From positions 61,148 to 125,147 of the forward strand of contig JAGNBF010000005.1 in NCBI GenBank assembly GCA_018004935.1: a stretch of 64,000 nt of DNA, in the 5' to 3' direction. The DNA is from Chloroflexota bacterium (GTDB lineage: Bacteria; Chloroflexota; Anaerolineae; Promineifilales; Promineifilaceae). The notes beneath the pieces were generated by a model. That model did no database searches and was not told the origin of the DNA. It saw nothing but the letters and a program-made list of their open reading frames with translations. How positions within the stretch are numbered: position 1 is the stretch's first letter; the number at the start of each line of letters is the position of its first letter. Made by a program: the position numbers and the translations under genes. Below are positions 1 to 64,000 of this stretch, one piece after another.

Positions 1-397
1 TATCACCAAAAGCGGTAGCCGCTCGGGCAATGGCCATGAGCACCAGACCCATTTTGGCTCCTTTTGTGACCATTGTTGCCAGGGCGGCGTTTTGGTTAAT
101 GGGATAAACAATGATAGCCCCATCTTGGCCTTCAATTAACAAACGTTGCATCTGTCCTTGAGCGAGGCGAGCCAGTGTTTGTTCCCCCAGGCCGATGAGG
201 GCGGCGGCCATTGCGGCCACCTGTGAGGTTGAAGACATTTCTACGGCTGTAAACAAACTGGTTTGCTCACTAGGCGGATAAGCGGCAACAACGAATCCCT
301 CTACACTAACAATAACAGTGCCTAGAATACCCGGTACCGTTTCGGTCAATTGCCGTAAACGGTCTTCCAAAATATTAACGCGATAAATGTTGACCAT
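1..397 (-). CDS. Roadblock/LC7-domain protein, C-terminus cut by window edge
   Basis: Reading from the ATG at 397, 132 codons stay open to the window edge, so the C-terminus is missing. The visible part begins MVNIYRVNILEDRLRQL and continues with a GILGTVIVSVEGFVVAAYP strand, an Ala-rich helix (AAMAAALIGLG) and strands with RLLIEGQDGAIIVYPI. This is the usual layout of Roadblock/LC7 proteins of about 120-140 residues, which bind small Ras-like GTPases such as MglA and modulate their cycle in motility or polarity. No GTPase gene is visible because the neighbouring side is outside the window. The start has only a weak purine stretch upstream. The family call is from pattern alone; the partner is unknown. 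Confidence 0.7.
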   Translation of the reverse strand, partial: MVNIYRVNILEDRLRQLTETVPGILGTVIVSVEGFVVAAYPPSEQTSLFTAVEMSSTSQVAAMAAALIGLGEQTLARLAQGQMQRLLIEGQDGAIIVYPINQNAALATMVTKGAKMGLVLMAIARAATAFGD

Positions 398-531
398 GTA
401 AGCCCCATGTGGGAAACGTAGAACAACGAGCACGGGCCGTAAAACCTGTTTTACGGCCTATACACTTGCCTTACATCAATCCCTGAATAGACCAGCTCAG
501 CTTGAGTCAACCCTCTGGATACTGCCAGGGT

Positions 532-2178
532 CTATTTGAGCATGGGAATTTTGATACCTCGTTCGTGGGCCACATCTATGGCCCGCTGATAACCGGCGTC
601 CACATGGCGGACGACCCCCATACCGGGATCAACAGTGAGAACCCGTTCCAGGCGTGCGGCCGCGGCCGGGGTCCCATCAGCGACAATCACTTGTCCCGCG
701 TGTAAACTATAACCAATACCCACTCCGCCGCCATGATGAAAACTCACCCAGGTAGCACCACTGGCCGTATTGATGAGCGCATTCAAAATCGGCCAGTCAC
801 CAATGGCATCAGACCCATCAGCCATTTTTTCTGTTTCCCGGTTGGGGCTGGCAACAGAGCCAGCATCCAGATGATCTCGGCCAATCACAATGGGGGCCTT
901 TACCTTACCTTGTGCTACCAGTTCATTAAATAGTAATCCAGCTTTGGCCCGTTCGCCATAACCTAGCCAACAGATACGAGCCGGTAAACCCTGAAAATGG
1001 ACTTTCTCCTGGGCCAATTTGATCCAACGGTGCAAAGGCTCATCTTCGGGGAATAGCTCTAGAATTGCCTGGTCAGTCACATAAATATCTTCGGGATCTC
1101 CACTCAGGGCCACCCAACGGAAGGGGCCTTTGCCTTCACAAAAGAGGGGACGAATGTAGGCGGGAATAAAACCCGGGTAACTGAAGGCCTCTGTGAGGCC
1201 AGCATCATAAGCGCGTTGGCGCAAATTATTGCCATAGTCAAACACAATCGCACCCCGTTTTTGCATCTCCACCATTGCCGCACAATGTTGAGCCATGCTT
1301 AGCCCAGACAGGCGCATAAACTCGGCCCGATCCTGGTCACGTAGTTCTTTGCCTGCGGCAAAACTTAAGTTATGGGGGAAATAAGCCAGGTAATCATGGG
1401 CCGAAGTCTGATCGGTGACGATGTCGGGGATGGCATTTCGTGCTACCAAAGCCGGGAAAACATCAGCGGCATTGGCAATGAGGCCAATGGAACGGGGCAG
1501 GCCGTTTTCGGTGTAGTAACGCACACGGGCAAGGGCATCTTCCAGATCTTCTGAGACTTCATCCAGGTAGCGATGCTCCAAACGTCGGCGTGCCCGCCAT
1601 TCGTCTACCTCTACGATGAGTCCTACCCCTTCGTTCATCGTGACCGCCAGGGGTTGTGCCCCCCCCATTTCGCCCAGACCGGCGGTGAGAACCCATTTGC
1701 CTTTGAGAGAAGACCAACCGGCCGCTTTTGCCGCGGCCGCGAACGTTTCATAGGTTCCCTGCAATATTCCTTGCGTGCCAATATAAATCCAGCTTCCGGC
1801 TGTCATCTGGCCGTACATGATCAACCCTTCGGCTTCCCAGCGATCAAAATTTTCTTGCGTGGCCCAATGGGGAACCATGTTGGAGTTAGCAATCAGGACA
1901 CGGGGAGCATCAGCGTGGGTACGGAATACCGCCACCGGTTTTCCACTCTGCACTAGCAAGGTTTCGTCGTTTTCTAGCTGACGCAGGCTTTGCAAAATAG
2001 CCTCAAAAGCGGGCCAATTACGGGCGGCGCGGCCGCGGCCGCCATACACAATCAAATTGTCGGGATCTCCGGCCACTTCCGGGTCCAGATTATTTTGCAA
2101 CATGCGGTAGGCCGCTTCCTGCAACCAACCTTTACACGTCAGCGTCGTGCCTCTGGGTGCGCGTATCATCCTGCTCAT
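532..2178 (-). CDS. hutU: Urocanate hydratase
   Basis: Converts trans-urocanate to 4-imidazolone-5-propionate, the second step of histidine degradation, in the cytoplasm using tightly bound NAD as an electrophile. The 548-residue length fits the family (about 550-560). Visible family signatures are [14 protein letters not shown] near the N-terminus, the glycine-rich NAD region [30 protein letters not shown], and the catalytic cysteine (about residue 403) in [13 protein letters not shown] followed by [35 protein letters not shown] lies near the C-terminus. An AAGGA sequence lies about a dozen bases before the start; an ATG three codons in is an alternative. Other hut genes (hutH, hutI, ftcD) are not adjacent, so it stands alone here. 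The downstream gene on this strand is the Roadblock protein. Confidence 0.96.
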
Positions 2179-3163
2179 ACATTTGTTATCCTTGTACTCA
2201 AGTGGGGAAATTGGGATAGAGTAACCCTAACCTGGACTAGCCAGAATTAAAGAGATTTTTGCGGATCTTTCTGTTCACTACCTATTTGCCTGAACTATTA
2301 CAACAATTATAGTATGGGCCAGGGTAATTGCATACCCAATTCCCCTTAGGGTTCGTAAAAATATAACTTCCCGGTTTAGACCTGACAGGTTTCCGAAAAC
2401 CTGTCAGGTCTTGACGGAACCTAATCTTTTACAGGCCCTTACTGGCAGGGCGATTGCCTACTCACCACAATGAACCCATCCCCCTGACGATTCCCGATTT
2501 TGGGAAGGGGGAACCCACTCGGCGAGCAAAATCGGGGGCGATTGTTGATTAAATGATTGTATCTATACAGCCCCTCACCCTAACCCTCTCCCCAGGGAGA
2601 GGGAACTAACTCTCCTCTCCCGAAGCGGGAGAGGGGCCGGGGGTGAGGGTCAGCGGTTTCACCTTCTCATTCCATGCTTGGCGTCCCGTAGGACGCAAAG
2701 CGTCCCAGAGGGAATTCCCACGCCGAGCGTGGGAATAAGTTGTGACACCTGAATAGTTACAATTATTCAACTCCTTGGAAACACACCCTTTGGTAAATCG
2801 CCCCGTGGACAATTTACCAAATTGTCCTACAGATTTTCATTCCTCTGGGTGCGCCATAGGCCCCTGGGGGCAGGCAATCGCCCTACTCTTACTGAGTACG
2901 CGTCACTTTGGTGGAGGGGAAGGGGCACGGTCAAGAGACCGCCACCGTATTCTCTGGTCATCCACAGATTGGACGCGCACCCAAAGATATGTAGAAGGTG
3001 TCAAAAAACATCCCCTCATGTTATACTCATCTTATATCTTGTCCAGGTTTTACCCACATAAATCAATCTATTATTCGTAATCTATCTCGTAACTTGTTTG
3101 TTTATAATGAACTAAACCTTGTGTACCTACACACATTCAATCTGTATCCCAGGCCAATATCTT
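2179..3163. repeat. Repeat-filled intergenic region
   Basis: No credible gene was found. Contents, left to right: an inverted repeat at 2379-2410 (GACCTGACAGG / CCTGTCAGGTC), whose reverse-complemented copy with similar flanks lies at about 42787-42885; a decayed copy of the variable-core hairpin repeat at about 2475-2540; a REP-like block at 2574-2650 (CCCTCACCCTAACCCTCTCC against its inverse), with a relative at 61484-61570; and half of the GGGTGTGTTTCA-ended element followed by an ATTTACCAAATTGTCC module at about 2770-2865. Promoters for the divergent genes on either side must also lie here, but none stands out. Confidence 0.7.
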
Positions 3164-4870
3164 ATGAGCGGCGAACGAATTCTGGTTATTGATGATAGCA
3201 AAGAAGTTAATCGGCATCTTTCCGAACAACTTCTACCCACATTTGGTTTTAAAACCCTCTCGGCAATGGATGGGCGTACTGGTCTGGATATGATTCTGGC
3301 CGAAAAACCCGATCTCGTCATGCTGGATTTAAACATGCCAGAAATGACCGGGTTAGATGTTCTCAAAGCACTGGCTCATGCCGTTATCAATATTCCTGTT
3401 GTCCTAATGACCGGATATGGCTCAGAAAAAAGCGCTATCGAGGCGTTTCGTTTGGGCATCAAAGATTATCTGGTCAAACCGTTCACGGTTGATGAGGTTG
3501 TGCAGACCATTAACCGGGCACTTCTGGAAACGCGCCTGCGCCACGACAAGGAAGATCTAACCGATCAACTCACGCGGGCCAACAATGAATTACGCCGCCA
3601 ACTGGAAGAGATGGATACCCTCTTCCGTATTGGCAAGGCGGTTGCCTCGGCCTTGAGTGTGGATCATGTGATGGAACAGGTATCCGAAGCCTCTCTTTCC
3701 CTGGCAAATGCCGAAGAATGCACCATCTGGTTGTTGGACATTCATTCCGATCGTCTGGTTTCTTATGCACGCTCTGGGGATACAGGGGAGTTAATGGACA
3801 CACTGCACCTCGCTTATCGCGGCACACAATTGGGTGAGGTTATGCGTACGGGGAGGGCTGTCCGGTTAACTTCTTTCTCGGGGGAGGGGATTAAAATCAA
3901 AACTGGCTATATGGCAAGAGCCGCGATGTATGTCCCTTTAATCATTAGAGACAAAGCGTTGGGGATTCTCAGTGTGAGCAACCGACGGGCACCCCGCTCT
4001 TTCAGTGAGCGGGATGAAGATTTACTCTCAGCTCTGGCCGATTATGCGGCGATTGCCCTGGAAAATGCCCGCGTATTTCAGGCGACAGACCGTGCTTTGG
4101 CCAACAATGTCGAAGATTTGCGCAATCTGATGCAGATTACGCGCACACTCACCGCTTCTATTGATTTAAATGAGATTGTGCGGATGACGATTCAGCAGGT
4201 GCATAATAGTTGGCGTATTGAAGCTTCATCACTCTGGTTGGTGGATCGGGAGCATGAGACTTTGCGCCTGTTGGACAATGTGGGTACACCCGCAGATGTA
4301 CTCCGCTCGATTGAAATTCCGCTCAGCAAAGGGTTTGTGGGGTATACGGCCACGACGGGTAAACCTATCTTTACCAATGATGTGGCGACTCATCCTCTTC
4401 ATTTTGGCAAAGTGGATAAACAGACGGGTTTTCTGACCCGTTCTTTGCTTTGTGTACCCTTGCTGTATCGCAACCAGGTTATTGGGGTTTTACAGCTTTT
4501 GAACAAGTTGGATAACCCGTTTTATGAGCAGGATGTGGAAAAAGCACGGGCGATTGCTACGGCGGTGGCCATTGCCGTGAATAATGCGCTGGCTTATCAA
4601 CAAACGACGGCGAAACAGCAGGCGTTGGAAATTATGTTAACGGAAAAGCGGGAACGGCTCGCGGCCGCGGCCCTATCCTTGCCCAGTGACATCCAATTCC
4701 TGAAAGGTGGCCTCAGTGACCTGTTTGATAACACCACACTCACCAGCAAACAGCGTACCACCCTCCAAAATTTACACCAACAGATCCACTTGATGAGTGA
4801 AAAACTGGATGTCATTCTAAACGAAACAAATCCCCGTCCTATTCAACCCCCAGCCATCACCAAGGAATAA
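3164..4870 (+). CDS. Response regulator receiver with two GAF domains
   Basis: A cytoplasmic signalling protein of 568 residues. Residues 5-120 form a receiver domain: acidic pair D10/D11, phospho-acceptor D55 in LVMLDLNMPE, and the conserved lysine in YLVKPF near 105. A coiled-coil linker (LTDQLTRANNELRRQLEEMD) leads to a GAF domain at about 145-300 and a second at about 320-480. There is a helical tail but no histidine kinase, cyclase or DNA-binding domain, so the output is unclear; it may sense a ligand or redox state and act through partners. The ATG at 3164 was preferred over an upstream in-frame ATG at 3119 because the receiver fold starts right there. The comM gene follows after 3 bases, suggesting co-transcription. 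Confidence 0.88.
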   Translation: MSGERILVIDDSKEVNRHLSEQLLPTFGFKTLSAMDGRTGLDMILAEKPDLVMLDLNMPEMTGLDVLKALAHAVINIPVVLMTGYGSEKSAIEAFRLGIKDYLVKPFTVDEVVQTINRALLETRLRHDKEDLTDQLTRANNELRRQLEEMDTLFRIGKAVASALSVDHVMEQVSEASLSLANAEECTIWLLDIHSDRLVSYARSGDTGELMDTLHLAYRGTQLGEVMRTGRAVRLTSFSGEGIKIKTGYMARAAMYVPLIIRDKALGILSVSNRRAPRSFSERDEDLLSALADYAAIALENARVFQATDRALANNVEDLRNLMQITRTLTASIDLNEIVRMTIQQVHNSWRIEASSLWLVDREHETLRLLDNVGTPADVLRSIEIPLSKGFVGYTATTGKPIFTNDVATHPLHFGKVDKQTGFLTRSLLCVPLLYRNQVIGVLQLLNKLDNPFYEQDVEKARAIATAVAIAVNNALAYQQTTAKQQALEIMLTEKRERLAAAALSLPSDIQFLKGGLSDLFDNTTLTSKQRTTLQNLHQQIHLMSEKLDVILNETNPRPIQPPAITKE

Positions 4871-4873
4871 CCC

Positions 4874-6406
4874 ATGCTGGCCAAAGTCGTCAGTTGTGCC
4901 ATTGTCAGCCTGGACGCCGACATCGTCGAAGTTGAAGTAGACATTATTCGTGGTTTCCCTGCCTTTCAATTGGTGGGGCTTCCCGATGCCGCCGTTCGCG
5001 AAAGTCGTGACCGGGTGCATTCCGCCGTTAAAAATAGCGGTCTCACCTTCCCCACAGATAAACGTATTACCATTAACCTGGCGCCCGCCGACCTGCGTAA
5101 GGAAGGACCCGCCTATGATTTACCGATTGCGGTGGGTATTCTGGCCGCTTCACAACAGGTGTGGCCTGATAAGTTGGAAGGGGCCATGTTTGTGGGGGAG
5201 CTTTCTCTGGATGGGGCTACCCGCCACACGAAGGGCATTCTTTCCTGCGCCGCCCTGGCACGGGCGCAAGGGATCAAACAGCTTTTTGTCCCGGCGGTAA
5301 ATGCGGATGAGGCGGCCTTGATGCCTGAAATTACGGTTTTCCCGGTAAAGGATTTGGCTCAACTTGTCGGCCACCTGACCGGAATGAAACCAATTTCTCC
5401 CCATTTTATTAATCTGGATGATGTTTTTAAGCAAGAGCCGGATTATGTAACGGATTTTGCCGATATTATGGGGCAGGAACATGTCAAACGTGCGATAGAG
5501 GTCGCGGCCGCGGGGGGGCACAATGTTTTGATGACCGGGCCACCCGGAACCGGCAAAACACTCATTGCCAAATCCGTGCCCAGTGTTTTGCCTCGTCTCA
5601 GTATTAACGAAGCCTTGGAAGTAAGCAAAATTTATAGTATTGCTGGTTTATTACCGGCAGATACACCTCTGGTACGCCAGCGCCCCTTCCGTTCCCCTCA
5701 TCATACTATCAGCTACGCCGGGCTGGTGGGTGGTGGTGCCTGGCCGCGCCCTGGCGAAATTTCCCTGGCCCATCGGGGAGTGCTCTTTCTAGATGAATTA
5801 CCGGAGTTTGGACAGAACCTCATTGAAGTTTTGCGTCAACCGCTGGAGGGGATGCCCCGTGAGGTTTCTATTTCCCGCGCCAATGGCACTGTGACTTTCC
5901 CGGCCAACTTTATGCTCATCGCCGCCCAAAATCCCTGCCCTTGTGGCTATTTTGGGGATCCCAACCACGCTTGCTCCTGCACCAATGCCATGATTACTCG
6001 CTACCAAAAGCGCATTTCTGGCCCTTTGTTGGATCGCATTGATATTTGTGTGGATGTGCCCAGAGTGGATTTTGATAAACTAACCACTGCCCGGCGCGGT
6101 GAACCTTCAGCCCAGATTCGAGAACGGGTGGAAGGGTCGCGTAAACAGCAACGGGAACGTCTGAAGGCTACCAGTTTGCTCAGCAATGCCGAAATGGGAC
6201 CCAGTGAAGTGCATACCTTCTGTGAGATTGACGAAACGGGTCGCCGCCTGATGAAAAGTGCTATGGCGCAGATGAATCTGAGTGCCCGAGCTTTTCACCG
6301 CACCCTCAAAGTGGCCCGTACCATTGCGGACCTGTCCGGCGCGGCCGCGATTCAGACCATACACTTGGCGGAGGCATTGCAGTATCGTCCCCGCAGTAGT
6401 AATTGA
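4874..6406 (+). CDS. comM: ComM/YifB family Mg-chelatase-like AAA+ ATPase
   Basis: A 510-residue AAA+ protein of the YifB/ComM family. ComM acts as a hexameric helicase that promotes branch migration during recombination of incoming DNA in natural transformation. The N-terminal Lon-like fold (1-170, with GLPDAAVRESRDRVHSA) is followed by Walker A GPPGTGKT at 222-229, Walker B in GVLFLDELPEF near 300, and the cysteine-rich loop NPCPCGYFGDPNHACSCT. The C-terminal Mg_chelatase_C segment contains ARAFHRTLKVARTIADL. Length is normal. The Shine-Dalgarno AAGGAA sits inside the last codons of the upstream receiver-GAF gene, so the two are probably translationally linked. No other competence genes are nearby. 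Confidence 0.95.
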   Translation: MLAKVVSCAIVSLDADIVEVEVDIIRGFPAFQLVGLPDAAVRESRDRVHSAVKNSGLTFPTDKRITINLAPADLRKEGPAYDLPIAVGILAASQQVWPDKLEGAMFVGELSLDGATRHTKGILSCAALARAQGIKQLFVPAVNADEAALMPEITVFPVKDLAQLVGHLTGMKPISPHFINLDDVFKQEPDYVTDFADIMGQEHVKRAIEVAAAGGHNVLMTGPPGTGKTLIAKSVPSVLPRLSINEALEVSKIYSIAGLLPADTPLVRQRPFRSPHHTISYAGLVGGGAWPRPGEISLAHRGVLFLDELPEFGQNLIEVLRQPLEGMPREVSISRANGTVTFPANFMLIAAQNPCPCGYFGDPNHACSCTNAMITRYQKRISGPLLDRIDICVDVPRVDFDKLTTARRGEPSAQIRERVEGSRKQQRERLKATSLLSNAEMGPSEVHTFCEIDETGRRLMKSAMAQMNLSARAFHRTLKVARTIADLSGAAAIQTIHLAEALQYRPRSSN

Positions 6407-6455
6407 CTCGAGCCGGACGTTTTTTGCCTGTGGTTAGTCATTCCCAATAACTTCC

Positions 6456-6935
6456 ATGAACCCATTACGTCACCATCATTACCTTTTTGCTCATCGCCTC
6501 ATACCCACCTTGTTCTTCCAAGACACACTTCAGTTCGTGTCTTTGCTCCAGCGGGATGGATTACGCTTTTTGGAGTTTTGGTGGCGGCGTGTCGGCGAGG
6601 ATGTGCCGCAAGAGGAGCGACTCTCGGCGGATGGCCTGGGTTATACGATACGGGAGGTAGCACATGGCTGGGTGGCGGTTGTGATTATGATGCCTTTACC
6701 CCAGAGCATGACTGAGGCGTATTTTGTGGGCTTGTTTTTTCGGCCAGAGGGAGAGACGCTGATCCCGCGTGTTTTTACGCTAGAAAAAACGATGAGTTAT
6801 TTGCCCACAACAACAGAAACGCCAATGACGGTTTTGTGCGAATGGACGGCTACAGGGGCACATCGCAATACGGGTAAAGGGATGGCTCCAGAGCTAGAAA
6901 CTTTTTTAGCGGCCGCGGCGCTATTGGTCAATTAA
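6456..6935 (+). CDS. Hypothetical protein, 159 aa
   Basis: Family not recognised. The protein has a His-rich start (MNPLRHHHYLFAHR), then a region with an alternating hydrophobic pattern resembling a small alpha/beta domain (GYTIREVAHGWVAVVIMMPLP, EAYFVGLFFRPEG, TPMTVLCEWT), and it ends in an Ala-rich helix. No signal peptide, membrane segment or obvious catalytic motif is present. It starts 49 bases after comM and ends one base before the ModE-like gene, so it probably belongs to the same transcript. No clear Shine-Dalgarno is seen. Coding is supported by length, position and codon pattern only. Confidence 0.65.
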   Translation: MNPLRHHHYLFAHRLIPTLFFQDTLQFVSLLQRDGLRFLEFWWRRVGEDVPQEERLSADGLGYTIREVAHGWVAVVIMMPLPQSMTEAYFVGLFFRPEGETLIPRVFTLEKTMSYLPTTTETPMTVLCEWTATGAHRNTGKGMAPELETFLAAAALLVN

Positions 6936-6936
6936 T

Positions 6937-7311
6937 ATGAGCGAGACCCCCATAACCCCACGCTTTAATCTTTGGCTGGAAACAGACAACGAAGTTGTTA
7001 TGTCAATATGGCGGGCCGGGTTATTACGGGCCATCGAAGAGACGGGGTCCATAAACGCGGCCGCGGCACACCTCAACATCCATTACCGCACTGCCTGGGA
7101 AAAAATCCACGAGATGGAAAAACATCTAGGACAAAAACTTGTCGTCACCCACACAGGCGGTAAAAAAGGGGGTGGGGCCACCCTGACCCCCATCGCTCTG
7201 GATTACCTGGACAAATTTGACCGTTTTAGGGCGGATGTTGAGATGTATATTGGGTCGCAGTATCAGATGGTATTTAGGCCGGTAGAGACACCTCTTGCAC
7301 CCCCCCAATGA
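6937..7311 (+). CDS. ModE-like winged-helix transcription regulator
   Basis: A 124-residue protein with the LysR-type winged helix-turn-helix of ModE N-terminal domains. LLRAIEETGSINAAAAHLNIHYRTAWEKIHEMEKHLGQKLV at about 28-70 holds the helix-turn-helix, followed by the GGKKGGGATLTPIALDYLDKF wing and dimer helix typical of ModE (canonical GGxGGGxxxLTxxG). The C-terminal molybdate-binding MOP domains are absent, so it is a stand-alone DNA-binding version whose signal is unknown. It may regulate molybdate or another metal system elsewhere. The ATG follows the preceding stop by one base, consistent with translational coupling. A good intrinsic terminator follows at 7439-7466. Confidence 0.85.
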   Translation: MSETPITPRFNLWLETDNEVVMSIWRAGLLRAIEETGSINAAAAHLNIHYRTAWEKIHEMEKHLGQKLVVTHTGGKKGGGATLTPIALDYLDKFDRFRADVEMYIGSQYQMVFRPVETPLAPPQ

Positions 7312-7438
7312 CAAAACCTTAACCAACCGTTTACCAGGATTTGCTTAATTGTTAAAACGCGGCCGCTATTCTCCAACATGTATCTTCCTTCTCCACACCC
7401 TTTTCCTCGTCTGACAGGCCACCCCGGCCACCAAAACA

Positions 7439-7466
7439 GGAGAAACTACCCGGTTTCTCCTTTTTT
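7439..7466 (+). terminator. Rho-independent terminator
   Basis: An 8-bp stem GGAGAAAC / GTTTCTCC with a 6-base loop (TACCCG) is followed directly by six T residues. It closes the transcript of the receiver-GAF, comM, hypothetical and ModE-like genes. Confidence 0.85.
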
Positions 7467-7553
7467 GTTGCTACAGCCCTCTATTTCGTCAGCCTTAACA
7501 CTCTGATAACAGCTTTCTAACCAAACAAAAACCTCGGTACAAAGGTACTAAGG

Positions 7554-7559
7554 TATAAT
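7554..7559 (+). promoter_or_regulatory. Possible -10 element of the nuclease gene
   Basis: A perfect TATAAT lies 38 bases before the ATG at 7598. No convincing -35 is seen 16-18 bases upstream. A GCGGCCGC palindrome (7561) begins two bases after it, and a GGGAG ribosome binding site precedes the ATG. Confidence 0.45.
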
Positions 7560-7597
7560 CGCGGCCGCGAACTCAAAATCCTTTATGGGAGTAAACA

Positions 7598-10500
7598 ATG
7601 AAACTTACCCAACCCAAATTACATATCAATGGAAGGCTAAAGCTACTTCTGATCGTACTCGTAGTTCTCTTTTTTCGAGGTAAGTCAGTTCAGGCTCTTA
7701 CTCCAACCATATTGACACAAGGTGATATTGCTATTGTCGGTATCAACACAGATGATCCTGATGAATTTGCGTTTGTTCTGCTGACTAATGTGGGATCAGG
7801 TACACAAATAAATTTTACAGACAACGGCTGGTTAGCATCTGGTGGATTTCGCCCTGGGGAAGGCAGTGTTACCTGGACCGCCGCAACAGATTTGTGTGCT
7901 GGTACAGTTATCAACACCAGTGTAGGCACGATGCTGTTTTCGGCAAGTGGCGATCAGATATTGGCGTATCAAGGTGCGGCATCATCTCCTACGTTTGTCT
8001 ATGCCTTGAACGATGAAGGGGCAGGAGTATGGCAAGCAAATGCAACTAATTCTAATACGTCTGCCTTGCCTACGGGCCTTGTGAATGGCACAACAGCGGT
8101 TGCAATAGATGAAATTGATAATGCCGTTTACATTGGTATAACCTCTGGAACACGCGCCGCTTTGCTTGCCGCTATTTCAAACAAAGCAAATTGGAGTAGT
8201 GATGATATTAATAGACAGACCATGCCAACAGGCCCGTTTGTTGTTACAGATGCTGCTCCATGTGGGACTGTAGATGTTGCCCCGTCCGTTTTGAGTACCA
8301 CCCCTGCCAATGCAGCTACAAATGTTGCATTAACTGCGGATATTACCGTGACCTTTAGCGAAGATGTCACCCTGGATGCAGCCTGGTACAACGTTTCCTG
8401 TGATACCAGCGGCACACATACCGCAGTTGTAACCGGTGGCCCTCTGAACTGGACGATCAACCCCAATACTAATTTTGTGGGCGGTGAAAGTTGTATGGTG
8501 ACAATTGATGATTTATCGGTGCATGATGTGGACGGGGACGATCCGCCCGACACAATGACAGCCGATTATGTGTTCTCCTTTACCACCGTTTCTGGTGGGT
8601 TTGGGACGTGTGGTGATGACACCGAAACCCGTATTCATACCATCCAGGGGAGCGGTGCGGCCAGTGCTCACGATGGGTTAGTTCGTGTGATTGAAGGGGT
8701 TGTTGTCGGCGATTTCCAAGGTGCTACAGGCTTGAATGGCTTTTTTGTCCAAGAAGAAACGGGTGATCAAGACGGCGATCCGCTCACCTCAGAGGGAATT
8801 TTTGTTTATGCACCGTCGTCTATTGCCGTAGCAATGGGGGATGTGGTTCGCGTGCAAGGCACGGTGGACGAGTATTTCAATTTAACCGAGCTAACCTCTG
8901 TGACAAATGTTGAGGTATGTAACTCAGGGGCTTCTGTTGCGGCCGCGTCCGTCAGCTTACCCTTTTCAGATGGCACTTACCTGGAGCGGTATGAAGGGAT
9001 GTTCGTCACGTTGCCTCAGACGCTTTACGTAACAGAAAACTATTTCTTAGGTCGAGGCGGTTATCTCATCATGTCGTTGGCAGATCGCCAATACCAACCC
9101 ACCCATGTGGCCTTACCCGGCGCACCTGCTAATGGGGTCGCGGCCGCGAACCTGCTCAGTCGTATCATCATTGACGATGGCACACAGGCTCAAAACCCCG
9201 ATCCTATCGTGTTCCCCGCCCCTGGCCTGACTGCATCCAATACAGTGCGGAGTGGTTACACCGCCGCCAACATTACAGGCGTACTCAGTTATCATTATGA
9301 CGGTTGGAGTGGTACAGCAGATAACTACCGCATTCACGTCACCACACCACCTGCTTTCTCCCCCGCCAATTCCCGCACAACAGAACCCTCTGCAACCAAT
9401 GGAACCGTTACCGTTGCCAGTTTCAATGTGCTTAACTACTTCAACGGGAATGGTTCAGGAGGGGGGTTCCCCACAGCACGCGGTGCAGAGTCCCTGACCG
9501 AATTTAACCGGCAACGTGACAAAATCATTGCCGCGATCTCAGCCATGGAAGCGGATGTCATTGGTCTGATGGAACTGGAAAATGATTATCCCACCGGTGC
9601 GCTTAGTGCTATTCAAGATTTGGTCAATGGTCTAAACGCAGAGCCAGGTTCCCCCGGCACATATAGTTATGTCAATCCAGGCGTTCTTCTTGGATCAGAT
9701 GAAATTGCGGTGGGGCTGATCTACCGCTCCGATATTGTCACGCTGGTTGGCTCTTGGGCAACGGATAGTACCGATGCCTTTGCCGACCGCAATCGCCAAC
9801 CGTTGGCACAAACTTTTGAGGTCATCACCACGGGTGAACGGTTTACGGTTGTTGTGAACCATCTAAAATCGAAGGGATCAGATTGTAATGATGGAACGGT
9901 GAATGATCCCGATAATGTTTTCCCTGATGATCCGGATACTGGAGACGGTCAAGGGAACTGCAACCTGACTCGGACAATTGCTGTGAATCAGATGCTTACA
10001 TGGTTGGCGACCAATCCCACCGGAGCAGGTGATGGGCGTTTCTTGATAGTGGGTGATTTGAATGCTTACCGACTAGAAAACCCAATTACAACCTTTACTA
10101 GCAACGGTTATACCAACTTGACAGACACTTTCTTGGGAAGCAATGCCTATTCCTATGTCTTTGGGGGACAATCCGGGTATCTTGATCATGCTCTGGCATC
10201 ACCTGCTATGTTGCCTGTGGTCAGCGGCGTAACCGAATGGCACATCAATACCGATGAACCCAGTGTCCTTGACTACAACACGAATTATAAGACAGCAGGC
10301 CAGATTATTTCGCTGTATAGCGATGATGTGTATCGTTCGGCAGACCATGATCCGGTGCTGATTGGGCTTTATCCGTATGATTTTAGTGATCTGGCGGGTA
10401 GTTATGGTACGGCCTGGCATACCGGTGGCGGGGCGTTGCGTTTGGGGACAACCTGGACGGCGGATCGCACGTTTGGCAATAATTCGGATAACGGGAGCGA

Positions 10501-10996
10501 TGATGGCATTGCCCGCCTGCCGGAAGCCTGGATACCTGGAGCGACGGTGACGATCCGGGCGACGGTGACGCGCAGTTCCGGCGCGGCTCCGGCGTGGCTC
10601 TCTTGCTGGATAGACTGGGATAACAATGGGGTGTTCGCGGCCGCAACCGAACGTGCGGTGAATACAGCCGTGGTTGTCGGTGTGAATGACATTAACCTGA
10701 CCATCCCTTTGTCCACGCCATCCTTCACCACCTTAGCGACTCGTTGTCGTCTGTACGACAGTGCTACAGAACCATTTGGGCCGCTGGCTACCGCCTCATC
10801 TGGAGCCGGGACCGGGGGCGAAGTGGAAGATTATAATTGGGGCTTTTCCACAACGGCTATTACCTTGTCTGAGATGCAGGTGGGTAACGCGGCCGCACCT
10901 CTGCGACTGTTTCTGGTGGTACTCCTTCTCGTCGTAGGGAACCTCTGGAGTTGGCGGCGACACATACGCCTGAACAATAGGACAAACCAATCCTGA
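7598..10996 (+). CDS. Secreted multidomain ExeM/NucH-type endonuclease/exonuclease/phosphatase
   Basis: An extracellular nuclease-like protein of 1132 residues. A signal peptide (1-34) is followed by a beta-rich N-terminal domain (36-225) and a Big_5-type Ig-like domain (about 229-333, starting PSVLSTTPANAATNV). An OB-fold like that of YhcR/ExeM lies at about 347-445 (RVIEGVVVGDFQG). The endonuclease/exonuclease/phosphatase domain at about 604-915 carries SFNVLNYF, IGLMELEND, VNHLKSKGSD, VGDLNAYRLENPI and SADHDPV, so the metal and catalytic Asp, Glu, Asn and His residues all look present. A GEVED-type C-terminal domain (DWDNNGVF, GGEVEDYNWG) is followed by a hydrophobic helix and a basic tail (WRRHIRLNNR), which suggests cell-surface anchoring. 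It likely degrades extracellular DNA for phosphate or carbon, or remodels biofilm. A GGGAG ribosome site supports the start. Monocistronic by context. Confidence 0.88.
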   Translation: MKLTQPKLHINGRLKLLLIVLVVLFFRGKSVQALTPTILTQGDIAIVGINTDDPDEFAFVLLTNVGSGTQINFTDNGWLASGGFRPGEGSVTWTAATDLCAGTVINTSVGTMLFSASGDQILAYQGAASSPTFVYALNDEGAGVWQANATNSNTSALPTGLVNGTTAVAIDEIDNAVYIGITSGTRAALLAAISNKANWSSDDINRQTMPTGPFVVTDAAPCGTVDVAPSVLSTTPANAATNVALTADITVTFSEDVTLDAAWYNVSCDTSGTHTAVVTGGPLNWTINPNTNFVGGESCMVTIDDLSVHDVDGDDPPDTMTADYVFSFTTVSGGFGTCGDDTETRIHTIQGSGAASAHDGLVRVIEGVVVGDFQGATGLNGFFVQEETGDQDGDPLTSEGIFVYAPSSIAVAMGDVVRVQGTVDEYFNLTELTSVTNVEVCNSGASVAAASVSLPFSDGTYLERYEGMFVTLPQTLYVTENYFLGRGGYLIMSLADRQYQPTHVALPGAPANGVAAANLLSRIIIDDGTQAQNPDPIVFPAPGLTASNTVRSGYTAANITGVLSYHYDGWSGTADNYRIHVTTPPAFSPANSRTTEPSATNGTVTVASFNVLNYFNGNGSGGGFPTARGAESLTEFNRQRDKIIAAISAMEADVIGLMELENDYPTGALSAIQDLVNGLNAEPGSPGTYSYVNPGVLLGSDEIAVGLIYRSDIVTLVGSWATDSTDAFADRNRQPLAQTFEVITTGERFTVVVNHLKSKGSDCNDGTVNDPDNVFPDDPDTGDGQGNCNLTRTIAVNQMLTWLATNPTGAGDGRFLIVGDLNAYRLENPITTFTSNGYTNLTDTFLGSNAYSYVFGGQSGYLDHALASPAMLPVVSGVTEWHINTDEPSVLDYNTNYKTAGQIISLYSDDVYRSADHDPVLIGLYPYDFSDLAGSYGTAWHTGGGALRLGTTWTADRTFGNNSDNGSDDGIARLPEAWIPGATVTIRATVTRSSGAAPAWLSCWIDWDNNGVFAAATERAVNTAVVVGVNDINLTIPLSTPSFTTLATRCRLYDSATEPFGPLATASSGAGTGGEVEDYNWGFSTTAITLSEMQVGNAAAPLRLFLVVLLLVVGNLWSWRRHIRLNNRTNQS

Positions 10997-11298
10997 GATG
11001 GGAAAATGCAGGGCTTTTCCAAAGTTTATTGGATAGGCGTAAATCGGAAACACCCATCCCCCTGACGATTCCCGGGGGAAGGGGAACCTAATTAGTGTCG
11101 TTTTTTGCGGGCATACACCCGCAAAAAACGACACTTTATCCAATTCCCCGCCCCTGGGGGTGGGGTTGGAGTGGGGGGAAAGCCGTCACTGGATAAACCA
11201 GGGCTAAGAAATCAGGCTTTGGAAAGGTCCAGGGAAATGTCAGATTATACCCTTTGGCAGTATATAATTAATTCACTCCATGCAAAACAGGTACTGTC
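10997..11298. repeat. Intergenic region with variable-core hairpin repeat (copy B)
   Basis: The constant arms at about 11052-11092 (CCCATCCCCCTGACGATTCC) and 11140-11178 (TTCCCCGCCCCTGGGGG) surround a perfect 18-bp palindrome with a 6-base loop at 11094-11135. The stretch after it ends in a CCTTTGGCAGTATATAAT motif at about 11251-11268 that recurs as CCCTTTGACAGTATAAAT near 37778-37796 after copy E. It may serve as the promoter of the next gene (TATAAT near 11263). Confidence 0.8.
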
Positions 11299-13329
11299 AT
11301 GAATATTCTTTTGCGGCCGCGTATTGGTTTTTATCTTCTCGAATGGTTTATTCTCATTGTTGCTGTTTATTTTTATAGTCAAGCCACCCTCCTTGATGGC
11401 AATGCCCAGCAGTTACAGCAAACAGGTGAACATAACGAGAGTGCCACACTCCCCATCCTGGCAGATATCAGCCTGCGTCGTTATGGGGATATTCCGCTCT
11501 GGAATCCTTATATGCTCACCGGTTTCCCTCACGTGGGTGATCCGATCAACCATTTTTGGAACCCCATCGCTACCCTACCGGTTCTGATCTGGGGGGGTGT
11601 CAATGGCATGAAGGTGTCCATTTTTCTCTCGCTGATCGCGGCCGCGTTCGGGCAGTGGGTTCTTGTTCATGTTTTAGGTGTGCGCGGCCTTTTTCGACTG
11701 TGGGCCGGTTTGCTCTACGCCTTTTCCGGCGGTCTGGCTCTCTTCTGGCGGCTGGGCTGGTACGAACTCCTCGTCGGTATCGCCTGGTTTCCCTGGTGCT
11801 TTGCCGCCTTGTGGTGGGCCTTACACCGGCGGGATCGGCTCTCCCTGGTGCTCACCGCAGGGGCCATTGCTATGGTGATTACCACGGGCGGTGGTTATTA
11901 TCCCTTTTACCTGGGGGTAGGATTGATAACCTTAACCGGCATGGCTCTTTACTGGCACAAACCAGCAGAACGGCCTATACAACTCCGTCGAGCCATCATC
12001 GCCGCCTTACTCGCCCTGGGTTTGGTGGCCGTTTTTTGGCTACCCCTTATAGATAGTTTCCGCTATACCAGCCGCGACGCCCCACCTGATTATCCTCAAC
12101 TCACCGCCCAACCGATTAGTTATGCCCTTATCAACTACATTGTGGGCGATGAAGCCTGGTTTGGCACCAATGTATTAGGCAAAGGAGTGGGGTACGGTTG
12201 GTTCTACATAGGGTTACTCCCCTTGTTAGCCTTGAGTCTGGTTCCCTGGTTAATGGGGCGTTTTTCCTGGCGGCGACGCGCCCTGCTTGCTATGCTGGTT
12301 CTGCTCCTGGTATTTCTCCTCTGGCACGCCAATCCCTATACCCCAGTTCGTTACCTGTATGAATGGATACCTTTCCTTTATATTTTCCGCTTTCCTAACC
12401 GGTTATTAGTGGTTGCAACCGTGCCCTTAGTGGCCGCGGCCGCGGTCACTCTGCAAACCCTCATCGTTTGGGCACGGCGCTGGTGGCGGGGCATAGATCT
12501 TGGCATCACCTCACCCCAAAATAATCAGGGCGTCCGAGGCGTTTCGATGGTCCAGATCCTCAATCTCCTGGTTCTGTTCCTCTTATTCCTGGCTCTCTCT
12601 GATGTGTATAACATCAACAAAAAGTTTGCTATGGCGCCCCATCTGCGTAATCAAAATGCCCGCGAAGCCATGTCCTGGCTCAAAAGTTATGACGACGGTC
12701 TTTATTATGTCAATCTTGGCGGAACCAATATTTACTGGGACTGGATGGCCTACGCCTACGAGATGGAAATTCCGGTGATGAATTTTCGTTACAATCGGCG
12801 CGTTCTCACAATGGATGAGCAAATGGCCGATGGTTCCATCCTCAAAGCCGAACCCAAATATATTTTTGCCGGACAAGATCAAGCCCAGCCACCCGGGGCA
12901 CAACTCCTGACCAATTTCCAGGGGGTAAATGTGTGGTACCAGGCCAATATCCTACCCTTTGCCTTTCGCGCTCAGACAGAAACTGGCCCTTTTACCCGTG
13001 CCGAAACCAGCGAACAAACGGCCCAGCGGGATGGGCCTAACCGGGTTGAGGTATCCGGTGTGGCCGATGAGGATGGGCAACAGTTGGTGGTTCTCGTTAG
13101 TGATTATCCCGGCTGGAAGGTGGAAATTGATGGCCAGCGGGCCTCGCTCCAACCGGTAAACGGCTACCTGGGCGTGCCGATGTTAGCCGGAGAGCATACC
13201 TACACCTTTATTTTTCGTCCCTGGAAATATGATGTGGGGTTGGGGATTAGCCTGCTAACAGTTCTGTTTTGTGTAGGGTGGGTCGGGGCAGAATGGTGGC
13301 CAAGGCGGAGAGCCGCCGCTGTTGGCTGA
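11299..13329 (+). CDS. YfhO-like polytopic membrane protein
   Basis: A 676-residue integral membrane protein resembling the YfhO family, distant relatives of GT-C glycosyltransferases proposed to decorate wall or surface polymers. The first helix (FYLLEWFILIVAVYFYS) is followed by an extracytoplasmic loop with DISLRRYGDIPLWNPYMLTGFPHVGDP, matching the family pattern in which acidic and aromatic residues follow TM1. About ten further membrane helices run to residue 435. A large soluble C-terminal domain (NPREAM-like NAREAMSWLKSYDDG onward) ends with a beta domain (VLVSDYPGWKVEIDG) and a last TM helix, all typical of YfhO. Only a weak CAGG precedes the ATG. It stands alone, so the substrate cannot be inferred. 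Confidence 0.8.
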   Translation: MNILLRPRIGFYLLEWFILIVAVYFYSQATLLDGNAQQLQQTGEHNESATLPILADISLRRYGDIPLWNPYMLTGFPHVGDPINHFWNPIATLPVLIWGGVNGMKVSIFLSLIAAAFGQWVLVHVLGVRGLFRLWAGLLYAFSGGLALFWRLGWYELLVGIAWFPWCFAALWWALHRRDRLSLVLTAGAIAMVITTGGGYYPFYLGVGLITLTGMALYWHKPAERPIQLRRAIIAALLALGLVAVFWLPLIDSFRYTSRDAPPDYPQLTAQPISYALINYIVGDEAWFGTNVLGKGVGYGWFYIGLLPLLALSLVPWLMGRFSWRRRALLAMLVLLLVFLLWHANPYTPVRYLYEWIPFLYIFRFPNRLLVVATVPLVAAAAVTLQTLIVWARRWWRGIDLGITSPQNNQGVRGVSMVQILNLLVLFLLFLALSDVYNINKKFAMAPHLRNQNAREAMSWLKSYDDGLYYVNLGGTNIYWDWMAYAYEMEIPVMNFRYNRRVLTMDEQMADGSILKAEPKYIFAGQDQAQPPGAQLLTNFQGVNVWYQANILPFAFRAQTETGPFTRAETSEQTAQRDGPNRVEVSGVADEDGQQLVVLVSDYPGWKVEIDGQRASLQPVNGYLGVPMLAGEHTYTFIFRPWKYDVGLGISLLTVLFCVGWVGAEWWPRRRAAAVG

Positions 13330-13338
13330 AGGTATCCG

Positions 13339-14295
13339 TTATACAGCGGCCAGGTTAACAACCAGTAGTTGCAAAGCGATGGTCATATCAGCTTTGCCGG
13401 TTTTAACGCCCACGTCTATCTCGAGTAGATGGGCGTAAACACGTTCGAGCAGATGCATGGGGAAACCGTTGGCTTGCTGATACAACTTGCCCGCCACAAA
13501 GCTGTGCATCTTCAATTCTTTGGCAATTTCCGGTGGGCGGAACCCTTGATCAGATAATTCTTTAACCTGGATGAGCAGGCGGAACTGGCGCACAAACATG
13601 GGGAACAAGGAGAAAGGATCAGTGCCATCGTTTAATTTTTGTTGCAGGAGGCTCGCGGCCGCGGCCGCATTCCGTTTCCCCACCGCATCTACCAGATCAA
13701 AAATGTTCGTCTCAGCGGCATAGGGGCACAAGATGGTTACATCCTTATCATCAATTGCCCCTTCCCCATCCTTATAAATCACCAGCTTGTCAATCTCATG
13801 ACTGAGGGCACGCAGGTCGTTGCCCACGTTCATGGCTAACAACTGGGCCGCATGCCCGGTAATACGGCTACCCTGTTGGCGGACTCGTTGTTCAATCCAT
13901 TTTTCTAATTCTGAGCCTTGCGGCCGCGTAAATTTCTTGACATACCCCTTTTCATGGCTTTCCGCCAGCTTAACCAGGGCATGATTGTGACTCAACTCCG
14001 ACGATTCAAAAAAGATAAGGCGCGTTTTCTCCGGTAGATGGGGCAGATAGGCCAGCAATTCATCTAAAAAATTTTTGGGCTGTTTTTTAGCGAAAAGATC
14101 ACGCACCAAAACCAACCGCGCTGGGGCCAAAAAGGGCATGGCATCACAGGCGTTACGTAACTCCTTTAACGTCACAGCCCCCTCAAAACGGGTCGTATTC
14201 AAATCCAGCATCGTCGGATCACCCAATTTAGCCATCAAATCGGCCAGGGTTTCCCGCTGGGAATGTTCGTCATCACCATGAAAAAGGTAAAACAT
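13339..14295 (-). CDS. holA: DNA polymerase III subunit delta
   Basis: The delta subunit of the clamp loader, which opens the beta clamp during loading on primed DNA. The 318-residue length and the start MFYLFHGDDEHSQRETLADL (the family's FYLLxGDDxFLxRE-like motif) fit well. RLVLVRDLFAK and TRLIFFESSELSHNHALVK are typical of the inactive AAA+ core, and GNDLRALSHEIDKLVIY marks the lid. The C-terminal collar domain contains DPFSLFPMFVRQFRLLIQVKEL. The ATG at 14295 with GAGAGAAG before it was chosen over an in-frame ATG 26 codons upstream, because homology begins at MFYLFHG. GCGGCCGC occurs at 13655, 13661 and 13920 inside the gene. Convergent with the YfhO-like gene (9 bases apart). Confidence 0.9.
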   Translation of the reverse strand: MFYLFHGDDEHSQRETLADLMAKLGDPTMLDLNTTRFEGAVTLKELRNACDAMPFLAPARLVLVRDLFAKKQPKNFLDELLAYLPHLPEKTRLIFFESSELSHNHALVKLAESHEKGYVKKFTRPQGSELEKWIEQRVRQQGSRITGHAAQLLAMNVGNDLRALSHEIDKLVIYKDGEGAIDDKDVTILCPYAAETNIFDLVDAVGKRNAAAAASLLQQKLNDGTDPFSLFPMFVRQFRLLIQVKELSDQGFRPPEIAKELKMHSFVAGKLYQQANGFPMHLLERVYAHLLEIDVGVKTGKADMTIALQLLVVNLAAV

Positions 14296-14527
14296 ACTTC
14301 TCTCTGGAAAAAGGGTAGACGTATCAGGTACAGAAAAACCGAGTTTTTGCTTAGGCCAACTCATGCCCGACAAGAGAAAAACCCGGCTTTTGATGTGTAT
14401 AGTTATGGCGATAAGTACCAGGCCCTACAGACTAAAACAGCAGGTCAACGGTCTTTGTCGCCATAGTCCGGCCGTTTTACGATTAGACGGGCTGGGGAAT
14501 AAATTTACACAACTGAACGGTTACGTC

Positions 14528-15100
14528 CTAACCGGCGGTGTCTATGCGATAAGCAATGGCTTTGACGGGACGCCCTAATGTAAGAAGCATCTGGAAAAGC
14601 CGTGTTACCAGGGAAGGACGGATTTTTTGGATACGTTCAATTTCTAAATCACCGAGGTGACCATCGGTGGTGTAATTGGCTTGCAGATAGATGCCCAGCG
14701 GCCGCGATAAAATCAAGCTTACTACTACGGCCAGAATCGCTGTGGGCAATGCATTGAACACAACGGAAGGACTCCAGCTATTCTTCTTCTGGCGGAATTG
14801 CTCAAAACCAAACACCGCCTGGGCCGAAAGGGCCGCCATCGTGGCGGTTGTCAGTAACACCGTGCCACAATTAGGATGAACAGCCAGTTCATGCTCTCCA
14901 TTTTTCATACGCCGATGGGCTTCATGTACTGCACTTTCCACGGCCCCTTCTGGCAAATCCCCATAAATGTTTAAATAAAACCCTCGGTGCGTCGAGTTAC
15001 CCTGCGCACTGAAATGATTGTGTTTTTCTGTAAGTACGTGAATAGTCGCATGTTCCAGGCCATGATTGCGCCGTGTTCGACTGATTATTTCATTTAGCAT
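14528..15100 (-). CDS. DUF6391-type membrane protein
   Basis: A 190-residue protein whose N-terminal half holds the pattern RRNHGLEHATIHVL and GNSTHRGFYLNIYGDLPEGAVESAVHEAHRRMKNGEHELAVHPNCGT, known from DUF6391 proteins of cyanobacteria and Chloroflexota. Two hydrophobic helices follow (VLLTTATMAALSAQAVFGF and AILAVVVSLILSRPLGIY). Its function is not established; conserved His, Glu and Cys residues suggest a metal site, which is inference. The ribosome site GTAGGAG looks derived from the TTTCGTAGGAG end of the dispersed repeats. Divergent from the repeat region to the right; HolA lies downstream, 232 bases away. Confidence 0.75.
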   Translation of the reverse strand: MLNEIISRTRRNHGLEHATIHVLTEKHNHFSAQGNSTHRGFYLNIYGDLPEGAVESAVHEAHRRMKNGEHELAVHPNCGTVLLTTATMAALSAQAVFGFEQFRQKKNSWSPSVVFNALPTAILAVVVSLILSRPLGIYLQANYTTDGHLGDLEIERIQKIRPSLVTRLFQMLLTLGRPVKAIAYRIDTAG

Positions 15101-15674
15101 CTATTTCTCCTACGAAAATGTAAGGCGATTTTGTAAATCGCCTATTCACAAATTCACCGATTCATTATTTTCTTCCTCTCAACCGAAATGAAACACACCC
15201 TTTACCAAATCGTCCTACAGATTTTCATTCCTCTAGGTACGCCTCAAGTCCGGGTGTAGCATCTCTAAACCGCTTTAGGATGAACGATTAAATAACTTGA
15301 ACATTTGCTGTGGCCGGTCTCCTGACCGTACCACTCCCAACGAGGGAGTTATGATTCTTGACTCCACTGAAAAAAGGTCCAAGCAGTTAAAAGCCCGGTT
15401 TCTTTCTCTCTGGAAGCGATGGTTGATTAGTCAGAGACCGAGCTTTTTGCAGTAGACTCATTCTTTGGGGTTTCGTGGGGTACGGGCAACCCTTGTGGTT
15501 GCCCCGTGTGGGGCAACCACAAGGCCAGCCCCTACATCTGGTGTCAACCCCCTGAATTCCCAGAGAACCCAAGTTATTTAGTCCTCATTCCTTACCATGT
15601 TTGCCGATTATAGCCCGTTCACCACGTCCCGTCTTGCCTGAGAGGGAACTCTTTAAGGTAATTGCATACTTGGG
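15101..15674. repeat. Intergenic mosaic of dispersed repeats
   Basis: No gene was seen. It holds an AAATCGCC/GGCGATTT module (about 15121-15143), half of the GGGTGTGTTTCA-ended element (about 15144-15208) and a GGCCGGTCTCCTGACCG motif at about 15312, also found near 36335 and 49613. A repeat of the type TACGGGCAACCCTTGTGG with its inverse at about 15478-15535 has relatives at 47310-47445 and 34671-34720. Confidence 0.65.
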
Positions 15675-16841
<1,167 letters not shown>

Positions 16842-17054
16842 GGGTGGTGCGTGGTGCGTAGTGCGTAAGAACTTAGGAGTTCTCCATGAGCCTACGGCGC
16901 ACCAAGATGGATAAAAATTTTATCCACAGATTGCACAGATTTACACAGATTGTCATTTTTTGTCCGTGTTCCTTCCTATCCGTGTTTCCTTCATCCGTGG
17001 CTATTTTCGCAGGAGACACATTATCCTCAGGCAATTGTATGTTACAATGACGGC
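16842..17054. repeat. Short intergenic repeats upstream of the MNT gene
   Basis: This contains an 8-base minisatellite (GTGGTGCG units, about 16845-16868), a TAGGAGTTCTCCATGAGCC module and CAGATT/CCGTGTT-type repeats ending in TTTTCGCAGGAG (about 16910-17014). The last block resembles sequence before the genes at 46779 and after 63616. A TTACAAT (17042-17048) lies 6 bases before the ATG at 17055. Confidence 0.6.
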
Positions 17055-17456
17055 ATGGGTACAATTTCACCAGGCCAGATGGCTGTTTATCGGCAATCGC
17101 TACAACAACGTCTGACTCGACAACAAACAGTACGGGAAGAAAGACGGGAAAAGGCTCTCGCGGCCGCATGGGCCATCATTCCTAAAATTGCGGCAACGAT
17201 CCCTTCGGTTCAATACGTCTACCTGTTTGGTTCTATCATTCAGCCACAACAGTTCCACTCAGACTCTGATATAGATGTTGCAGTTATAGGCACAACATCG
17301 GTTGATTATTTTACCTTTTGGCGTGAGTTAGAAATTGCTTTACCGGCCTGGCCCATTGATTTGCGCGACATAGATGATGTATCCCCATTTTCTGAACGGG
17401 TGAAAAATACAGGGTTACTGCTTTATGAACGAGCCGATGCGCCTGCTACAGGCTGA
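17055..17456 (+). CDS. MNT-type nucleotidyltransferase, antitoxin of a HEPN/MNT pair
   Basis: A 133-residue minimal nucleotidyltransferase. YVYLFGSIIQPQQFHSDSD is the family signature, with G-S followed by 11 residues and DID (usually 10 residues). In HepT/MntA type VII systems the MNT protein silences the HEPN RNase by adding AMP residues to a tyrosine near its active site. An N-terminal helical extension (QSLQQRLTRQQTVREERREK) precedes the domain. The ATG at 17055 has no Shine-Dalgarno but lies 6 bases after TTACAAT, consistent with a leaderless transcript. The gene overlaps the HEPN gene by 32 bases. Confidence 0.85.
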   Translation: MGTISPGQMAVYRQSLQQRLTRQQTVREERREKALAAAWAIIPKIAATIPSVQYVYLFGSIIQPQQFHSDSDIDVAVIGTTSVDYFTFWRELEIALPAWPIDLRDIDDVSPFSERVKNTGLLLYERADAPATG

Positions 17457-17886
17457 AATTCGTGATGACCTGCAAACGCTTGCGGCCGCGTATCAAAAGT
17501 TACAGCACCTAAACCAGCGGCCGCTGGATCAGGAAACGGCTATTTTGATAGCTTACCATTTGCATGTCATATATGGACTTTTTGAAAACCTGTTTACCCG
17601 CATCGCGGCCAATTTTGGTAATCATATAGAGCACTCTACCCAATGGCACACCCTCTTACTCAAGCGCATGACCCTGGATGTTACCGGAATCCGTCCCCCG
17701 GTAATAAGCCAGGAAATGTTTGGCTACCTGGATGAGTTACGCCGCTTTCGTCACCTTTTCCGCAACGCCTATGTCTTACATTTTGACCTTGACCGATTGC
17801 GCCTGGTTTTACGTGACGCCTGGCAGTTACAACAAATTTATCAGGTAGAATTAAATGCTTTTCTCGACTTCTTAGATTCCCTGTAA
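17425..17886 (+). CDS. HEPN-domain RNase toxin (HepT-like)
   Basis: An all-helical 153-residue protein directly overlapping an MNT nucleotidyltransferase gene, the standard HEPN/MNT arrangement. The likely active site is RRFRHLFRNAYVLHFDLDRL near 116-136, which carries the R-x(4-6)-H-like and RNxY arrangement of HepT-like families; the Tyr is the expected AMPylation target of the partner. Helices before it (ILIAYHLHVIYGLFENLFTRI) match the dimer core. It probably cleaves tRNA or mRNA when freed. Two GCGGCCGC palindromes lie in its first 35 codons. The exact subfamily is not certain. Confidence 0.8.
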   Translation: MNEPMRLLQAEIRDDLQTLAAAYQKLQHLNQRPLDQETAILIAYHLHVIYGLFENLFTRIAANFGNHIEHSTQWHTLLLKRMTLDVTGIRPPVISQEMFGYLDELRRFRHLFRNAYVLHFDLDRLRLVLRDAWQLQQIYQVELNAFLDFLDSL

Positions 17887-17936
17887 CTGAATCGGCGACT
17901 CTCAGCCATCCCCCTTGTTTCTACCCGATCAAGGCA

Positions 17937-18035
17937 TTATTCTACTGCGCTCAGGATGAAGCGATCTCCGGCCAGGTTGCCCTGATTGCCAGAGAGGTGA
18001 AGCCTGCGGCCGCTAACCATCTCATACAACCCCAT
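17937..18035 (-). pseudogene. Remnant of a DUF2723-type C-terminus, overlapping the kinase 3-prime end
   Basis: The minus strand reads MGLYEMVSGRRLHLSGNQGN and continues LAGDRFILSAVE before a stop. It closely matches the last residues of the DUF2723 pseudogene at 26115-26220 (MYEMVSGRRLHISDNQGN), also at DNA level including the GCGGCCGC (18006 and 26193). It has no upstream part: the histidine kinase frame runs into it and stops at 18022. It is a leftover of a second related gene or a transposed fragment. Confidence 0.8.
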
Positions 18036-20439
18036 TCTGTCGTGCCGGTAAACGACCACAGATGACTGTGCCATGATCGAGAACCGATTCAATCGTTAAG
18101 TGTCCACCCGGATGTTGTTGTACCTGTAGCTCCATGAGATAAAGGCCATAGTGACCATGCGCCAGCCATTCGGTCAGCGGCCGCATCACAAACCCTTTGC
18201 CATCATCAGAAATGGTAAACCGGATGGATTTTGCCTCGGTGTCGGGTTGAATGATGATTTGCACGGTGCGGGGCTGGCCGTGTAGTAAGGCATTGGCAAT
18301 GGCTAATTGGCACACACGGAGAATGGTCTCTTGCGCGGCCGCGTCCAACCCCTTTTCACTTGTTTCGTCTACCTGTATACCGAAAACCACATCTTTGTGA
18401 AGCGGCCGCACCTGTTCCAGGTAATGACTCAACGCTGTCGAAAGGGCCATACCGGGCAGAAACAAAGGCAACAAGTTCTGAATCAGCAAACGCATTTCTC
18501 GAATCGCCTGGTTCAACTCTTGAGTAGACTCATTCAGCCAACATTCAACCTGAACCGGATCGTGGTAAAGGTGTTCACGCGCCTTTTCAAGTTTATAAAC
18601 CAGATGGTTCAACTGGCTTTTCGTCGAATCGTGCAGTTCTCCGGCAATGCGGCGGCGTTCTAATTGTTGTGCTTCCTGCAACTCTAACGGCAACTGGCGC
18701 AAACGGCGGATGTAACGAGCGGTACTCATCGCCAAAGAAGCCTGATTGGCTATGATTTGTAGCGCGGCCATATCCGTATGATCAAAAAGTTCACCCGTCC
18801 AGCGTTGCCCCAGACCAATTAACCCGATACGTTCACCCCCGGAAACCAGGGGCAGACCAATTTCACATCCAGCCCGGAGCAATGCAGTGGGCAATAAACG
18901 AGTAGGTTCATTGTGAGACAGGTCGGCTGGTTCAATATGTGGCGGCAATTGGTAACCAATGGTGCTGTCACTAAAGGTATCTAATTGCCACCCATCCCGT
19001 TCATCCCCTAACCAGATAGCCACCAGATTGAGTTCTAATCTGGTCTCTAACGAATTGACGATCTGTTGCGGTAATACATCCGGGTCTAATTCAACGCGGA
19101 CATCCTGGTTGAACTGCTCAATCATACGCCGGTCAATCGTTCCCGGTGCCGCCAACCGTTGTAGAAATCGTTGCATGGGGGATGGTTGGGTCCACAAAAG
19201 GCTGGTTCCTGTCACCGTCAAGAGAAAAATAACAAACGTTTGCTCCGCGCCTGCCTGAGGAATCAGGGTTGTAAGGATAATGATTGTCATAGCAACAGCC
19301 ATTGCCGTCAGGGCACTGAGCAAACGGAGCCGTCCTGGGAAGAGTTGGTAACGCAAAACGGTATACACCATTCCTAGCACACTCAAGGAGATGGGCAAAA
19401 ACATCCATAATTGACCAATGGGTGCCCAGGGAACCAGGGTAGGATTCTCCAGGACGACCATCAAAACACCCAGAACAACGGCCGGAACCAGGCTGATCAT
19501 AATACCTTTAGCTTGTTGCCGTACCTGACGATCAAGTGGGCTGTCAGCGTTGCGGTATACCAAAACGGCACGAACTAACCAGGCAAAAACGGCCACTGCC
19601 CAGCCTGTACCGGTCAGTACCGCCCGAATATGGCTCAGAACGCCGATCTGTTCATTCCATAGGGGGCCAAGTTGGAATTGAATGGTACGGATAATAATAA
19701 GAATGGTGGGAATAAGGATGTACCAAAGCGGGGCGGTGCGCTGTAAAAAAGGGGAAGGACGATGTTCGGGCCAGATAGCCGCCAGGTGGGTGAGAAGGGG
19801 AATGGGAAGTATGAAGGCCGGAACGGTAATCCAAATGGCGATAAATTGGCTAAAGGGGGTTTGGATGCCAACTTCATGGTAATACTGTTTGGCGATGATA
19901 TGGGTGGAAAGAGTGAGGAAAAAAACAAAGAGGAGATTGAATTCACGCCGGGAGTCCGTCCAGAAGACAACAAGGCCAGCCCCCCATACAATAAACCCAA
20001 TGAGGATAGGCAAGATGCTGAACCGTAACCAGGTGAAGAACCGAAAACATTGTATGGGATTGTTAAGGGTGAGGGTCTCTTGCCCGCGCCGGTTGATGAG
20101 ATAGCTGACTTGAGGAGCGGGTGTGTTGTTGTGAGGGTCGCACACGAACGCGGCCGCGTCATAAAGCTCTTGTGCCCGTGTAGATAAGGTAGGCATAGGG
20201 CCAGCCAGATCGTTAACGGCCAAGATAAAATCGGCTGGTTTTAAGGGGCTGTTGGCATCGAAAATGGTTTCGTCTACACGGTAAACGCCGTTGGTATTAT
20301 CCCATTGCCAGAGGAAGCCACCAAAAGGGCGGTTGATAAGGCGCAAGGAGGGCCAGGCGGTAAGAAACATGACGATGAGGCTGTATGCTAATGCGGCCGC
20401 GACCACCCATCGAAAAATAGATAATCCACGCTGTGTCAT
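18022..20439 (-). CDS. Membrane histidine kinase, NarL/DegS type, with GAF domain
   Basis: An 805-residue sensor kinase. The first TM helix (FRWVVAAALAYSLIVMFLTAW) is followed by an extracytoplasmic loop, then about eight or nine further membrane helices to residue 440. A GAF domain follows at about 465-600, then the HisKA_3 dimerisation and phosphoacceptor segment with RRRIAGELHDSTKSQLNHL near 620-640. The HATPase domain holds ISDDGKGF. The ATG at 20439 (AAAGGAA before it) was preferred to an in-frame ATG 12 codons upstream. The response regulator gene at 20591-21331 lies upstream on the same strand and is its likely partner. The last few codons come from a foreign remnant (17937-18035), so the natural C-terminus may have been slightly replaced. 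Confidence 0.88.
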   Translation of the reverse strand: MTQRGLSIFRWVVAAALAYSLIVMFLTAWPSLRLINRPFGGFLWQWDNTNGVYRVDETIFDANSPLKPADFILAVNDLAGPMPTLSTRAQELYDAAAFVCDPHNNTPAPQVSYLINRRGQETLTLNNPIQCFRFFTWLRFSILPILIGFIVWGAGLVVFWTDSRREFNLLFVFFLTLSTHIIAKQYYHEVGIQTPFSQFIAIWITVPAFILPIPLLTHLAAIWPEHRPSPFLQRTAPLWYILIPTILIIIRTIQFQLGPLWNEQIGVLSHIRAVLTGTGWAVAVFAWLVRAVLVYRNADSPLDRQVRQQAKGIMISLVPAVVLGVLMVVLENPTLVPWAPIGQLWMFLPISLSVLGMVYTVLRYQLFPGRLRLLSALTAMAVAMTIIILTTLIPQAGAEQTFVIFLLTVTGTSLLWTQPSPMQRFLQRLAAPGTIDRRMIEQFNQDVRVELDPDVLPQQIVNSLETRLELNLVAIWLGDERDGWQLDTFSDSTIGYQLPPHIEPADLSHNEPTRLLPTALLRAGCEIGLPLVSGGERIGLIGLGQRWTGELFDHTDMAALQIIANQASLAMSTARYIRRLRQLPLELQEAQQLERRRIAGELHDSTKSQLNHLVYKLEKAREHLYHDPVQVECWLNESTQELNQAIREMRLLIQNLLPLFLPGMALSTALSHYLEQVRPLHKDVVFGIQVDETSEKGLDAAAQETILRVCQLAIANALLHGQPRTVQIIIQPDTEAKSIRFTISDDGKGFVMRPLTEWLAHGHYGLYLMELQVQQHPGGHLTIESVLDHGTVICGRLPARQNGVV

Positions 20440-20462
20440 ACTATTCCTTTGATAAAAATTTA

Positions 20463-20583
20463 GGGCGTGGTTCAAAAGTCGGCAAACGGTGCTTAACAGT
20501 TTGTAGGGCGATTTGGTAAATCGCCCACGAGACGATTTACCAAATCGTCCTACAAATTTGTAAAGCTGACCTGAACCATGCCA
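20463..20583. repeat. MITE-like element with GGTTCA/TGAACC ends
   Basis: About 120 bases, bounded by GGGCGTGGTTCA and TGAACCATGCC. It encloses two AAATCG/CGATTT hairpins. Related elements with the same ends are at 37806-37867, 49539-49691 and 60453-60634. It separates the kinase from its response regulator and carries the last 100 bases before the kinase start. Confidence 0.75.
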
Positions 20584-20590
20584 AATTTAG

Positions 20591-21331
20591 CTATATCTGA
20601 TAGCGGTATAGCTCATACGCTTTGATTAAAATGTGCCGCTTGTCCAGGCTACGATCAATTTGTTTTAGCCCCACCTTATCGTAAATGGTTTGCAGGTGGG
20701 CCGTGACGGCGTTGGGGGTGATGTGAAGTTGATTAGCAATACCGGCATTAGAGTGCGCGGCCGCGACCTGCCGCACCACTTCCCATTCCCGCTCTGTCAA
20801 CTGCCCCATCTGGCTTACACTGTACAAAATAATATCGTGTTCCTCGGTGGTCAAAAAATGCCCTACCTCACTTACCCGTGCCGTCAACTCCTGAGAAACA
20901 TACGGAGTCAACCAGACCTGCCCCTTATGGACTCGTTCAATCGCTTCAGACAACTCATGGGCTGGCCCCTCGCCCTTAAATAAGAAAGCTACCCCCCCAT
21001 ACCCCAGTTTCACCAGGTCTAATACCTCAGCCCCATAAAAAATGAAAGAGGAAAGAAACACAATGCCAATATCTTTTTGTGCTTGTTTCATTAACCGGGC
21101 GGCGCGTAAGCCGTCCCCCTCACGCCAATTGACCGAGTGGCCGGGATGGGGTGGGATGACCATATCGAGAATGGCGATTTGCGGCCGCCATTCCCGCAAA
21201 CAATTCAGCGCATCCGCCGTATTACTGGCCTCACAGACCAACATTCCCTGCCCTGTCAGATAATCACAAATCCCCTTCCGCGTCAGAGGATGATCCTCAA
21301 CCACAAGTACCCTTAGCGGCTCTTCAACCAT
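20591..21331 (-). CDS. NarL/LuxR-type response regulator
   Basis: A cytoplasmic DNA-binding regulator of 246 residues. The receiver domain starts LRVLVVEDHPLTRKGICDYL, with phospho-acceptor Asp in IAILDMVIPPHPG and a lysine in FLFKGEG. The C-terminal LuxR helix-turn-helix reads LTEREWEVVRQVAAAHSNAG and ANQLHITPNAVTAHLQTIYD. The ATG at 21331 has GAGGAGAGG upstream; an in-frame ATG 14 codons earlier (21373) is possible. It lies upstream of the HisKA_3 kinase on the same strand, with a MITE between, so the two very likely form one two-component system. Targets are unknown. Confidence 0.9.
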   Translation of the reverse strand: MVEEPLRVLVVEDHPLTRKGICDYLTGQGMLVCEASNTADALNCLREWRPQIAILDMVIPPHPGHSVNWREGDGLRAARLMKQAQKDIGIVFLSSFIFYGAEVLDLVKLGYGGVAFLFKGEGPAHELSEAIERVHKGQVWLTPYVSQELTARVSEVGHFLTTEEHDIILYSVSQMGQLTEREWEVVRQVAAAHSNAGIANQLHITPNAVTAHLQTIYDKVGLKQIDRSLDKRHILIKAYELYRYQI

Positions 21332-21837
21332 AAATACACGCCTCTCCTCATCTGTATCATCCTCAGTCGCCATCCATTTGCGTACACGTCACTCCAAATG
21401 CCAAACGTTCTGCTCCAATCACCTGGATTTCTAGGCTCACAACAGGCTAGAAACCCATAATGACAGAGGGAATGATATTGTCTACGCTAATCAACAGAGG
21501 AGAAAGATTTTCGTATGTCTGGCCCATTGGCACTGGTGCTCATGTTTTTCAGCAGGGTTCCATACCTGTATGGTTTTGGCTTCAGTATTTTCTGAAGCTC
21601 TTGTTATCCAGGCAGTAACGACCACAAACACAAACTATCGCGGGTTGCGGCCGCGATGGTAATCACCAGTGACACATAATTGAGCTTAGACGACAGAGGG
21701 AAGCAGGAGTGTCAGAGCAAGTTGATCCCTGTCGGCAAACCTCACTGACATGCCTATTTTATCTTCTCTTGAACCGGAGAAATAGTCTCTTTAGTACGCC
21801 ATCTACACAGCCCTGACATTAGTAATGGAGGAACCTC
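21332..21837. other. Intergenic region, divergent promoters expected
   Basis: Nothing convincing was seen apart from one GCGGCCGC at 21647 and a possible 26-codon frame at 21515-21595 (starting MSGPLALVLMFFSRV) with an AGGAG rather far upstream. That frame is hydrophobic and could be a small leader peptide, but support is weak. The right end carries a strong GGAGG for the gene at 21838. Confidence 0.4.
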
Positions 21838-22809
21838 ATGGTCATCGAAAATCAAATGCCCACGGAACAGAAACCTGAAACAGCCAAACATCGGTTTAAT
21901 ATTTCACTTTTTTGGCGTGGTATCATCCGTCAGGCCAGCACGATTGCCCTGACAGCATTGATTGTATGGGGAATTCTACAGATATTCCCGGCCGAAGCCC
22001 GTCCTAACCTTTCTGAACCTCAGAACGGCAGTAACGCCGTTTCCTCATCTTTCACGACCATACCTTACGCGGGTTTCCTTACTGACAGCAACGGCAATCC
22101 CATTACTCAGCCACAGACACTCCGTTTCTCTATTTGGGATCAACCCAGTATAGGTAGTGGAAATCAATTATGGCCCGATACTGGCATTGAAACACACAAT
22201 AGTGTCCCGTTTCAAGATGGTTACTTCTCGGTGATGTTGGGCAGTACGTCTGGCAATGCGTTCACGCCGGATATTTTTACAAGCAATCAAAACTATTACT
22301 TACAAATCCAGGTGGGAAATGAAATTCTGACCCCACGCCAACAACTTGGTGCAGTGCCCGGTGGGATTTTTACGCAAGATATTCTACCAGAGACTGCAAC
22401 CCATGCAGAAACAGTCTCTTTTGGCCCCGATGCTGGTACACCTTCTACCGTAATCACAGATACATTCGTTAATATTCCTGGTTATGAAGTGACCATAACC
22501 ACTGATGGTGGGCCAGTCTTATTGATGTTCCAGGCTAATATTCGTAATAGCGCGGCTAATCCAGCGGTCGCGGCCACAATTGATTTCACGATGGATGGAG
22601 TAAGCGTCAGCGGTGCATCTAACGGTGTTACCCGCATTATTAACGCCACCAACTTCACCGAATTAGCTACAGTTTTCTGGCTCGTACCAACCACAACACC
22701 AGGCTCTCACACCTTCCGCGTACAGTGGAAAGCCACCACCGGTGGCCAGGCCCAAATCAACCAAAACACCTTCGCTACCCAATTCTCCGCCATCGAATTC
22801 AGAAGATAA
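21838..22809 (+). CDS. Secreted or anchored beta-rich protein, 323 aa
   Basis: Function not recognised. A cytoplasmic N-terminus is followed by one hydrophobic helix (TIALTALIVWGILQIFPAEA, about 36-58), which serves as signal or anchor. The exported part has two regions. Residues 75-185 resemble the FTTIPYAGFLTDSNGNP pattern of carbohydrate-type or tail-collar repeats (FQDGYFSVMLGS, YYLQIQVGN). The second, to the end, is a jelly-roll-like domain (FVNIPGYEVTITTDGGPVLLM, PGSHTFRVQWKATTGG, FSAIEFR). TGGAGGAACCTC before the ATG is a strong ribosome site. The region has no GCGGCCGC, unlike its neighbours. A structural or adhesive role is a guess. Confidence 0.6.
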   Translation: MVIENQMPTEQKPETAKHRFNISLFWRGIIRQASTIALTALIVWGILQIFPAEARPNLSEPQNGSNAVSSSFTTIPYAGFLTDSNGNPITQPQTLRFSIWDQPSIGSGNQLWPDTGIETHNSVPFQDGYFSVMLGSTSGNAFTPDIFTSNQNYYLQIQVGNEILTPRQQLGAVPGGIFTQDILPETATHAETVSFGPDAGTPSTVITDTFVNIPGYEVTITTDGGPVLLMFQANIRNSAANPAVAATIDFTMDGVSVSGASNGVTRIINATNFTELATVFWLVPTTTPGSHTFRVQWKATTGGQAQINQNTFATQFSAIEFRR

Positions 22810-22982
22810 ATAGAAATGCTCATGGCACTTTAAAACAAAAACTGTTTCCTCTTTATTGTACGTCAGTACATTCTAACGCTAGATCTACAATCCCCGCTTG
22901 AAAAGCCAAGCTGGTACCATTTGACATTTTTCTCATCACAGCTAATGCTTGTGTTGGAGAAAACGAATGAAAGAGTAAAACC

Positions 22983-25124
22983 ATGAAAACAATAAGATTT
23001 AGAGTATTTTTTATGTTTTTGCTCCTGTTTTTGCTGTTTCTTAGCATTACAAGGGGTCTATCAGCGCAAAATAACTTCGAAGGGGATGATTTGAGCCAAA
23101 CGCCCGAATTTTTTGATGAATCACAACCCGTTGCATGGCAAACATTTCTAGAACCTGGCTTTGGTTATCAGCTTAGTCTCCCAAAAGAATGGTACGTTGC
23201 ATTGGTCGCAGATAACACAGAACGAACATTTGGATATGGAGAACAAGTAGCATTAAGGAGTGTTGGCTTTTTTGCTCCCAACCGCCAGATCATATTTGTG
23301 GATGTTTGGCATAATCAAAGTGGATATTCACTTGCCGAATGGGTAGAAAAGTATCCACTGGTGGGAACAGAAGGTTCAAATGTTGTGATTACGAATAGCT
23401 GGGGAACACTAAATGGCCTTGAAACTATTCAAACCATTGTTTCTTCCGACCACTCACCTTGGACATACAGCACTCGATTCATGTATGAAGATTTGATATT
23501 CAACATTGAGTATGTTAGTTTAGACCCCAATCCATTTTTATACAGTACCGTACTGTCGAGCATCCAATTCGTTTCACCGACACAAACACGTTATGCGAAG
23601 TCTTTGCTAACCACTGAACTACCGCCTGCAACTTATGGTACCAATGTCCAAACTTGCTGTGGTATTACAGATCCTGAATACAATCCATTCCCTTGTAATG
23701 GGCCGTCCAATGGAAACTGCACATGGTGGGTGCGCTATTCGAGGCTTGGGGATACAACTGCCAATTTAACACATTGTACAGGTGATGCTAACACCTGGGT
23801 TACTTGTGCATTGACTTACTACCCTCAACTCGTAAGTAACACTCCACAAGCAAACTCGGTTATTGCCTGGACTAATCCAGGGGACAATCATGTGGCCTAT
23901 ATTGAATATATGATCAACTCTACTCAATATCGGGTATCACAAATGGGGTGGACACAACCTTGCCCAGAGAGTTACTACAACCAAAATCATAATAGCGCTC
24001 TAAAATACATCCATCACCCTAATACAAATCAGCCACCGAATTTACCGATGCTCGCCTACCCACTAAACAATACCTGGACAAAATCCACTCTGTTACAGTG
24101 GACTGCGGGAAGTGATGACGGTCAACCTAACAGTGATCCAGATTTTTGGGTACAGGTTGATAACAATAGCGATTTTTCTAGCCCAGAATATGACACAGGG
24201 TGGGGCTATCCCATTACATCTACACAAGCATCCTTAGCGGTAGATGACGATTATTACTGGCGAGTGAATCAAGGGGACGGAGAGTTAAGTAGCGGTTGGA
24301 CAGCATCCTGGCTATTTAGATTGGATCGGGCAATTCCTTATGCTAACTGTGTACCAACAGGGACGCTTGGTAGCAACGGGTGGTATATCAGCAATGTGAA
24401 TGTTGCCTGTTCTGCTATTGACAATACGGGCACAAACAATAGCGGGATTGCCACCACAAGCTATAAGTTAAACGGCGTAACTCAGCTATCGTCTTTTACT
24501 GCCACAGAAAATCGGAGAAATCTTGTTGAATTTTCAGCGACTGATAATGCAGGGAATAGTCGTATGGGATCGTTCTTTGTCAATATTGACCGAACATCTC
24601 CCACCATTGCTAGTATGGCGATCAATAATGGGGTCAGTACCACCTATAGTGCCAATGTGTTGTTAAACAATAGCGCCTACGATCCTCCAAGTAATGTCAA
24701 CGATCTGCCAAGCGATTTATGGCAAACATGTGCCTCGTTGGATCAGGTGAACTGGAGTTGCACAGAGTATGGAACCGCCATGCCGTTTTCCTTGCCCAAT
24801 AACAATCAGACGACCCACACCGTTTACTTCCGGGTCAAAGATCATGCCGGAAATCTTTCCTCAGTTGTCAGCGACTCCATCTTTTTAGACTTGTATCCGG
24901 CTTTGCCTTCATCGAGCAGTTATCAGATGTGTGGGGGAACGGTCGCGGCCGCAGCCGGGAGCGCATCATCAACCAGCTATCAGCAACATCAGGGAGTCAT
25001 GGGTGTACCTGGCAGTGGCTACTCTGAGAGTACCAGCTATCAATTATTCGTTGGGGTGCCACAGAATTGCCACGCGGCCGCGAACTCCCAAAACAACTAT
25101 CTACCCTTGCTGATTAAACCATAA
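22983..25124 (+). CDS. Secreted CHAP-domain protein with Ig-like repeats
   Basis: A 713-residue secreted protein with signal peptide (MKTIRFRVFFMFLLLFLLFL). Residues about 45-205 form an unassigned domain (GFGYQLSLPKEWYVALV). A CHAP-type amidase/peptidase region at about 225-340 has GNCTWWVRYSRLGD with the catalytic-type Cys and GDNHVAYIEYM with the His. It probably hydrolyses peptidoglycan amide bonds. A fibronectin-like domain (PMLAYPLNNTWTKSTLLQW) and Ig-like segments (IPYANCVPTGTLGSNGWY) follow. It ends NNYLPLLIKP, close to a YLPFMTR segment in the FG-GAP protein at 47598, possibly a shared sorting tail. Base composition is more AT-rich than neighbours, and GCGGCCGC appears only in the last 180 bases, suggesting partly foreign origin. 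Confidence 0.8.
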   Translation: MKTIRFRVFFMFLLLFLLFLSITRGLSAQNNFEGDDLSQTPEFFDESQPVAWQTFLEPGFGYQLSLPKEWYVALVADNTERTFGYGEQVALRSVGFFAPNRQIIFVDVWHNQSGYSLAEWVEKYPLVGTEGSNVVITNSWGTLNGLETIQTIVSSDHSPWTYSTRFMYEDLIFNIEYVSLDPNPFLYSTVLSSIQFVSPTQTRYAKSLLTTELPPATYGTNVQTCCGITDPEYNPFPCNGPSNGNCTWWVRYSRLGDTTANLTHCTGDANTWVTCALTYYPQLVSNTPQANSVIAWTNPGDNHVAYIEYMINSTQYRVSQMGWTQPCPESYYNQNHNSALKYIHHPNTNQPPNLPMLAYPLNNTWTKSTLLQWTAGSDDGQPNSDPDFWVQVDNNSDFSSPEYDTGWGYPITSTQASLAVDDDYYWRVNQGDGELSSGWTASWLFRLDRAIPYANCVPTGTLGSNGWYISNVNVACSAIDNTGTNNSGIATTSYKLNGVTQLSSFTATENRRNLVEFSATDNAGNSRMGSFFVNIDRTSPTIASMAINNGVSTTYSANVLLNNSAYDPPSNVNDLPSDLWQTCASLDQVNWSCTEYGTAMPFSLPNNNQTTHTVYFRVKDHAGNLSSVVSDSIFLDLYPALPSSSSYQMCGGTVAAAAGSASSTSYQQHQGVMGVPGSGYSESTSYQLFVGVPQNCHAAANSQNNYLPLLIKP

Positions 25125-25152
25125 TCTCTTCATTGGCATACGGTTTGGGTTC

Positions 25153-25202
25153 GTAGTAACTGCTTTAGCAGTCCTACACTGGATGACTAAAGTCGTTACT
25201 AC
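25153..25202. repeat. Imperfect inverted repeat
   Basis: GTAGTAACTGCTTTAGCAG pairs with CTAAAGTCGTTACTAC across a short loop. It lies between the CHAP gene and the zinc-finger protein gene and could act as a terminator-like or repeat hairpin; no T tract follows. Confidence 0.5.
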
Positions 25203-25237
25203 CGACCCCAAAATGATTTTCTGAACGTCTATACATA

Positions 25238-26017
25238 ATGGACGCCAAACTCAAACAAGCCATCAACATTATCCAATTTGGTAACCTGGAGCTTGGTTAT
25301 CATTTGTTGGTAGAGGTCATTGACAAATCACCTCACGGCAAAGACGCTGAGACCGCATGGTTGTGGATGACCGTTGTTCTGGCCGACCCGAGACAAAAAC
25401 AAAAATGCCTGGAAACCGTTCTTCAACTCAATCCAAACAATCAGATAGCCCGCAATGGCCTACAGAAATTATTCCAACAAAATCCGGGCCTTGCGGTTAA
25501 CTCCAGGCCAACCAGAGGAAAAACATCGCAAGTAAAATCTCCATCTATCCCATCCACCAGGAGTGCTGTGTATTTCTGTCCGGTTTGCCATCAGCCCTTC
25601 AATCAGAAAGATGAGCTAAGGTCGCATGTCGCCAACCACGGCAAACTACAGATCACGGATTCCTCGAACCCACCCGCTAAACCCACCCCAACCGTCCCCT
25701 CTTCATCTTCAGCAAAAGCCTTATCCATACCTCTGCTGTTCGGTACCCTCATCGTTGGGATCATCTTGGTGCTTCTCTTCGTGCCAGGGGTATGGGAATT
25801 CATCCTCTCTATTTTTCAGGTAGCCCTCTTTGTTTTCCTATTCCCACTCACGTTTCCTCTGACAATGATCGTTGTCGGTGGCATAACCAGCCTGTTTGTT
25901 TCTTACATGCGGTGGATGCCAGAGTTCGGTTTATGGCTCTTAACCCAGAAATGGTGGTGGTTCCCCGGCGGTTGGATAACGGGAGCCGTCGTTGTCATTT
26001 TTTCTATTCAAGGATAA
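25238..26017 (+). CDS. Membrane protein with TPR-like start and one C2H2 zinc finger
   Basis: A 259-residue protein of unknown role. Residues 1-85 form tetratricopeptide-like helices (AINIIQFGNLELGYHLLVEV, DAETAWLWMTVVLADPRQ, CLETVLQLNPNNQIARNGL), a layout common in Chloroflexota regulators. A single C2H2 finger (YFCPVCHQPFNQKDELRSHV, about 107-130) follows, then a Ser/Pro-rich linker and three or four hydrophobic segments to the C-terminus. No Shine-Dalgarno is seen. A short tail of sequence after the stop to 26110 resembles continued coding (ending in GELANV), so the original C-terminus may have been cut by a nonsense change. Confidence 0.65.
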   Translation: MDAKLKQAINIIQFGNLELGYHLLVEVIDKSPHGKDAETAWLWMTVVLADPRQKQKCLETVLQLNPNNQIARNGLQKLFQQNPGLAVNSRPTRGKTSQVKSPSIPSTRSAVYFCPVCHQPFNQKDELRSHVANHGKLQITDSSNPPAKPTPTVPSSSSAKALSIPLLFGTLIVGIILVLLFVPGVWEFILSIFQVALFVFLFPLTFPLTMIVVGGITSLFVSYMRWMPEFGLWLLTQKWWWFPGGWITGAVVVIFSIQG

Positions 26018-27554
26018 GTAACGATCTTGATTCTGGCGTTCTTTGTTTTCACCAAAAAACACACAGCCTGGAAAAGTTGGGCTGAGTTGAACGGAGAATT
26101 AGCCAACGTCTAAATCAAGGCATTACATCTACTGCGCCGAGAATATAACGATCCCCGGCCAGGTTGCCCTGATTATCAGAGATGTGAAGCCTGCGGCCGC
26201 TAACCATCTCATACATCCCCACTTCAATAAAATAGGTTCTGGGGGGCAAATCCGGGGGGAGTTCCAGGCGGTACGGGTCGGTGAAACGTTGGCCGGGGAG
26301 CCATTTGGGAATCCACAGGTGGGTCGGGGCGGAACCACCGAGCGGGGTGTAGTCGAGTGGTTGGAGCAGTGTAACCGGGCTGTTGTCGGGGCGGATGAGG
26401 TGGACGAAGACGGTGTAGCTCTGTTCGGCGTAGGCCAGTGCTTCCCAGGTGAGGGTGAGGTGAATGACATCACCAGGGTGAGCCGTGAGGGGGGTGTTCC
26501 AGGGATCGCGGCCGCGACCATCCGCCCTCGCCACTGCCTGCACCAACCCCACCTTCTGCCGGAAATTCGCCAAAAGATGCGCCGTGCGCGGGGGATTGGA
26601 CTGAGCCATAACGTTTAATTCCCCCACTGTCAGCATGAATCCGGCGTCCCGGTTTTGTGAGAGGTTCTGCACCCGCACCGTCACCGGGTAGGTTCCGGCG
26701 GGCAGGTCGTGGGGCAAGGCAAAATCAAACCGCTCGACGATGATTTCCCCTGCCCACCAAAGCGGCGTGATGAGGTGGCTGTCGGTGGTGAAGGCAAAGG
26801 TCATCTCACCTATGGTCAGCACCGGGGCGTAATAATCGGTGGTGGTGACGGGCACGCTCATTGCCAGGGTGAGGGGCACATAATCGCCAGCAGTCACATT
26901 GACCTGGGGCAGTTCGTAACCGACCAGGGCAATCGCACCATCCGTGGCCGCGCCATCATGCACGGGCGTCAGTTCCGGGGGTAGGGTCGTGTCGCCGGGT
27001 TCGACGACCTGATAGAAGGGGCCTCGCGGCCGCAAGCGGAACCCCGCTTCGACAATTTCCCGCCGGTAGTTGCTCAAATAAACTGGCCCCCCAGGCAGAA
27101 AATCAAACACGGATTCCACCCAGGGGCGCGCGGCCGCGACGAGCCGCGGCCGCACATCGTTGGCATCCGGTGTTTCGCCCAGCGCATACTCGTGATACCA
27201 GAGCGGCGTCTGATGCTCCCAATCGTTCAGCAGGGTCACACCTTCCCCCTTCCCGGCAAACCAATCAAACACCGCCGCCACATAAGCATCCCCCTCGTCA
27301 TAGTGGCGCAAGGAAACGAGGGGAGCGTTACGGAGCATCTGGCTCACCGGCCCCAACAGCACCAACAACCCCACCAGCATGACCAATGCCCGGTGATCCA
27401 GCCGCAACCGGGCCTGCGCCAACGTCACCAGCCCATATAACCCAATCCCCGCCAGCAGAGCCACCACCAGCAACGGCCCCAACAAGTACGCCATGATGTC
27501 CTGCGCCTTGAGACTCATCACAAAGGCGCAGTTGGTGAGGAAAGCCAAACCATA

Positions 27555-27725
27555 GAGGATGAGGAGTGAGGACTGAGGACTGAGTGCTGAGGATTTACGA
27601 TTGACGATTTTAGATTGACGATTGGGGTTCGCCCCATCGCCGTGTCGCCCCATCGCCGTGTCGCCCCGTCCCCGCGTCCCCGCGTCGCCCACTCGCATAC
27701 TCGCCCACTCGCTAGCCACCCCACC
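27555..27725. repeat. Minisatellite insertion 3 in the DUF2723 gene
   Basis: Period-7-to-9 units: GAGGACT/CTGAGGA (27558-27595), ATTGACGATT variants (27598-27625) and CGCCCCATCGCCGTGT / CCGCGTC units (27630-27715). It replaces or interrupts a loop between two membrane helices and changes the frame. Confidence 0.85.
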
Positions 27726-27974
27726 CCAATCAAGGCCCGGAAAATCGTCGGCAGGGGGTATTGTAAACGCAGGATGGCCCAGAAGACGGTGAGGCGGTCG
27801 GGCAAGTCGGCGAGGCGGAAGTAGGGCAGGCTTTCACTGAGGCCACGCGCCAGGACGTGGTCGAGAAAGCCGTCCAGGGTGTTCATGGTGGTGGGGCCGA
27901 AAGGGGCGGATGGACTACGCAGGGGGAAGTAGAGCCATAAGGCCAACCCCAACAGGGCGAAGGCGACCATTTTG

Positions 27975-28095
27975 AGTGAGGAAGAGCCAGGAATAGGAGT
28001 GAGCGAGTGAGCGAGTGGGCGAGTGGGCGACTGAAGGCCCATTTCTCGCCGCGTCCCCGTGTCCCCGCGTCCCCCTGTCGCCGCATCGCCGCATC
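27975..28095. repeat. Minisatellite insertion 2 in the DUF2723 gene
   Basis: GAGTGAGCGAGTGGGC-type octamers (about 27998-28030) are followed by CGCGTCCCCGTGTCC-type units (28050-28095). The frame changes across it. Confidence 0.8.
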
Positions 28096-28231
28096 CCACT
28101 TCGTCAGGCAGTACAAATTGAAAGCCAAAAACACCCCCGTCCAGATGTGCGGGTTGGCGTGGATGGCGTGTTGCCACCAATCGGCGGAGAAGGCGAGGGT
28201 GAAGGCGGTGAAGAGGGCGGAGAGGAGGGGG

Positions 28232-28345
28232 AGATTGAGAGACTGAGAGACTGAGAGACTGAGAGACTAGGAGACTGGAGACTGGAGACTGGAGACTGGT
28301 GACTGTTCACTGCTAACTGCTGACTGCTCACTGCCTTCCGAGTTC
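28232..28345. repeat. Minisatellite insertion 1 in the DUF2723 gene
   Basis: Four and a half copies of the octamer GAGAGACT are followed by heptamer GAGACTG copies, then degenerate ACTGCTA/ACTGCTG units. The minus-strand reading acquires a TAG within it but keeps frame. Confidence 0.85.
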
Positions 28346-28667
28346 CCCTGAGTTCCTATGGTTTTAACGATGCCATACAGGCACGCGGCCGCAATCGTGC
28401 CCCCGACTGCCGAGAGTAAGTGCATCCGCCAGGGGATGGCGCCGAGGGGGATGAGGGTCTGGAACAGTTTGCCCAGAAGGGTGATGAAGGCGTAGCCCGG
28501 CGGATGGGCGATGCCCAGAATGTTGGCGATCATCGTGTATTCGGTAGGATCGCCCAACACCAGGCCGTACGCCAGGGTGAGCAGGTATATAACAGGAATG
28601 AGCAACAAGCTAAGGGGAAGGAGTCTATGAAGATTGGCGTAAAACTTTGGCATTGAGGGATGGGTGA

Positions 28668-28988
28668 TCAAGTAGAGATTTGAAGGACTTTACCGGGGGA
28701 AAGCTGATGGATTACACGTTTTACTTCAGCCATCAAAGGTTGCAGGCTTTCAAAACGGTTCGTTGGTGCTGACAAGGTAATGACTGCCAGATCAAATTGA
28801 ACTAGATTCTGTTGGTAGCGAATGCCTCGATCAATGGTGATAAAGACATCAAACTGTTTTTCGGCCAGACGCAAGAGTTGCCCATTTTTCTTACCTTTCC
28901 ATTGGCAGTCAGCCACTGTCATCACATCAAATTCGGCTAACTCCCCCTTTAATTTTCTGGGCAGGCACTCGTCAAGCAGAATACGCAT
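28668..28988 (-). CDS. DUF5615 PIN-like toxin
   Basis: A 106-residue protein starting MRILLDECLPRKLKGELAEF with the PIN-like nuclease pattern of DUF5615: Asp in LLDECLP, DCQWKGKKNGQLLRLAEKQF and FITIDRGIRYQQNL. Toxins of this family are predicted metal-dependent RNases paired with a DUF433 antitoxin, which overlaps it upstream by 17 bases. The CAGGTGAGTC before the ATG supports the start. Its stop overlaps a possible TTG start of the DUF2723 remnant. Confidence 0.85.
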   Translation of the reverse strand: MRILLDECLPRKLKGELAEFDVMTVADCQWKGKKNGQLLRLAEKQFDVFITIDRGIRYQQNLVQFDLAVITLSAPTNRFESLQPLMAEVKRVIHQLSPGKVLQIST

Positions 28989-29205
28989 GACTCACCTGTT
29001 GTACAAAGAGATTGCTGGCTTGCCCGAGGAATGCAACAATTTGTTTTCTCGTAACAGTGGGGAAATCATCCAGAAAGGTCTCTAAAGAATCCCCGCCTTC
29101 AAGGTAGTCAAACAGCGTTTGAACAGGAACTCTTGTACCTGCAAAAACTGCGGTTCCCCCTAAAATGTCACGATCACATACAACTAATTCTTTGTGGTTT
29201 ACCAT
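28972..29205 (-). CDS. DUF433 antitoxin
   Basis: A 77-residue protein with the DUF433 signature: DRDILGGTAVFAGTRVPVQT followed by LFDYLEGGDSLETFLDDFPTV and the helix-turn-helix-like TRKQIVAFL. It binds and neutralises the DUF5615 PIN-like protein encoded next and probably represses the pair. GGGAGGTG before the ATG is a strong ribosome site. The two genes overlap by 17 bases. Confidence 0.88.
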   Translation of the reverse strand: MVNHKELVVCDRDILGGTAVFAGTRVPVQTLFDYLEGGDSLETFLDDFPTVTRKQIVAFLGQASNLFVQQVSHAYSA

Positions 29206-29231
29206 GAGACACCTCCCATTATGTTACCGAA

Positions 29232-30365
29232 TCAGGCCTTCACATTGTACTGCAAAAGCTGTTCGTAAACCGCTATCGTCTCCGCGGCCGCGCGTTGCCA
29301 GGTGAAGCGGCGCACGTGTTCCAGACCAAGTTGGCGGCGGTGGGCGTATTCGTCCCGGTCGGTGAGCAGGCGGCGGATGGTGGCGGTCATATCTTCGGCG
29401 TGGGTGGGGTCGAAATAAGCGGCCGCGTCCCCACCCACTTCCGGGTGACTACTGCTGTTGCTGGCGGCGACCACCTGCCCACAGGCCATGTGCTCCAAGA
29501 GGGGCAGGCCAAAGCCTTCATACAAACTAGGCTGAACGGCCAGGTCTGCGGCCGCGAGCACCGCCGGTAAATCTTCATCAGGAACCCACCCTAACACCCG
29601 GACAGCCTTCTGCAACCCCAGCGCCTCAATTTTGGCGAAAAAGTCATCATACAACCACCCCTTGCCCCCGGCCAAAACGAGGGAGAGAGAAGGGAAGGTT
29701 TGTCGGAGTGTCTGGAGAGAATCGAGGAGCCGAAGCAGGTTTTTGCGGGGTTCAATCGTGCCGAGGTGGATCAGATAGCGGTCGGGAAGGTCGTACTCTT
29801 GCCGTACATGAGTCGTTTTGGCCGGGGGCGGTGGGCTAAAGTGGACTGCGGGAGCCTCATGTACGACGTGAATTTTAGCCGCGTCCACCCCATAATGTTT
29901 GACGACATCCCGCTTCGTAGCCTGCGAAACGGCTACGATAGCCGTCGCCCGGCGGCAAAACAAAGGCATCGCCAGATTCAAATAGTAGTAATTGAGCTTT
30001 TTGTGGTGTTCGGGGAACAGCTTAAAGATGAGATCATGTACGGTCAGGACAGTGGGAACGGTGTGCAGGGGCATCAACAGGTGTTCGGTGCTGTGGAAGA
30101 GGGTCGCATCGGGGAAGAGGCGGTCAAAGGAGATGCCGGAGAGATGGGCCAGCCAGACCGCCATCCGCCACGGTTTGTACCCCCAGTTGACCTGGCGCGT
30201 GGGCAGATGGCGCAGGCTATCGGGCCGTTTACCCCCTTTGCCCAGGTTGTGAAAGAGGACCACCTGCCCCGGTCGGGCGTCGGCCAGGGCGCGGGCCATG
30301 TTTTCGCTGTACCGCCCTAAACCAGCCCGGCTGTGCGCGGCCGCGGACACATCAACGTACCACAT
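29232..30365 (-). CDS. Family-4-type glycosyltransferase (GT-B fold)
   Basis: A 377-residue glycosyltransferase, probably adding a sugar from a nucleotide donor to a surface glycan or lipid at the inner membrane face. The N-terminal half has GLGRYSENMARALAD and VLTVHDLIFKLFPEHHKKLN; the C-terminal half has YLIHLGTIEPRKNLLRLLDS and the E-x7-E donor motif in PSLYEGFGLPLLEHMACGQV. Length is normal. It lies between two toxin-antitoxin pairs without sugar-pathway neighbours, so the substrate cannot be inferred. No clear ribosome site precedes the ATG at 30365. Confidence 0.9.
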   Translation of the reverse strand: MWYVDVSAAAHSRAGLGRYSENMARALADARPGQVVLFHNLGKGGKRPDSLRHLPTRQVNWGYKPWRMAVWLAHLSGISFDRLFPDATLFHSTEHLLMPLHTVPTVLTVHDLIFKLFPEHHKKLNYYYLNLAMPLFCRRATAIVAVSQATKRDVVKHYGVDAAKIHVVHEAPAVHFSPPPPAKTTHVRQEYDLPDRYLIHLGTIEPRKNLLRLLDSLQTLRQTFPSLSLVLAGGKGWLYDDFFAKIEALGLQKAVRVLGWVPDEDLPAVLAAADLAVQPSLYEGFGLPLLEHMACGQVVAASNSSSHPEVGGDAAAYFDPTHAEDMTATIRRLLTDRDEYAHRRQLGLEHVRRFTWQRAAAETIAVYEQLLQYNVKA

Positions 30366-30389
30366 AGCGTTGGCTATCTGTTCGATGTT

Positions 30390-30608
30390 TCATAAGTTTT
30401 CCCACTCATCACGGGAAATACCAGCTTGCCGCAGAATTTTACTCAAGAGGGCAGTACCAATATCACCCTTGTGCGGATTAGGGATGCTTAGGCGCAAATG
30501 GCCTTTCGTCATGTATTGGTGATTACTGCCCGAATATGGCCCATCGAACCCAGCTTTACGCAAATTGAGAATCAAGTCACGTCGTTTAATAGGGGAAAAA
30601 GCAGGCAT
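30390..30608 (-). CDS. hicA: HicA-type mRNA interferase toxin
   Basis: A 72-residue double-stranded-RNA-binding-fold toxin that cleaves mRNA. The family pattern is visible: FSPIKRRDLILNLRKAGFDG, the catalytic His in YSGSNHQYMTKG (usually GSHH), LRLSIPNPHKGDIGTALLSK and ILRQAGISRDEW. The ATG at 30608 overlaps the antitoxin stop as TGATG, so translation is coupled. The order antitoxin then toxin is less usual than hicA-hicB but known. Confidence 0.9.
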   Translation of the reverse strand: MPAFSPIKRRDLILNLRKAGFDGPYSGSNHQYMTKGHLRLSIPNPHKGDIGTALLSKILRQAGISRDEWENL

Positions 30609-30850
30609 CAAACAACCTCAGGAACAACATCAATTTGAATTCCATCTACTTCAGGCAGTTCATGTCCCAGGCGTAAGCCCAAAATGATCCAACCTTCCAG
30701 AACGTCTTGAAGTTCATCTCGACATTCTTCCAGAGAGTCTGCATTAGCGTAGACACCCTGTAAACCGGGAATCTCCCCATAATAGGTTTCATCCTCAAGG
30801 ATTTCATAATGGGCATGGCGCATGGCCGCAAAAATATAGTCTGTTAGCAT
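30608..30850 (-). CDS. hicB: HicB-type antitoxin
   Basis: An 80-residue partial-RNase-H-fold antitoxin. EILEDETYYGEIPGLQGVYA and DSLEECRDELQDVLEGWIIL match HicB. There is no obvious C-terminal DNA-binding domain in what remains (it ends GIQIDVVPEVV), so it belongs to the short HicB type. The ATG at 30850 with GGAAAGGGG before it was preferred over an in-frame start 11 codons upstream. Confidence 0.88.
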   Translation of the reverse strand: MLTDYIFAAMRHAHYEILEDETYYGEIPGLQGVYANADSLEECRDELQDVLEGWIILGLRLGHELPEVDGIQIDVVPEVV

Positions 30851-31005
30851 ATCAAATAGCCCCTTTCCTGTTCTTGATTGCATCTATAGACATTAAGATA
30901 AAGATTTTGTGTTTGGAGTCGAGGCTTTAGCCGGTCAATGTCAACCCGCTAAAGCGTCCACTCCAAAATCTTTTTCTTGAAAGCTATAGTCAAAGTATAC
31001 TCCTT

Positions 31006-32094
31006 TTACAACTCAATGACGGGTGTCTTCGGACAATGGCTGAGAAACTCCACGCCATCCGCCGTTGTCAACACCAAATCCTCAATGCGGACGCCACCCC
31101 AGCCTTCGATGTAGATGCCCGGCTCGACGGTCACAACGACCCCTTCCAGCAAAACGGCACTTTCCGGGGCCAGGAAGGTAAGCTGGGGTTTTTCGTGACC
31201 GCCCAGGCCCACCCCATGCCCCAGGCCATGCCCAAACTGCTCTTTATAGCCCGCGGCCGCGATCACCTCCCGCGCCAATGCATCCACCTCACGGCACAAC
31301 ATCCCCGGTTCCATCTCCGACAGGGCACGGCGTTGGGCCTCGTCTACCGTTCCATACACTTCCCAAAACTTCTTGCTCGGTTCGCCGCCCAGGTGGAAAG
31401 TGCGCGTCAGGTCACTGCTGTACCCATCTACCACCGCGCCCATATCCACGATGATGGGGTCGCCCACCTGAATAGCCCGCTCTGACCAGCGGTGATGGGG
31501 CATGGCGGCATTGGGGCCGCTAGCGACGATGACGGGGAAGGAGAGGGATTCGGCTCCGGCTTCACGCATGAATTTTTCCAGCTCCCAGGCCAACTGCCGC
31601 TCGGTGAGGCCAGGGCGGGCCAGTTTGGGGAATTGGCTCATGGTGAGGTCGGTGATGCGTGCGGCCGCACGGATGGCCTGCAACTCCTCTTCACTCTTCA
31701 CCTGGCGCAACTGCTCCAAATCATCGCCGATGGGTTTCCAGGTAATTCCTTCCACATCCTGATATTTTTGCATTTCGGCCAGGGTGGTGTGCAGAGATTC
31801 CAGGCCAATGGTATCAACCCCGACACTCCGCACAAACGATTCTACCCCTTCCTGGCTGGAGACTTGTTTGTAGAGCGTGAACTGGCTGACTTCCGCGGCC
31901 GCTTGTGTCCAGTAACGAAAATCCGTTGCCAGCAGAGCCTTGTCCGCTGTGATGAGCAGTTTACCCGCCGAACCGGTAAAACCACTGAGCCAACGTCGGT
32001 TAGCCGGGCTGGTAACGAGCAGGCCATCTACCTGCCACTCCTCTAACATCGTCCGCACCACGGCAAGACGATGTTGGTAAATGTTTTGTTTCAT
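31006..32094 (-). CDS. M24-family Xaa-Pro aminopeptidase
   Basis: A 362-residue metallopeptidase that removes an N-terminal residue before proline in the cytoplasm. The N-terminal creatinase-like domain (residues 1-130: MLEEWQVDGLLVTSPANRRW) is followed by the pita-bread fold. The five metal ligands are visible: Asp in IVDMGAVVDGYSSD (two), His in GHGLGHGVGLGGHE, and Glu in TVEPGIYIEGW and RIEDLV. Length is normal. GAGGAG precedes the ATG. It follows the beta-propeller and selD genes on the same strand; whether the three share a function is unknown. Confidence 0.93.
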   Translation of the reverse strand: MKQNIYQHRLAVVRTMLEEWQVDGLLVTSPANRRWLSGFTGSAGKLLITADKALLATDFRYWTQAAAEVSQFTLYKQVSSQEGVESFVRSVGVDTIGLESLHTTLAEMQKYQDVEGITWKPIGDDLEQLRQVKSEEELQAIRAAARITDLTMSQFPKLARPGLTERQLAWELEKFMREAGAESLSFPVIVASGPNAAMPHHRWSERAIQVGDPIIVDMGAVVDGYSSDLTRTFHLGGEPSKKFWEVYGTVDEAQRRALSEMEPGMLCREVDALAREVIAAAGYKEQFGHGLGHGVGLGGHEKPQLTFLAPESAVLLEGVVVTVEPGIYIEGWGGVRIEDLVLTTADGVEFLSHCPKTPVIEL

Positions 32095-32179
32095 AAAGTA
32101 ACTCCTCTAAAACGATAGCTGGATAAGAATTGGTACACGGATTTTCCCAGATGAACACGGATTGAACACACGTTATACG

Positions 32180-33202
32180 TTACGGCAAGAAACGAAAAGC
32201 GAATAACTGAAAGCTATCGCCCATGTATACAACCACGACATTTCCGCTTGCGGCCACGTTATAAGGATAATGTTGCGGGAGTTGATCCTGGGCTACATCT
32301 GGCAAAAGCTGGATTTGGCCCACAACCTGCCCATTATGGACATTAAGCGCAACAAGTTCAGCATATTCGGTCAAAAAGAAGGCCATTCCATCACTAACCG
32401 TCACATTACTATAGGTTATATCTTCACTTTGCCATAGTAGATTACGATTCTCTGGTTCAAATCCATAAACTATACCAACCAGGCCTGTTTGACCAACGTA
32501 AACACCGTCATTCAGCAATGGTGGGAAAGTAGGCTGGATCGCTATCTCCAACCACCATTTAGTTTGTTGATTATTGATAGCTGAGTCGTATTCATTACTA
32601 CTTGAAACAATACGCCCTGTGCTCACATCAAGGTAGTGATATTCATTCATAGCATCAGGGGTCGTCACGAAAATTCGTCTACCTTGTGGCGTAATAGAGG
32701 CAATAGATCTGGCTCCGCGAAACCGTTCAGACCACACTTGTGTACCAGAGACGAGATCATAAGCTACCACTTGAGCGGCCCCGTCCAGATCATCTCTAAG
32801 TATTTTGCCATCACTACGAATGCCCCCATAAATGAACTGGTCGTCACTGGTTATCGTTTGCACTCCACGGCTTACCTTGATAGTTTTCTTGACTTCCCCT
32901 GTCAGCAAATCCAACTGTAGGATCGAATAGAGTCGTCTATATTCATCAGAACGCCCCAGGAAGAAAACCTCATTGCCTGTAGTGGTCAGCAACATCGATC
33001 CCCCAGGGTAATACAGGTTGTTAAGTGACCAAATTTCTTGAAATTTTGGGGACTCACTACTCACAACATAATGCTGTACAGCTGTAGGGGTATCCGGGAT
33101 GCTATTTACAATCCATATGATCAAGACAAAGATACTTAATGCACCGATAATGGTCACTTTTTCTCTGTCAGATAGCTGCTCATAAACTCGTGGAGATTGC
33201 AT
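32180..33202 (-). CDS. Membrane-anchored PQQ-like beta-propeller protein
   Basis: A 340-residue protein with one N-terminal membrane helix (VTIIGALSIFVLIIWIVNSI) followed by a propeller of repeating blades of the type QVVAYDLVSGTQVWSERF, YGFEPENRNLLWQSEDI and LVALNVHNGQVVGQIQLL. This is the pattern of PQQ-like/BamB propellers, which serve as binding scaffolds outside the cytoplasmic membrane. No catalytic residue set for a PQQ dehydrogenase is seen. It starts 12 bases after selD and lies 85 bases before the aminopeptidase gene. No GCGGCCGC occurs in it. Confidence 0.75.
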   Translation of the reverse strand: MQSPRVYEQLSDREKVTIIGALSIFVLIIWIVNSIPDTPTAVQHYVVSSESPKFQEIWSLNNLYYPGGSMLLTTTGNEVFFLGRSDEYRRLYSILQLDLLTGEVKKTIKVSRGVQTITSDDQFIYGGIRSDGKILRDDLDGAAQVVAYDLVSGTQVWSERFRGARSIASITPQGRRIFVTTPDAMNEYHYLDVSTGRIVSSSNEYDSAINNQQTKWWLEIAIQPTFPPLLNDGVYVGQTGLVGIVYGFEPENRNLLWQSEDITYSNVTVSDGMAFFLTEYAELVALNVHNGQVVGQIQLLPDVAQDQLPQHYPYNVAASGNVVVVYMGDSFQLFAFRFLP

Positions 33203-33214
33203 GGTGCTTTTGTT

Positions 33215-34276
33215 TTATTTGCTTTGGGAAATCTCTGATCTGACTTCAATCAAACCAGATTGTTTATCGGTAACTTCTCCAACCACATAAGCTTCCGGGC
33301 AATGGGTCAGGAAGGTTGCCACCTGTGCCGGGTCAAGGGCAATGAGCAAACCGCCCGATGTTTCCGGCGTCCAGAGCATGTCCTGGTGCAGTTCGTTTAC
33401 CCCGCTGAACGTCACCCAGGGCGCGAAGTAATTCATGTTGCTCCCCATGCCACCGGGGAACGCCCCCGCCTTGCCATAGGTCAACGCACCGGGCAAAAAA
33501 GGCAGTTTGTCCAGGTCGAAGCGGAAGGCCACCTCGCCCAAATGGGCCATCTCGTGGGCGTGGCCTAGCAGACCAAACCCGGTGATGTCGGTCATGGCGT
33601 GGGCGTGAGCCAGTTGCGCGGCCGCGGCCGCATCTCCATTCAACTTTTTCATACTCGCCACCGCCACGGCCACATCTTCAGGCCGGGTGATGCCCCGCTT
33701 CAACGCTGTCGTCACCACCCCCACCCCCAACGGTTTCGTCAGTACCAGCACATCCCCAGGCCGTGCGCCCCCCTTCGTTTTCACCTGCGCGGGGTCAATG
33801 ATCCCCGTCACCGCCAACCCATATTTTGGCTCTTTGTCTTTGACGCTGTGCCCCCCGGCAATGACCCCACCGGCCTCTGCGACCTTCTCCGCCCCGCCGC
33901 GCAAAATTTCGCGCAAGATGGCCGGGTCGAGGTTATCGGGGAAGGCCACCAGGTTGGTGGCAAACAGGACTTGCCCACCCATGGCATATACATCAGACAG
34001 GGCGTTCGCGGCCGCAATCGCCCCGAAGTCGTAGGGATCATCCACGACCGGGGGGAAGAAATCTACGGTGCTGACGATGGCCTGCTGTGCATTGAGGCGA
34101 TAGATGGCGGCATCGTCTGCGGCCGCGAGGCCCACCAGTAGATCAGGGTATTTTTCAGGCGGGAAGATTTCCCGGATCGGCGACAACACGTGCGCCAGCT
34201 CGGCTGGGCCGAGTTTGGCGGCTCAACCGGCGCAGGACGCCAGCGTTGTCAGCCGGATGGCTTTCTGGTCGGACAT
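33215..34276 (-). CDS. selD: Selenide, water dikinase containing selenocysteine
   Basis: Makes selenophosphate from selenide and ATP, the selenium donor for selenocysteine and 2-selenouridine. The frame starts at the ATG 34276 (AAAGGAG before it) and reads MSDQKAIRLTTLASCAG, then TGA, then AAKLGPAELAHVLSPIREIF. The in-frame TGA (34225-34223, codon 18) falls exactly at the Cys/Sec catalytic position of SelD. A hairpin that could serve as SECIS follows at once. Downstream, the ATP-binding pattern is intact (DDAAIYRL, VSTVDFFPPVVDDPYDFG, NALSDVYAMGG, GGHSVKDKEPKYGLAVTG, HAMTDITGFGLLGHAHEM). 353 codons with Sec, a normal length. A frame without Sec could start at the TTG at 34189 but would lack the catalytic loop. 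It leads a three-gene minus-strand run. Confidence 0.93.
34193..34222 (-). promoter_or_regulatory. Putative bacterial SECIS hairpin in selD
   Basis: Directly after the UGA, CGCCA / TGGCG (5 bp) and CTCGGC / GCCGAG (6 bp) form a stem with a small AA/C internal bulge and a tight apical loop (CCA; with one fewer stem pair it contains G). Position within 3 bases of the UGA fits SelB-binding bSECIS elements. Function is inferred. Confidence 0.65.
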
Positions 34277-34353
34277 AGAACTCCTTTGGACAGTGGACAG
34301 TGAATGGTGAATGGTGATTGGTGATTGGTGATTGGTGATTCACAATTCACAAT
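34277..34353. repeat. Heptamer minisatellite upstream of selD
   Basis: Degenerate seven-base units: GGACAGT, GAATGGT, GATTGGT (three perfect in a row) and TTCACAA. It ends at the left boundary of the MITE at 34354. Confidence 0.85.
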
Positions 34354-34514
34354 GTAAGCGTTCAGTTACCCCGCCCGGCGGTCAAACCACCGGGCTAAAC
34401 CTACGGAGCTTTGCGGGCTAAAAGCCCAGGCCAGCGGCCTTTCTTTGTAACCATAGCCCGGTTGTTTACGACCGGGCGGGTCTGGCGGATGAATAGATAT
34501 GACTGAACGCTTAC
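34354..34514. mobile_element. MITE with 13-bp terminal inverted repeats GTAAGCGTTCAGT
   Basis: 161 bases. The ends GTAAGCGTTCAGT and ACTGAACGCTTAC are perfect inverted repeats. The interior has CCGGGCTAAACCTACGG and AGCCCGGTTGTTTACGACCG hairpins. Eight-base direct repeats TTCACAAT flank both ends, though the target lies in a TTCACAA-type minisatellite. A second copy lies at 41589-41745. No transposase is encoded, so it would be moved in trans. Confidence 0.85.
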
Positions 34515-34834
34515 TTCACAATTCACAATTAATTGACAATTGACCATTGACCATTTCTGTCACCCTGCCACGCCCTCATGGCATACAGGATTGTACCAAC
34601 CAACTTTTAGCCAGGGTAATACGATTGTAACTATAGTTTTCAAGAAAAAGATTTTGGCTGTACGGGCAACCCTCGTGGTTGCCCTCTCGTGGCAGGGCAG
34701 ACACAAGGCCAGCCCGTACCCCAAATCATTATCTTAAGCTCTATATATTGAGGCGTATGCCCTCGTTCTGCTGTTGTTATGGAGGTTTCCGAAAACCTGT
34801 CAGGCCGGGGTGGAATTTATTTTGGGACGTTTAC
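34515..34834. repeat. Intergenic repeats between selD MITE and the MocR gene
   Basis: TTCACAA/TTGACAA/TTGACCA heptamers (34515-34560), then a TACGGGCAACCCTCGTGGTT repeat with inverse AAGGCCAGCCCGTAC (about 34660-34720), then GGTTTCCGAAAACCTGTCAGG (about 34785), part of the family seen at 2379 and 42819. No gene. Confidence 0.65.
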
Positions 34835-36289
34835 TTAAACAGGCAAGCGTAAAACCTGGCCCAGGCGGACAATCCCCTCTCGGATCGCCTCTTCGCTCAG
34901 GCCGCTAAACCCCAAAAGGATAGAGGGGGGTGATGGTTGGAGTAGATGATAGGCCGAACCGGGATAAACACCGACCCCCTTCGCGGCCGCGTTCCCTACC
35001 AGTTCCTCTTCATCCATGCCCGGCGGCAGATACAACATCACATGCAAACCAGCCGCTTCTGGGGCATAACGTAGGGGAACCTGTACCTCGGTCTGCAATG
35101 CCCGCAACAACACCTCGCGCCGCCGCCCATACGCCTTCCGCAAATGATTCAAATGTTTCTCAAAATGCCCTTCGGTAATAAAGTCAGCCACCGCCGCCTG
35201 TGTCAGCGTCGGTGCACCTCGATCAATCACTGCTTTTGTGTGCAAAAATGGTTCCAATAGTCCCAGGGGCAAAACGACATAAGCCAGACGCAACGCCGGA
35301 AACAACACCTTAGAAAAGGTGCCCAGATAAACCACGTGACCGGTTAAATCTAACCCTTGTAAAGCGGCCAACGGATGACCATGATAGCGTAACTCGCCAT
35401 CATAATCGTCTTCCACAATGAGCGCGTCATTTTCCCTGGCCCATTGGAGCAAAGCCAGCCGCCGCTCCAGAGGCATGGCCCCACCCTGGGGAAACTGATT
35501 GGTAGGGGTAACAAAAGCCAGCCGCGCCCCACAATCACGGGGAATCTGATGGGGCGGGAAGCCATGTTCATCTACGGGTAGCGGCCGCAACCGGGCATTA
35601 TTCACCCGAAACACATCCCAGGCATCCGGGTAACCCGGAGTTTCCACCAAAACCTCATCCCCCGGGTTTAGGAGCAGACGGGTCAGAATGTCTAGAGCCT
35701 GTTGCCCCCCATTGACAATAACCACTTGCTCCGGCTGGCAACGTACCCCCCGTTGCCGGGCCAGGTAGGCGGCTACCGCCTGACGCAAAGGTTTGAACCC
35801 GGCGGTAGAACCATACTGAGACAACATGGTATCGTCGGTGCTGAGATAACGATTGAGTAAATGACGCCAGGTGGTGTAAGGAAATAGATGGGGAAAGGAG
35901 CGCCCAAAGCCAAAATCAATAAGCGGCCGCGACTCCTGATTTTCCTCACGTTCAACAGCGGCCGCATCCAGGCGGCTGGCCCAGGCGGAGAGGTTGGGAA
36001 TGAACGGGGAGGAGTGGTTTGCGGCCGCGGATTCCCCCAGCGGTAAATCATCCGCTACATACGTTCCACCCCCCGTATAACTCGTCACATACCCTTCCGC
36101 CCGAAGTTGCTCATAAGCCGTCGTCACAGTCACGCGCCCCAAACCATACAGCCGCGCCAGTTCACGGCTCGCGGGCAAACGCATTCCCGGCCCCAATTCC
36201 CCCTGCAAAATCCGCTCCCGAATCTGCTGGTAAATCTGCTGATACAGCGGCACCGCCGTCTCCGTCTCTAATGTAAGAGGAAAACGCAT
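34835..36289 (-). CDS. MocR/PdxR-type GntR regulator with aminotransferase domain
   Basis: A 484-residue transcription factor. The N-terminal GntR winged helix (PLYQQIYQQIRERILQGELG, LPASRELARLYGLGRVTVTT) is joined to a fold-type I aminotransferase-like domain that binds pyridoxal phosphate as effector. The PLP lysine is in YLGTFSKVLFPALRLAYVV, with IVNGGQQALDILTRLLLNPG and EDDYDGELRYHG typical of the family. MocR proteins often control PLP synthesis, taurine or GABA genes; no such target is adjacent. AAAGGATCGGT precedes the ATG. Seven GCGGCCGC sites lie near or within it. Confidence 0.93.
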   Translation of the reverse strand: MRFPLTLETETAVPLYQQIYQQIRERILQGELGPGMRLPASRELARLYGLGRVTVTTAYEQLRAEGYVTSYTGGGTYVADDLPLGESAAANHSSPFIPNLSAWASRLDAAAVEREENQESRPLIDFGFGRSFPHLFPYTTWRHLLNRYLSTDDTMLSQYGSTAGFKPLRQAVAAYLARQRGVRCQPEQVVIVNGGQQALDILTRLLLNPGDEVLVETPGYPDAWDVFRVNNARLRPLPVDEHGFPPHQIPRDCGARLAFVTPTNQFPQGGAMPLERRLALLQWARENDALIVEDDYDGELRYHGHPLAALQGLDLTGHVVYLGTFSKVLFPALRLAYVVLPLGLLEPFLHTKAVIDRGAPTLTQAAVADFITEGHFEKHLNHLRKAYGRRREVLLRALQTEVQVPLRYAPEAAGLHVMLYLPPGMDEEELVGNAAAKGVGVYPGSAYHLLQPSPPSILLGFSGLSEEAIREGIVRLGQVLRLPV

Positions 36290-36370
36290 ACCGATCCTTT
36301 GTAATTGTCCAAGAATAACGTCCCGATTTGCCGTGACCGGTCTCTCCTGACCATGCCACCCAAATTATTT

Positions 36371-37468
36371 TTAGACGCTTATTTTTGGCAACCAAAACCA
36401 AAACCGGCTCCCCCCACCAGACCCACTTTCTACACCTACATGACCACCCAACTTATCCATAATGCGGCGCACAATCGAAAGTCCCAAACCATGCCCTGTC
36501 AAACGCACCTGATCCAACTTGGTAAAAGGGGTGAACAACTGAGCTTGCTGTTCTGGCGATAAACCTGGTCCCTGATCCTGCACCCAAAACCGGATGCCCC
36601 CATCCGGCATTTCTGTGGCTCCCAATTCTAAAACAGGCGGCGTCCCACCATATTTCAAGGCATTACTCAGATAATTTTCCCACACCTCTTCCACCCACGG
36701 GCCATACCCTGATGCTATCGGCCAACCGGCAGGTAGACGAATTTGCGCCTGCGTTTCCTGAATCATGTCCACCAGCCGATACTGCGCCTCTTCTACAATC
36801 TCCCCCATCATCAAAGGCTGATTCTCCACTTCCGTACTGCGTACACTGGCCAGAATCAACAATTCATCCACAATGTTACTGACCTTACGGGCATTACGGA
36901 CAATCGCCTGTAAACATTGCTCCCGTTCATCAGGGGAGAGCGTGCCAAATTCATGCTGGAGCAATTCCGAAAAACCAATAATACGCGAAATAGAACTTTG
37001 GATATTATGGGCTACCGTATGGGAGAAGGCATTGAGTTCCTCATTTTGCTCCTGAAGCGCCCCATTCAGACCGCGCAACTGCAAAATATCGGCAAAGCGG
37101 GCGCGGGCAATGGTAATCGCCCGTTCCAGATCCCGGGCGTTAGGGGGTTTCACCAGATAAGCCCCCACCCCCGCCGATCCAGCTCGTTGCACCAGTTCAG
37201 GCGTTTCGTATGCCGTCAGAATAACCACTGGCGTTGGGCACTCCTCGTAAATATGCCCGGCGGCATCCAGGCCGTTCATCCGGGGCATCTCAATATCCAT
37301 CACCACCACATCTGGGTGAAGGGTTTGGGTCAAGGTTATAGCTTCGGCCCCATTGTTGGTTTCACCCACAACCTGATAACCCATCTCGGTGAGCAGGCCA
37401 TTGACCATTTCACCTACCAGGAAATCATCTTCGGCAATAAGTACCCTTATAGATTGTGTAAGAGACAT
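36371..37468 (-). CDS. Receiver-histidine kinase hybrid (receiver at N-terminus)
   Basis: A cytoplasmic 365-residue protein. The receiver domain comes first (IRVLIAEDDFLVGEMVNGLL, phospho-acceptor Asp in VVVMDIEMPRMNG, Lys in YLVKPPNARD). A HisKA domain with NAFSHTVAHNIQSSISRIIG near 147-165 follows, then HATPase (NALKYGG, FWVQDQGPGLSPEQ, TGHGLGLSIVRRIM). The order is the reverse of ordinary hybrid kinases and suggests that phosphorylation of the receiver controls the kinase. No GCGGCCGC occurs in it. AAGG lies about 12 bases before the ATG. Confidence 0.9.
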   Translation of the reverse strand: MSLTQSIRVLIAEDDFLVGEMVNGLLTEMGYQVVGETNNGAEAITLTQTLHPDVVVMDIEMPRMNGLDAAGHIYEECPTPVVILTAYETPELVQRAGSAGVGAYLVKPPNARDLERAITIARARFADILQLRGLNGALQEQNEELNAFSHTVAHNIQSSISRIIGFSELLQHEFGTLSPDEREQCLQAIVRNARKVSNIVDELLILASVRSTEVENQPLMMGEIVEEAQYRLVDMIQETQAQIRLPAGWPIASGYGPWVEEVWENYLSNALKYGGTPPVLELGATEMPDGGIRFWVQDQGPGLSPEQQAQLFTPFTKLDQVRLTGHGLGLSIVRRIMDKLGGHVGVESGSGGGSRFWFWLPKISV

Positions 37469-37551
37469 AGATAGAAGACCTTATATATACTTACCACGGT
37501 CATAAAATGACATTTTGTTGGCGGCAACTGCTGAGTAAGCCTGGGCAGAAG

Positions 37552-37650
37552 ACCCATCCCCCTCCCAATGGTGCGGTTTGGCGGGCGGACGCCCGCCAAA
37601 CCGCACCAGAAATAGTTCCCCGCCCCTGGGGCGGGGTTAGGGGTGGGGGG
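37552..37650. repeat. Variable-core hairpin repeat (copy E)
   Basis: Left arm CCCATCCCCCTCCC; right arm TTCCCCGCCCCTGGGGCGGG. The core at 37569-37608 is a perfect 18-bp palindrome (starts TGGTGCGGTTTGGCGGGC) with a 4-base loop. Confidence 0.85.
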
Positions 37651-37980
37651 CCGCCTCGGACAAACCGATCATGAGACCAGACACAAAAAACATGGCCCCA
37701 TTCCCGCCATGATAATCAGGCGTGTGGTGATTATTAAATGACCTGGACCGCCACTCTCTGGGAAAATGTCAGATCGTGCCCTTTGACAGTATAAATGCGG
37801 GAACCGGTATGGTTCAGGTCAGTTTTACAAATTGTTAAGCACCGTTTGCTGACTGTTGAACCACGCCTGGGAATCAATTAACGTGTTCTGGAACGTTAAT
37901 AGGGAAGTCTTTAGGATCTTGGGTTCAGATTCAGAGTTTGAGGGTTTTCCAGAGTAATTCTCTCAAGCTCTTTTTTCGCT
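37651..37980. repeat. Intergenic repeats upstream of the GAF kinase 3-prime end
   Basis: It holds a 62-base MITE derivative (37806-37867) with GGTATGGTTCA and TTGAACCACGCC ends, a CCCTTTGACAGTATAAAT motif shared with the region after hairpin copy B, and GAGGGTTTTCCAGAGT at 37940-37955. The last also lies beyond the genes ending at 49289 and 50902. Confidence 0.65.
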
Positions 37981-40290
37981 CTAAACTACAGATGTATGGA
38001 CATCTAATTTAAACCGAATAATAATAACCGCGCCAGAATAAAAAATATTTGTGTTAGGATCTATCGTGCCGTTTTTTAGAGCAATTATGCCGCGCAAATT
38101 ACGCCGGGCAATATTTTGAATGAGATGAAAGCCAACGTTGTGGCGAGGGGCATCCTGACGCAAAACATCATCGGGGAAACCTGGACCATCATCGGCAAAT
38201 TCCATCAATACTTCTTGGGCCAGCGAATCTTCTTCAATCCGAACATTAAACTGGCCGGTTTGCCGTTCCCCTACACTATATTTAACACAATTAGTGACAA
38301 CTTCATTGATGATAAGGGCCAGGTGATGCGCCTGATCTGGCGTTACTTCCAGGGATGAAGCGGCAACGGTGATATGAATTCGTTTGTAATGAGGTAATGC
38401 TTGTAGGGCAGAATAAATGACTCGCTGGGCCAGTTCACTCAAAGAAACCATGCCCCATTTAGAGGCGGAAAGAATGGAATGGACGGTGGCTAAACCCTGC
38501 ACCCGGTTGATCAGATCACTCATAATGGACTGGTAGAGGGGATCATCTTTGACACCGGCATGGCGGCGTTCGGCATACAGCAGGCCCATAATCGCGGAGA
38601 GGTTATTTTTGACCCGGTGATTTACTTCCTGGAGCAGGATAGCATTGGTTTCGGCATCCTGACGAGCCTGTTCGTAGAGGCGGGCATTTTCAATGGCGAT
38701 GGCGGCGGTGATCGCCAATGATTCCATTAAGGCCAGGTCATTTTGATCAAAACGATTGGGGGTAGTGTCTACAACTTGTAACACGCCTATGGCTCGCCCT
38801 TTAAAAATGAGGGGGACGGCGATCATAGATTTGATTTCTAGCCCTATTTGTTGCATGGCCTTGGTCTGGTGTCGGTCGTCTTCACGGGCATCCGCCAGAA
38901 TGAGACTCTGCCGATTTTGCACGGCCCACCCGGCCAACCCCTGACCGGGGCCAAGACGCCACCCTTTGATGTTTTCACTCTGGGGGCCGGTTATTTGCTG
39001 GCAAGATAGTTCCCCAGTTTTGGCGTTGAGTAACCAGACGGAGCAGGATGTGACTTCAAGTAAATGGCTGATCTCACGCAGGATTTTGGTTAATACTTCG
39101 TCCAGATCAAAGGTGGAAACCAGGGCCTGATTGGTACGAAAGATTAATCCTAGCTCCTGGGTTCGTTCGGCGATGCGCCGTTCCAACTCGCGCTGGGTTT
39201 CTTGCAGAGCGGATTCAATACGTGTGCGCCGCTCCAGTTCGTGTTGGGCTTGCTCGAAAAGGCGAATTTTGACAATGGCGGTGGCGAGTTGTCCGGCAAT
39301 TGTCGTTAATAGGCGTTCATCTTGTTCGCTGAATGCATCGGGCTGGAAACTGCCCGCGTTTATAACGCCGATTGCATTATCGCCAGCAATAAGAGGGGCA
39401 CATAGTTCGGATTGGGTTTGGGGGTGAAGCGGGGTGTATTGTTGGTCCAGGCTAACACGACCCAGGCGGTGGGGCTGGCTGGTTTGGATGGTGCGAGCCA
39501 TCAGGCCGATGTGAGTGGGAACGATTGGGTCAAAGAGGGTGTTTTCGAGGCCTTGATAAGTGGAATGAATGACGAGGTCGCCAAATTGTTCATCTTTTAG
39601 GATGAGGCCAAAGTGATGAGGATGGAGGGCGTCGTGAATGATTTGGGTGATGCGACGGATGAGTTCGTCTTCCTGGCTGATGAGGGCACACGCGGCCGCG
39701 GCCGCGTGTAATAGTTGTAGCTCAGTCACCTGGCGCCGGGTGGCCTGGTACAGTAAAGCCTGTTTTAACGCAATGGCTAATTGATCAGCCAGTTCATGAG
39801 CGATCTCTAACGCGGTCGCGGCAAAGGGTTCGACCTGTCGTTTGCCCAGGTTCAGGCTACCGATGAGTTCATCTTGCGGCCGCAAGGGAATCGTCAAATA
39901 AGTGCGAATTCCCTGCTCAATCAAAGCCTGTTCCATAGGAGTGGGCTTTCGTAGGGCTTGCAGATCAAAGGTGAGTTGTTCTCGTCCCTGACGCATTAAC
40001 CGTAAATCACCCAAATCCTTAATAGCCGTCGTCGTTAGCATGTGGGTCATACGACTATCGGGCAAGGTTGTCGCCAGCATGACCGCTTCGCCAGTGACGT
40101 TATCGAAATAAATCACACTGGCATAGTGATCGGGCAGGAGTGCCTGCACATATTTAATGGTGGCACGAGCAATTTCCTGGGGAGAGTCAGCCGAAAGGAT
40201 AGCCCGATCAATAACGTGTTGGGCTTCCAGCCGTTGAGCATATTGCAAAAGCGTCAGGCGTGTTTCCTGAGTCGAAGATTCACTTTTCAT
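37981..40290 (-). CDS. Triple-GAF sensor histidine kinase of the HWE/HisKA_2 type
   Basis: A soluble 769-residue kinase. GAF domains lie at about 30-175, 205-345 and 385-540 (the third with GPGQGLAGWAVQNRQSLILA and IGVLQVVDTTPNRF). A HisKA_2 phosphoacceptor region with LLQEVNHRVKNNLSAIMGLL (about 560-580) is followed by a HATPase domain with LALIINEVVTNCVKYSVGER and FADDGPGFPDD. The conserved His is in VNHRVKNN. No receiver gene is linked closely; the receiver-kinase hybrid lies 510 bases downstream. The ribosome site before 40290 is weak. Confidence 0.9.
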   Translation of the reverse strand: MKSESSTQETRLTLLQYAQRLEAQHVIDRAILSADSPQEIARATIKYVQALLPDHYASVIYFDNVTGEAVMLATTLPDSRMTHMLTTTAIKDLGDLRLMRQGREQLTFDLQALRKPTPMEQALIEQGIRTYLTIPLRPQDELIGSLNLGKRQVEPFAATALEIAHELADQLAIALKQALLYQATRRQVTELQLLHAAAAACALISQEDELIRRITQIIHDALHPHHFGLILKDEQFGDLVIHSTYQGLENTLFDPIVPTHIGLMARTIQTSQPHRLGRVSLDQQYTPLHPQTQSELCAPLIAGDNAIGVINAGSFQPDAFSEQDERLLTTIAGQLATAIVKIRLFEQAQHELERRTRIESALQETQRELERRIAERTQELGLIFRTNQALVSTFDLDEVLTKILREISHLLEVTSCSVWLLNAKTGELSCQQITGPQSENIKGWRLGPGQGLAGWAVQNRQSLILADAREDDRHQTKAMQQIGLEIKSMIAVPLIFKGRAIGVLQVVDTTPNRFDQNDLALMESLAITAAIAIENARLYEQARQDAETNAILLQEVNHRVKNNLSAIMGLLYAERRHAGVKDDPLYQSIMSDLINRVQGLATVHSILSASKWGMVSLSELAQRVIYSALQALPHYKRIHITVAASSLEVTPDQAHHLALIINEVVTNCVKYSVGERQTGQFNVRIEEDSLAQEVLMEFADDGPGFPDDVLRQDAPRHNVGFHLIQNIARRNLRGIIALKNGTIDPNTNIFYSGAVIIIRFKLDVHTSVV

Positions 40291-40420
40291 GAGCCGCTTG
40301 GGAAAGAGATTCAGGCTATCAGGATTCTATGATTTACGATTTTAGATTTACGATGGGGATCACACGGGATGATGTCGCGTAAAATCCAAAATTTTTCTGG
40401 AAAGCTGTAAACTGGGGCAA

Positions 40421-41455
40421 TTATGCAGGTTCTAATACCAGTTTCCCTCGTATATCACCCCTCTGGAGGCGGTTGAGCGCCGTTGCCCCTTCATGAAGTG
40501 GGTAGAGGGTGTCAATTATCGGTTTTAAGCGGCCGCTAAACACCATTGCCATTACCTGCTGATAAGCGGACATGGGTCCCATCGTACTGCCGATAATTTC
40601 CAGGTGTTTGCCAAACATGAGCCGGTTATCCAGTTCAATTTTGGGGCCACTGGTATTACCTACGGTGAGTAGTCGCCCTCCTTTTTTAAGGGCACGCAGG
40701 CTGGCTGTGTAGGTAGCCGCGCCGACATTGTCCACAACCACATCTACACCCCGCCGGTTAGTGGCTTTGAAGATGGCCTTGCTCCACTCTTCCTGGTTGC
40801 GGTTGATGGTAACATCCGCGCCCAATTCTCGGGCCTGGCTGAGTTTGGCTTCATCAGAGCCAACAACGAAGATGGTGCGTGCCCCGGCCAGCCGGGCAAT
40901 CTGGATGGTAGCGGTATTGACGCCACCGCCTGCTCCAATAATAAGGATGTCTTCACCGGTCTGAAAGCGGCCGCGTTCGACCAGGGAGTGCCAGGCAGTC
41001 ACGTAAACCAGGGACGCGGCCGCGGCATCGGCGAAGGTGACATGATCAGGCAGGCGTAACAGGTTACGCGCTGGCACTACAGCATAATCGGCGAAGAAAC
41101 CGGGCAGGTGTTCTCCGAAGATGGCGAATTGATCACAGAGGTTATCGCGGCCGCGAAGGCAAAAATCACACTGGCCGCAACTATAGGTAGGATTAACCGC
41201 CACACGATCCCCCACCTGCCAGCCCGTTACATTGGCCCCCACCCCGGCAATAACTCCGGCACCATCACTGCCCATAACATGGGGTAGGTGAAGTTTGAGA
41301 GCGGGCCACCCTTCTAATACCCACAAATCGAGGCGATTGAGCGCGGCCGCTTTAACCGCCAGCAAAAGTTCATTGGGTCCCGGTTCGGGTGCCGGAACAT
41401 CGGCATAGTGCACCTGATCCAAATTTCCATGCTGGTAAAAAACAATTGCTTTCAT
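40421..41455 (-). CDS. Zinc-dependent medium-chain alcohol dehydrogenase
   Basis: A 344-residue MDR oxidoreductase. The N-terminal GroES-like domain has HVMGSDGAGVIAGVGANVTG and the structural zinc loop CGQCDFCLRGRDNLC with all four cysteines. The Rossmann half has IIGAGGGVNTATIQIARLAG and VVDNVGAATYTASLRALKKG. It oxidises an alcohol or reduces an aldehyde or quinone with NAD(P); the substrate is not evident. GAGGAAG precedes the ATG. Five GCGGCCGC lie in it. Stands alone, with a MITE 130 bases upstream. Confidence 0.92.
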   Translation of the reverse strand: MKAIVFYQHGNLDQVHYADVPAPEPGPNELLLAVKAAALNRLDLWVLEGWPALKLHLPHVMGSDGAGVIAGVGANVTGWQVGDRVAVNPTYSCGQCDFCLRGRDNLCDQFAIFGEHLPGFFADYAVVPARNLLRLPDHVTFADAAAASLVYVTAWHSLVERGRFQTGEDILIIGAGGGVNTATIQIARLAGARTIFVVGSDEAKLSQARELGADVTINRNQEEWSKAIFKATNRRGVDVVVDNVGAATYTASLRALKKGGRLLTVGNTSGPKIELDNRLMFGKHLEIIGSTMGPMSAYQQVMAMVFSGRLKPIIDTLYPLHEGATALNRLQRGDIRGKLVLEPA

Positions 41456-41588
41456 ACACTTCCTCGACCATTAATATATTACGCTGACAGTATAGCCCAT
41501 CAGACCATTGTGACAATGGTTATCACCAGTAATATCAAAAAACCGGACTTTTTTCTCTATGTGGAAAGAAGTCCGGTTTCATTCAAGA

Positions 41589-41745
41589 GTAAGCGTTCAG
41601 TTATCCCACCCGGTGATCAAACCACCGGGCTAAACATACGGAGCTTTACGGGCTAAAACCCCAGGCCAGCGGCCTTTGTCATCATAGCCCGGTCGTTTAT
41701 GACCGGGCGGGTCTGGCGGATGAGTTTATATGACTGAACGCTTAC
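41589..41745. mobile_element. MITE, second copy, TIR GTAAGCGTTCAGT
   Basis: 157 bases, about 85 percent identical by eye to 34354-34514, with the same ends. Direct repeats CATTCAAG flank it (with one extra A at the left junction), which supports an 8-base target duplication independent of minisatellite sequence. Confidence 0.88.
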
Positions 41746-41841
41746 CATTCAAGGGTTATGCCTCTGGTTTTGTTCACTTTCTTGCCCCACGTATCAAAGA
41801 TTGTAACGAACACGCCCCTCGGGGGCTGAGTTTACTGAAGC

Positions 41842-41957
41842 CCCATCCCCCCGGCGATCCCAGAGGGAAGGGGAGAAACTTCTCAGTGCGGTTGGGGCGT
41901 CTGTCCCCAACTGCGCCGAGAAAAGTTCCCCGCCCCTGAGGGCTTAGGGGTGGGGGT
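41842..41957. repeat. Variable-core hairpin repeat (copy F)
   Basis: Left arm CCCATCCCCCCGGCGATCCC; right arm TTCCCCGCCCCTGAGG. The core at 41881-41921 is palindromic with three mismatches, around a 7-base loop (CGTCTGT). Confidence 0.8.
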
Positions 41958-42001
41958 GACCCGGTCAAAAGTAAATTACCACGCTTATAGGACAATTTAC
42001 C

Positions 42002-42162
42002 AAAGGGTGTGTTTCATTTCGGTTGAGAGGAAGAAAATAATGAATCGGTGAATTGGTGAATTGTTGAATGATTAACGAGAGAAGCGTCTACCGCTTCATT
42101 AACCATTCAACAATTCAACTGTTCAACAATTAATTATTCAACTCATTTGAAACACACCCTTT
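42002..42162. repeat. GGGTGTGTTTCA-ended element, uninterrupted copy
   Basis: 161 bases with ends AAAGGGTGTGTTTCA and TGAAACACACCCTTT. The interior is a long imperfect palindrome of GAATTGTTGAATGATTAAC against GTTAACCATTCAACAATTC type. This intact copy is the empty-site reference for 46086-46356. Confidence 0.85.
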
Positions 42163-42209
42163 ACCAAATTGTCCTACAAATTTGTAAAGCTGACCTGAAC
42201 CATGCCGGT

Positions 42210-42677
42210 TTATCTAACCGAAAGGATTTGCAAATGCAATTCACCGCCCGGGGTCAAAACAGCGATTTCATCCCCTACATGCCGTTTGAGCAAGGCCAAA
42301 CCCATAGGGGAACTGCTGGAGATTAACCCTTTACTGGGATCGGCTTCTGCCGCTTCGACAATGGTGTATTGTTCGGTAGCGCCATCCTCTTCCTGAATCA
42401 AAACCATACTACCAAGTGTTACCAGACCATTGGTGGGAGCACGCTCTAGCAGTTGGGATCGTTCTAACATATAGGTCAACTCTTCAATACGCCCCTCCAC
42501 AAAAGCTATCTCTTCACGGATCGCTATGGAGTCGGCATTATCCATCCAATCACTACCACCCTGGATTTCTTGTAACCGCTTTAATAATTTGGGTCGTCTT
42601 ACCTCGAGTAATTCGTCCAGATCGGCTTTGAGCCGAGTAAATCCTTGTTCGGTTAAATAGGTTACTGTCTGGGACAT
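42210..42677 (-). CDS. GreA/GreB-family transcript cleavage factor
   Basis: A 155-residue factor. Gre proteins insert an N-terminal coiled coil into the secondary channel of RNA polymerase and stimulate cleavage of backtracked RNA. The coiled coil is MSQTVTYLTEQGFTRLKADL onward; the acidic tip has DWMDNADSIAIREEIAF where GreA has DLSENAEYDAAKEE, so acidic residues are kept but the context is divergent. The C-terminal FKBP-like domain has GSMVLIQEEDGATEQYTIVE, SPMGLALLKRHVGDEIAVLT and PGGELHLQIL. AGAGGTTAACCC precedes the ATG. It could be a second Gre factor alongside a canonical one. No GCGGCCGC. Confidence 0.87.
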   Translation of the reverse strand: MSQTVTYLTEQGFTRLKADLDELLEVRRPKLLKRLQEIQGGSDWMDNADSIAIREEIAFVEGRIEELTYMLERSQLLERAPTNGLVTLGSMVLIQEEDGATEQYTIVEAAEADPSKGLISSSSPMGLALLKRHVGDEIAVLTPGGELHLQILSVR

Positions 42678-42786
42678 GGGTTAACCTCTATTATTCTCGT
42701 TCTGTCTCATGACACATAACTACTAAGCCGTTGCCTGTGCTTATCGAAGGCAACACGGGAGTTCGACAAGCTCAGCCCTCGAGAGC

Positions 42787-42885
42787 CTTAGAGCCTGTAA
42801 AAGATTAAGTTCCGTCAAGACCTGATAGGTTTTCGGAAACCTGTCGGGTCTAAACCGGGAAGTTATATTTTTACGAACCCTTAGT
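42787..42885. repeat. Dispersed inverted repeat (copy of 2345-2440)
   Basis: The reverse complement of the element around 2379-2410, with the same outer sequence (ACGGAACCTAATCTTTTACAGG type). The centre is GACCTGATAGGTTTTCGG against AAACCTGTCGGGTC. Confidence 0.75.
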
Positions 42886-42981
42886 AGTTACCATCACACA
42901 CTGTAAAACTTTTGCCGACAGGAAAATAGTTACATTTATCGTGCAAAAGGGTGATCTTGTTCATGGGGAAGCGGTTTGCCA

Positions 42982-43141
42982 ATGGGTGTGTTTCAAATGA
43001 GTTGAATAATTAATTGTTGAACTATTGAATTGTTGAACGGTTAATGAAGCGGTAGACCCTTCCCTCGTTAATCATTCAACGATTCACAAATTCACCGATT
43101 CATTATTTTCTTCCTCTCAACCGAAATGAAACACACCCTTT
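42982..43141. repeat. GGGTGTGTTTCA-ended element, second copy
   Basis: 160 bases with ends ATGGGTGTGTTTCA and TGAAACACACCCTTTG, inverted relative to 42002-42162. The interior palindrome is of the same type. It lies 130 bases before the hypothetical gene at 43271. Confidence 0.82.
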
Positions 43142-43270
43142 GCCAATTTGCCAATCCTCTACTGGCGGAATCTGTGCCTGTATTGAGGATAGCAGTTTAA
43201 GCCTGGCTTACCGGGTTGCCTCCACAAGATGAGGGGATAAACTTGACGCAGACATCAAGGTAACAGGTAT

Positions 43271-43783
43271 ATGAAACCGATCAATCACAAAGTGGCGGGT
43301 TTTTTGTATGAGAAAGCCGGGGAAGTGGCCCTATTGCGTAGCAACGCGGCCGCGCCCCTTTTTTTGCGTTATGCGTTTATTATTCAAGGACCAGAAGATC
43401 CCATCTTCCCTGCTTTTTTATTGGATGATTGGGGCCGCGAAATCCGCCGTTTAGAGCTGTACCGCTGGGTCGCGGCCAATGGCAATGAGTTCCCCCGGGC
43501 CGAAATCTTTGGTTACGAAATAGATGGTCGGGAGACCCAGGTTTTTTTGCGTGCGCTGGAACTGTATGCTCGTTACCTCTGTTACGTTTACCCAGACAAA
43601 GATAGCCCTATTCCCAGCGGCCGCAGAGTACACCACGGCCTCATCCCCGACCCCACAGCCTCTGAACCGGTCAAAAGCTCCCCACCTGATGATCTGGAAT
43701 TCCCTCTAAACCGGGCCAAACTCTCCTGGTGGCGGGTCAACCCCGAACAATTATTGGCCTGGGGTTACAAACCCATCCCCTAA
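43271..43783 (+). CDS. Hypothetical protein, 170 aa
   Basis: Family not recognised. A mixed protein with a hydrophobic first half (LFLRYAFIIQGPEDPIFPAF, WGREIRRLELYRWVAANGNE), a helical middle (FLRALELYARYLCYVYPDKD) and a Pro-rich end. No signal peptide. GCGGCCGC occurs at 43346 and 43617, the second encoding Ser-Gly-Arg. An AAGG lies about a dozen bases before the ATG. It ends tail to tail with the DUF190 gene, overlapping its last bases. Coding is supported by length and codon bias only. Confidence 0.6.
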   Translation: MKPINHKVAGFLYEKAGEVALLRSNAAAPLFLRYAFIIQGPEDPIFPAFLLDDWGREIRRLELYRWVAANGNEFPRAEIFGYEIDGRETQVFLRALELYARYLCYVYPDKDSPIPSGRRVHHGLIPDPTASEPVKSSPPDDLEFPLNRAKLSWWRVNPEQLLAWGYKPIP

Positions 43784-45069
43784 CCGGGGCCAGATGGTGG
43801 CTCCATCAACCCTTTTAATAAACTGGCTCTCCCCAATAGTCCCACCAATCGCCCTGCCCCATCTACCACCGGCAACCGTTTGATGCCGTGTTGCACCATC
43901 AGGCGTAAGGCGGCGGCGGGTGTTTCCTCTACACCGATGGTAATGACTGGCGTAGTCATCAGGTCGGCGGCTGTTTCGTTGTTATCGGCAAAGGTGAGAC
44001 CTGCGGCCGCAGAGTGACCTGTGATTAAGGTGCGTAGCCGCTCTAATAGGCCGGGATGTGCTCGCTGGCGGCTCCGCTGGAGAATATCCCCATCGGTAAT
44101 GATGCCCACCACCTGATAATCCCCATCTACAACCACAATGCGGCGGCGGCGATTGCGCTCTAGCGCCAGCAAAATTTCATCCAGGTGGGACTGAGGTGTC
44201 ACGGTTGCGACATCCCGGTAGAGCAATTCGGCAATGGTGTGACCTTGGGTCACAGGTTCCGGTTCGGCAGTGACGGGCGGTTTCTGGTATTCCAGGGAAC
44301 GGAGAATATCTATGCGGCTGATCCAGCCGCTGAGTTGATTGTCCTCTGTCACCACAGGTAAACGTTTCAGGTGATGATCAATCATCTGTTGGGCGGCGAC
44401 GCGTAATGAGGCGGTGGTGGGAATGGTGATGACGGGGGTGGTCATTAACGCGGCCGCGGTTAATCCCTGGGTGCGTAAATCGGCCAATTGTTGTTGCCAC
44501 GCGGCCGCGGGGAGTTCTATTTGTAAATCCAGGCGGGAACGCAAACCGGCCCGGCGTAACAAGTCCCCATCGGTAATGAGACCCAGGATGCGGCCGCTAT
44601 CATCTACCACCGGCAAACTGCGATACCCTTTTTGGAGCAACAGGGCTACCACATCGGCAATTAATGTAGACGGCGATACGGTAAGGACCTCCGTCTGCAT
44701 CACCGCCTGCACCGATTGGGCCAGAGGGTCTGCCTGCCGACCAGGGATACAGGGAACCACATTCACCTCTTCTACCGTCATCAGCCCCCCATTCACCATC
44801 TGTTGTATGGTGGGCAAAAGCCGCTCCACCAGTTCCGGTCGGTCTACCCACTCCAGGCGTAGGGGCAAATCTAGGGACAGGTCAACAATGGTCATTGTGT
44901 GAATCCGGCTGTGTGCCCCAAAACCGGCCAACCCACGTACCACGGTGGCTCCAGAGGCTCCTTCTTGTTTCAACATCTGCAAAAGGGCCATGTAGAGCGG
45001 TTTTTTCTGGTAATGATCGGTTTCGTTCATATAAATGATGACTCGCACAGCTTTGCCTTCTAATGACAT
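43780..45069 (-). CDS. DUF190 protein with four CBS domains
   Basis: A 429-residue protein. The N-terminal DUF190 domain (about 1-115: MNETDHYQKKPLYMALLQML, GASGATVVRGLAGFGAHSRI) is often encoded beside fluoride channels. Two CBS pairs follow: LTVSPSTLIADVVALLLQKG to GLITDGDLLRR, then PVITIPTTASLRVAAQQMID; further pairs with TPQSHLDEILLALERN and ITIGVEETPAAALRLMVQHG. CBS pairs bind adenine nucleotides. It likely senses energy state or assists the neighbouring FluC; that is inference. It starts 6 bases after crcB and has a GGAGGG ribosome site inside crcB. It overlaps the convergent hypothetical gene by 4 bases. Confidence 0.88.
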   Translation of the reverse strand: MSLEGKAVRVIIYMNETDHYQKKPLYMALLQMLKQEGASGATVVRGLAGFGAHSRIHTMTIVDLSLDLPLRLEWVDRPELVERLLPTIQQMVNGGLMTVEEVNVVPCIPGRQADPLAQSVQAVMQTEVLTVSPSTLIADVVALLLQKGYRSLPVVDDSGRILGLITDGDLLRRAGLRSRLDLQIELPAAAWQQQLADLRTQGLTAAALMTTPVITIPTTASLRVAAQQMIDHHLKRLPVVTEDNQLSGWISRIDILRSLEYQKPPVTAEPEPVTQGHTIAELLYRDVATVTPQSHLDEILLALERNRRRRIVVVDGDYQVVGIITDGDILQRSRQRAHPGLLERLRTLITGHSAAAGLTFADNNETAADLMTTPVITIGVEETPAAALRLMVQHGIKRLPVVDGAGRLVGLLGRASLLKGLMEPPSGPG

Positions 45070-45075
45070 AGTTGT

Positions 45076-45462
45076 TTACCCTCCACTTTGCACCCAACGG
45101 GCCAAAGTTGCCCCCAAAATAGCACCCAATAATCCCACCAGATTATTAGCTGTGATGTTTAATAGGCCGCGCCATAGGGTGGCCTCACGGAACAGGTTTA
45201 AGCTCTCTACAGTGTATGAGGAAAAGGTGGTAAACGCGCCCAGAAAGCCTACGGCCAGTAAGAGGCGGGCTTCTGGAGAAAGCTGAAGTCGGCCTGTGCC
45301 CAGGTTGAGCAGGAATCCTAGAATGAAGCTCCCGATGACATTAACAATCAGGGTACCGTAAGGGAAATCGGCTCCCAGACGGTTGCCAGCCCATAAACCG
45401 ACAAGATAACGGGCATTGGCTCCCGCGGCCGCGCCCATGGCAATGAGTAGATAACGATTCAT
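45076..45462 (-). CDS. crcB: Fluoride ion channel FluC
   Basis: A 128-residue dual-topology four-helix channel that exports fluoride. Family motifs are GAAAGANARYLVG near the start, YGTLIVNVIGSFILGF with the conserved Asn and GSF, and GFLGAFTTFSSYTVES holding the FTTFS phenylalanine box. Length is normal. DUF190-CBS follows in the same transcript, a common pair. No fluoride riboswitch (the GG-x-GATGG type crcB motif) was found in the 250 bases upstream, and no Shine-Dalgarno is obvious. Confidence 0.95.
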   Translation of the reverse strand: MNRYLLIAMGAAAGANARYLVGLWAGNRLGADFPYGTLIVNVIGSFILGFLLNLGTGRLQLSPEARLLLAVGFLGAFTTFSSYTVESLNLFREATLWRGLLNITANNLVGLLGAILGATLARWVQSGG

Positions 45463-46085
45463 AAGATCATTTTCGTTCTATGGTCATTCAGGAGGTTGAC
45501 CGGGCAATCCTTGGGTTTGCCCTCCGGTAAAGAGACCACCACCAGAGCCAGCCCTCCCCCACAAAAGCCTCAAGGGCCAGACAAACACATCTCTGATAAG
45601 CCATAAATTAAGCCCTTTGGGGTCATTTCTGGAACGATTGTACCTCATCCTCGCTGGCTTTTTTATTCACGGAGCATTAACCCCATACGTTGTGTAAAAC
45701 ACACTTACCCTGGGGTTGAGTAGCGCCTGCCCCTTTGCCCTTAAACTGTATGGATACGCCCATGTGACCAATGGCCGCACCCGCTACATTTTCTATGATG
45801 AAGATATGCAAGCGATTGCCAGCGAAAAGTGTGCCTGAAGGCAATTTTGGCGCACACCCAAATTGGGGGTTGCCAAATGCTATTGCAGGGCTTGACCGAT
45901 AACCCCCAACCCATTACCCTTATCCCCTAGGTGGCCGCAGGTTAATCAGAGCAAACCATAGAGGAACGAAAATGCTGGGAACACGCCTTATCACTCTCGC
46001 CAAAGTTCCCCCTGAGCAAACGCTCACCAAGATGGATGAAAATCTGTAGGACAATTTTGTAAATTGTCCACTGGGCGATTTACCA
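45463..46085. other. Intergenic region with a possible gene remnant
   Basis: A 40-codon frame near 45717-45838 (reading LYGYAHVTNGRTRYIFYDED and ending EKCA) looks protein-like and may be the end of a lost gene; it has no recognisable family. Beyond it, to 46085, there are short AAATTGTCC/GGACAATTT modules (46050-46085) and nothing else. Confidence 0.4.
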
Positions 46086-46356
46086 ATGGGTGTGTTTCAT
46101 TTCAGTTGAGAGGAAGAAAATAATTAATCGGTGAATTCGTGAATTGTTGAATGATTAACCAGAGGAACCCACTCGGCGGGCAAAATCGGGGGTGACACCC
46201 CCGATTTTGCCCGCCTTAAAAAAACTCCCCGCCCCTGGGGGCGGGGTTGGGGGTGGGGGAACGCCACGTAGGCAATCGCCCTAGAGCGTCTACCGCTTCA
46301 TCAACAGTTCAACAGTTTAACAATTAGTTATTCAACTCATTTGAAACACACCCTTT
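46086..46356. repeat. GGGTGTGTTTCA-ended element with a hairpin repeat (copy G) nested inside
   Basis: The ends match 42002-42162, but the interior is split near the GATTAAC centre by about 120 bases. These contain a variable-core hairpin repeat with a perfect 19-bp stem and 3-base loop at 46175-46215, and the right arm TCCCCGCCCCTGGGGGCGGG to 46260. AGAG flanks both sides of the inserted sequence. Confidence 0.85.
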
Positions 46357-46710
46357 ACCAATGGGTATGTCAGTAGAGACGCAAAATCTTGCGTCTCTAC
46401 TGTAGGACGATTTGGTAAATCGTCCGGGCGATTTGCCAAATCGCCCTACATTTTCGTAGGAGTTCCCCATAGGCCTACGTCGCACCAAGAGGGATGAAAA
46501 TCTGTAGGACGATTTTTTAAATCGTCCACTGGGCGATTTGCCAAATCGCCCTACATTTTCGTAGGAGTTCCCCATAGGCCTACGGCGCACCAAGATGGAT
46601 GAAAATCTGTAGGACGATTTGGTAAATCGTCCGGGCGATTTGCCAAATCGCCCTACATTTTCGTAGGAGTCCCCCATAGGCCTACGGCGCACCAAGATGG
46701 ATGAAAATGA
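46357..46710. repeat. Tandem array of 102-105-bp units
   Basis: Three full units, each TTTTCGTAGGAGTTCCCCAT, then CTACGGCGCACCAAGA, then GGACGATTTGGTAAATCGTC and GGGCGATTTGCCAAATCG hairpins. Starts at 46455, 46560 and 46662 give periods 105 and 102. The same unit recurs at 63690-64000. The minus strand stays open through the array with a 34-35-residue repeat, but this is probably not coding. Confidence 0.9.
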
Positions 46711-46778
46711 CGCCACACGTTTTCATTCCCATCCGTGTTTCTTTAATCAGTGGCTATTTTCGTAGGAGGAAATTGGTT

Positions 46779-47252
46779 ATGGATTCAGCGTTGACCCTAG
46801 TCCTGGGAATTGTCTTGAGTCTTCTGGTCATATTTGGCCTCGTCTTTGGGATCGTGTTTGTCATTTTGAAACGAGTGGCTCAACATCAGCAAAATATGGC
46901 TCAACACAAGTACCCGGATGCTCGATTTATTGACTCGGGTGCTCTCTTTTTCGGACAACAGTCACGCGGGGCGATGCAGATGCGCGGCAATGGCACGCTG
47001 ATCATCACCCCTACGGATGTTATTTTTCACCAATGGATACCTGGGCGGGAGTTTCACATCCCGCTAAAGGCAATCCAATCCATCGAGAACCCCACCTCAT
47101 TTTTAGGCAAATGGCAGGGTGTGCCTCTGTTAAAAGTAAATTTTTTAAACGAGAAAGGCCAAACCGAGGCCATGGCCTGGCGTGTGCGCGACCTGAGTGG
47201 GATACAACGTGCCATTGAGGATGCCCGCACCCTTTCTAGGGCGATTGGGTAA
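46779..47252 (+). CDS. Small membrane protein with PH-like C-terminal domain
   Basis: 157 residues. One N-terminal membrane helix (LVLGIVLSLLVIFGLVFGIV) is followed by a charged linker and a cytoplasmic domain with MRGNGTLIITPTDVIFHQWI and PLKAIQSIENPTSFLGKW, resembling PH-like bacterial domains (YokE/DUF3592 style), which is a tentative comparison. It ends in a helix (LSGIQRAIEDARTLSRAI). The ATG at 46779 has GTAGGAGGA before it, apparently taken from the end of the tandem repeat. An upstream in-frame ATG at 46701 lies in repeat sequence. The stop codon falls at the left end of a GGGTGT-type element. Function unknown. Confidence 0.7.
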   Translation: MDSALTLVLGIVLSLLVIFGLVFGIVFVILKRVAQHQQNMAQHKYPDARFIDSGALFFGQQSRGAMQMRGNGTLIITPTDVIFHQWIPGREFHIPLKAIQSIENPTSFLGKWQGVPLLKVNFLNEKGQTEAMAWRVRDLSGIQRAIEDARTLSRAIG

Positions 47253-47501
47253 AGGGTGTTTTTCATTTCGGTTGAGAGGAAGAAAATAAGTTCTTTGGGG
47301 TTTCGTGGGGTACGGGCAACCCTTGTGGTTGCCCCACACAGGGCAAGCACAAGGCCTGCCCGTACATCTGCTGTCAACCTTTCCCCTGTACAATGCCAGA
47401 TTATGCGCAACAGGGCAGGCACAAGGCCTGCCCGTACATCTGCTGTCAACCCTCTAAATTCCCAAAGACTCATTATTCAACTCATTTGCAACACACCCTT
47501 T
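47251..47501. repeat. GGGTGTGTTTCA-type element with a second nested repeat
   Basis: Left end AAAGGGTGTTTTTCATTTCG at 47251; right end TTTGCAACACACCCTTTGG at about 47501. The interior after GAAGAAAATAA is replaced by two copies of the repeat with TACGGGCAACCCTTGTGG and AAGGCCTGCCCGTAC (47291-47466). Confidence 0.8.
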
Positions 47502-47597
47502 GGTACATCGCCCAGTGGACGATTTGCCACATCGTCCTACAAATTTGTAAAGTTGACCTAAACCACGCCAAAAATCCAAACTTGAAAGGAGTGACTT

Positions 47598-49289
47598 GTG
47601 CAACGATGGGTTCTATTACTTATTTTTGTTGTCCTTGTGTTTATCGTGTCGCTGTTTTCGACAAAAGAAGCGGAACGTAGCTTCGCGGCCGCGCCGCAGG
47701 GCGGTATCTTCACACTCACCGGCCAAACATTCGGCAATGAAGGGTTGGATGTGGTGATGGGTGATCTGGATGGCGATACCGATATGGACCTGTTTATTGC
47801 CCGTAATGCCCCCGATACAATCTGGTTTAATGATGGCATTGGGGGGTATAGCCAGAGTGGGCAAACGTTGGGTAATAGCTACAGCCTCGCGGCCGCGCTC
47901 GGTGATCTGGACGCAGATGGGGATCTGGATATTGCCACCCTCAAAGATGAAGCCACATCCCTGCTTATCTGGATCAACCAGGGCGGCACACAGGGTGGTA
48001 CGATGGGCGTCTTCACCAGTAACGGCCAGACTGACCTCGGCGGTGATCTGCCCGGCGATCTGGCATTGGGGGATGTAGACGGCGATACCGACCTCGACGT
48101 TTTTCTGGTGCGACTCATCGGGCGACCGGCCCAGGTCTGGCTCAACAACGGCAGTGGGCAATTTAGCAACAGCAACCAGAGCCTGGCCCACAACAGTGCC
48201 TCGGGCGTGATGTTGGGCGATCTGGACGGCGATGGCGACCTGGACGCCCTGACAGCCGATGACAGCGTGGCCCGCCATTGGGTGAATCAGGGGGGCGTAC
48301 AAGGGGGCACCACCGGCGTCTTTGCCGATTCCGGGCAGGCATTACCCACTGCCTTAAGCATCAGCGTGGCTTTGGGGGATATTGATCGGGATGGTGATAT
48401 GGATGGGGCCACCGCCAGTGTGAACCAGGGTGTGCGCCTCTGGCTGAACCAGGGGGGCGTTTTGAGCGCCGGAGCCTTGCTGGGGACAGGCGGCAATCGC
48501 CATGTTACCCTGGTAGATGTGGATGTAGACGGGGATTTGGACTTGTTTGTGGCCCGGAGTGGGGCTAATGCCATCTGGTTAAACCAGGGGGGAACCCAAC
48601 AAGGGACATTGGGGCAGTTTGTGGACAGCAGTCAGCAGATGGGCAACTATTTTTCACCCGCGGCCGCGTTGACTGACGTAGATAGTGACAACGACCCGGA
48701 TGCCGTGGTCGCTAACTATACCGACCCAACCGAACTATGGCGTAATGATGGGTTGTCTGGCCTGGAAACGCTCTACCGGGTGCGCGATGAAGTCATGGCC
48801 CCGACACCACAGGGGCAACATTACATTGACCTGTTCTACCTCTTTAATAGTGAATTCGTCACCCTTCTCCTGGCCGATTCGGGGCTGTTTAGCGAAGGAT
48901 ACAACACCCTCACCCTCTGGTTGTCTAATCTGGCCTCTATGTTGAACGGGCAACAACGACTGGGTGATCCGGTCATCACGGCCAACCAGGTGCAGGCGGT
49001 AGATGATTTTCTGACTCACCTCGCGGCCGCGGGCAGTCCGGCCTTGCAACAAACCATCAGCGACGAGCGGGCCAACTTGCCCGATCCCGCCACCTTCGTT
49101 GGCATGACGATGAGCCAGGCTCGCACCGTTGTGCTGGGGAGTCAGAACGTTTATTTACCCTTCATGACGCGAAGCAGTAGCGGCAATCTGCTAGAGAACC
49201 AGATGATGCCCCCCGCTCCAGCGGTGCGTACCCCGGAGCAAGGCGTCTGCGTCATTCTCTGCCTGTTTATCAATAATATGTGTAACTAA
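47598..49289 (+). CDS. Secreted FG-GAP/VCBS repeat protein
   Basis: A 563-residue exported protein. A GTG start at 47598 with AAAGGAG before it leads a signal peptide (QRWVLLLIFVVLVFIVSLFS). At least seven FG-GAP/VCBS-type calcium-binding blades follow, each with a GDLDGDTDMDLFIARN-like motif and a WFNDGIGGYSQSG-like strand, a seven-bladed propeller typical of integrin-like or adhesion proteins. The C-terminal 150 residues (LETLYRVRDEVMAPTPQGQH) are a separate helical domain, ending with VYLPFMTRSS and a short tail containing VCVILCLFINNMCN. GCGGCCGC lies at 47685, 47889, 48660 and 49023. Probably surface adhesion; the partner is unknown. Confidence 0.87.
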   Translation: MQRWVLLLIFVVLVFIVSLFSTKEAERSFAAAPQGGIFTLTGQTFGNEGLDVVMGDLDGDTDMDLFIARNAPDTIWFNDGIGGYSQSGQTLGNSYSLAAALGDLDADGDLDIATLKDEATSLLIWINQGGTQGGTMGVFTSNGQTDLGGDLPGDLALGDVDGDTDLDVFLVRLIGRPAQVWLNNGSGQFSNSNQSLAHNSASGVMLGDLDGDGDLDALTADDSVARHWVNQGGVQGGTTGVFADSGQALPTALSISVALGDIDRDGDMDGATASVNQGVRLWLNQGGVLSAGALLGTGGNRHVTLVDVDVDGDLDLFVARSGANAIWLNQGGTQQGTLGQFVDSSQQMGNYFSPAAALTDVDSDNDPDAVVANYTDPTELWRNDGLSGLETLYRVRDEVMAPTPQGQHYIDLFYLFNSEFVTLLLADSGLFSEGYNTLTLWLSNLASMLNGQQRLGDPVITANQVQAVDDFLTHLAAAGSPALQQTISDERANLPDPATFVGMTMSQARTVVLGSQNVYLPFMTRSSSGNLLENQMMPPAPAVRTPEQGVCVILCLFINNMCN

Positions 49290-49969
49290 GTTGAGTTTAG
49301 AGTTCAGAGCTAGAGCTAGAGGGTTTTCCAGAGTAATTTCCTCTTGCTCTCTCCTCTCGCTCTAAACTCCAGTAACTAATCCCCAGCTTTTTTGGGTAAA
49401 GATGCGCCTGCTGATAAGTGGGTGCATCTTTACCCTCATAACCTCCGGGTATAACCACCCACTCACCAGGAAACAGCCCTCAGACGATTCGGAGCCGTGA
49501 CAACGATGAGGAATGCACGTTTTAATGAATCTATAATCGGCATGGTTCAAAAGTCGGCAAACGGTGCTTAACAGTTTGTAGGGCGATTTGGTAAATCGCC
49601 CGAATTTGCTGTGGCCGATCTCCTGACCGCGCCACCCAACTTCATCTTGTGCGAACCCTTAACATTCTGGAGAGTAGACCTGAACCATGTCTTATAATCG
49701 CATGTGTAACCCATGCAATATACAGAAAAGCACAAACCTTTTATCATAAGAAGCCTGTGAGAAAACGTTTTGGCTTGACTAAACACGCTTATCATCGTTT
49801 AATGAACCGAAGCGTATAGAGAATGTACCCTCTTTTCGTCTCCCTGTCTCTTTCTACAACCTCACAACAGCTAACAACACAACCTTTTTGACTTCCTCAC
49901 CGGTCAAACGCCACAAGCCCCACCGATACCCAAGCGTGTAGTGTAATTCCTAGCATCAGGAGAAACACC
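49290..49969. repeat. Intergenic region with a GGTTCA-ended MITE-like element
   Basis: GAGGGTTTTCCAGAGT at 49319-49334 just after the FG-GAP gene; a GGCATGGTTCA/TGAACCATGTC element at 49539-49691 (153 bases) enclosing AAATCG hairpins. The last 270 bases hold nothing recognisable; the promoter of the regulator gene must be here. CAGGAGAAA lies before the TTG start at 49970. Confidence 0.65.
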
Positions 49970-50902
49970 TTGAGCCAGGCACACATTTTCCTCTTTGGTC
50001 GGTTTTGTTTTGAATGTGATGGTAAAAAATTACTGAGTTTTGATAACCAAAAGGTACAAGAGCTATTTTGTCACCTGTTGTTGTACCGTTCGCGGCCGCA
50101 TCCCCGCGAAAAACTCGCTACTCTCCTCTGGGGTGATTGCTCCACCGCCCAGTCCAAACGTTATCTCCGGCAAACCCTCTGGCAATTACAAAGCCACCTT
50201 GACCAACATACCCTACAACAACACCCGCTACTCCTCACCGAACCGGATTGGTTACAAATTGACCCGGAGCAACCCTTCTGGCTCGATGTGGCCCAGTTTG
50301 AAGAGGCTTACACGGCTTCTCAGGGTATTCCCGGAGATAACCTGAGCGCGGTCCAGGTGGATGCTTTACGTCAGGCGGTCGGGTTATACAGCGGGGATTT
50401 ACTGGAAAACTGGTACCAGGATTGGTGTCTTTTTGAACGAGAACGGTTGCAAAACATGTATCTGGTCATGCTGGATAAGCTGATGAGTTACTGCGAAAAT
50501 CAGCAAGCCTACGAAGCAGGCATCACCTATGGTCAACAAATTCTCCACTGTGATTACGCCCGCGAAAGTACCCATCGCCACCTGATGCGCCTGCATTATT
50601 TGTCCGGTGATCGCACCGGCGCATTACGCCAATTTGAACATTGCGCGGCCGCGTTGGATAAAGAGCTAAACATTAAACCTTCTACCCGCACCGTCGCCCT
50701 GCAAACCTCCATCCAGGCGGACAGCCTGAACCCTACCCCCCCTAACCTTTTTCCTGCCTTACCCCCCACCGTTGATTCAGCCTCAGCCCTGCCCGGTGTC
50801 GTGAGTTACCTGCACCAACTGCGCCACACCCTCATCGCCGCCCAACAGCAGGTGGAAAAAGAGTTGGAGACGGCGCGTTTATTGCAACAAAACCCTACCT
50901 GA
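49970..50902 (+). CDS. SARP/BTAD-type transcription activator
   Basis: 310 residues. The N-terminal winged helix of OmpR/SARP type (about 5-95: FLFGRFCFECDGKKLLSFDN, HPREKLATLLWGDCSTAQSK) is followed by the bacterial transcriptional activation domain (BTAD, about 100-245: AQFEEAYTASQGIPGDNLSA, HRHLMRLHYLSGDRTGALRQ). The C-terminal 65 residues are Pro-rich with a final helix. It lacks STAND ATPase or TPR parts. SARPs activate their own cluster, often for secondary metabolism; here it lies 700 bases upstream of the eCIS genes on the same strand, so it is a candidate activator, unproven. Starts TTG with CAGGAGAAACACC before it. Confidence 0.87.
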   Translation: MSQAHIFLFGRFCFECDGKKLLSFDNQKVQELFCHLLLYRSRPHPREKLATLLWGDCSTAQSKRYLRQTLWQLQSHLDQHTLQQHPLLLTEPDWLQIDPEQPFWLDVAQFEEAYTASQGIPGDNLSAVQVDALRQAVGLYSGDLLENWYQDWCLFERERLQNMYLVMLDKLMSYCENQQAYEAGITYGQQILHCDYARESTHRHLMRLHYLSGDRTGALRQFEHCAAALDKELNIKPSTRTVALQTSIQADSLNPTPPNLFPALPPTVDSASALPGVVSYLHQLRHTLIAAQQQVEKELETARLLQQNPT

Positions 50903-51230
50903 TTACCCTTCGGCTTCGCTCAGGGCAGGCAGTGGGCGTGCTCACTCCTCAATCTTTAAACTTAACAAAGCCCTAGTACAAGTTCCCAGAAGTTCGTGGC
51001 CTGTTTTGAGCGTGGTAAGTGCCTGGCACGGGGCGGTAACATCTCGACTGTTCACGCCCCATGCCAGGCACTGGATAACCTGGAGGGTTTTCCAGAGTCA
51101 TTTCCTCTCGCTCTCCCCTTCCCTCACCCCCAATCGTCAATCGTAAATCATAAATCCCAAATCGTAAATCGTAAATCGTAAATCCCAAATCCCAAATCGT
51201 AAATCCCAAATCCCCTGACGCGGCCGCAGA
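50903..51230. repeat. Intergenic heptamer minisatellite and repeats
   Basis: Eleven degenerate seven-base units TAAATCG/TAAATCC/CAAATCC from about 51128 to 51212, then GCGGCCGC at 51220. Before that, GAGGGTTTTCCAGAGTCA (51083-51100) and CGAGCC-type short palindromes. No gene. Confidence 0.8.
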
Positions 51231-51309
51231 CGTTTCCTCAGACGCCCTCACAGACGCCGGGCCATTACGCTCTTCTATATTGCCGTTTCGCCCTACCTTA
51301 CAGGCTGAC

Positions 51310-51516
51310 ATGGACCTGCCCGAAGCACACACTCATTCTTTTATCATCAAGATTTGGCTGGAAAACGCGGCCGCAGAAGCCGAACAACCCCTCTGGCGCG
51401 GTCACATCACCCATGTCCCCAGTGGCACACGGCGTTATTTCCAGGAACTGAGCGTTATCACTGAATTTATGCAACCGTACTTGCAAAAGCTAACACCTGA
51501 CCAGATGAATAATTAA
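51310..51516 (+). CDS. Small protein upstream of the eCIS ATPase
   Basis: 68 residues from ATG 51310 (a TTG at 51280 would add ten). The pattern HSFIIKIWLENAAAEAEQPL, WRGHITHVPSGTRRYFQEL and EFMQPYLQKL resembles a small family I recall only from hypothetical proteins in Chloroflexota and cyanobacteria; I cannot name it. GCGGCCGC at 51367. It lies 89 bases before the AAA ATPase, so it is a possible accessory of the injection system. Confidence 0.55.
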   Translation: MDLPEAHTHSFIIKIWLENAAAEAEQPLWRGHITHVPSGTRRYFQELSVITEFMQPYLQKLTPDQMNN

Positions 51517-51604
51517 TTGTTGAATTGTTGAATTACGACCTGCCTTCATTAACCATTCAACCATTCAACAGTTCACCCATTAATTATTTTCTTCCTCTCC
51601 AGCA
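51517..51604. repeat. Degenerate palindrome of the GGGTGT-element interior
   Basis: AATTAATTGTTGAATTGTTG against CATTAACCATTCAACC and AACAGTTCACCC, ending TTCTTCCTCTCCAGCA before the ATG. No Shine-Dalgarno is seen other than this tail. Confidence 0.6.
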
Positions 51605-53767
51605 ATGCATTCTCCTACCCTGACCACTCCCTCCATCCAGCCCGCGGCCGCAGAGCCAAATCTATGGCTGGCCGACATCCTGCCCGGTCTGCAACGGCTG
51701 GATGCTTTGCTGGCAGAGGCGATGAATGGGGTTCCCCACGCGGCCGCAGACCCGTTCCGTGGCCTCTACATCAATCCATCCGAACCCGCCCAACTCCTCA
51801 CCCAACCCCCTGGCGCACCCCGCCTCTACAGCAACGGCCATATCCCACCCCTGGCGTTCCCGCCAGACCCCAGCCGCCTGCAATGGTTACAAACCGCCTA
51901 CCAGTTGACCCCCTTCGAGATGGATGTTCTCCTGTTGGCTCTGGCCCCGGAGCTAGACCGGCGTTACGAACGGCTCTACGCCTATTTGCATGATCACGTT
52001 GGGCGGCGTTGGCCGACGGTTGACCTGGCCCTGCATTTGTTGTGCCCGGACGCGGCCGCGCGCCTCACCCAGCGCACCCTGTTCGACCCCAACGCCCCGC
52101 TCATCCGTCACCACCTCATCCACCTCGTCCCCGAAAACGACCCCCGCCCCTCGTCCCTGCTAGGCCATTTTTTGCAGTTGGACGAACAAATCACCCGCTT
52201 CCTGCTGGGGCAGGACAGCCCGGATAGCCGTCTGGCCTCTTTTTGCCAGCTTTATCCACCAACTCCGGCCCAGCCGGTGCTCGATGAACAGACCCAACAG
52301 GCCCTCACCCGGCTGATGGCTGATGCCCGAACGACCGGCTCTCCGGTGCGCCTTTACCTGCACGGCCCGGCGGTAGCGGGCAAACAACAGAGTGCCCTGA
52401 ACGCGGCCGCGGCCCTCAACCTGCCCCTCATCACCGCCAACCTCACCCGTCTGCCTGCCACCCTGACCCTACCCGATGCGCTTACCCTGATTTTCCGCTA
52501 TGCCTGGTTTTATCAGACCATTCCTTACCTGGAAGGGTGGGAAACGCTGGCCCCTGCCTCACGCGCCCTGCTCCAGGAACACCTGCACCCGGCTCATCCC
52601 CTGCCCGTTGTCCTGCTGGCCGGAAGCGAACCCTGGTCACCTCTGCCCGACGCACCGGACGAGGTGTTGAGCGTCTCCTTCACTTTGCCCGATTACCCTC
52701 AGCGGCGGCGTTACTGGCAGGCGCAACTTCAGACGCAAGATCACACTCTCAATGACAATGACCCGGACATATTGGCGGAGCGGTTCCGGCTGTGGCCGAA
52801 TCAAATAGCGCAGACGGTCAACGCGGCCGCGCATCAGGCCCATTGGCAGGTCGTCACCAACCAACGCCCGACTCCCCCCCGCCTCACCGTGGACGATTGT
52901 TTTCGCTCGGCCCGCACCCAGTCCGGCCATGATTTGCACAACCTGGCGACCAAAATCGAACCGCTCTACACCTGGGATGACATTGTTCTGCCCGCGGCCG
53001 CACGTGACCAACTGCACGAAATTTGCCAGCAACTCGTCCACCGGCACACCGTTTTAGGCCAATGGGGGTTCGGGCAACGGCTCTCGCTGGGCAAAGGGGT
53101 CAACGCTCTGTTCGCAGGCCCCAGCGGCACAGGCAAAACCATGGCCGCCGACATCATCGCCAACGAATTGGGGCTGGAGCTATACAAAATTGATTTGTCC
53201 GGCATCGTCAGCAAATACATCGGCGAAACGGAGAAAAACCTGGAACGCATCTTCCGCTCTGCCGAAAACGCCAACGCCATTCTCTTCTTTGATGAAGCTG
53301 ACGCCCTGTTTGGCAAACGGAGCGAGGTGCGTGACTCCCATGACCGGTACGCCAACATCGAAATTTCCTATCTCCTGCAAAAAATCGAAGCCTACGACGG
53401 GTTGGCTATCCTGGCCTCGAATTTGCGCCAGAATCTGGATGAAGCGTTTATCCGACGATTGGCTTTCACCGTGCATTTCCCCTTTCCTGATGAAACCAAC
53501 CGCCGCCAGATTTGGGCGACCATCTGGCCGGATGAGGCCCCCCTGGCCGATGATGTAGACCTGGACAGCCTGGCGCGCCAGTTCAAATTGAGTGGCGGCA
53601 ACATCAAAAATGTGGCTCTCGCGGCCGCGTATCTGGCCGCCACCGACCACCAACCCATCGGCATGGCCCACCTGTTGCGGGCGGTGCGCCGCGAGTATCA
53701 GAAGATGGGCAAACGGATGGGCGACGAGGACGTAACCCTCGCGGCCGCAGGGAGACACCATGGCTAA
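51605..53767 (+). CDS. eCIS AAA+ ATPase (Afp15/Pvc15-like)
   Basis: A 720-residue AAA+ ATPase of the type that accompanies contractile injection systems and is thought to act in assembly or release of the particle. The N-terminal 440 residues are a helical region with several GCGGCCGC-encoded Ala runs (51644, 51740, 52052, 52403, 52823, 52994). The AAA core has Walker A AGPSGTGKT at about 504-512, Walker B ILFFDEADALFGKRSEV near 558-570, and sensor/arginine motifs ILASNLRQNLDEAFIRRL. The C-terminal lid ends GRHHG. CDC48-like substrate handling is inferred. Its stop overlaps the next start (ATG 53760) by 8 bases, with AGGGAG before it, so the two are translationally coupled. Confidence 0.9.
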   Translation: MHSPTLTTPSIQPAAAEPNLWLADILPGLQRLDALLAEAMNGVPHAAADPFRGLYINPSEPAQLLTQPPGAPRLYSNGHIPPLAFPPDPSRLQWLQTAYQLTPFEMDVLLLALAPELDRRYERLYAYLHDHVGRRWPTVDLALHLLCPDAAARLTQRTLFDPNAPLIRHHLIHLVPENDPRPSSLLGHFLQLDEQITRFLLGQDSPDSRLASFCQLYPPTPAQPVLDEQTQQALTRLMADARTTGSPVRLYLHGPAVAGKQQSALNAAAALNLPLITANLTRLPATLTLPDALTLIFRYAWFYQTIPYLEGWETLAPASRALLQEHLHPAHPLPVVLLAGSEPWSPLPDAPDEVLSVSFTLPDYPQRRRYWQAQLQTQDHTLNDNDPDILAERFRLWPNQIAQTVNAAAHQAHWQVVTNQRPTPPRLTVDDCFRSARTQSGHDLHNLATKIEPLYTWDDIVLPAAARDQLHEICQQLVHRHTVLGQWGFGQRLSLGKGVNALFAGPSGTGKTMAADIIANELGLELYKIDLSGIVSKYIGETEKNLERIFRSAENANAILFFDEADALFGKRSEVRDSHDRYANIEISYLLQKIEAYDGLAILASNLRQNLDEAFIRRLAFTVHFPFPDETNRRQIWATIWPDEAPLADDVDLDSLARQFKLSGGNIKNVALAAAYLAATDHQPIGMAHLLRAVRREYQKMGKRMGDEDVTLAAAGRHHG

Positions 53768-55820
53768 AACCGACCCCAAGCTCACCTTGCGCTCGGATGC
53801 TACCACGGGCGCGTCTCTTGAGCCGCCCATCGTCCGGCCCGATGACGCCCCCCATCACCTGCTCGACCTGCACACCCAGGCGGGCAATCAGGCGGTCAGC
53901 CAACTGGTTCAGCCGGGCGCGGCCCCCACCATCCAGCGGCAATGCAAAGCGTGTAGCGACAGCGGCCACCAATGCGCCCAGTGCCAAAAAGAAGAACAGC
54001 AGACCATCCAGCGGCAGGCTAACAGCCCGGGCGCGGCCGCTCCTTCAGCCATTCCCGCCCCGGTGCAGGCGGCCTTAGCCCAATCCGGCGGGCAGACGTT
54101 ACCAGGCACAGTACGCGCTGGCCTGGAGCAACAGTTCAACCGGGATTTCGGCCAGGTGCGAGTTCACACCGATCCCACAGCGGCGCAGGCGGCCCAGGCC
54201 ATTGACGCGGCCGCGTTCACCTACGGCCAATCCATCTGGTTTGGCTCCGGTCGTTTCCAGCCCGAAACCAAAGCCGGACTCCACCTGTTGAGCCATGAAC
54301 TGGCCCATACTGTCCAACAAGGGGCGCACCCTGGCCCGGTGCAACCCCAATCCCTCACCGTCGGCAAGGTGAATGATCCGCTGGAAGCGGCCGCAGATCA
54401 CGCCGCCAACGCCATTCTCAATCATTCATCTGTCTCACTGGGAAGCACATCCGGGCCGGTTCTGCGCCGTGCCCCCAGAGTGTCGCCGGTTAAGGACAAA
54501 CCTAACGAACGGTATGTTGACCTGGACAATGGTGACCGCTACCGGGTGATTCGCAACATCAAGATGATCCCGCACCAGGAAGAGTACCCCAGCGGTGGCG
54601 AACCGAGGTTACGCGGCCGCGTGGACAAAAACAACATCTGGCTCCAGGTAGATTGGTGCAAAAACAGTACCCGTGGCGAAATCAAAGTCGGGTTAGACCT
54701 ACCTTCCCAGGCCCAAACCCTCTTGCGGCAATGGGGTCAGGCCATCTTGCAAGGACAAGACCCGGTTGAGGTCCTGAAAAACGCCGAACTCACCCCCTTT
54801 GCCAGCGTCGTCATCGCCCAATCGCAACGGTTCACCCTCAGTGCCGAAGCCAAAACCACCATCGAACCGGCCACGGGGGATGTCAAAGGCGGCTCCCTGG
54901 CGGCGAAGCTGAAACTGCCCAATCTGGATCTATCGCTAGAAGGCCAGGTAAACGCACCCCCTACCGGCAGTAATCGCCAGGGGCCAGATTGGCAGGTGAC
55001 GGGCAATGTTGTGATTCCCCTGGAAAAACCAGGAAAGGTGAAATGCCCCACCAAAGTTCGCACCATTCTGGTGCCGCAAATCAGCTACCAATGTGTCAAA
55101 GAAGTCGAGACCGGCACGCGCATGGTTCCCCACATCAGCACCGCCTTTCTCTACTTCAAGTACGCAGAAGACATTTTTGAGAACAATGTCAACGCACCCG
55201 GTGGCGGCCGCAACCCCGCCGAAATGACCAAACTCGAACAACTCCTCACCGATGGCTACCAGGTCACGGGCATCCGGGGTTTTGCCTCACCCGAAGGGCC
55301 ACAAAAAGCCAAAGGTAACTTCATCGGCAACATCGCCCTGTCCCAAAAACGGGCCGACGCCACCAAAGCCTGGATCGAACAGAAGTGTAAACCGTCCCTA
55401 TTGCAGATGCGGCAAAAACCGTTGAACTGTTTTGCCGGTGATTTACTCCCCAGTGGCGAGGGGGAGTTGTACACCAAGACCAAACTGGTGCAAGGGGAAG
55501 AAAAGGAAGTGGAAGGGCGGCCGCAGGCCGAGCACGCCGTCGAACAGTTCAAAACCGACCCGGACGAAGAACGTCACCGCACCCCAGAAACTGAAGAGGA
55601 GCTGAAAAAACGGGAAAAATCGCCCGAAAAGCAGGCCAAAGATGTCGTTTATCCCCTGTTGCGCCGGGCCGAAATCACTCTGCGCAAAGAGGTCGAAACC
55701 CCATACCGGGAAGCCGTCCCCGCCGAACGGCAAAAGACAGAAGAATGCACCACCGAAGTCATCAAAGCCGTCGAAGCCGATTTTGAAAAGAGCGAGGCTC
55801 TGGCACCCTTAAAACCCTAA
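53760..55820 (+). CDS. eCIS-associated DUF4157 protein with OmpA-like domain
   Basis: A 686-residue protein. The first part has a short Cys pattern (QRQCKACSDSGHQCAQCQKE), a Pro/Ala linker and the DUF4157 domain at about 115-190. The latter has NRDFGQVRVHTDPTAAQAAQ, the zinc-metallopeptidase-like HELAH in LHLLSHELAHTVQQG, and VNDPLEAAADHAAN. DUF4157 proteins are frequent cargo or effectors of eCIS, and this HExxH suggests self-processing or substrate cleavage. Residues about 260-480 form an unassigned beta region. An OmpA/MotB-like segment lies at about 498-545 (IRGFASPEGPQKAKGNF, NIALSQKRADATKAWIEQ) that could bind peptidoglycan. The rest is Glu/Lys-rich. It overlaps the ATPase gene by 8 bases. 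I regard it as an effector or shell component, unproven. Confidence 0.82.
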   Translation: MAKTDPKLTLRSDATTGASLEPPIVRPDDAPHHLLDLHTQAGNQAVSQLVQPGAAPTIQRQCKACSDSGHQCAQCQKEEQQTIQRQANSPGAAAPSAIPAPVQAALAQSGGQTLPGTVRAGLEQQFNRDFGQVRVHTDPTAAQAAQAIDAAAFTYGQSIWFGSGRFQPETKAGLHLLSHELAHTVQQGAHPGPVQPQSLTVGKVNDPLEAAADHAANAILNHSSVSLGSTSGPVLRRAPRVSPVKDKPNERYVDLDNGDRYRVIRNIKMIPHQEEYPSGGEPRLRGRVDKNNIWLQVDWCKNSTRGEIKVGLDLPSQAQTLLRQWGQAILQGQDPVEVLKNAELTPFASVVIAQSQRFTLSAEAKTTIEPATGDVKGGSLAAKLKLPNLDLSLEGQVNAPPTGSNRQGPDWQVTGNVVIPLEKPGKVKCPTKVRTILVPQISYQCVKEVETGTRMVPHISTAFLYFKYAEDIFENNVNAPGGGRNPAEMTKLEQLLTDGYQVTGIRGFASPEGPQKAKGNFIGNIALSQKRADATKAWIEQKCKPSLLQMRQKPLNCFAGDLLPSGEGELYTKTKLVQGEEKEVEGRPQAEHAVEQFKTDPDEERHRTPETEEELKKREKSPEKQAKDVVYPLLRRAEITLRKEVETPYREAVPAERQKTEECTTEVIKAVEADFEKSEALAPLKP

Positions 55821-56206
55821 CCACCTCATTCCACGCTCTTGTCGTTTAAAAAATTAATCAGGTAATGGAATCCCCCCCACCCCTAACCCCGCCCCCAGGG
55901 GCGGGGAACTTTTCTAAGGAGCATTTTTCGGGGCGAATGCCCCGAAAAATGCCCCATTGGAATTCCCCCCTTCCCTCGGGAATCGGCAGGGGGGATGGGT
56001 CAATGAAGGCGTTACCCGATTAAAAATTTAATGAACAACTGCGTGGAATGAACACCCGGGGCGCTCTGCGCCCTGGACGCAGAGCGTCCAGACTGACATA
56101 CCAACGGAGACCGTTGGTATGAGTGGAAAAAGTAACACAGCGACAAAGCGACAAAGCGACACAGCGACAAAGCGAGTTCCTACGAGTTCCCAGGTCTTTC
56201 TCAACC
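55821..56206. repeat. Hairpin repeat (copy H) and octamer minisatellite before the Pvc16-like gene
   Basis: Copy H at 55871-55999: left arm CCCCGCCCCCAGGGGCGGGG, 14-bp core stem with 4-base loop at 55921-55952, right arm TTCCCTCGGGAATCGGCAGG. Further on, GCGACAAA/GCGACACA octamers (about 56140-56172) run into GAGTTCCTACGAGTTCC just before the start codon at 56207. Confidence 0.82.
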
Positions 56207-57133
56207 ATGATTGACTACCTCGACAACATTCTCCGCGATCTGCTCCTCGGCCGCGTCATCGGCATCACCGACGAGTCCCAGGTGCGCTTCCAGCCCCCCG
56301 ACGACGACTGGCGCACCTACGTCGCCAACCTGACCGTCGGCGGCGAACCAGCCAACGCCCTGAATGTTTACCTGCTGGAACTGCGCGAGAATCGCCGCCT
56401 GCGCTCCAACGAACGATTCGCCACGGTCAGCAACGGCCAGGTACAACACGATCCCGCCCCGGCTCGCGTAGATTGCCATTACCTCATTACCGCCTGGAGT
56501 CCGGCTACCGTTACCGCCGCCATCGAACCCACCCTGGACGAACATATTTTGCTTTACCAGACCACCGCCGTCCTCATGCAAAACGCCCCGGTCAACCCAT
56601 CACGCATCTACCCGCCCGGTTCAGTCGCTCTGGGCAACGTACCCGAACTCATTCGGGATAGCGATTTACCGACCCAGGTGCTCCCCGGCGAAGGGTTCGC
56701 CAAACTGGCCGAATTTTGGGGCACGATGGGGATCAGCCAACGCTGGAAACCGGGTATCCACCTCATCGTCACCATTCCCGTGCTCCTGCTCACCGAATTT
56801 GCCGGGCCAATGGTCACCACCCGCATCACCGAATACCGCCGCACCGGCCAACCGGAAACAGCGGACATCTGGATTCAAATTGGTGGGCATGTGCTAGACA
56901 GTACGGTGAACCCTGCCGTGCCGGTGGCCGGAGCCTGGGTGCAATTACAAACCACCACCGGCGATCCCTTACAAACCACCACCACCAACACCCTGGGCCA
57001 GTTCACCTTCCTACGGTTACAGGCGGGGCCATACCAGCTCCTCTGGCGGGCCGAGGGGCATCCTCTCCCCCCCACCCCCCGCCCCATAGACGTTCCCTCA
57101 CCGACAGGGGAGTATGATTTGAGGCTTTTATGA
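56207..57133 (+). CDS. eCIS cap/terminator protein, Pvc16-type (DUF4255)
   Basis: 308 residues. The N-terminal DUF4255 domain (1-190: YLDNILRDLLLGRVIGITDE, VNLTVGGEPANALNVYLLEL-like text, YLITAWSPATVTAAIEPTLD) matches Pvc16/Afp16 caps that end the tube and sheath. A long middle part is followed by a carboxypeptidase-regulatory-like beta domain (GAWVQLQTTTGDPLQTTTTN, GQFTFLRLQAGPYQLLWRAE). The start at 56207 lies right after the minisatellite, with only a weak ribosome site (CCCAGG). An in-frame ATG at 56123 would translate the minisatellite and is rejected. The sheath gene follows after a long minisatellite. Confidence 0.88.
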   Translation: MIDYLDNILRDLLLGRVIGITDESQVRFQPPDDDWRTYVANLTVGGEPANALNVYLLELRENRRLRSNERFATVSNGQVQHDPAPARVDCHYLITAWSPATVTAAIEPTLDEHILLYQTTAVLMQNAPVNPSRIYPPGSVALGNVPELIRDSDLPTQVLPGEGFAKLAEFWGTMGISQRWKPGIHLIVTIPVLLLTEFAGPMVTTRITEYRRTGQPETADIWIQIGGHVLDSTVNPAVPVAGAWVQLQTTTGDPLQTTTTNTLGQFTFLRLQAGPYQLLWRAEGHPLPPTPRPIDVPSPTGEYDLRLL

Positions 57134-57136
57134 GGT

Positions 57137-57332
57137 GAAGTGTATTCGTGTATTCGTATATTCGTATATTGGTATATTGGTATATTGGAATTAATACACT
57201 AATACACTAATACACTAATACACCAATACACCAACACACCAACACACCAACACACCAACACACCAATACACCAACACACCAATACACCAACACACCAATA
57301 CACCAATACACCAATACACCAATACACCAATA
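57137..57332. repeat. Octamer minisatellite between cap and sheath genes
   Basis: Eight-base units TATTCGTA/TATTGGTA (57145-57190), then ACTAATAC turning into ACCAATAC and ACCAACAC, about 16 copies to 57332. A CAAGGAGG ribosome site for the sheath gene follows. Confidence 0.92.
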
Positions 57333-57358
57333 ACTTTTCCAGGTGCAAGGAGGTTTTC

Positions 57359-59293
57359 ATGGCCGTACAAGTTTCTTATCCGGGCGTGTATATTGAGGAA
57401 TTTACGCCGGGTGCGCCCATCCAGGGGGTGGGAACCAGCACCGCCGCCTTTTTGGGGCCAGGCGGCCGGGGGCCGCTCAACGAACCCACCAAAGTTACCA
57501 GTTGGGATGCGTTTAAGCGGAGTTTTGGTGAAAACCCGCTGGATGGGCATTACCTCTGGTATGCGGTGCGGGGTTTTTTTGAGAATGGGGGGCTGGTCTG
57601 TTATGTGACCCGTGTCAGCAATGCCGCCAACGCACAACTGATGCTGGATGACCGCTCAGGTGGCCCCGAACCGACGATTCGCCTCTGGGCGCGGGAGCCG
57701 GGCAACCTGTCGCCAGACATTCAGATCACCATCGCCGATGCACAGGCGGTGACAGGCGCAACCCTGTTTCGGCCTACGGCGACGGTGAGTAGTGCCAGCG
57801 GTACGGCCATCACGACTAACAACGCGGCCGCGGCCGCACGCTTCCGCTCCGGTGACACCATTACCGTTAATGGCACCAATACAACAGAAGTGGCCCGTAT
57901 CGAAGGGGCAGTTATCCGGGTAACGACCCCGCTGGCAGTGAACAACGGGGATACTTTACGGCTGGCGAGTCTGGTGGCAGGGAATACCACGTTCAGGGTG
58001 GGAAACGCGGCCGCGCTCCGTTCCGGTTCGGTCATTCGTCTCACCCAGGACGCCACCACCGAAGAGGCCACCGTCAAAAGTGTCATCGTCGAGGTACTTT
58101 CCCCTGCCGAAACCACCTACCGGGTCACGCTCACCGCTGGTCTGACCAATGGCTATGATCTGGCGGGCGCGGCCGCGGCTGTCACTCTGGAATCGTTTGA
58201 GTTCAACCTGACCGCCGCCCAGGGCACGACCACCAAAACCTACAGCAACCTCAGTATACGCCCGGAGCATCCCAACTATTACCGGACGCTTATCAACAAT
58301 GATCCTACCGGCCTGATCTATGCCGCACCTGCCGAACCGCCCAACGTCGCGGCCGCGCCAGATAATCGCCCGGCGGTAATCACCAACCAGGCTTTAACCG
58401 GCGGCGTCAACGACAACCCGGCTACGCTCACTCCCACCGACTACAGCAACGCCCTCACCCGCCTGGAAGCGGTAGACGATGTGAACTTCATCGCCATCCC
58501 GGACAGCACCGACCCCAGCGTACAACTGGCGGTCATCGCTCACTGCGAACTCATGCAAGACCGGTTTGCCATCATAGATTCGCGGCGGGGTGCGCCTCTC
58601 TTCGGCACGGATAGTGTGGAATTGCATCGCGCCAGCCTGGACTCAGCTCGTGGTTATGCCGCCCTCTACTACCCCTGGTTATACGTCTTCCCGGCCACGG
58701 GCACCGACCCGATTCTGGTTCCGCCATCGGGGCATGTCGCCGGGATTTATGCCCGCACCGATAACAACCGGGGTGTCCACAAAGCTCCCGCCGGGAACGA
58801 GGCCACGGTCAATGGTGTCCTCGGTGTGGCGCAAACGATGAGCGACATTGATCAGGGCCAGCTTAATTTGCAGGGGATCAACGTGATTCGCGTGTTCAAA
58901 ACCGGCGGCCGCGCCGTCGTTTGGGGCGCACGCACCACCGCTACCGACCTGAACTGGCAATATGTGAACATCCGCCGCCTCTTCCTCTTCCTGGAAGAAT
59001 CCATCGAAGAAGGGATTCGTTGGGCGGTGTTTGAGCCGAACAACCTGCAACTATGGCAAAAACTCAAGCGCACCATCACCGAATTCCTGCTGAGGGTATG
59101 GCGCGATGGGGCCTTGTTTGGGGCCACCCCGGACGAAGCGTTTTACGTCCGCATTGACGAAGCCCTCAACCCATTTTCCGAGCAGGCTCTAGGCCGCCTC
59201 AACATCGAAATCGGTGTCCGCCCCACCTACCCCGCCGAGTTTATCATCGTGCGGATTGGCATCTGGCCGGGGGGATCAGAGGTGAGTGAGTAG
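57359..59293 (+). CDS. eCIS contractile sheath protein
   Basis: A 644-residue sheath subunit that forms the contracting outer cylinder of the particle. The N-terminus has YPGVYIEEFTPGAPIQGVGT, STAAFLGPGGRGPLNEPTKV and SWDAFKRSFGEN, the core sheath start of Afp2/phage sheath proteins. An insertion of about 200 residues (roughly 100-295) is made of two or three similar beta modules with FRSGDTITVNGTNTTEVARI and LRSGSVIRLTQDATTEEATV, probably an exposed domain, absent in short sheaths. The C-terminal half has AVDDVNFIAIPD, ALYYPWLYVFPATGTDP, PPSGHVAGIYARTDNNRGVH and INVIRVFKTGGRAVVWGART, typical of the sheath. Six GCGGCCGC sites, most within the insertion. CAAGGAGGTTTTC before the ATG is a strong ribosome site. 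Confidence 0.95.
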   Translation: MAVQVSYPGVYIEEFTPGAPIQGVGTSTAAFLGPGGRGPLNEPTKVTSWDAFKRSFGENPLDGHYLWYAVRGFFENGGLVCYVTRVSNAANAQLMLDDRSGGPEPTIRLWAREPGNLSPDIQITIADAQAVTGATLFRPTATVSSASGTAITTNNAAAAARFRSGDTITVNGTNTTEVARIEGAVIRVTTPLAVNNGDTLRLASLVAGNTTFRVGNAAALRSGSVIRLTQDATTEEATVKSVIVEVLSPAETTYRVTLTAGLTNGYDLAGAAAAVTLESFEFNLTAAQGTTTKTYSNLSIRPEHPNYYRTLINNDPTGLIYAAPAEPPNVAAAPDNRPAVITNQALTGGVNDNPATLTPTDYSNALTRLEAVDDVNFIAIPDSTDPSVQLAVIAHCELMQDRFAIIDSRRGAPLFGTDSVELHRASLDSARGYAALYYPWLYVFPATGTDPILVPPSGHVAGIYARTDNNRGVHKAPAGNEATVNGVLGVAQTMSDIDQGQLNLQGINVIRVFKTGGRAVVWGARTTATDLNWQYVNIRRLFLFLEESIEEGIRWAVFEPNNLQLWQKLKRTITEFLLRVWRDGALFGATPDEAFYVRIDEALNPFSEQALGRLNIEIGVRPTYPAEFIIVRIGIWPGGSEVSE

Positions 59294-59364
59294 GAAGTAG
59301 TCAGCTTGTCAGCTTGTCAGCTAAGAAGCTGAAGTGCTGACCAGCTAATTCTAGGAGAAACACA
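59294..59364. repeat. Short minisatellite between sheath and tube genes
   Basis: CAGCTTGT/CAGCTAAG units followed by AGGAGA before the tube start. Confidence 0.7.
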
Positions 59365-59799
59365 ATGGCAACCGGACAAGTCACGGACCCTTTTGGTAAT
59401 TTCAACTTTCTGGTCGAGATTGACGGCATTACCCGGGCCGCCTTCCAGGAAGTGAGTGGGTTTGACTCCACGATTGATGTCATCGAGCACCGCGAAGGGG
59501 GTGAGAACACGACCCTGCGCAAATTGCCCGGTATGACCAAATACAGCAACCTCACCCTCAAGTGGGGTATTACAGATGATATGGATTTGTACACCTGGCA
59601 TCGCCAGATTGTGCAGGGGCAGATTGAGCGGCGCAACGGCTCGATTGTTCTGCTGGATCGGGGCGGGCAAGAGGTGGCGCGTTGGAATTTCTTCCGCGCC
59701 TGGCCCACCAAATACGACGGCCCCGACCTCAACGCCGAAGGCAATGATGTGGCGATTGAGACGTTGGAACTGGCGCATGAAGGGGTGGAAAGGGTGTAG
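59365..59799 (+). CDS. eCIS inner tube protein (gp19/Afp1-like)
   Basis: 144 residues, the normal size for the tube subunit that stacks as hexamers inside the sheath. FGNFNFLVEIDGITRAAFQE, VSGFDSTIDVIEHREGGENT, TTLRKLPGMTKYSNLTLKWG and WHRQIVQGQIERRNGSIVLL are the T4-like gp19 signature. The gene order sheath then tube matches other eCIS. AGGAGA precedes the ATG. No GCGGCCGC. Confidence 0.95.
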   Translation: MATGQVTDPFGNFNFLVEIDGITRAAFQEVSGFDSTIDVIEHREGGENTTLRKLPGMTKYSNLTLKWGITDDMDLYTWHRQIVQGQIERRNGSIVLLDRGGQEVARWNFFRAWPTKYDGPDLNAEGNDVAIETLELAHEGVERV

Positions 59800-59885
59800 A
59801 AGCAAGCCGCTAGCCGTTGGCCGTTAGCTGTTGGCCGTTAGCGAAAAAGCCAGCGGCCAGTAGCTAACTGCCAGCGGCCCTTATT
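59800..59885. repeat. Short minisatellite between tube and chaperone genes
   Basis: TAGCCGTTGGCCGT / TAGCTGTTGGCCGT units against CAGCGGCCAGTAGCTAAC; a GGAGAG ribosome site follows. Confidence 0.7.
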
Positions 59886-59895
59886 GGAGAGTGAC

Positions 59896-60261
59896 ATGTT
59901 TCAGACGGAATTTGAGTTTACGTTGCCATGTGGCTTTTTGGATGAGGATGGCTCTTTGCACCGGGATGGGGTCATGCGCCGGGCGACGGCGGCGGATGAG
60001 ATTTTGCCGCTGAAGGATCCCCGGGTGCAGAAGAATCCGGCCTACCTGGTCATCATCTTGCTGTCGCGGGTGGTGACACGGCTGGGTTCGGTGGCGCAGA
60101 TGAACCCGAAGGTGATTGAAAACCTGTATGCAACCGATCTGGCGTATCTGCAAACGTTGTACAACCAGATTAACCAGTTGGGGAATGGGCATCAGGCGGT
60201 GATGTGCCCGCAGTGCCAGCACACTTTTGAGATGGAGCCGCTGGCTCTGGGGGGGTATTAG
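59896..60261 (+). CDS. eCIS tail-assembly chaperone-like protein, 0-frame product
   Basis: 121 residues from ATG 59896 (GGAGAG before it; a TTG at 59884 is rejected). FQTEFEFTLPCGFLDEDGSL, RRATAADEILPLKDPRVQKN, ILLSRVVTRLGSV and NPKVIENLYATDLAYLQTLY match the phage tail-assembly type protein found after the tube gene in eCIS; a CxxC (MCPQCQHTF) lies near the end. The last codons are CTG GGG GGG TAT TAG. The DUF6760-like frame (60252-60413) has no start codon and overlaps at the slippery G run, so two products are expected: this one and a -1 frameshift fusion of 172 residues. Confidence 0.88.
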   Translation: MFQTEFEFTLPCGFLDEDGSLHRDGVMRRATAADEILPLKDPRVQKNPAYLVIILLSRVVTRLGSVAQMNPKVIENLYATDLAYLQTLYNQINQLGNGHQAVMCPQCQHTFEMEPLALGGY

Positions 60262-60296
60262 GCTACCCCCTCGACCAACTGCAAGAGGAGGTAGCC
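60249..60296 (+). promoter_or_regulatory. Probable -1 programmed ribosomal frameshift signal
   Basis: The slippery heptamer G GGG GGG (60249-60255) is in 0-frame register, with P-site GGG (60250-60252) and A-site GGG (60253-60255). A 5-base spacer (TATTA, 60256-60260) follows. Then a stem GGCTACC / GGTAGCC (60261-60267 with 60290-60296) continues, after a C/A mismatch, as CCTC / GAGG, with a 12-base loop. The 0-frame TAG (60259-60261) sits at the stem base. Spacing and form are those of classical -1 sites. Confidence 0.8.
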
Positions 60297-60413
60297 TTCA
60301 TCGCTTACCACTTTCACTGGTCGCATGATGAGGTGATGAGTCTGGAGCATCGTGACCGGCGGCAGTGGGTGCAGGAAATTTCGGGCATTAATCAGCGCAT
60401 GAATGGGGATTAG
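60252..60413 (+). CDS. DUF6760-like 50-residue frame, expressed by frameshift
   Basis: From 60261 the frame reads GYPLDQLQEEVAFIAYHFHW and ends ISGINQRMNGD (TAG 60411-60413). That is the DUF6760-type small protein expected after the tail-assembly gene in eCIS clusters. The frame has no ATG, GTG or TTG between its upstream stop (60228) and the conserved start, so it cannot begin by itself. Reading -1 from the G7 run gives GVLGYPLDQ, joining it to the preceding protein like the gpG-gpGT tail chaperones of phage lambda. Expression is inferred from sequence. Confidence 0.75.
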   Translation, partial: GVLGYPLDQLQEEVAFIAYHFHWSHDEVMSLEHRDRRQWVQEISGINQRMNGD

Positions 60414-60452
60414 AGGAATTATCCGCAGATTTACGCCGATTAACGCAGATTT

Positions 60453-60634
60453 GGGCATGGTTCAGAAAGTGGAAGATGTCCTTTACAAATTAGCCATAAA
60501 CTGTCATTCCGAGTGGAGTCTTCGGAACGAGGAATCTCTCTATTGGCTCGCTAAAAAGATTCCTCGGCAAACCTCGGAATGACAATTTGGCACTGAATTT
60601 GTAAACGTGAATGGGTCGTTTTTGAACCATACCC
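60453..60634. repeat. GGGCATGGTTCA-ended MITE-like element
   Basis: 182 bases with ends GGGCATGGTTCA and TGAACCATACCC (11 of 12 match). The interior has TGTCATTCCGAG / CTCGGAATGACA and GAGGAATCT / AGATTCCTC inverted repeats. It lies between the frameshift unit and the gene at 60692. Confidence 0.8.
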
Positions 60635-60691
60635 AGATTTTTATTTCAAATCCGTGTTCATTCTTATCCGTGTTTATGGTCTGGAGTAGAA

Positions 60692-61471
60692 ATGAGTCAG
60701 GTACGGAATCCGGTTATTTTGAGGACAGTGATCAAGGGGCAACGGCCCGCGGCCGCAATCCGGCCTCACCCCCTCGCGCCTATCACCTTCACCATGACTC
60801 TGGTGCAGACGATCCTGGCCCGTTATCGCCCGTTCATCGCCCACTGGCCCGGCCTCAGCCCCATCTACCGGCAGGAACAACCAGCCGGGCTGGCGCAAAC
60901 GACTCATCATTACCGGCAGAATATTTTTGCCCCACACCTGAAACTGACCCTGGTCGCGGCCGCGTCTGCCACTCCCGCCCCTTCCCATCCGGCCACACCC
61001 TTCACCTGGCAGATGTTGCGGCCGCCCATCGCCGCCCCCGCCAGCGAACAGCTTGTACGCCGCCTGATCCAACGGGAACAGATGGAAACCCAGGCCTTCA
61101 GCGAAACCAGCCACCGCCTGATGCTCCGCAATCAGCGCCTTGAGACGGTCACACGACAAAGCCGCTCTCTGGTTCAAGAGGCTTCCGCCGGGGCCGTCAT
61201 CTCGCCCACAGCGGTACTCCCGGCTCCGGCACTGGCCCGGCCCGTGGCTCGGGTGGTGCATCACCCACCCGCACCGCCAGAAACAACCGAAGCGGAACCG
61301 AACCCCGCGGCCGCGCCGTCTCGTTGGCAACCATTTACGGAAGTAGATTCGCGGCCGCAACCTCAGCCCGCCTTAACCGAAACCGTTGACGTAAACCGCC
61401 TGACCGAACAAATCATGCACAACATTGATCGCCGCCTCAACGCCTACCGCGAACGTACTGGGAGAATGTAA
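60692..61471 (+). CDS. Ala/Pro-rich eCIS protein of unknown function
   Basis: 259 residues. The N-terminal part is basic and Pro-rich (RPAAAIRPHPLAPITF). The middle has a short helical region (LVRRLIQREQMETQAFSETS), a Pro/Ala linker rich in GCGGCCGC-encoded Ala (60749, 60956, 61018, 61307, 61351), and the end reads VDVNRLTEQIMHNIDRRLNA and YRERTGRM. A C-terminal helix of this type is usual in small eCIS proteins encoded between the tube and LysM genes. No enzyme motif. TGGAGTAGAA precedes the ATG. It may link tube and baseplate or be cargo; not decidable from sequence. Confidence 0.65.
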   Translation: MSQVRNPVILRTVIKGQRPAAAIRPHPLAPITFTMTLVQTILARYRPFIAHWPGLSPIYRQEQPAGLAQTTHHYRQNIFAPHLKLTLVAAASATPAPSHPATPFTWQMLRPPIAAPASEQLVRRLIQREQMETQAFSETSHRLMLRNQRLETVTRQSRSLVQEASAGAVISPTAVLPAPALARPVARVVHHPPAPPETTEAEPNPAAAPSRWQPFTEVDSRPQPQPALTETVDVNRLTEQIMHNIDRRLNAYRERTGRM

Positions 61472-61483
61472 GCAGAAAAATGC

Positions 61484-61570
61484 ACCCCCTCACCCTGACC
61501 CTCTCCCCACAGGAGAGGGAACTTATTCTCCCTTCTCCCGACGCGGGAGAAGGGCCGAGGATGAGGGTTT
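61484..61570. repeat. REP-like inverted repeat
   Basis: CCCTCACCCTGACCCTCTCC against GGGAGAAGGGCCGAGGATG, close to 2574-2650. The LysM gene ribosome site (CAGGAG) follows. Confidence 0.8.
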
Positions 61571-61583
61571 CAGGAGTTAGATC

Positions 61584-62258
61584 ATGGCTTTAGAAAAAGC
61601 CCTCATCACCAACACCATCAACGGCCAACGCATCCCGGTTCTGTTTAACCCGGAAGAGTACAGCCTCAGCCGGGCCAATAACTTTGCCCAAATGGCCATT
61701 CCCGGACGGCGCGGCCCTCTGCTCCAGTTTGTCAACGGCAACATGCAGACGCTGGAGATGGAATTATTGGTGGATAGTTACGAGGCGAATAGCGGCCGCA
61801 ACCAGGCCGGTGACGATGTGCGGCTTTTGACCCGCCAGATCACCGACCTGATGAACATTGATCCCACCACCCACGCGCCGCCGGTTTTGCTCTTCACCTG
61901 GGGATCATTGGCCTTCACCTGTGTTCTGGCCCGCGCCAGCCAGCGTTTTATCATGTTTCTGCCCGATGGCACGCCTGTCCGTGCCCGGTTTCAGGTGAGT
62001 TTTAACGAATTTATCAACGTGGAATTGGAAGCGAAGGAGACGAAGCGGGAAACAGCCGATTACAGCCATCTCCATGTGGTGCGTGAAGGGGAGACGATCA
62101 GTGGCATCGCGGCCGCGGTCTACCAAAACCCCACCCTCTGGCGGCCCATTGCCATTGCCAACGACCTAGACGACCCCCGCACCCTGCCCCTCGGCTCCCA
62201 ACTCCTCATCCCCCAACTCCCCTTCCGCGACCCGGAGACAGGCGAAGTAATGCAATAA
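61584..62258 (+). CDS. eCIS baseplate protein with LysM domain (Afp7-like)
   Basis: A 224-residue protein. ALITNTINGQRIPVLFNPEE and RANNFAQMAIPGRRGPLLQF are the CIS-tube/gpU-like N-terminal domain of the LysM proteins in contractile systems. The C-terminal LysM is HLHVVREGETISGIAAAVYQ plus WRPIAIANDLDDPRTLPLGS. It joins tube and baseplate, and may bind peptidoglycan. CAGGAG before the ATG supports the start. GCGGCCGC at 61792 and 62109. Confidence 0.92.
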   Translation: MALEKALITNTINGQRIPVLFNPEEYSLSRANNFAQMAIPGRRGPLLQFVNGNMQTLEMELLVDSYEANSGRNQAGDDVRLLTRQITDLMNIDPTTHAPPVLLFTWGSLAFTCVLARASQRFIMFLPDGTPVRARFQVSFNEFINVELEAKETKRETADYSHLHVVREGETISGIAAAVYQNPTLWRPIAIANDLDDPRTLPLGSQLLIPQLPFRDPETGEVMQ

Positions 62259-62416
62259 CGGATGGATTTAATAATTAATGGGTGAATTCGTGAATTGGTG
62301 AATGATTAACGAAGAGGTATTCCCACCTCATTAACAATTCAACAGTTCGACAATTCAACAATTAATTATTCTCTTCATCCCCATCCGTGTTCCTTCCATC
62401 CGTGTTTTTTACGACT
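62259..62416. repeat. Repeat-filled gap before the spike gene
   Basis: An imperfect palindrome of the GGGTGT-element interior (GAATTCGTGAATTGGTGAAT against ATTCAACAGTTCGACAATTC) followed by CCATCCGTGTT-type repeats (62388-62408). No Shine-Dalgarno is seen before the ATG at 62417. Confidence 0.7.
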
Positions 62417-63616
62417 ATGACCATTAACCCACAGTACGCACCCGAATTCTCCCTCGCCATCAACGGCCAGCCCCTTCCCTCGGCTGTGCGTTCAGCCGTG
62501 ACCAGCGTCCGCTACGAAGACGGCCTGAACGCTTCCGACCGGGTCGAAGTCGGCCTGGCCAACCCCGATTTGCGCTGGCTCCAGACCCACATTCGCGGCC
62601 TGGGTTTCCGCCCCTTCCCCACCGCCGTCCGTGTGGGGCCAATCGGTGGCCTCAGCGCCGTGCCCGAAGGCACTTTCGACATTGACAACAAGCTGGCTCT
62701 CTCCCTCGGCTACGCCCCCGATCCCCTCGAAGAAGTGTTCAAAGGGGAAGTAACCGGCTTGCAAGTCAGTTTTCCCAGTGGCGGCATGCCCACGATGACC
62801 CTGGTCGCCCATGATTACCTTAACCGGCTTAACCAGGGCAGTTATGCCCGGGGCTTCGGTTTTCTGCCCGATGCCATCGTCGCCGCCATTTTGGGGGCGG
62901 AAAACCTGCTCATCCCGCTGATCGATCCCGTCATTGTCGCCGGGTCCACGGCCCTGGCGGTGCTGGATGCCATCTTCAAAGGCACAGGCGTCAAACAAGG
63001 GGGCAAAGACAAGGGAGAGAGCGACTTTGAATTGCTCAAACGCATTGCCGAACGGTACGACGCCGATTTTTGGGTCGAAGGCGACACCCTTTACCTGGCC
63101 CGGTTCATTCCCAAAGAATACTCCCCGCGCCTGACCCTCACCTGGGGCGAATCCCTGATTGATTTCTCCCCACGCATGAGCACGGTGGGACAGGTGTTGG
63201 GTGTGTCGGCCAAATTTACCCTGCGCGAGATTCCGCTCAGTTTCCTGGTGGCGGTCTTTTGGGATTTTGACCGGGAAAGTTTGGGGATCAAGGTTGTACC
63301 CGGCGAGGCCGTATCGTTCACCAAGAGCCTGCTCGGTGATGTACTCACCATCATTGACCAGCCCATCACCAACCCGGCCGATATTGCCGGAGCCGCCCTG
63401 ATGATCACTCGGATGCTTCGCCAAAAAATCAACAACCGCGTCACCGGCAGTGGTTCAGCCGTGGGCAATGCCAAAATTCGCGCCGGGTCGATGATTCGGC
63501 TGGAAGGTTTAGGGGTGGATTTCAGTGGGGATTATCGTGTCACCAGTGCCAGCCACACCCTCGACAGCGGCGGCTGGCGCACCTCTTTCCAGGTGCAAAA
63601 GGAGATTCTGCCGTGA
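62417..63616 (+). CDS. eCIS spike/hub protein (gpD/VgrG/Afp8-like)
   Basis: 399 residues of the phage late control gene D family. The gp27-like part has FSLAINGQPLPSAVRSAVTS, SVRYEDGLNASDRVEVGLAN and LEEVFKGEVTGLQVSFPSGG. Then HDYLNRLNQGSYARGF and the hub helix region (ESDFELLKRIAERYDADFWV) follow. A beta-rich end (IRLEGLGVDFSGDYRVTSAS, HTLDSGGWRTSFQVQKEI) completes it. It caps the tube at the baseplate and carries the tip. The ATG at 62417 was preferred because the family pattern begins there; an in-frame start ten codons earlier lies in repeat sequence. The remaining baseplate, tape-measure and fibre genes are outside the window. Confidence 0.93.
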   Translation: MTINPQYAPEFSLAINGQPLPSAVRSAVTSVRYEDGLNASDRVEVGLANPDLRWLQTHIRGLGFRPFPTAVRVGPIGGLSAVPEGTFDIDNKLALSLGYAPDPLEEVFKGEVTGLQVSFPSGGMPTMTLVAHDYLNRLNQGSYARGFGFLPDAIVAAILGAENLLIPLIDPVIVAGSTALAVLDAIFKGTGVKQGGKDKGESDFELLKRIAERYDADFWVEGDTLYLARFIPKEYSPRLTLTWGESLIDFSPRMSTVGQVLGVSAKFTLREIPLSFLVAVFWDFDRESLGIKVVPGEAVSFTKSLLGDVLTIIDQPITNPADIAGAALMITRMLRQKINNRVTGSGSAVGNAKIRAGSMIRLEGLGVDFSGDYRVTSASHTLDSGGWRTSFQVQKEILP

Positions 63617-64000
63617 TGATCCGCAGATTAACGTCGATTTTCGCAGATTGTTTTAATCCGCGTTCATCCATGTTCCTTCCTATCCGTGGCTATTTTCGTA
63701 GGAGTTTCCTATGAGCGGCCACACACCAAGAGGGATGAAAATTTGTAGGACGATTTGGTAAATCGTCCGGGCGATTTGCCAAATCGCCCTACATTTTCGC
63801 AGGAGTTCCCCATGGGCTTTGAGCGCACCAAGAGGAATGAAAATTTGTAGGACGATTTTGTAAATCGTCCACTGGGCGATTTGCCAAATCGCCCTACATT
63901 TTCGCAGGAGTTCCCCATGGGCTTTGAGCGCACCAAGAGGAATGAAAATTTGTAGGACGATTTTGTAAATCGTCCACTGGGCGATTTGCCAAATCGCCCT
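63617..64000. repeat. Tandem array of 105-bp units at the window edge
   Basis: CAGATT/CCGTGTTC-type repeats (63620-63690) run into three units of about 105 bases of the type at 46357-46710 (TTTTCGCAGGAGTTCCCCAT, then GGACGATTTTGTAAATCGTC, then GGGCGATTTGCCAAATCG), starting about 63691, 63795 and 63900. The array continues past the edge. No gene was seen. Confidence 0.9.

Follow-up and report, generated by a model that had tools for sequence, protein, structure and literature searches.

How is a reading frame translated when it lies behind another gene, in a different phase and with no start codon of its own? The window, by which we mean the whole stretch of 64,000 nucleotides analyzed, raises this question at 59896-60413. 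Here a predicted tail-assembly chaperone ORF (59896..60261, + strand), recognized through its homologues and giving a short 0-frame product of 121 aa, runs into a 52-aa DUF6760 extension in the -1 frame (60255..60413, + strand). Judging from sequence, we consider it very probable that the two are joined by programmed -1 ribosomal frameshifting at this site.

To what kind of system do these frames belong? Upstream, all on the + strand, lie an AAA ATPase (51605..53767; PF00004, PF22977), an eCIS_core (DUF4157) protein (53760..55820; PF13699, E 2.6e-28), a Pvc16/Afp16-like cap (DUF4255; Pvc16_N; 56123..57133; PF14065, E 3.8e-21), a sheath (57359..59293; PF04984, PF17482) and, directly 5' of the chaperone, a gp19-type tube or tube adaptor protein (59365..59799; PF06841, E 3e-53), which also matches the CIS5-like TIGR02241 below cut-off. 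A CIS_tube-LysM (Afp7-like) protein (61584..62258; PF19266, E 7e-36) and a spike/hub protein (62387..63616; VgrG-related NF033848, E 2e-10, below cut-off; PHROG 52, E 2e-22) follow on the same strand, and gp25 and two baseplate-J proteins are encoded just past the window end. By its sheath, tube, AAA, Pvc16, eCIS_core, CIS_tube, gp25 and baseplate J proteins, the locus is an extracellular contractile injection system (eCIS). Such systems are studied and engineered as protein-delivery syringes; to our knowledge, little is known about the control of their tube assembly. Profile searches of the window identified no tape-measure gene beside the chaperone, and the 259-aa frame at 60692-61471, between DUF6760 and CIS_tube-LysM, has no convincing family or PDB match. 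Neither the chaperone nor DUF6760 matches any of 50,697 phage records (tblastn, E 0.01). The surrounding DNA holds several repeats: the tube-chaperone gap (59803-59881) is inverted-repeat-like, with weak and surely spurious microRNA matches below the gathering score; in the gap after DUF6760 (60505-60581) an imperfect inverted repeat, CATTCCGAG...CTCGGAATG, may represent a small repeat element; and translations with internal repetition suggest tandem repeats 5' of the sheath gene (57199-57360) and at the window end (63680-64000).

What does the junction look like? The chaperone ORF ends in CT[G GGG GGG]TAT TAG, placing a slippery heptamer at 60249..60255 (+ strand) in the X XXY YYZ register of a -1 shift. 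A 5-nt spacer (60256..60260, +) separates it from a stem-loop (60261..60296, +), and the 0-frame stop, TAG (60259..60261, +), overlaps the first stem base. The lower part of the stem pairs GGCTACC (60261-60267) with GGTAGCC (60290-60296) in seven pairs; a C60268.A60289 mismatch follows, then four pairs between CCTC (60269-60272) and GAGG (60285-60288), closed by a 12-nt loop. A computed fold adds a possible closing pair, A60260-U60297. The hairpin reaches -20.8 kcal/mol, with a z score of -4.61 against 200 dinucleotide shuffles, none of which was as good, and of -4.1 against synonymous recoding. From 60255 the -1 frame reads GTA TTA GGC TAC CCC... to a stop at 60411-60413, and its product scores 69.2 bits against PF20546 (E 3.1e-19; curated cut-off 27). 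No ATG, GTG or TTG occurs in the open stretch of this frame 5' of the domain. The predicted fusion is 172 aa long with the junction LALGG-VLGYPL. A sequence-only reading of this DNA had described the heptamer and its register, the spacer and 11-bp stem with one mismatch, the stop at the stem base and a family-like downstream frame lacking a start; all of these stand. No Rfam family matches the slip-hairpin site.

Is this arrangement peculiar to one genome? We sought PF20546 in six frames with stops read through, so that the search was unbiased for start codons. Matches were found in 38 of 400 genomes of the window's phylum (30 loci from these were analyzed), in 21 of 346 from the phylum of an Actinopolymorpha genome (20 of them scoring above the cut-off), 17 of 175 from that of a cyanobacterium, 6 of 349 from that of a Caballeronia genome (3 of them scoring above it), 6 of 148 from that of a Methanosarcina genome, 3 of 179 from that of a Paenibacillus genome and 1 of 149 from that of an Acidobacteria genome, the last being the centre genome itself. 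A pattern scan supplied 80 named loci of 582 relatives, and viral contigs supplied 10 loci. Removing four loci below the family cut-off (L148, L169, L170, L171) and 12 duplicates from 178 left 162, which are related to one another and not independent. A profile found the chaperone ORF in 160 of these (none was found in L133 and L142), a gp19-like tube lies upstream in 157/162, and a sheath is present in 143/162.

DUF6760 is in the -1 phase relative to the chaperone in 159/160 loci (156 scored automatically, 3 by inspection). These include L162 and L166, where a tandem second chaperone copy adjoins DUF6760, and L151, whose chaperone frame is interrupted upstream; there the piece next to DUF6760 is in -1, and both slip site and domain seem undamaged. 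Only L144, in phase 0, departs from the rule. By itself the phase counts for little, because ordinary ATGA overlaps place the second frame in -1 as well. An in-register slip site is present in 143/160 of these eCIS-like loci, more than expected by chance; L144 falls among the 17 loci without one because the tally sought the partner ORF in the -1 frame only. The G-run heptamers are GGGGGAA (42 loci), GGGGGGG (34), GGGGGAG (25) and GGGGGGA (13), and the others TTTTTTG (22), TTTTTTA (3), GGGAAAG (2) and GGGAAAT (2). The commonest group is thus GGGGGAR, on which A-site re-pairing is only imperfect. The run of seven Gs taken as the slip site in the sequence-only reading holds for the window; across the loci the site varies among G7, GGGGGGA, GGGGGAR, TTTTTTR and GGGAAAN, and a few have an ordinary start instead. 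The G run precedes the first position of the DUF6760 profile by 21 nt in 105/109 loci and by 24 nt in 4/109.

Could DUF6760 instead be translated from a start of its own? Under translational coupling, a junction start codon would let ribosomes reinitiate after finishing the chaperone, with the G run serving as a weak Shine-Dalgarno sequence, and DUF6760 would be a separate small protein. A junction start, as we use the term, is an ATG, GTG or TTG codon that lies in frame with DUF6760 at -18 to -9 relative to the first position of its profile. An independent start in relatives had been named beforehand as evidence against frameshifting; it is absent in 109/143 slip loci, the window included. 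Coupling can draw on the 34/143 where it is present, yet 33 of these 34 sit on the 0-frame TGA (NTGA), and codons so placed need no other explanation because any 0-frame TGA produces an NTG codon in -1. A junction start accompanied by a Shine-Dalgarno match of at least 4 nt occurs in only 3/139 slip loci versus 8/17 loci without a slip site (p 5e-7), and over a wider stretch (-60 to +3) no start codon is found in 87/137 slip loci. Public annotation also shows separate DUF6760 genes, as in plasmid records, where Rhodococcus has an internal start; the annotated start in Nostoc, however, is ATA. Together with a covarying hairpin that coupling leaves unexplained (see below), these counts make it quite unlikely as the mechanism at the window site.

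Some loci nevertheless have apparent starts of their own, L061, L065 and L009 among them, which speak for coupling there. A junction start is present in 13 of the 17 loci without a recognized slip site, and the two features tend to be mutually exclusive (Fisher p 2.9e-5); separate translation is likely in such loci. Loci of this kind include L008, L009, L045, L061, L065, L140, L143, L146 and L147, which are apparent switches between frameshifting and separate translation. From the genome scan we sorted 79 distinct named loci by phylum, as assigned by us; a slip site without a junction start occurs in 10/11 loci of Chloroflexota, 11/11 of Cyanobacteriota, 6/6 of Acidobacteriota, 2/2 of Planctomycetota, 2/2 of Deltaproteobacteria/Desulfobacterota, 4/5 of Archaea, 25/31 of Bacillota, 3/8 of Pseudomonadota, 0/2 of Actinomycetota and 0/1 of Nitrospirota. 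The sequence CTGGGGGAATCGTGACG, in which GGGGGAA is combined with a GTGA overlap, was read in three copies on Streptomyces plasmids and in one from Streptantibioticus, so both routes are possible in them. On two viral contigs (L119, L120), the protein before a DUF6760-like domain is chaperone-like but quite different, and the junction carries an ATG.

Is the hairpin conserved? The region is itself coding, in the -1 frame, so the appropriate null is a set of synonymous recodings that follow local codon usage. Against it, the hairpins of 109 G-run loci have a mean z of -3.32, with p<0.05 in 89%, compared with -0.62, -0.72 and -0.82 (12-17% at p<0.05) for three control stretches of the same genes. 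For covariation we aligned those of the 109 fold-tested loci whose G run sits exactly at -21, 100 distinct sequences in all; the structure alignments did not include loci obtained by genome search. Slip site, spacer and stem are gap-free across these 100. Over 84 distinct sequences the stem is 91.2% paired and contains 40 double-changed cells versus 15.6 +/- 3.2 in shuffled alignments (0/500 as many), although related sequences may exceed shuffles without any structure; slid structures give 2-16 such cells. Two of the five measures of covariation stand out less: 29/500 shuffles reach the observed 5 pairs that show a double change, and 20/500 reach the 15 further pair types. The outermost pair occurs as GC, AU, UA, CG, GU and UG and is unpaired in 20/84. 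RNAalifold assigns almost no covariation energy (0.05 and -0.1 kcal/mol), and 16 further loci form a different 8-pair stem at the same spacing with no covariation. In the TTTTTT class no downstream structure signal was detected (z -0.17, 25 loci tested). A strong Shine-Dalgarno-like GGAGGT lies in the 3' arm of the window hairpin (60287-60292), inside the coding frame, and the 3' arm carries it in 89/109 G-run loci.

Might the frames be joined in the mRNA instead? Transcriptional slippage on the G7 run would yield mRNAs with altered numbers of G that fuse the two frames. A run of seven identical bases could slip, and transcriptional slippage serves a type III secretion system according to the available part of PMC5009743. 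Against this, the heptamer holds only five Gs in the 67/143 loci with GGGGGAR, and slippage needs no codon register, whereas the aligned loci keep both register and stem spacing constant. We regard it as very improbable. There is scarcely any chance that a single ORF was split by sequencing error or decay, with the G run mis-assembled. Seven single-ORF chaperone-DUF6760 proteins do occur among the best 120 matches listed, four of them clean-looking; the other three show further frame errors by our reading. The split into -1 frames, however, is seen throughout all but one of the 160 loci, including non-homopolymer variants, and a 97% identical relative of 121 aa (P0003) is present on 4 contigs. 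Moreover, GGG encodes the slip-codon glycine in 121/125 cases (all 162 loci), compared with a mean GGG share of 0.19 among glycine codons in long ORFs of the same loci, so an error in the G run, a concern of the sequence-only reading, is unlikely as a general cause. Finally, that DUF6760 starts at a rare codon (GTA, TTA, ATA or ATC) in its own frame is hardly credible despite the ATA annotated in Nostoc sp. UHCC 0926, as no single codon is conserved (GTA TTA, ATC GTA, GTC CTA, ATT GTA and others occur).

Frameshifting thus remains the favored reading; which known system does it resemble? The tail of phage lambda is not contractile. Its gpG/gpGT pair, in which a -1 frameshift makes a minority long chaperone (as described in the available part of PMC5009743), had been cited as the precedent and stands as one, its -1 shift and minority long form resembling those predicted for the window. 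In PMC3711429, experiments on an HK97-like chaperone cluster put the yield of two of its genes at 6% and 7%. A better precedent is the contractile phage P2, whose gpE/gpE+E' chaperone gene (PF10109, PF06528) likewise directly follows the tube gene, and whose E+E' is an annotated -1 frameshift product with the slip heptamer TTTTTTG, also found in Paenibacillus eCIS. DUF6760 aligns with P2 E' at hhalign probabilities of 91 and, for the window's own DUF6760 against P2-like E', 94 (E 1.3e-7); crossed controls give 0.05-0.2. By this profile comparison DUF6760 is a remote homologue of the E' extension and, E' being made by a -1 shift, the system looks like the eCIS counterpart of P2 E/E+E'. The two also differ. 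The eCIS chaperone half shows no relation to gpE by hhalign (probability 0.3); in the G-run class the slip site is followed, after 5 nt, by a covarying hairpin as an extra element; and the next gene in P2 is the tape measure, whereas none was identified next door in the eCIS window.

The chaperone fold matches Mu gp41/FS-gp41 (Foldseek E 1.8e-3), and weak PF23746 similarity appears in 7/41 eCIS chaperone relatives; the chaperone alignment comprised 41 sequences chosen from 159. Mu shifts by -2, while the window extension lies in -1, unlike the Mu-type -2 (+1) arrangement. Seven viral fold matches have E 0.001 or better, two of them to proteins named as T4-like baseplate hub assembly proteins and one to a protein named as a baseplate protein. 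T4-like phages reportedly were suggested, in a 2022 paper, to use a mechanism other than frameshifting. The AF2 model of DUF6760 is a three-helix structure (pLDDT 93), and the slip site lies in the disordered C-terminus of the chaperone (residues 112-121, pLDDT under 50). No PDB chain matches the chaperone or DUF6760 at E up to 1, which fits parts missing from finished particles and also fits solved systems that lack them.

How would such a switch work? As tail-assembly biology suggests, ribosomes decoding CTG GGG GGG would be held by the hairpin; glycine tRNAs would re-pair one base back and translation would continue through GTA TTA GGC TAC into DUF6760, making a minority chaperone-DUF6760 fusion beside the short chaperone. 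In the eCIS, the short product would correspond to lambda gpG and P2 gpE, and the fusion to gpGT and gpE+E'. The part common to both would bind a tape measure or hub partner, to which the three-helix extension would deliver tube subunits; these binding partners are guesses, given that no tape-measure gene was identified beside the chaperone. A fixed short:long ratio would set correct tube assembly, and both products would leave before the particle is complete. By analogy with phages, a role for this ratio in assembly is likely. More broadly, we lean toward the view that the slippery-run element, mostly with its hairpin, is an ancient control part, shared almost universally by the bacterial and archaeal eCIS that bear DUF6760, which outlived the loss of the phage lifestyle and sets the short:long ratio governing tube assembly, with an ordinary start in its place only in a few side lineages.

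What is new here? Frameshifted tail chaperones as a kind are already known. New as far as the open literature searched shows are a probable -1 frameshift chaperone in an eCIS, the assignment of DUF6760 as an eCIS E'-like extension and a G-run-plus-hairpin design common to bacteria and archaea, along with the apparent switches to an ordinary start. No paper in the open full-text literature searched mentions "DUF6760". Nor does that literature describe frameshifting in eCIS, in agreement with the sequence-only reading, although it mostly excludes subscription papers and absence from it is not proof. In their available parts, PMC5009743, PMC13222765, PMC5411513, PMC8894136, PMC10066040, PMC8213781, PMC10598620, PMC8718954, PMC3711429, PMC10274946, PMC8894135, PMC8528098 and PMC9022992 do not describe frameshifting of eCIS assembly genes. 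Public annotation treats the chaperone and DUF6760 frames as unrelated genes; if our reading is true, the long product could be lost unnoticed when such clusters are recoded or expressed in another host, and a headless machine would allow testing whether the short:long chaperone ratio sets assembly, as in phages.

The number of chaperone copies also varies. Three cyanobacterial loci (L159, L162, L166) carry two in tandem, the divergent second leading into DUF6760 in -1, and double chaperones of about 250 aa also occur as single proteins (P0125, P0128).
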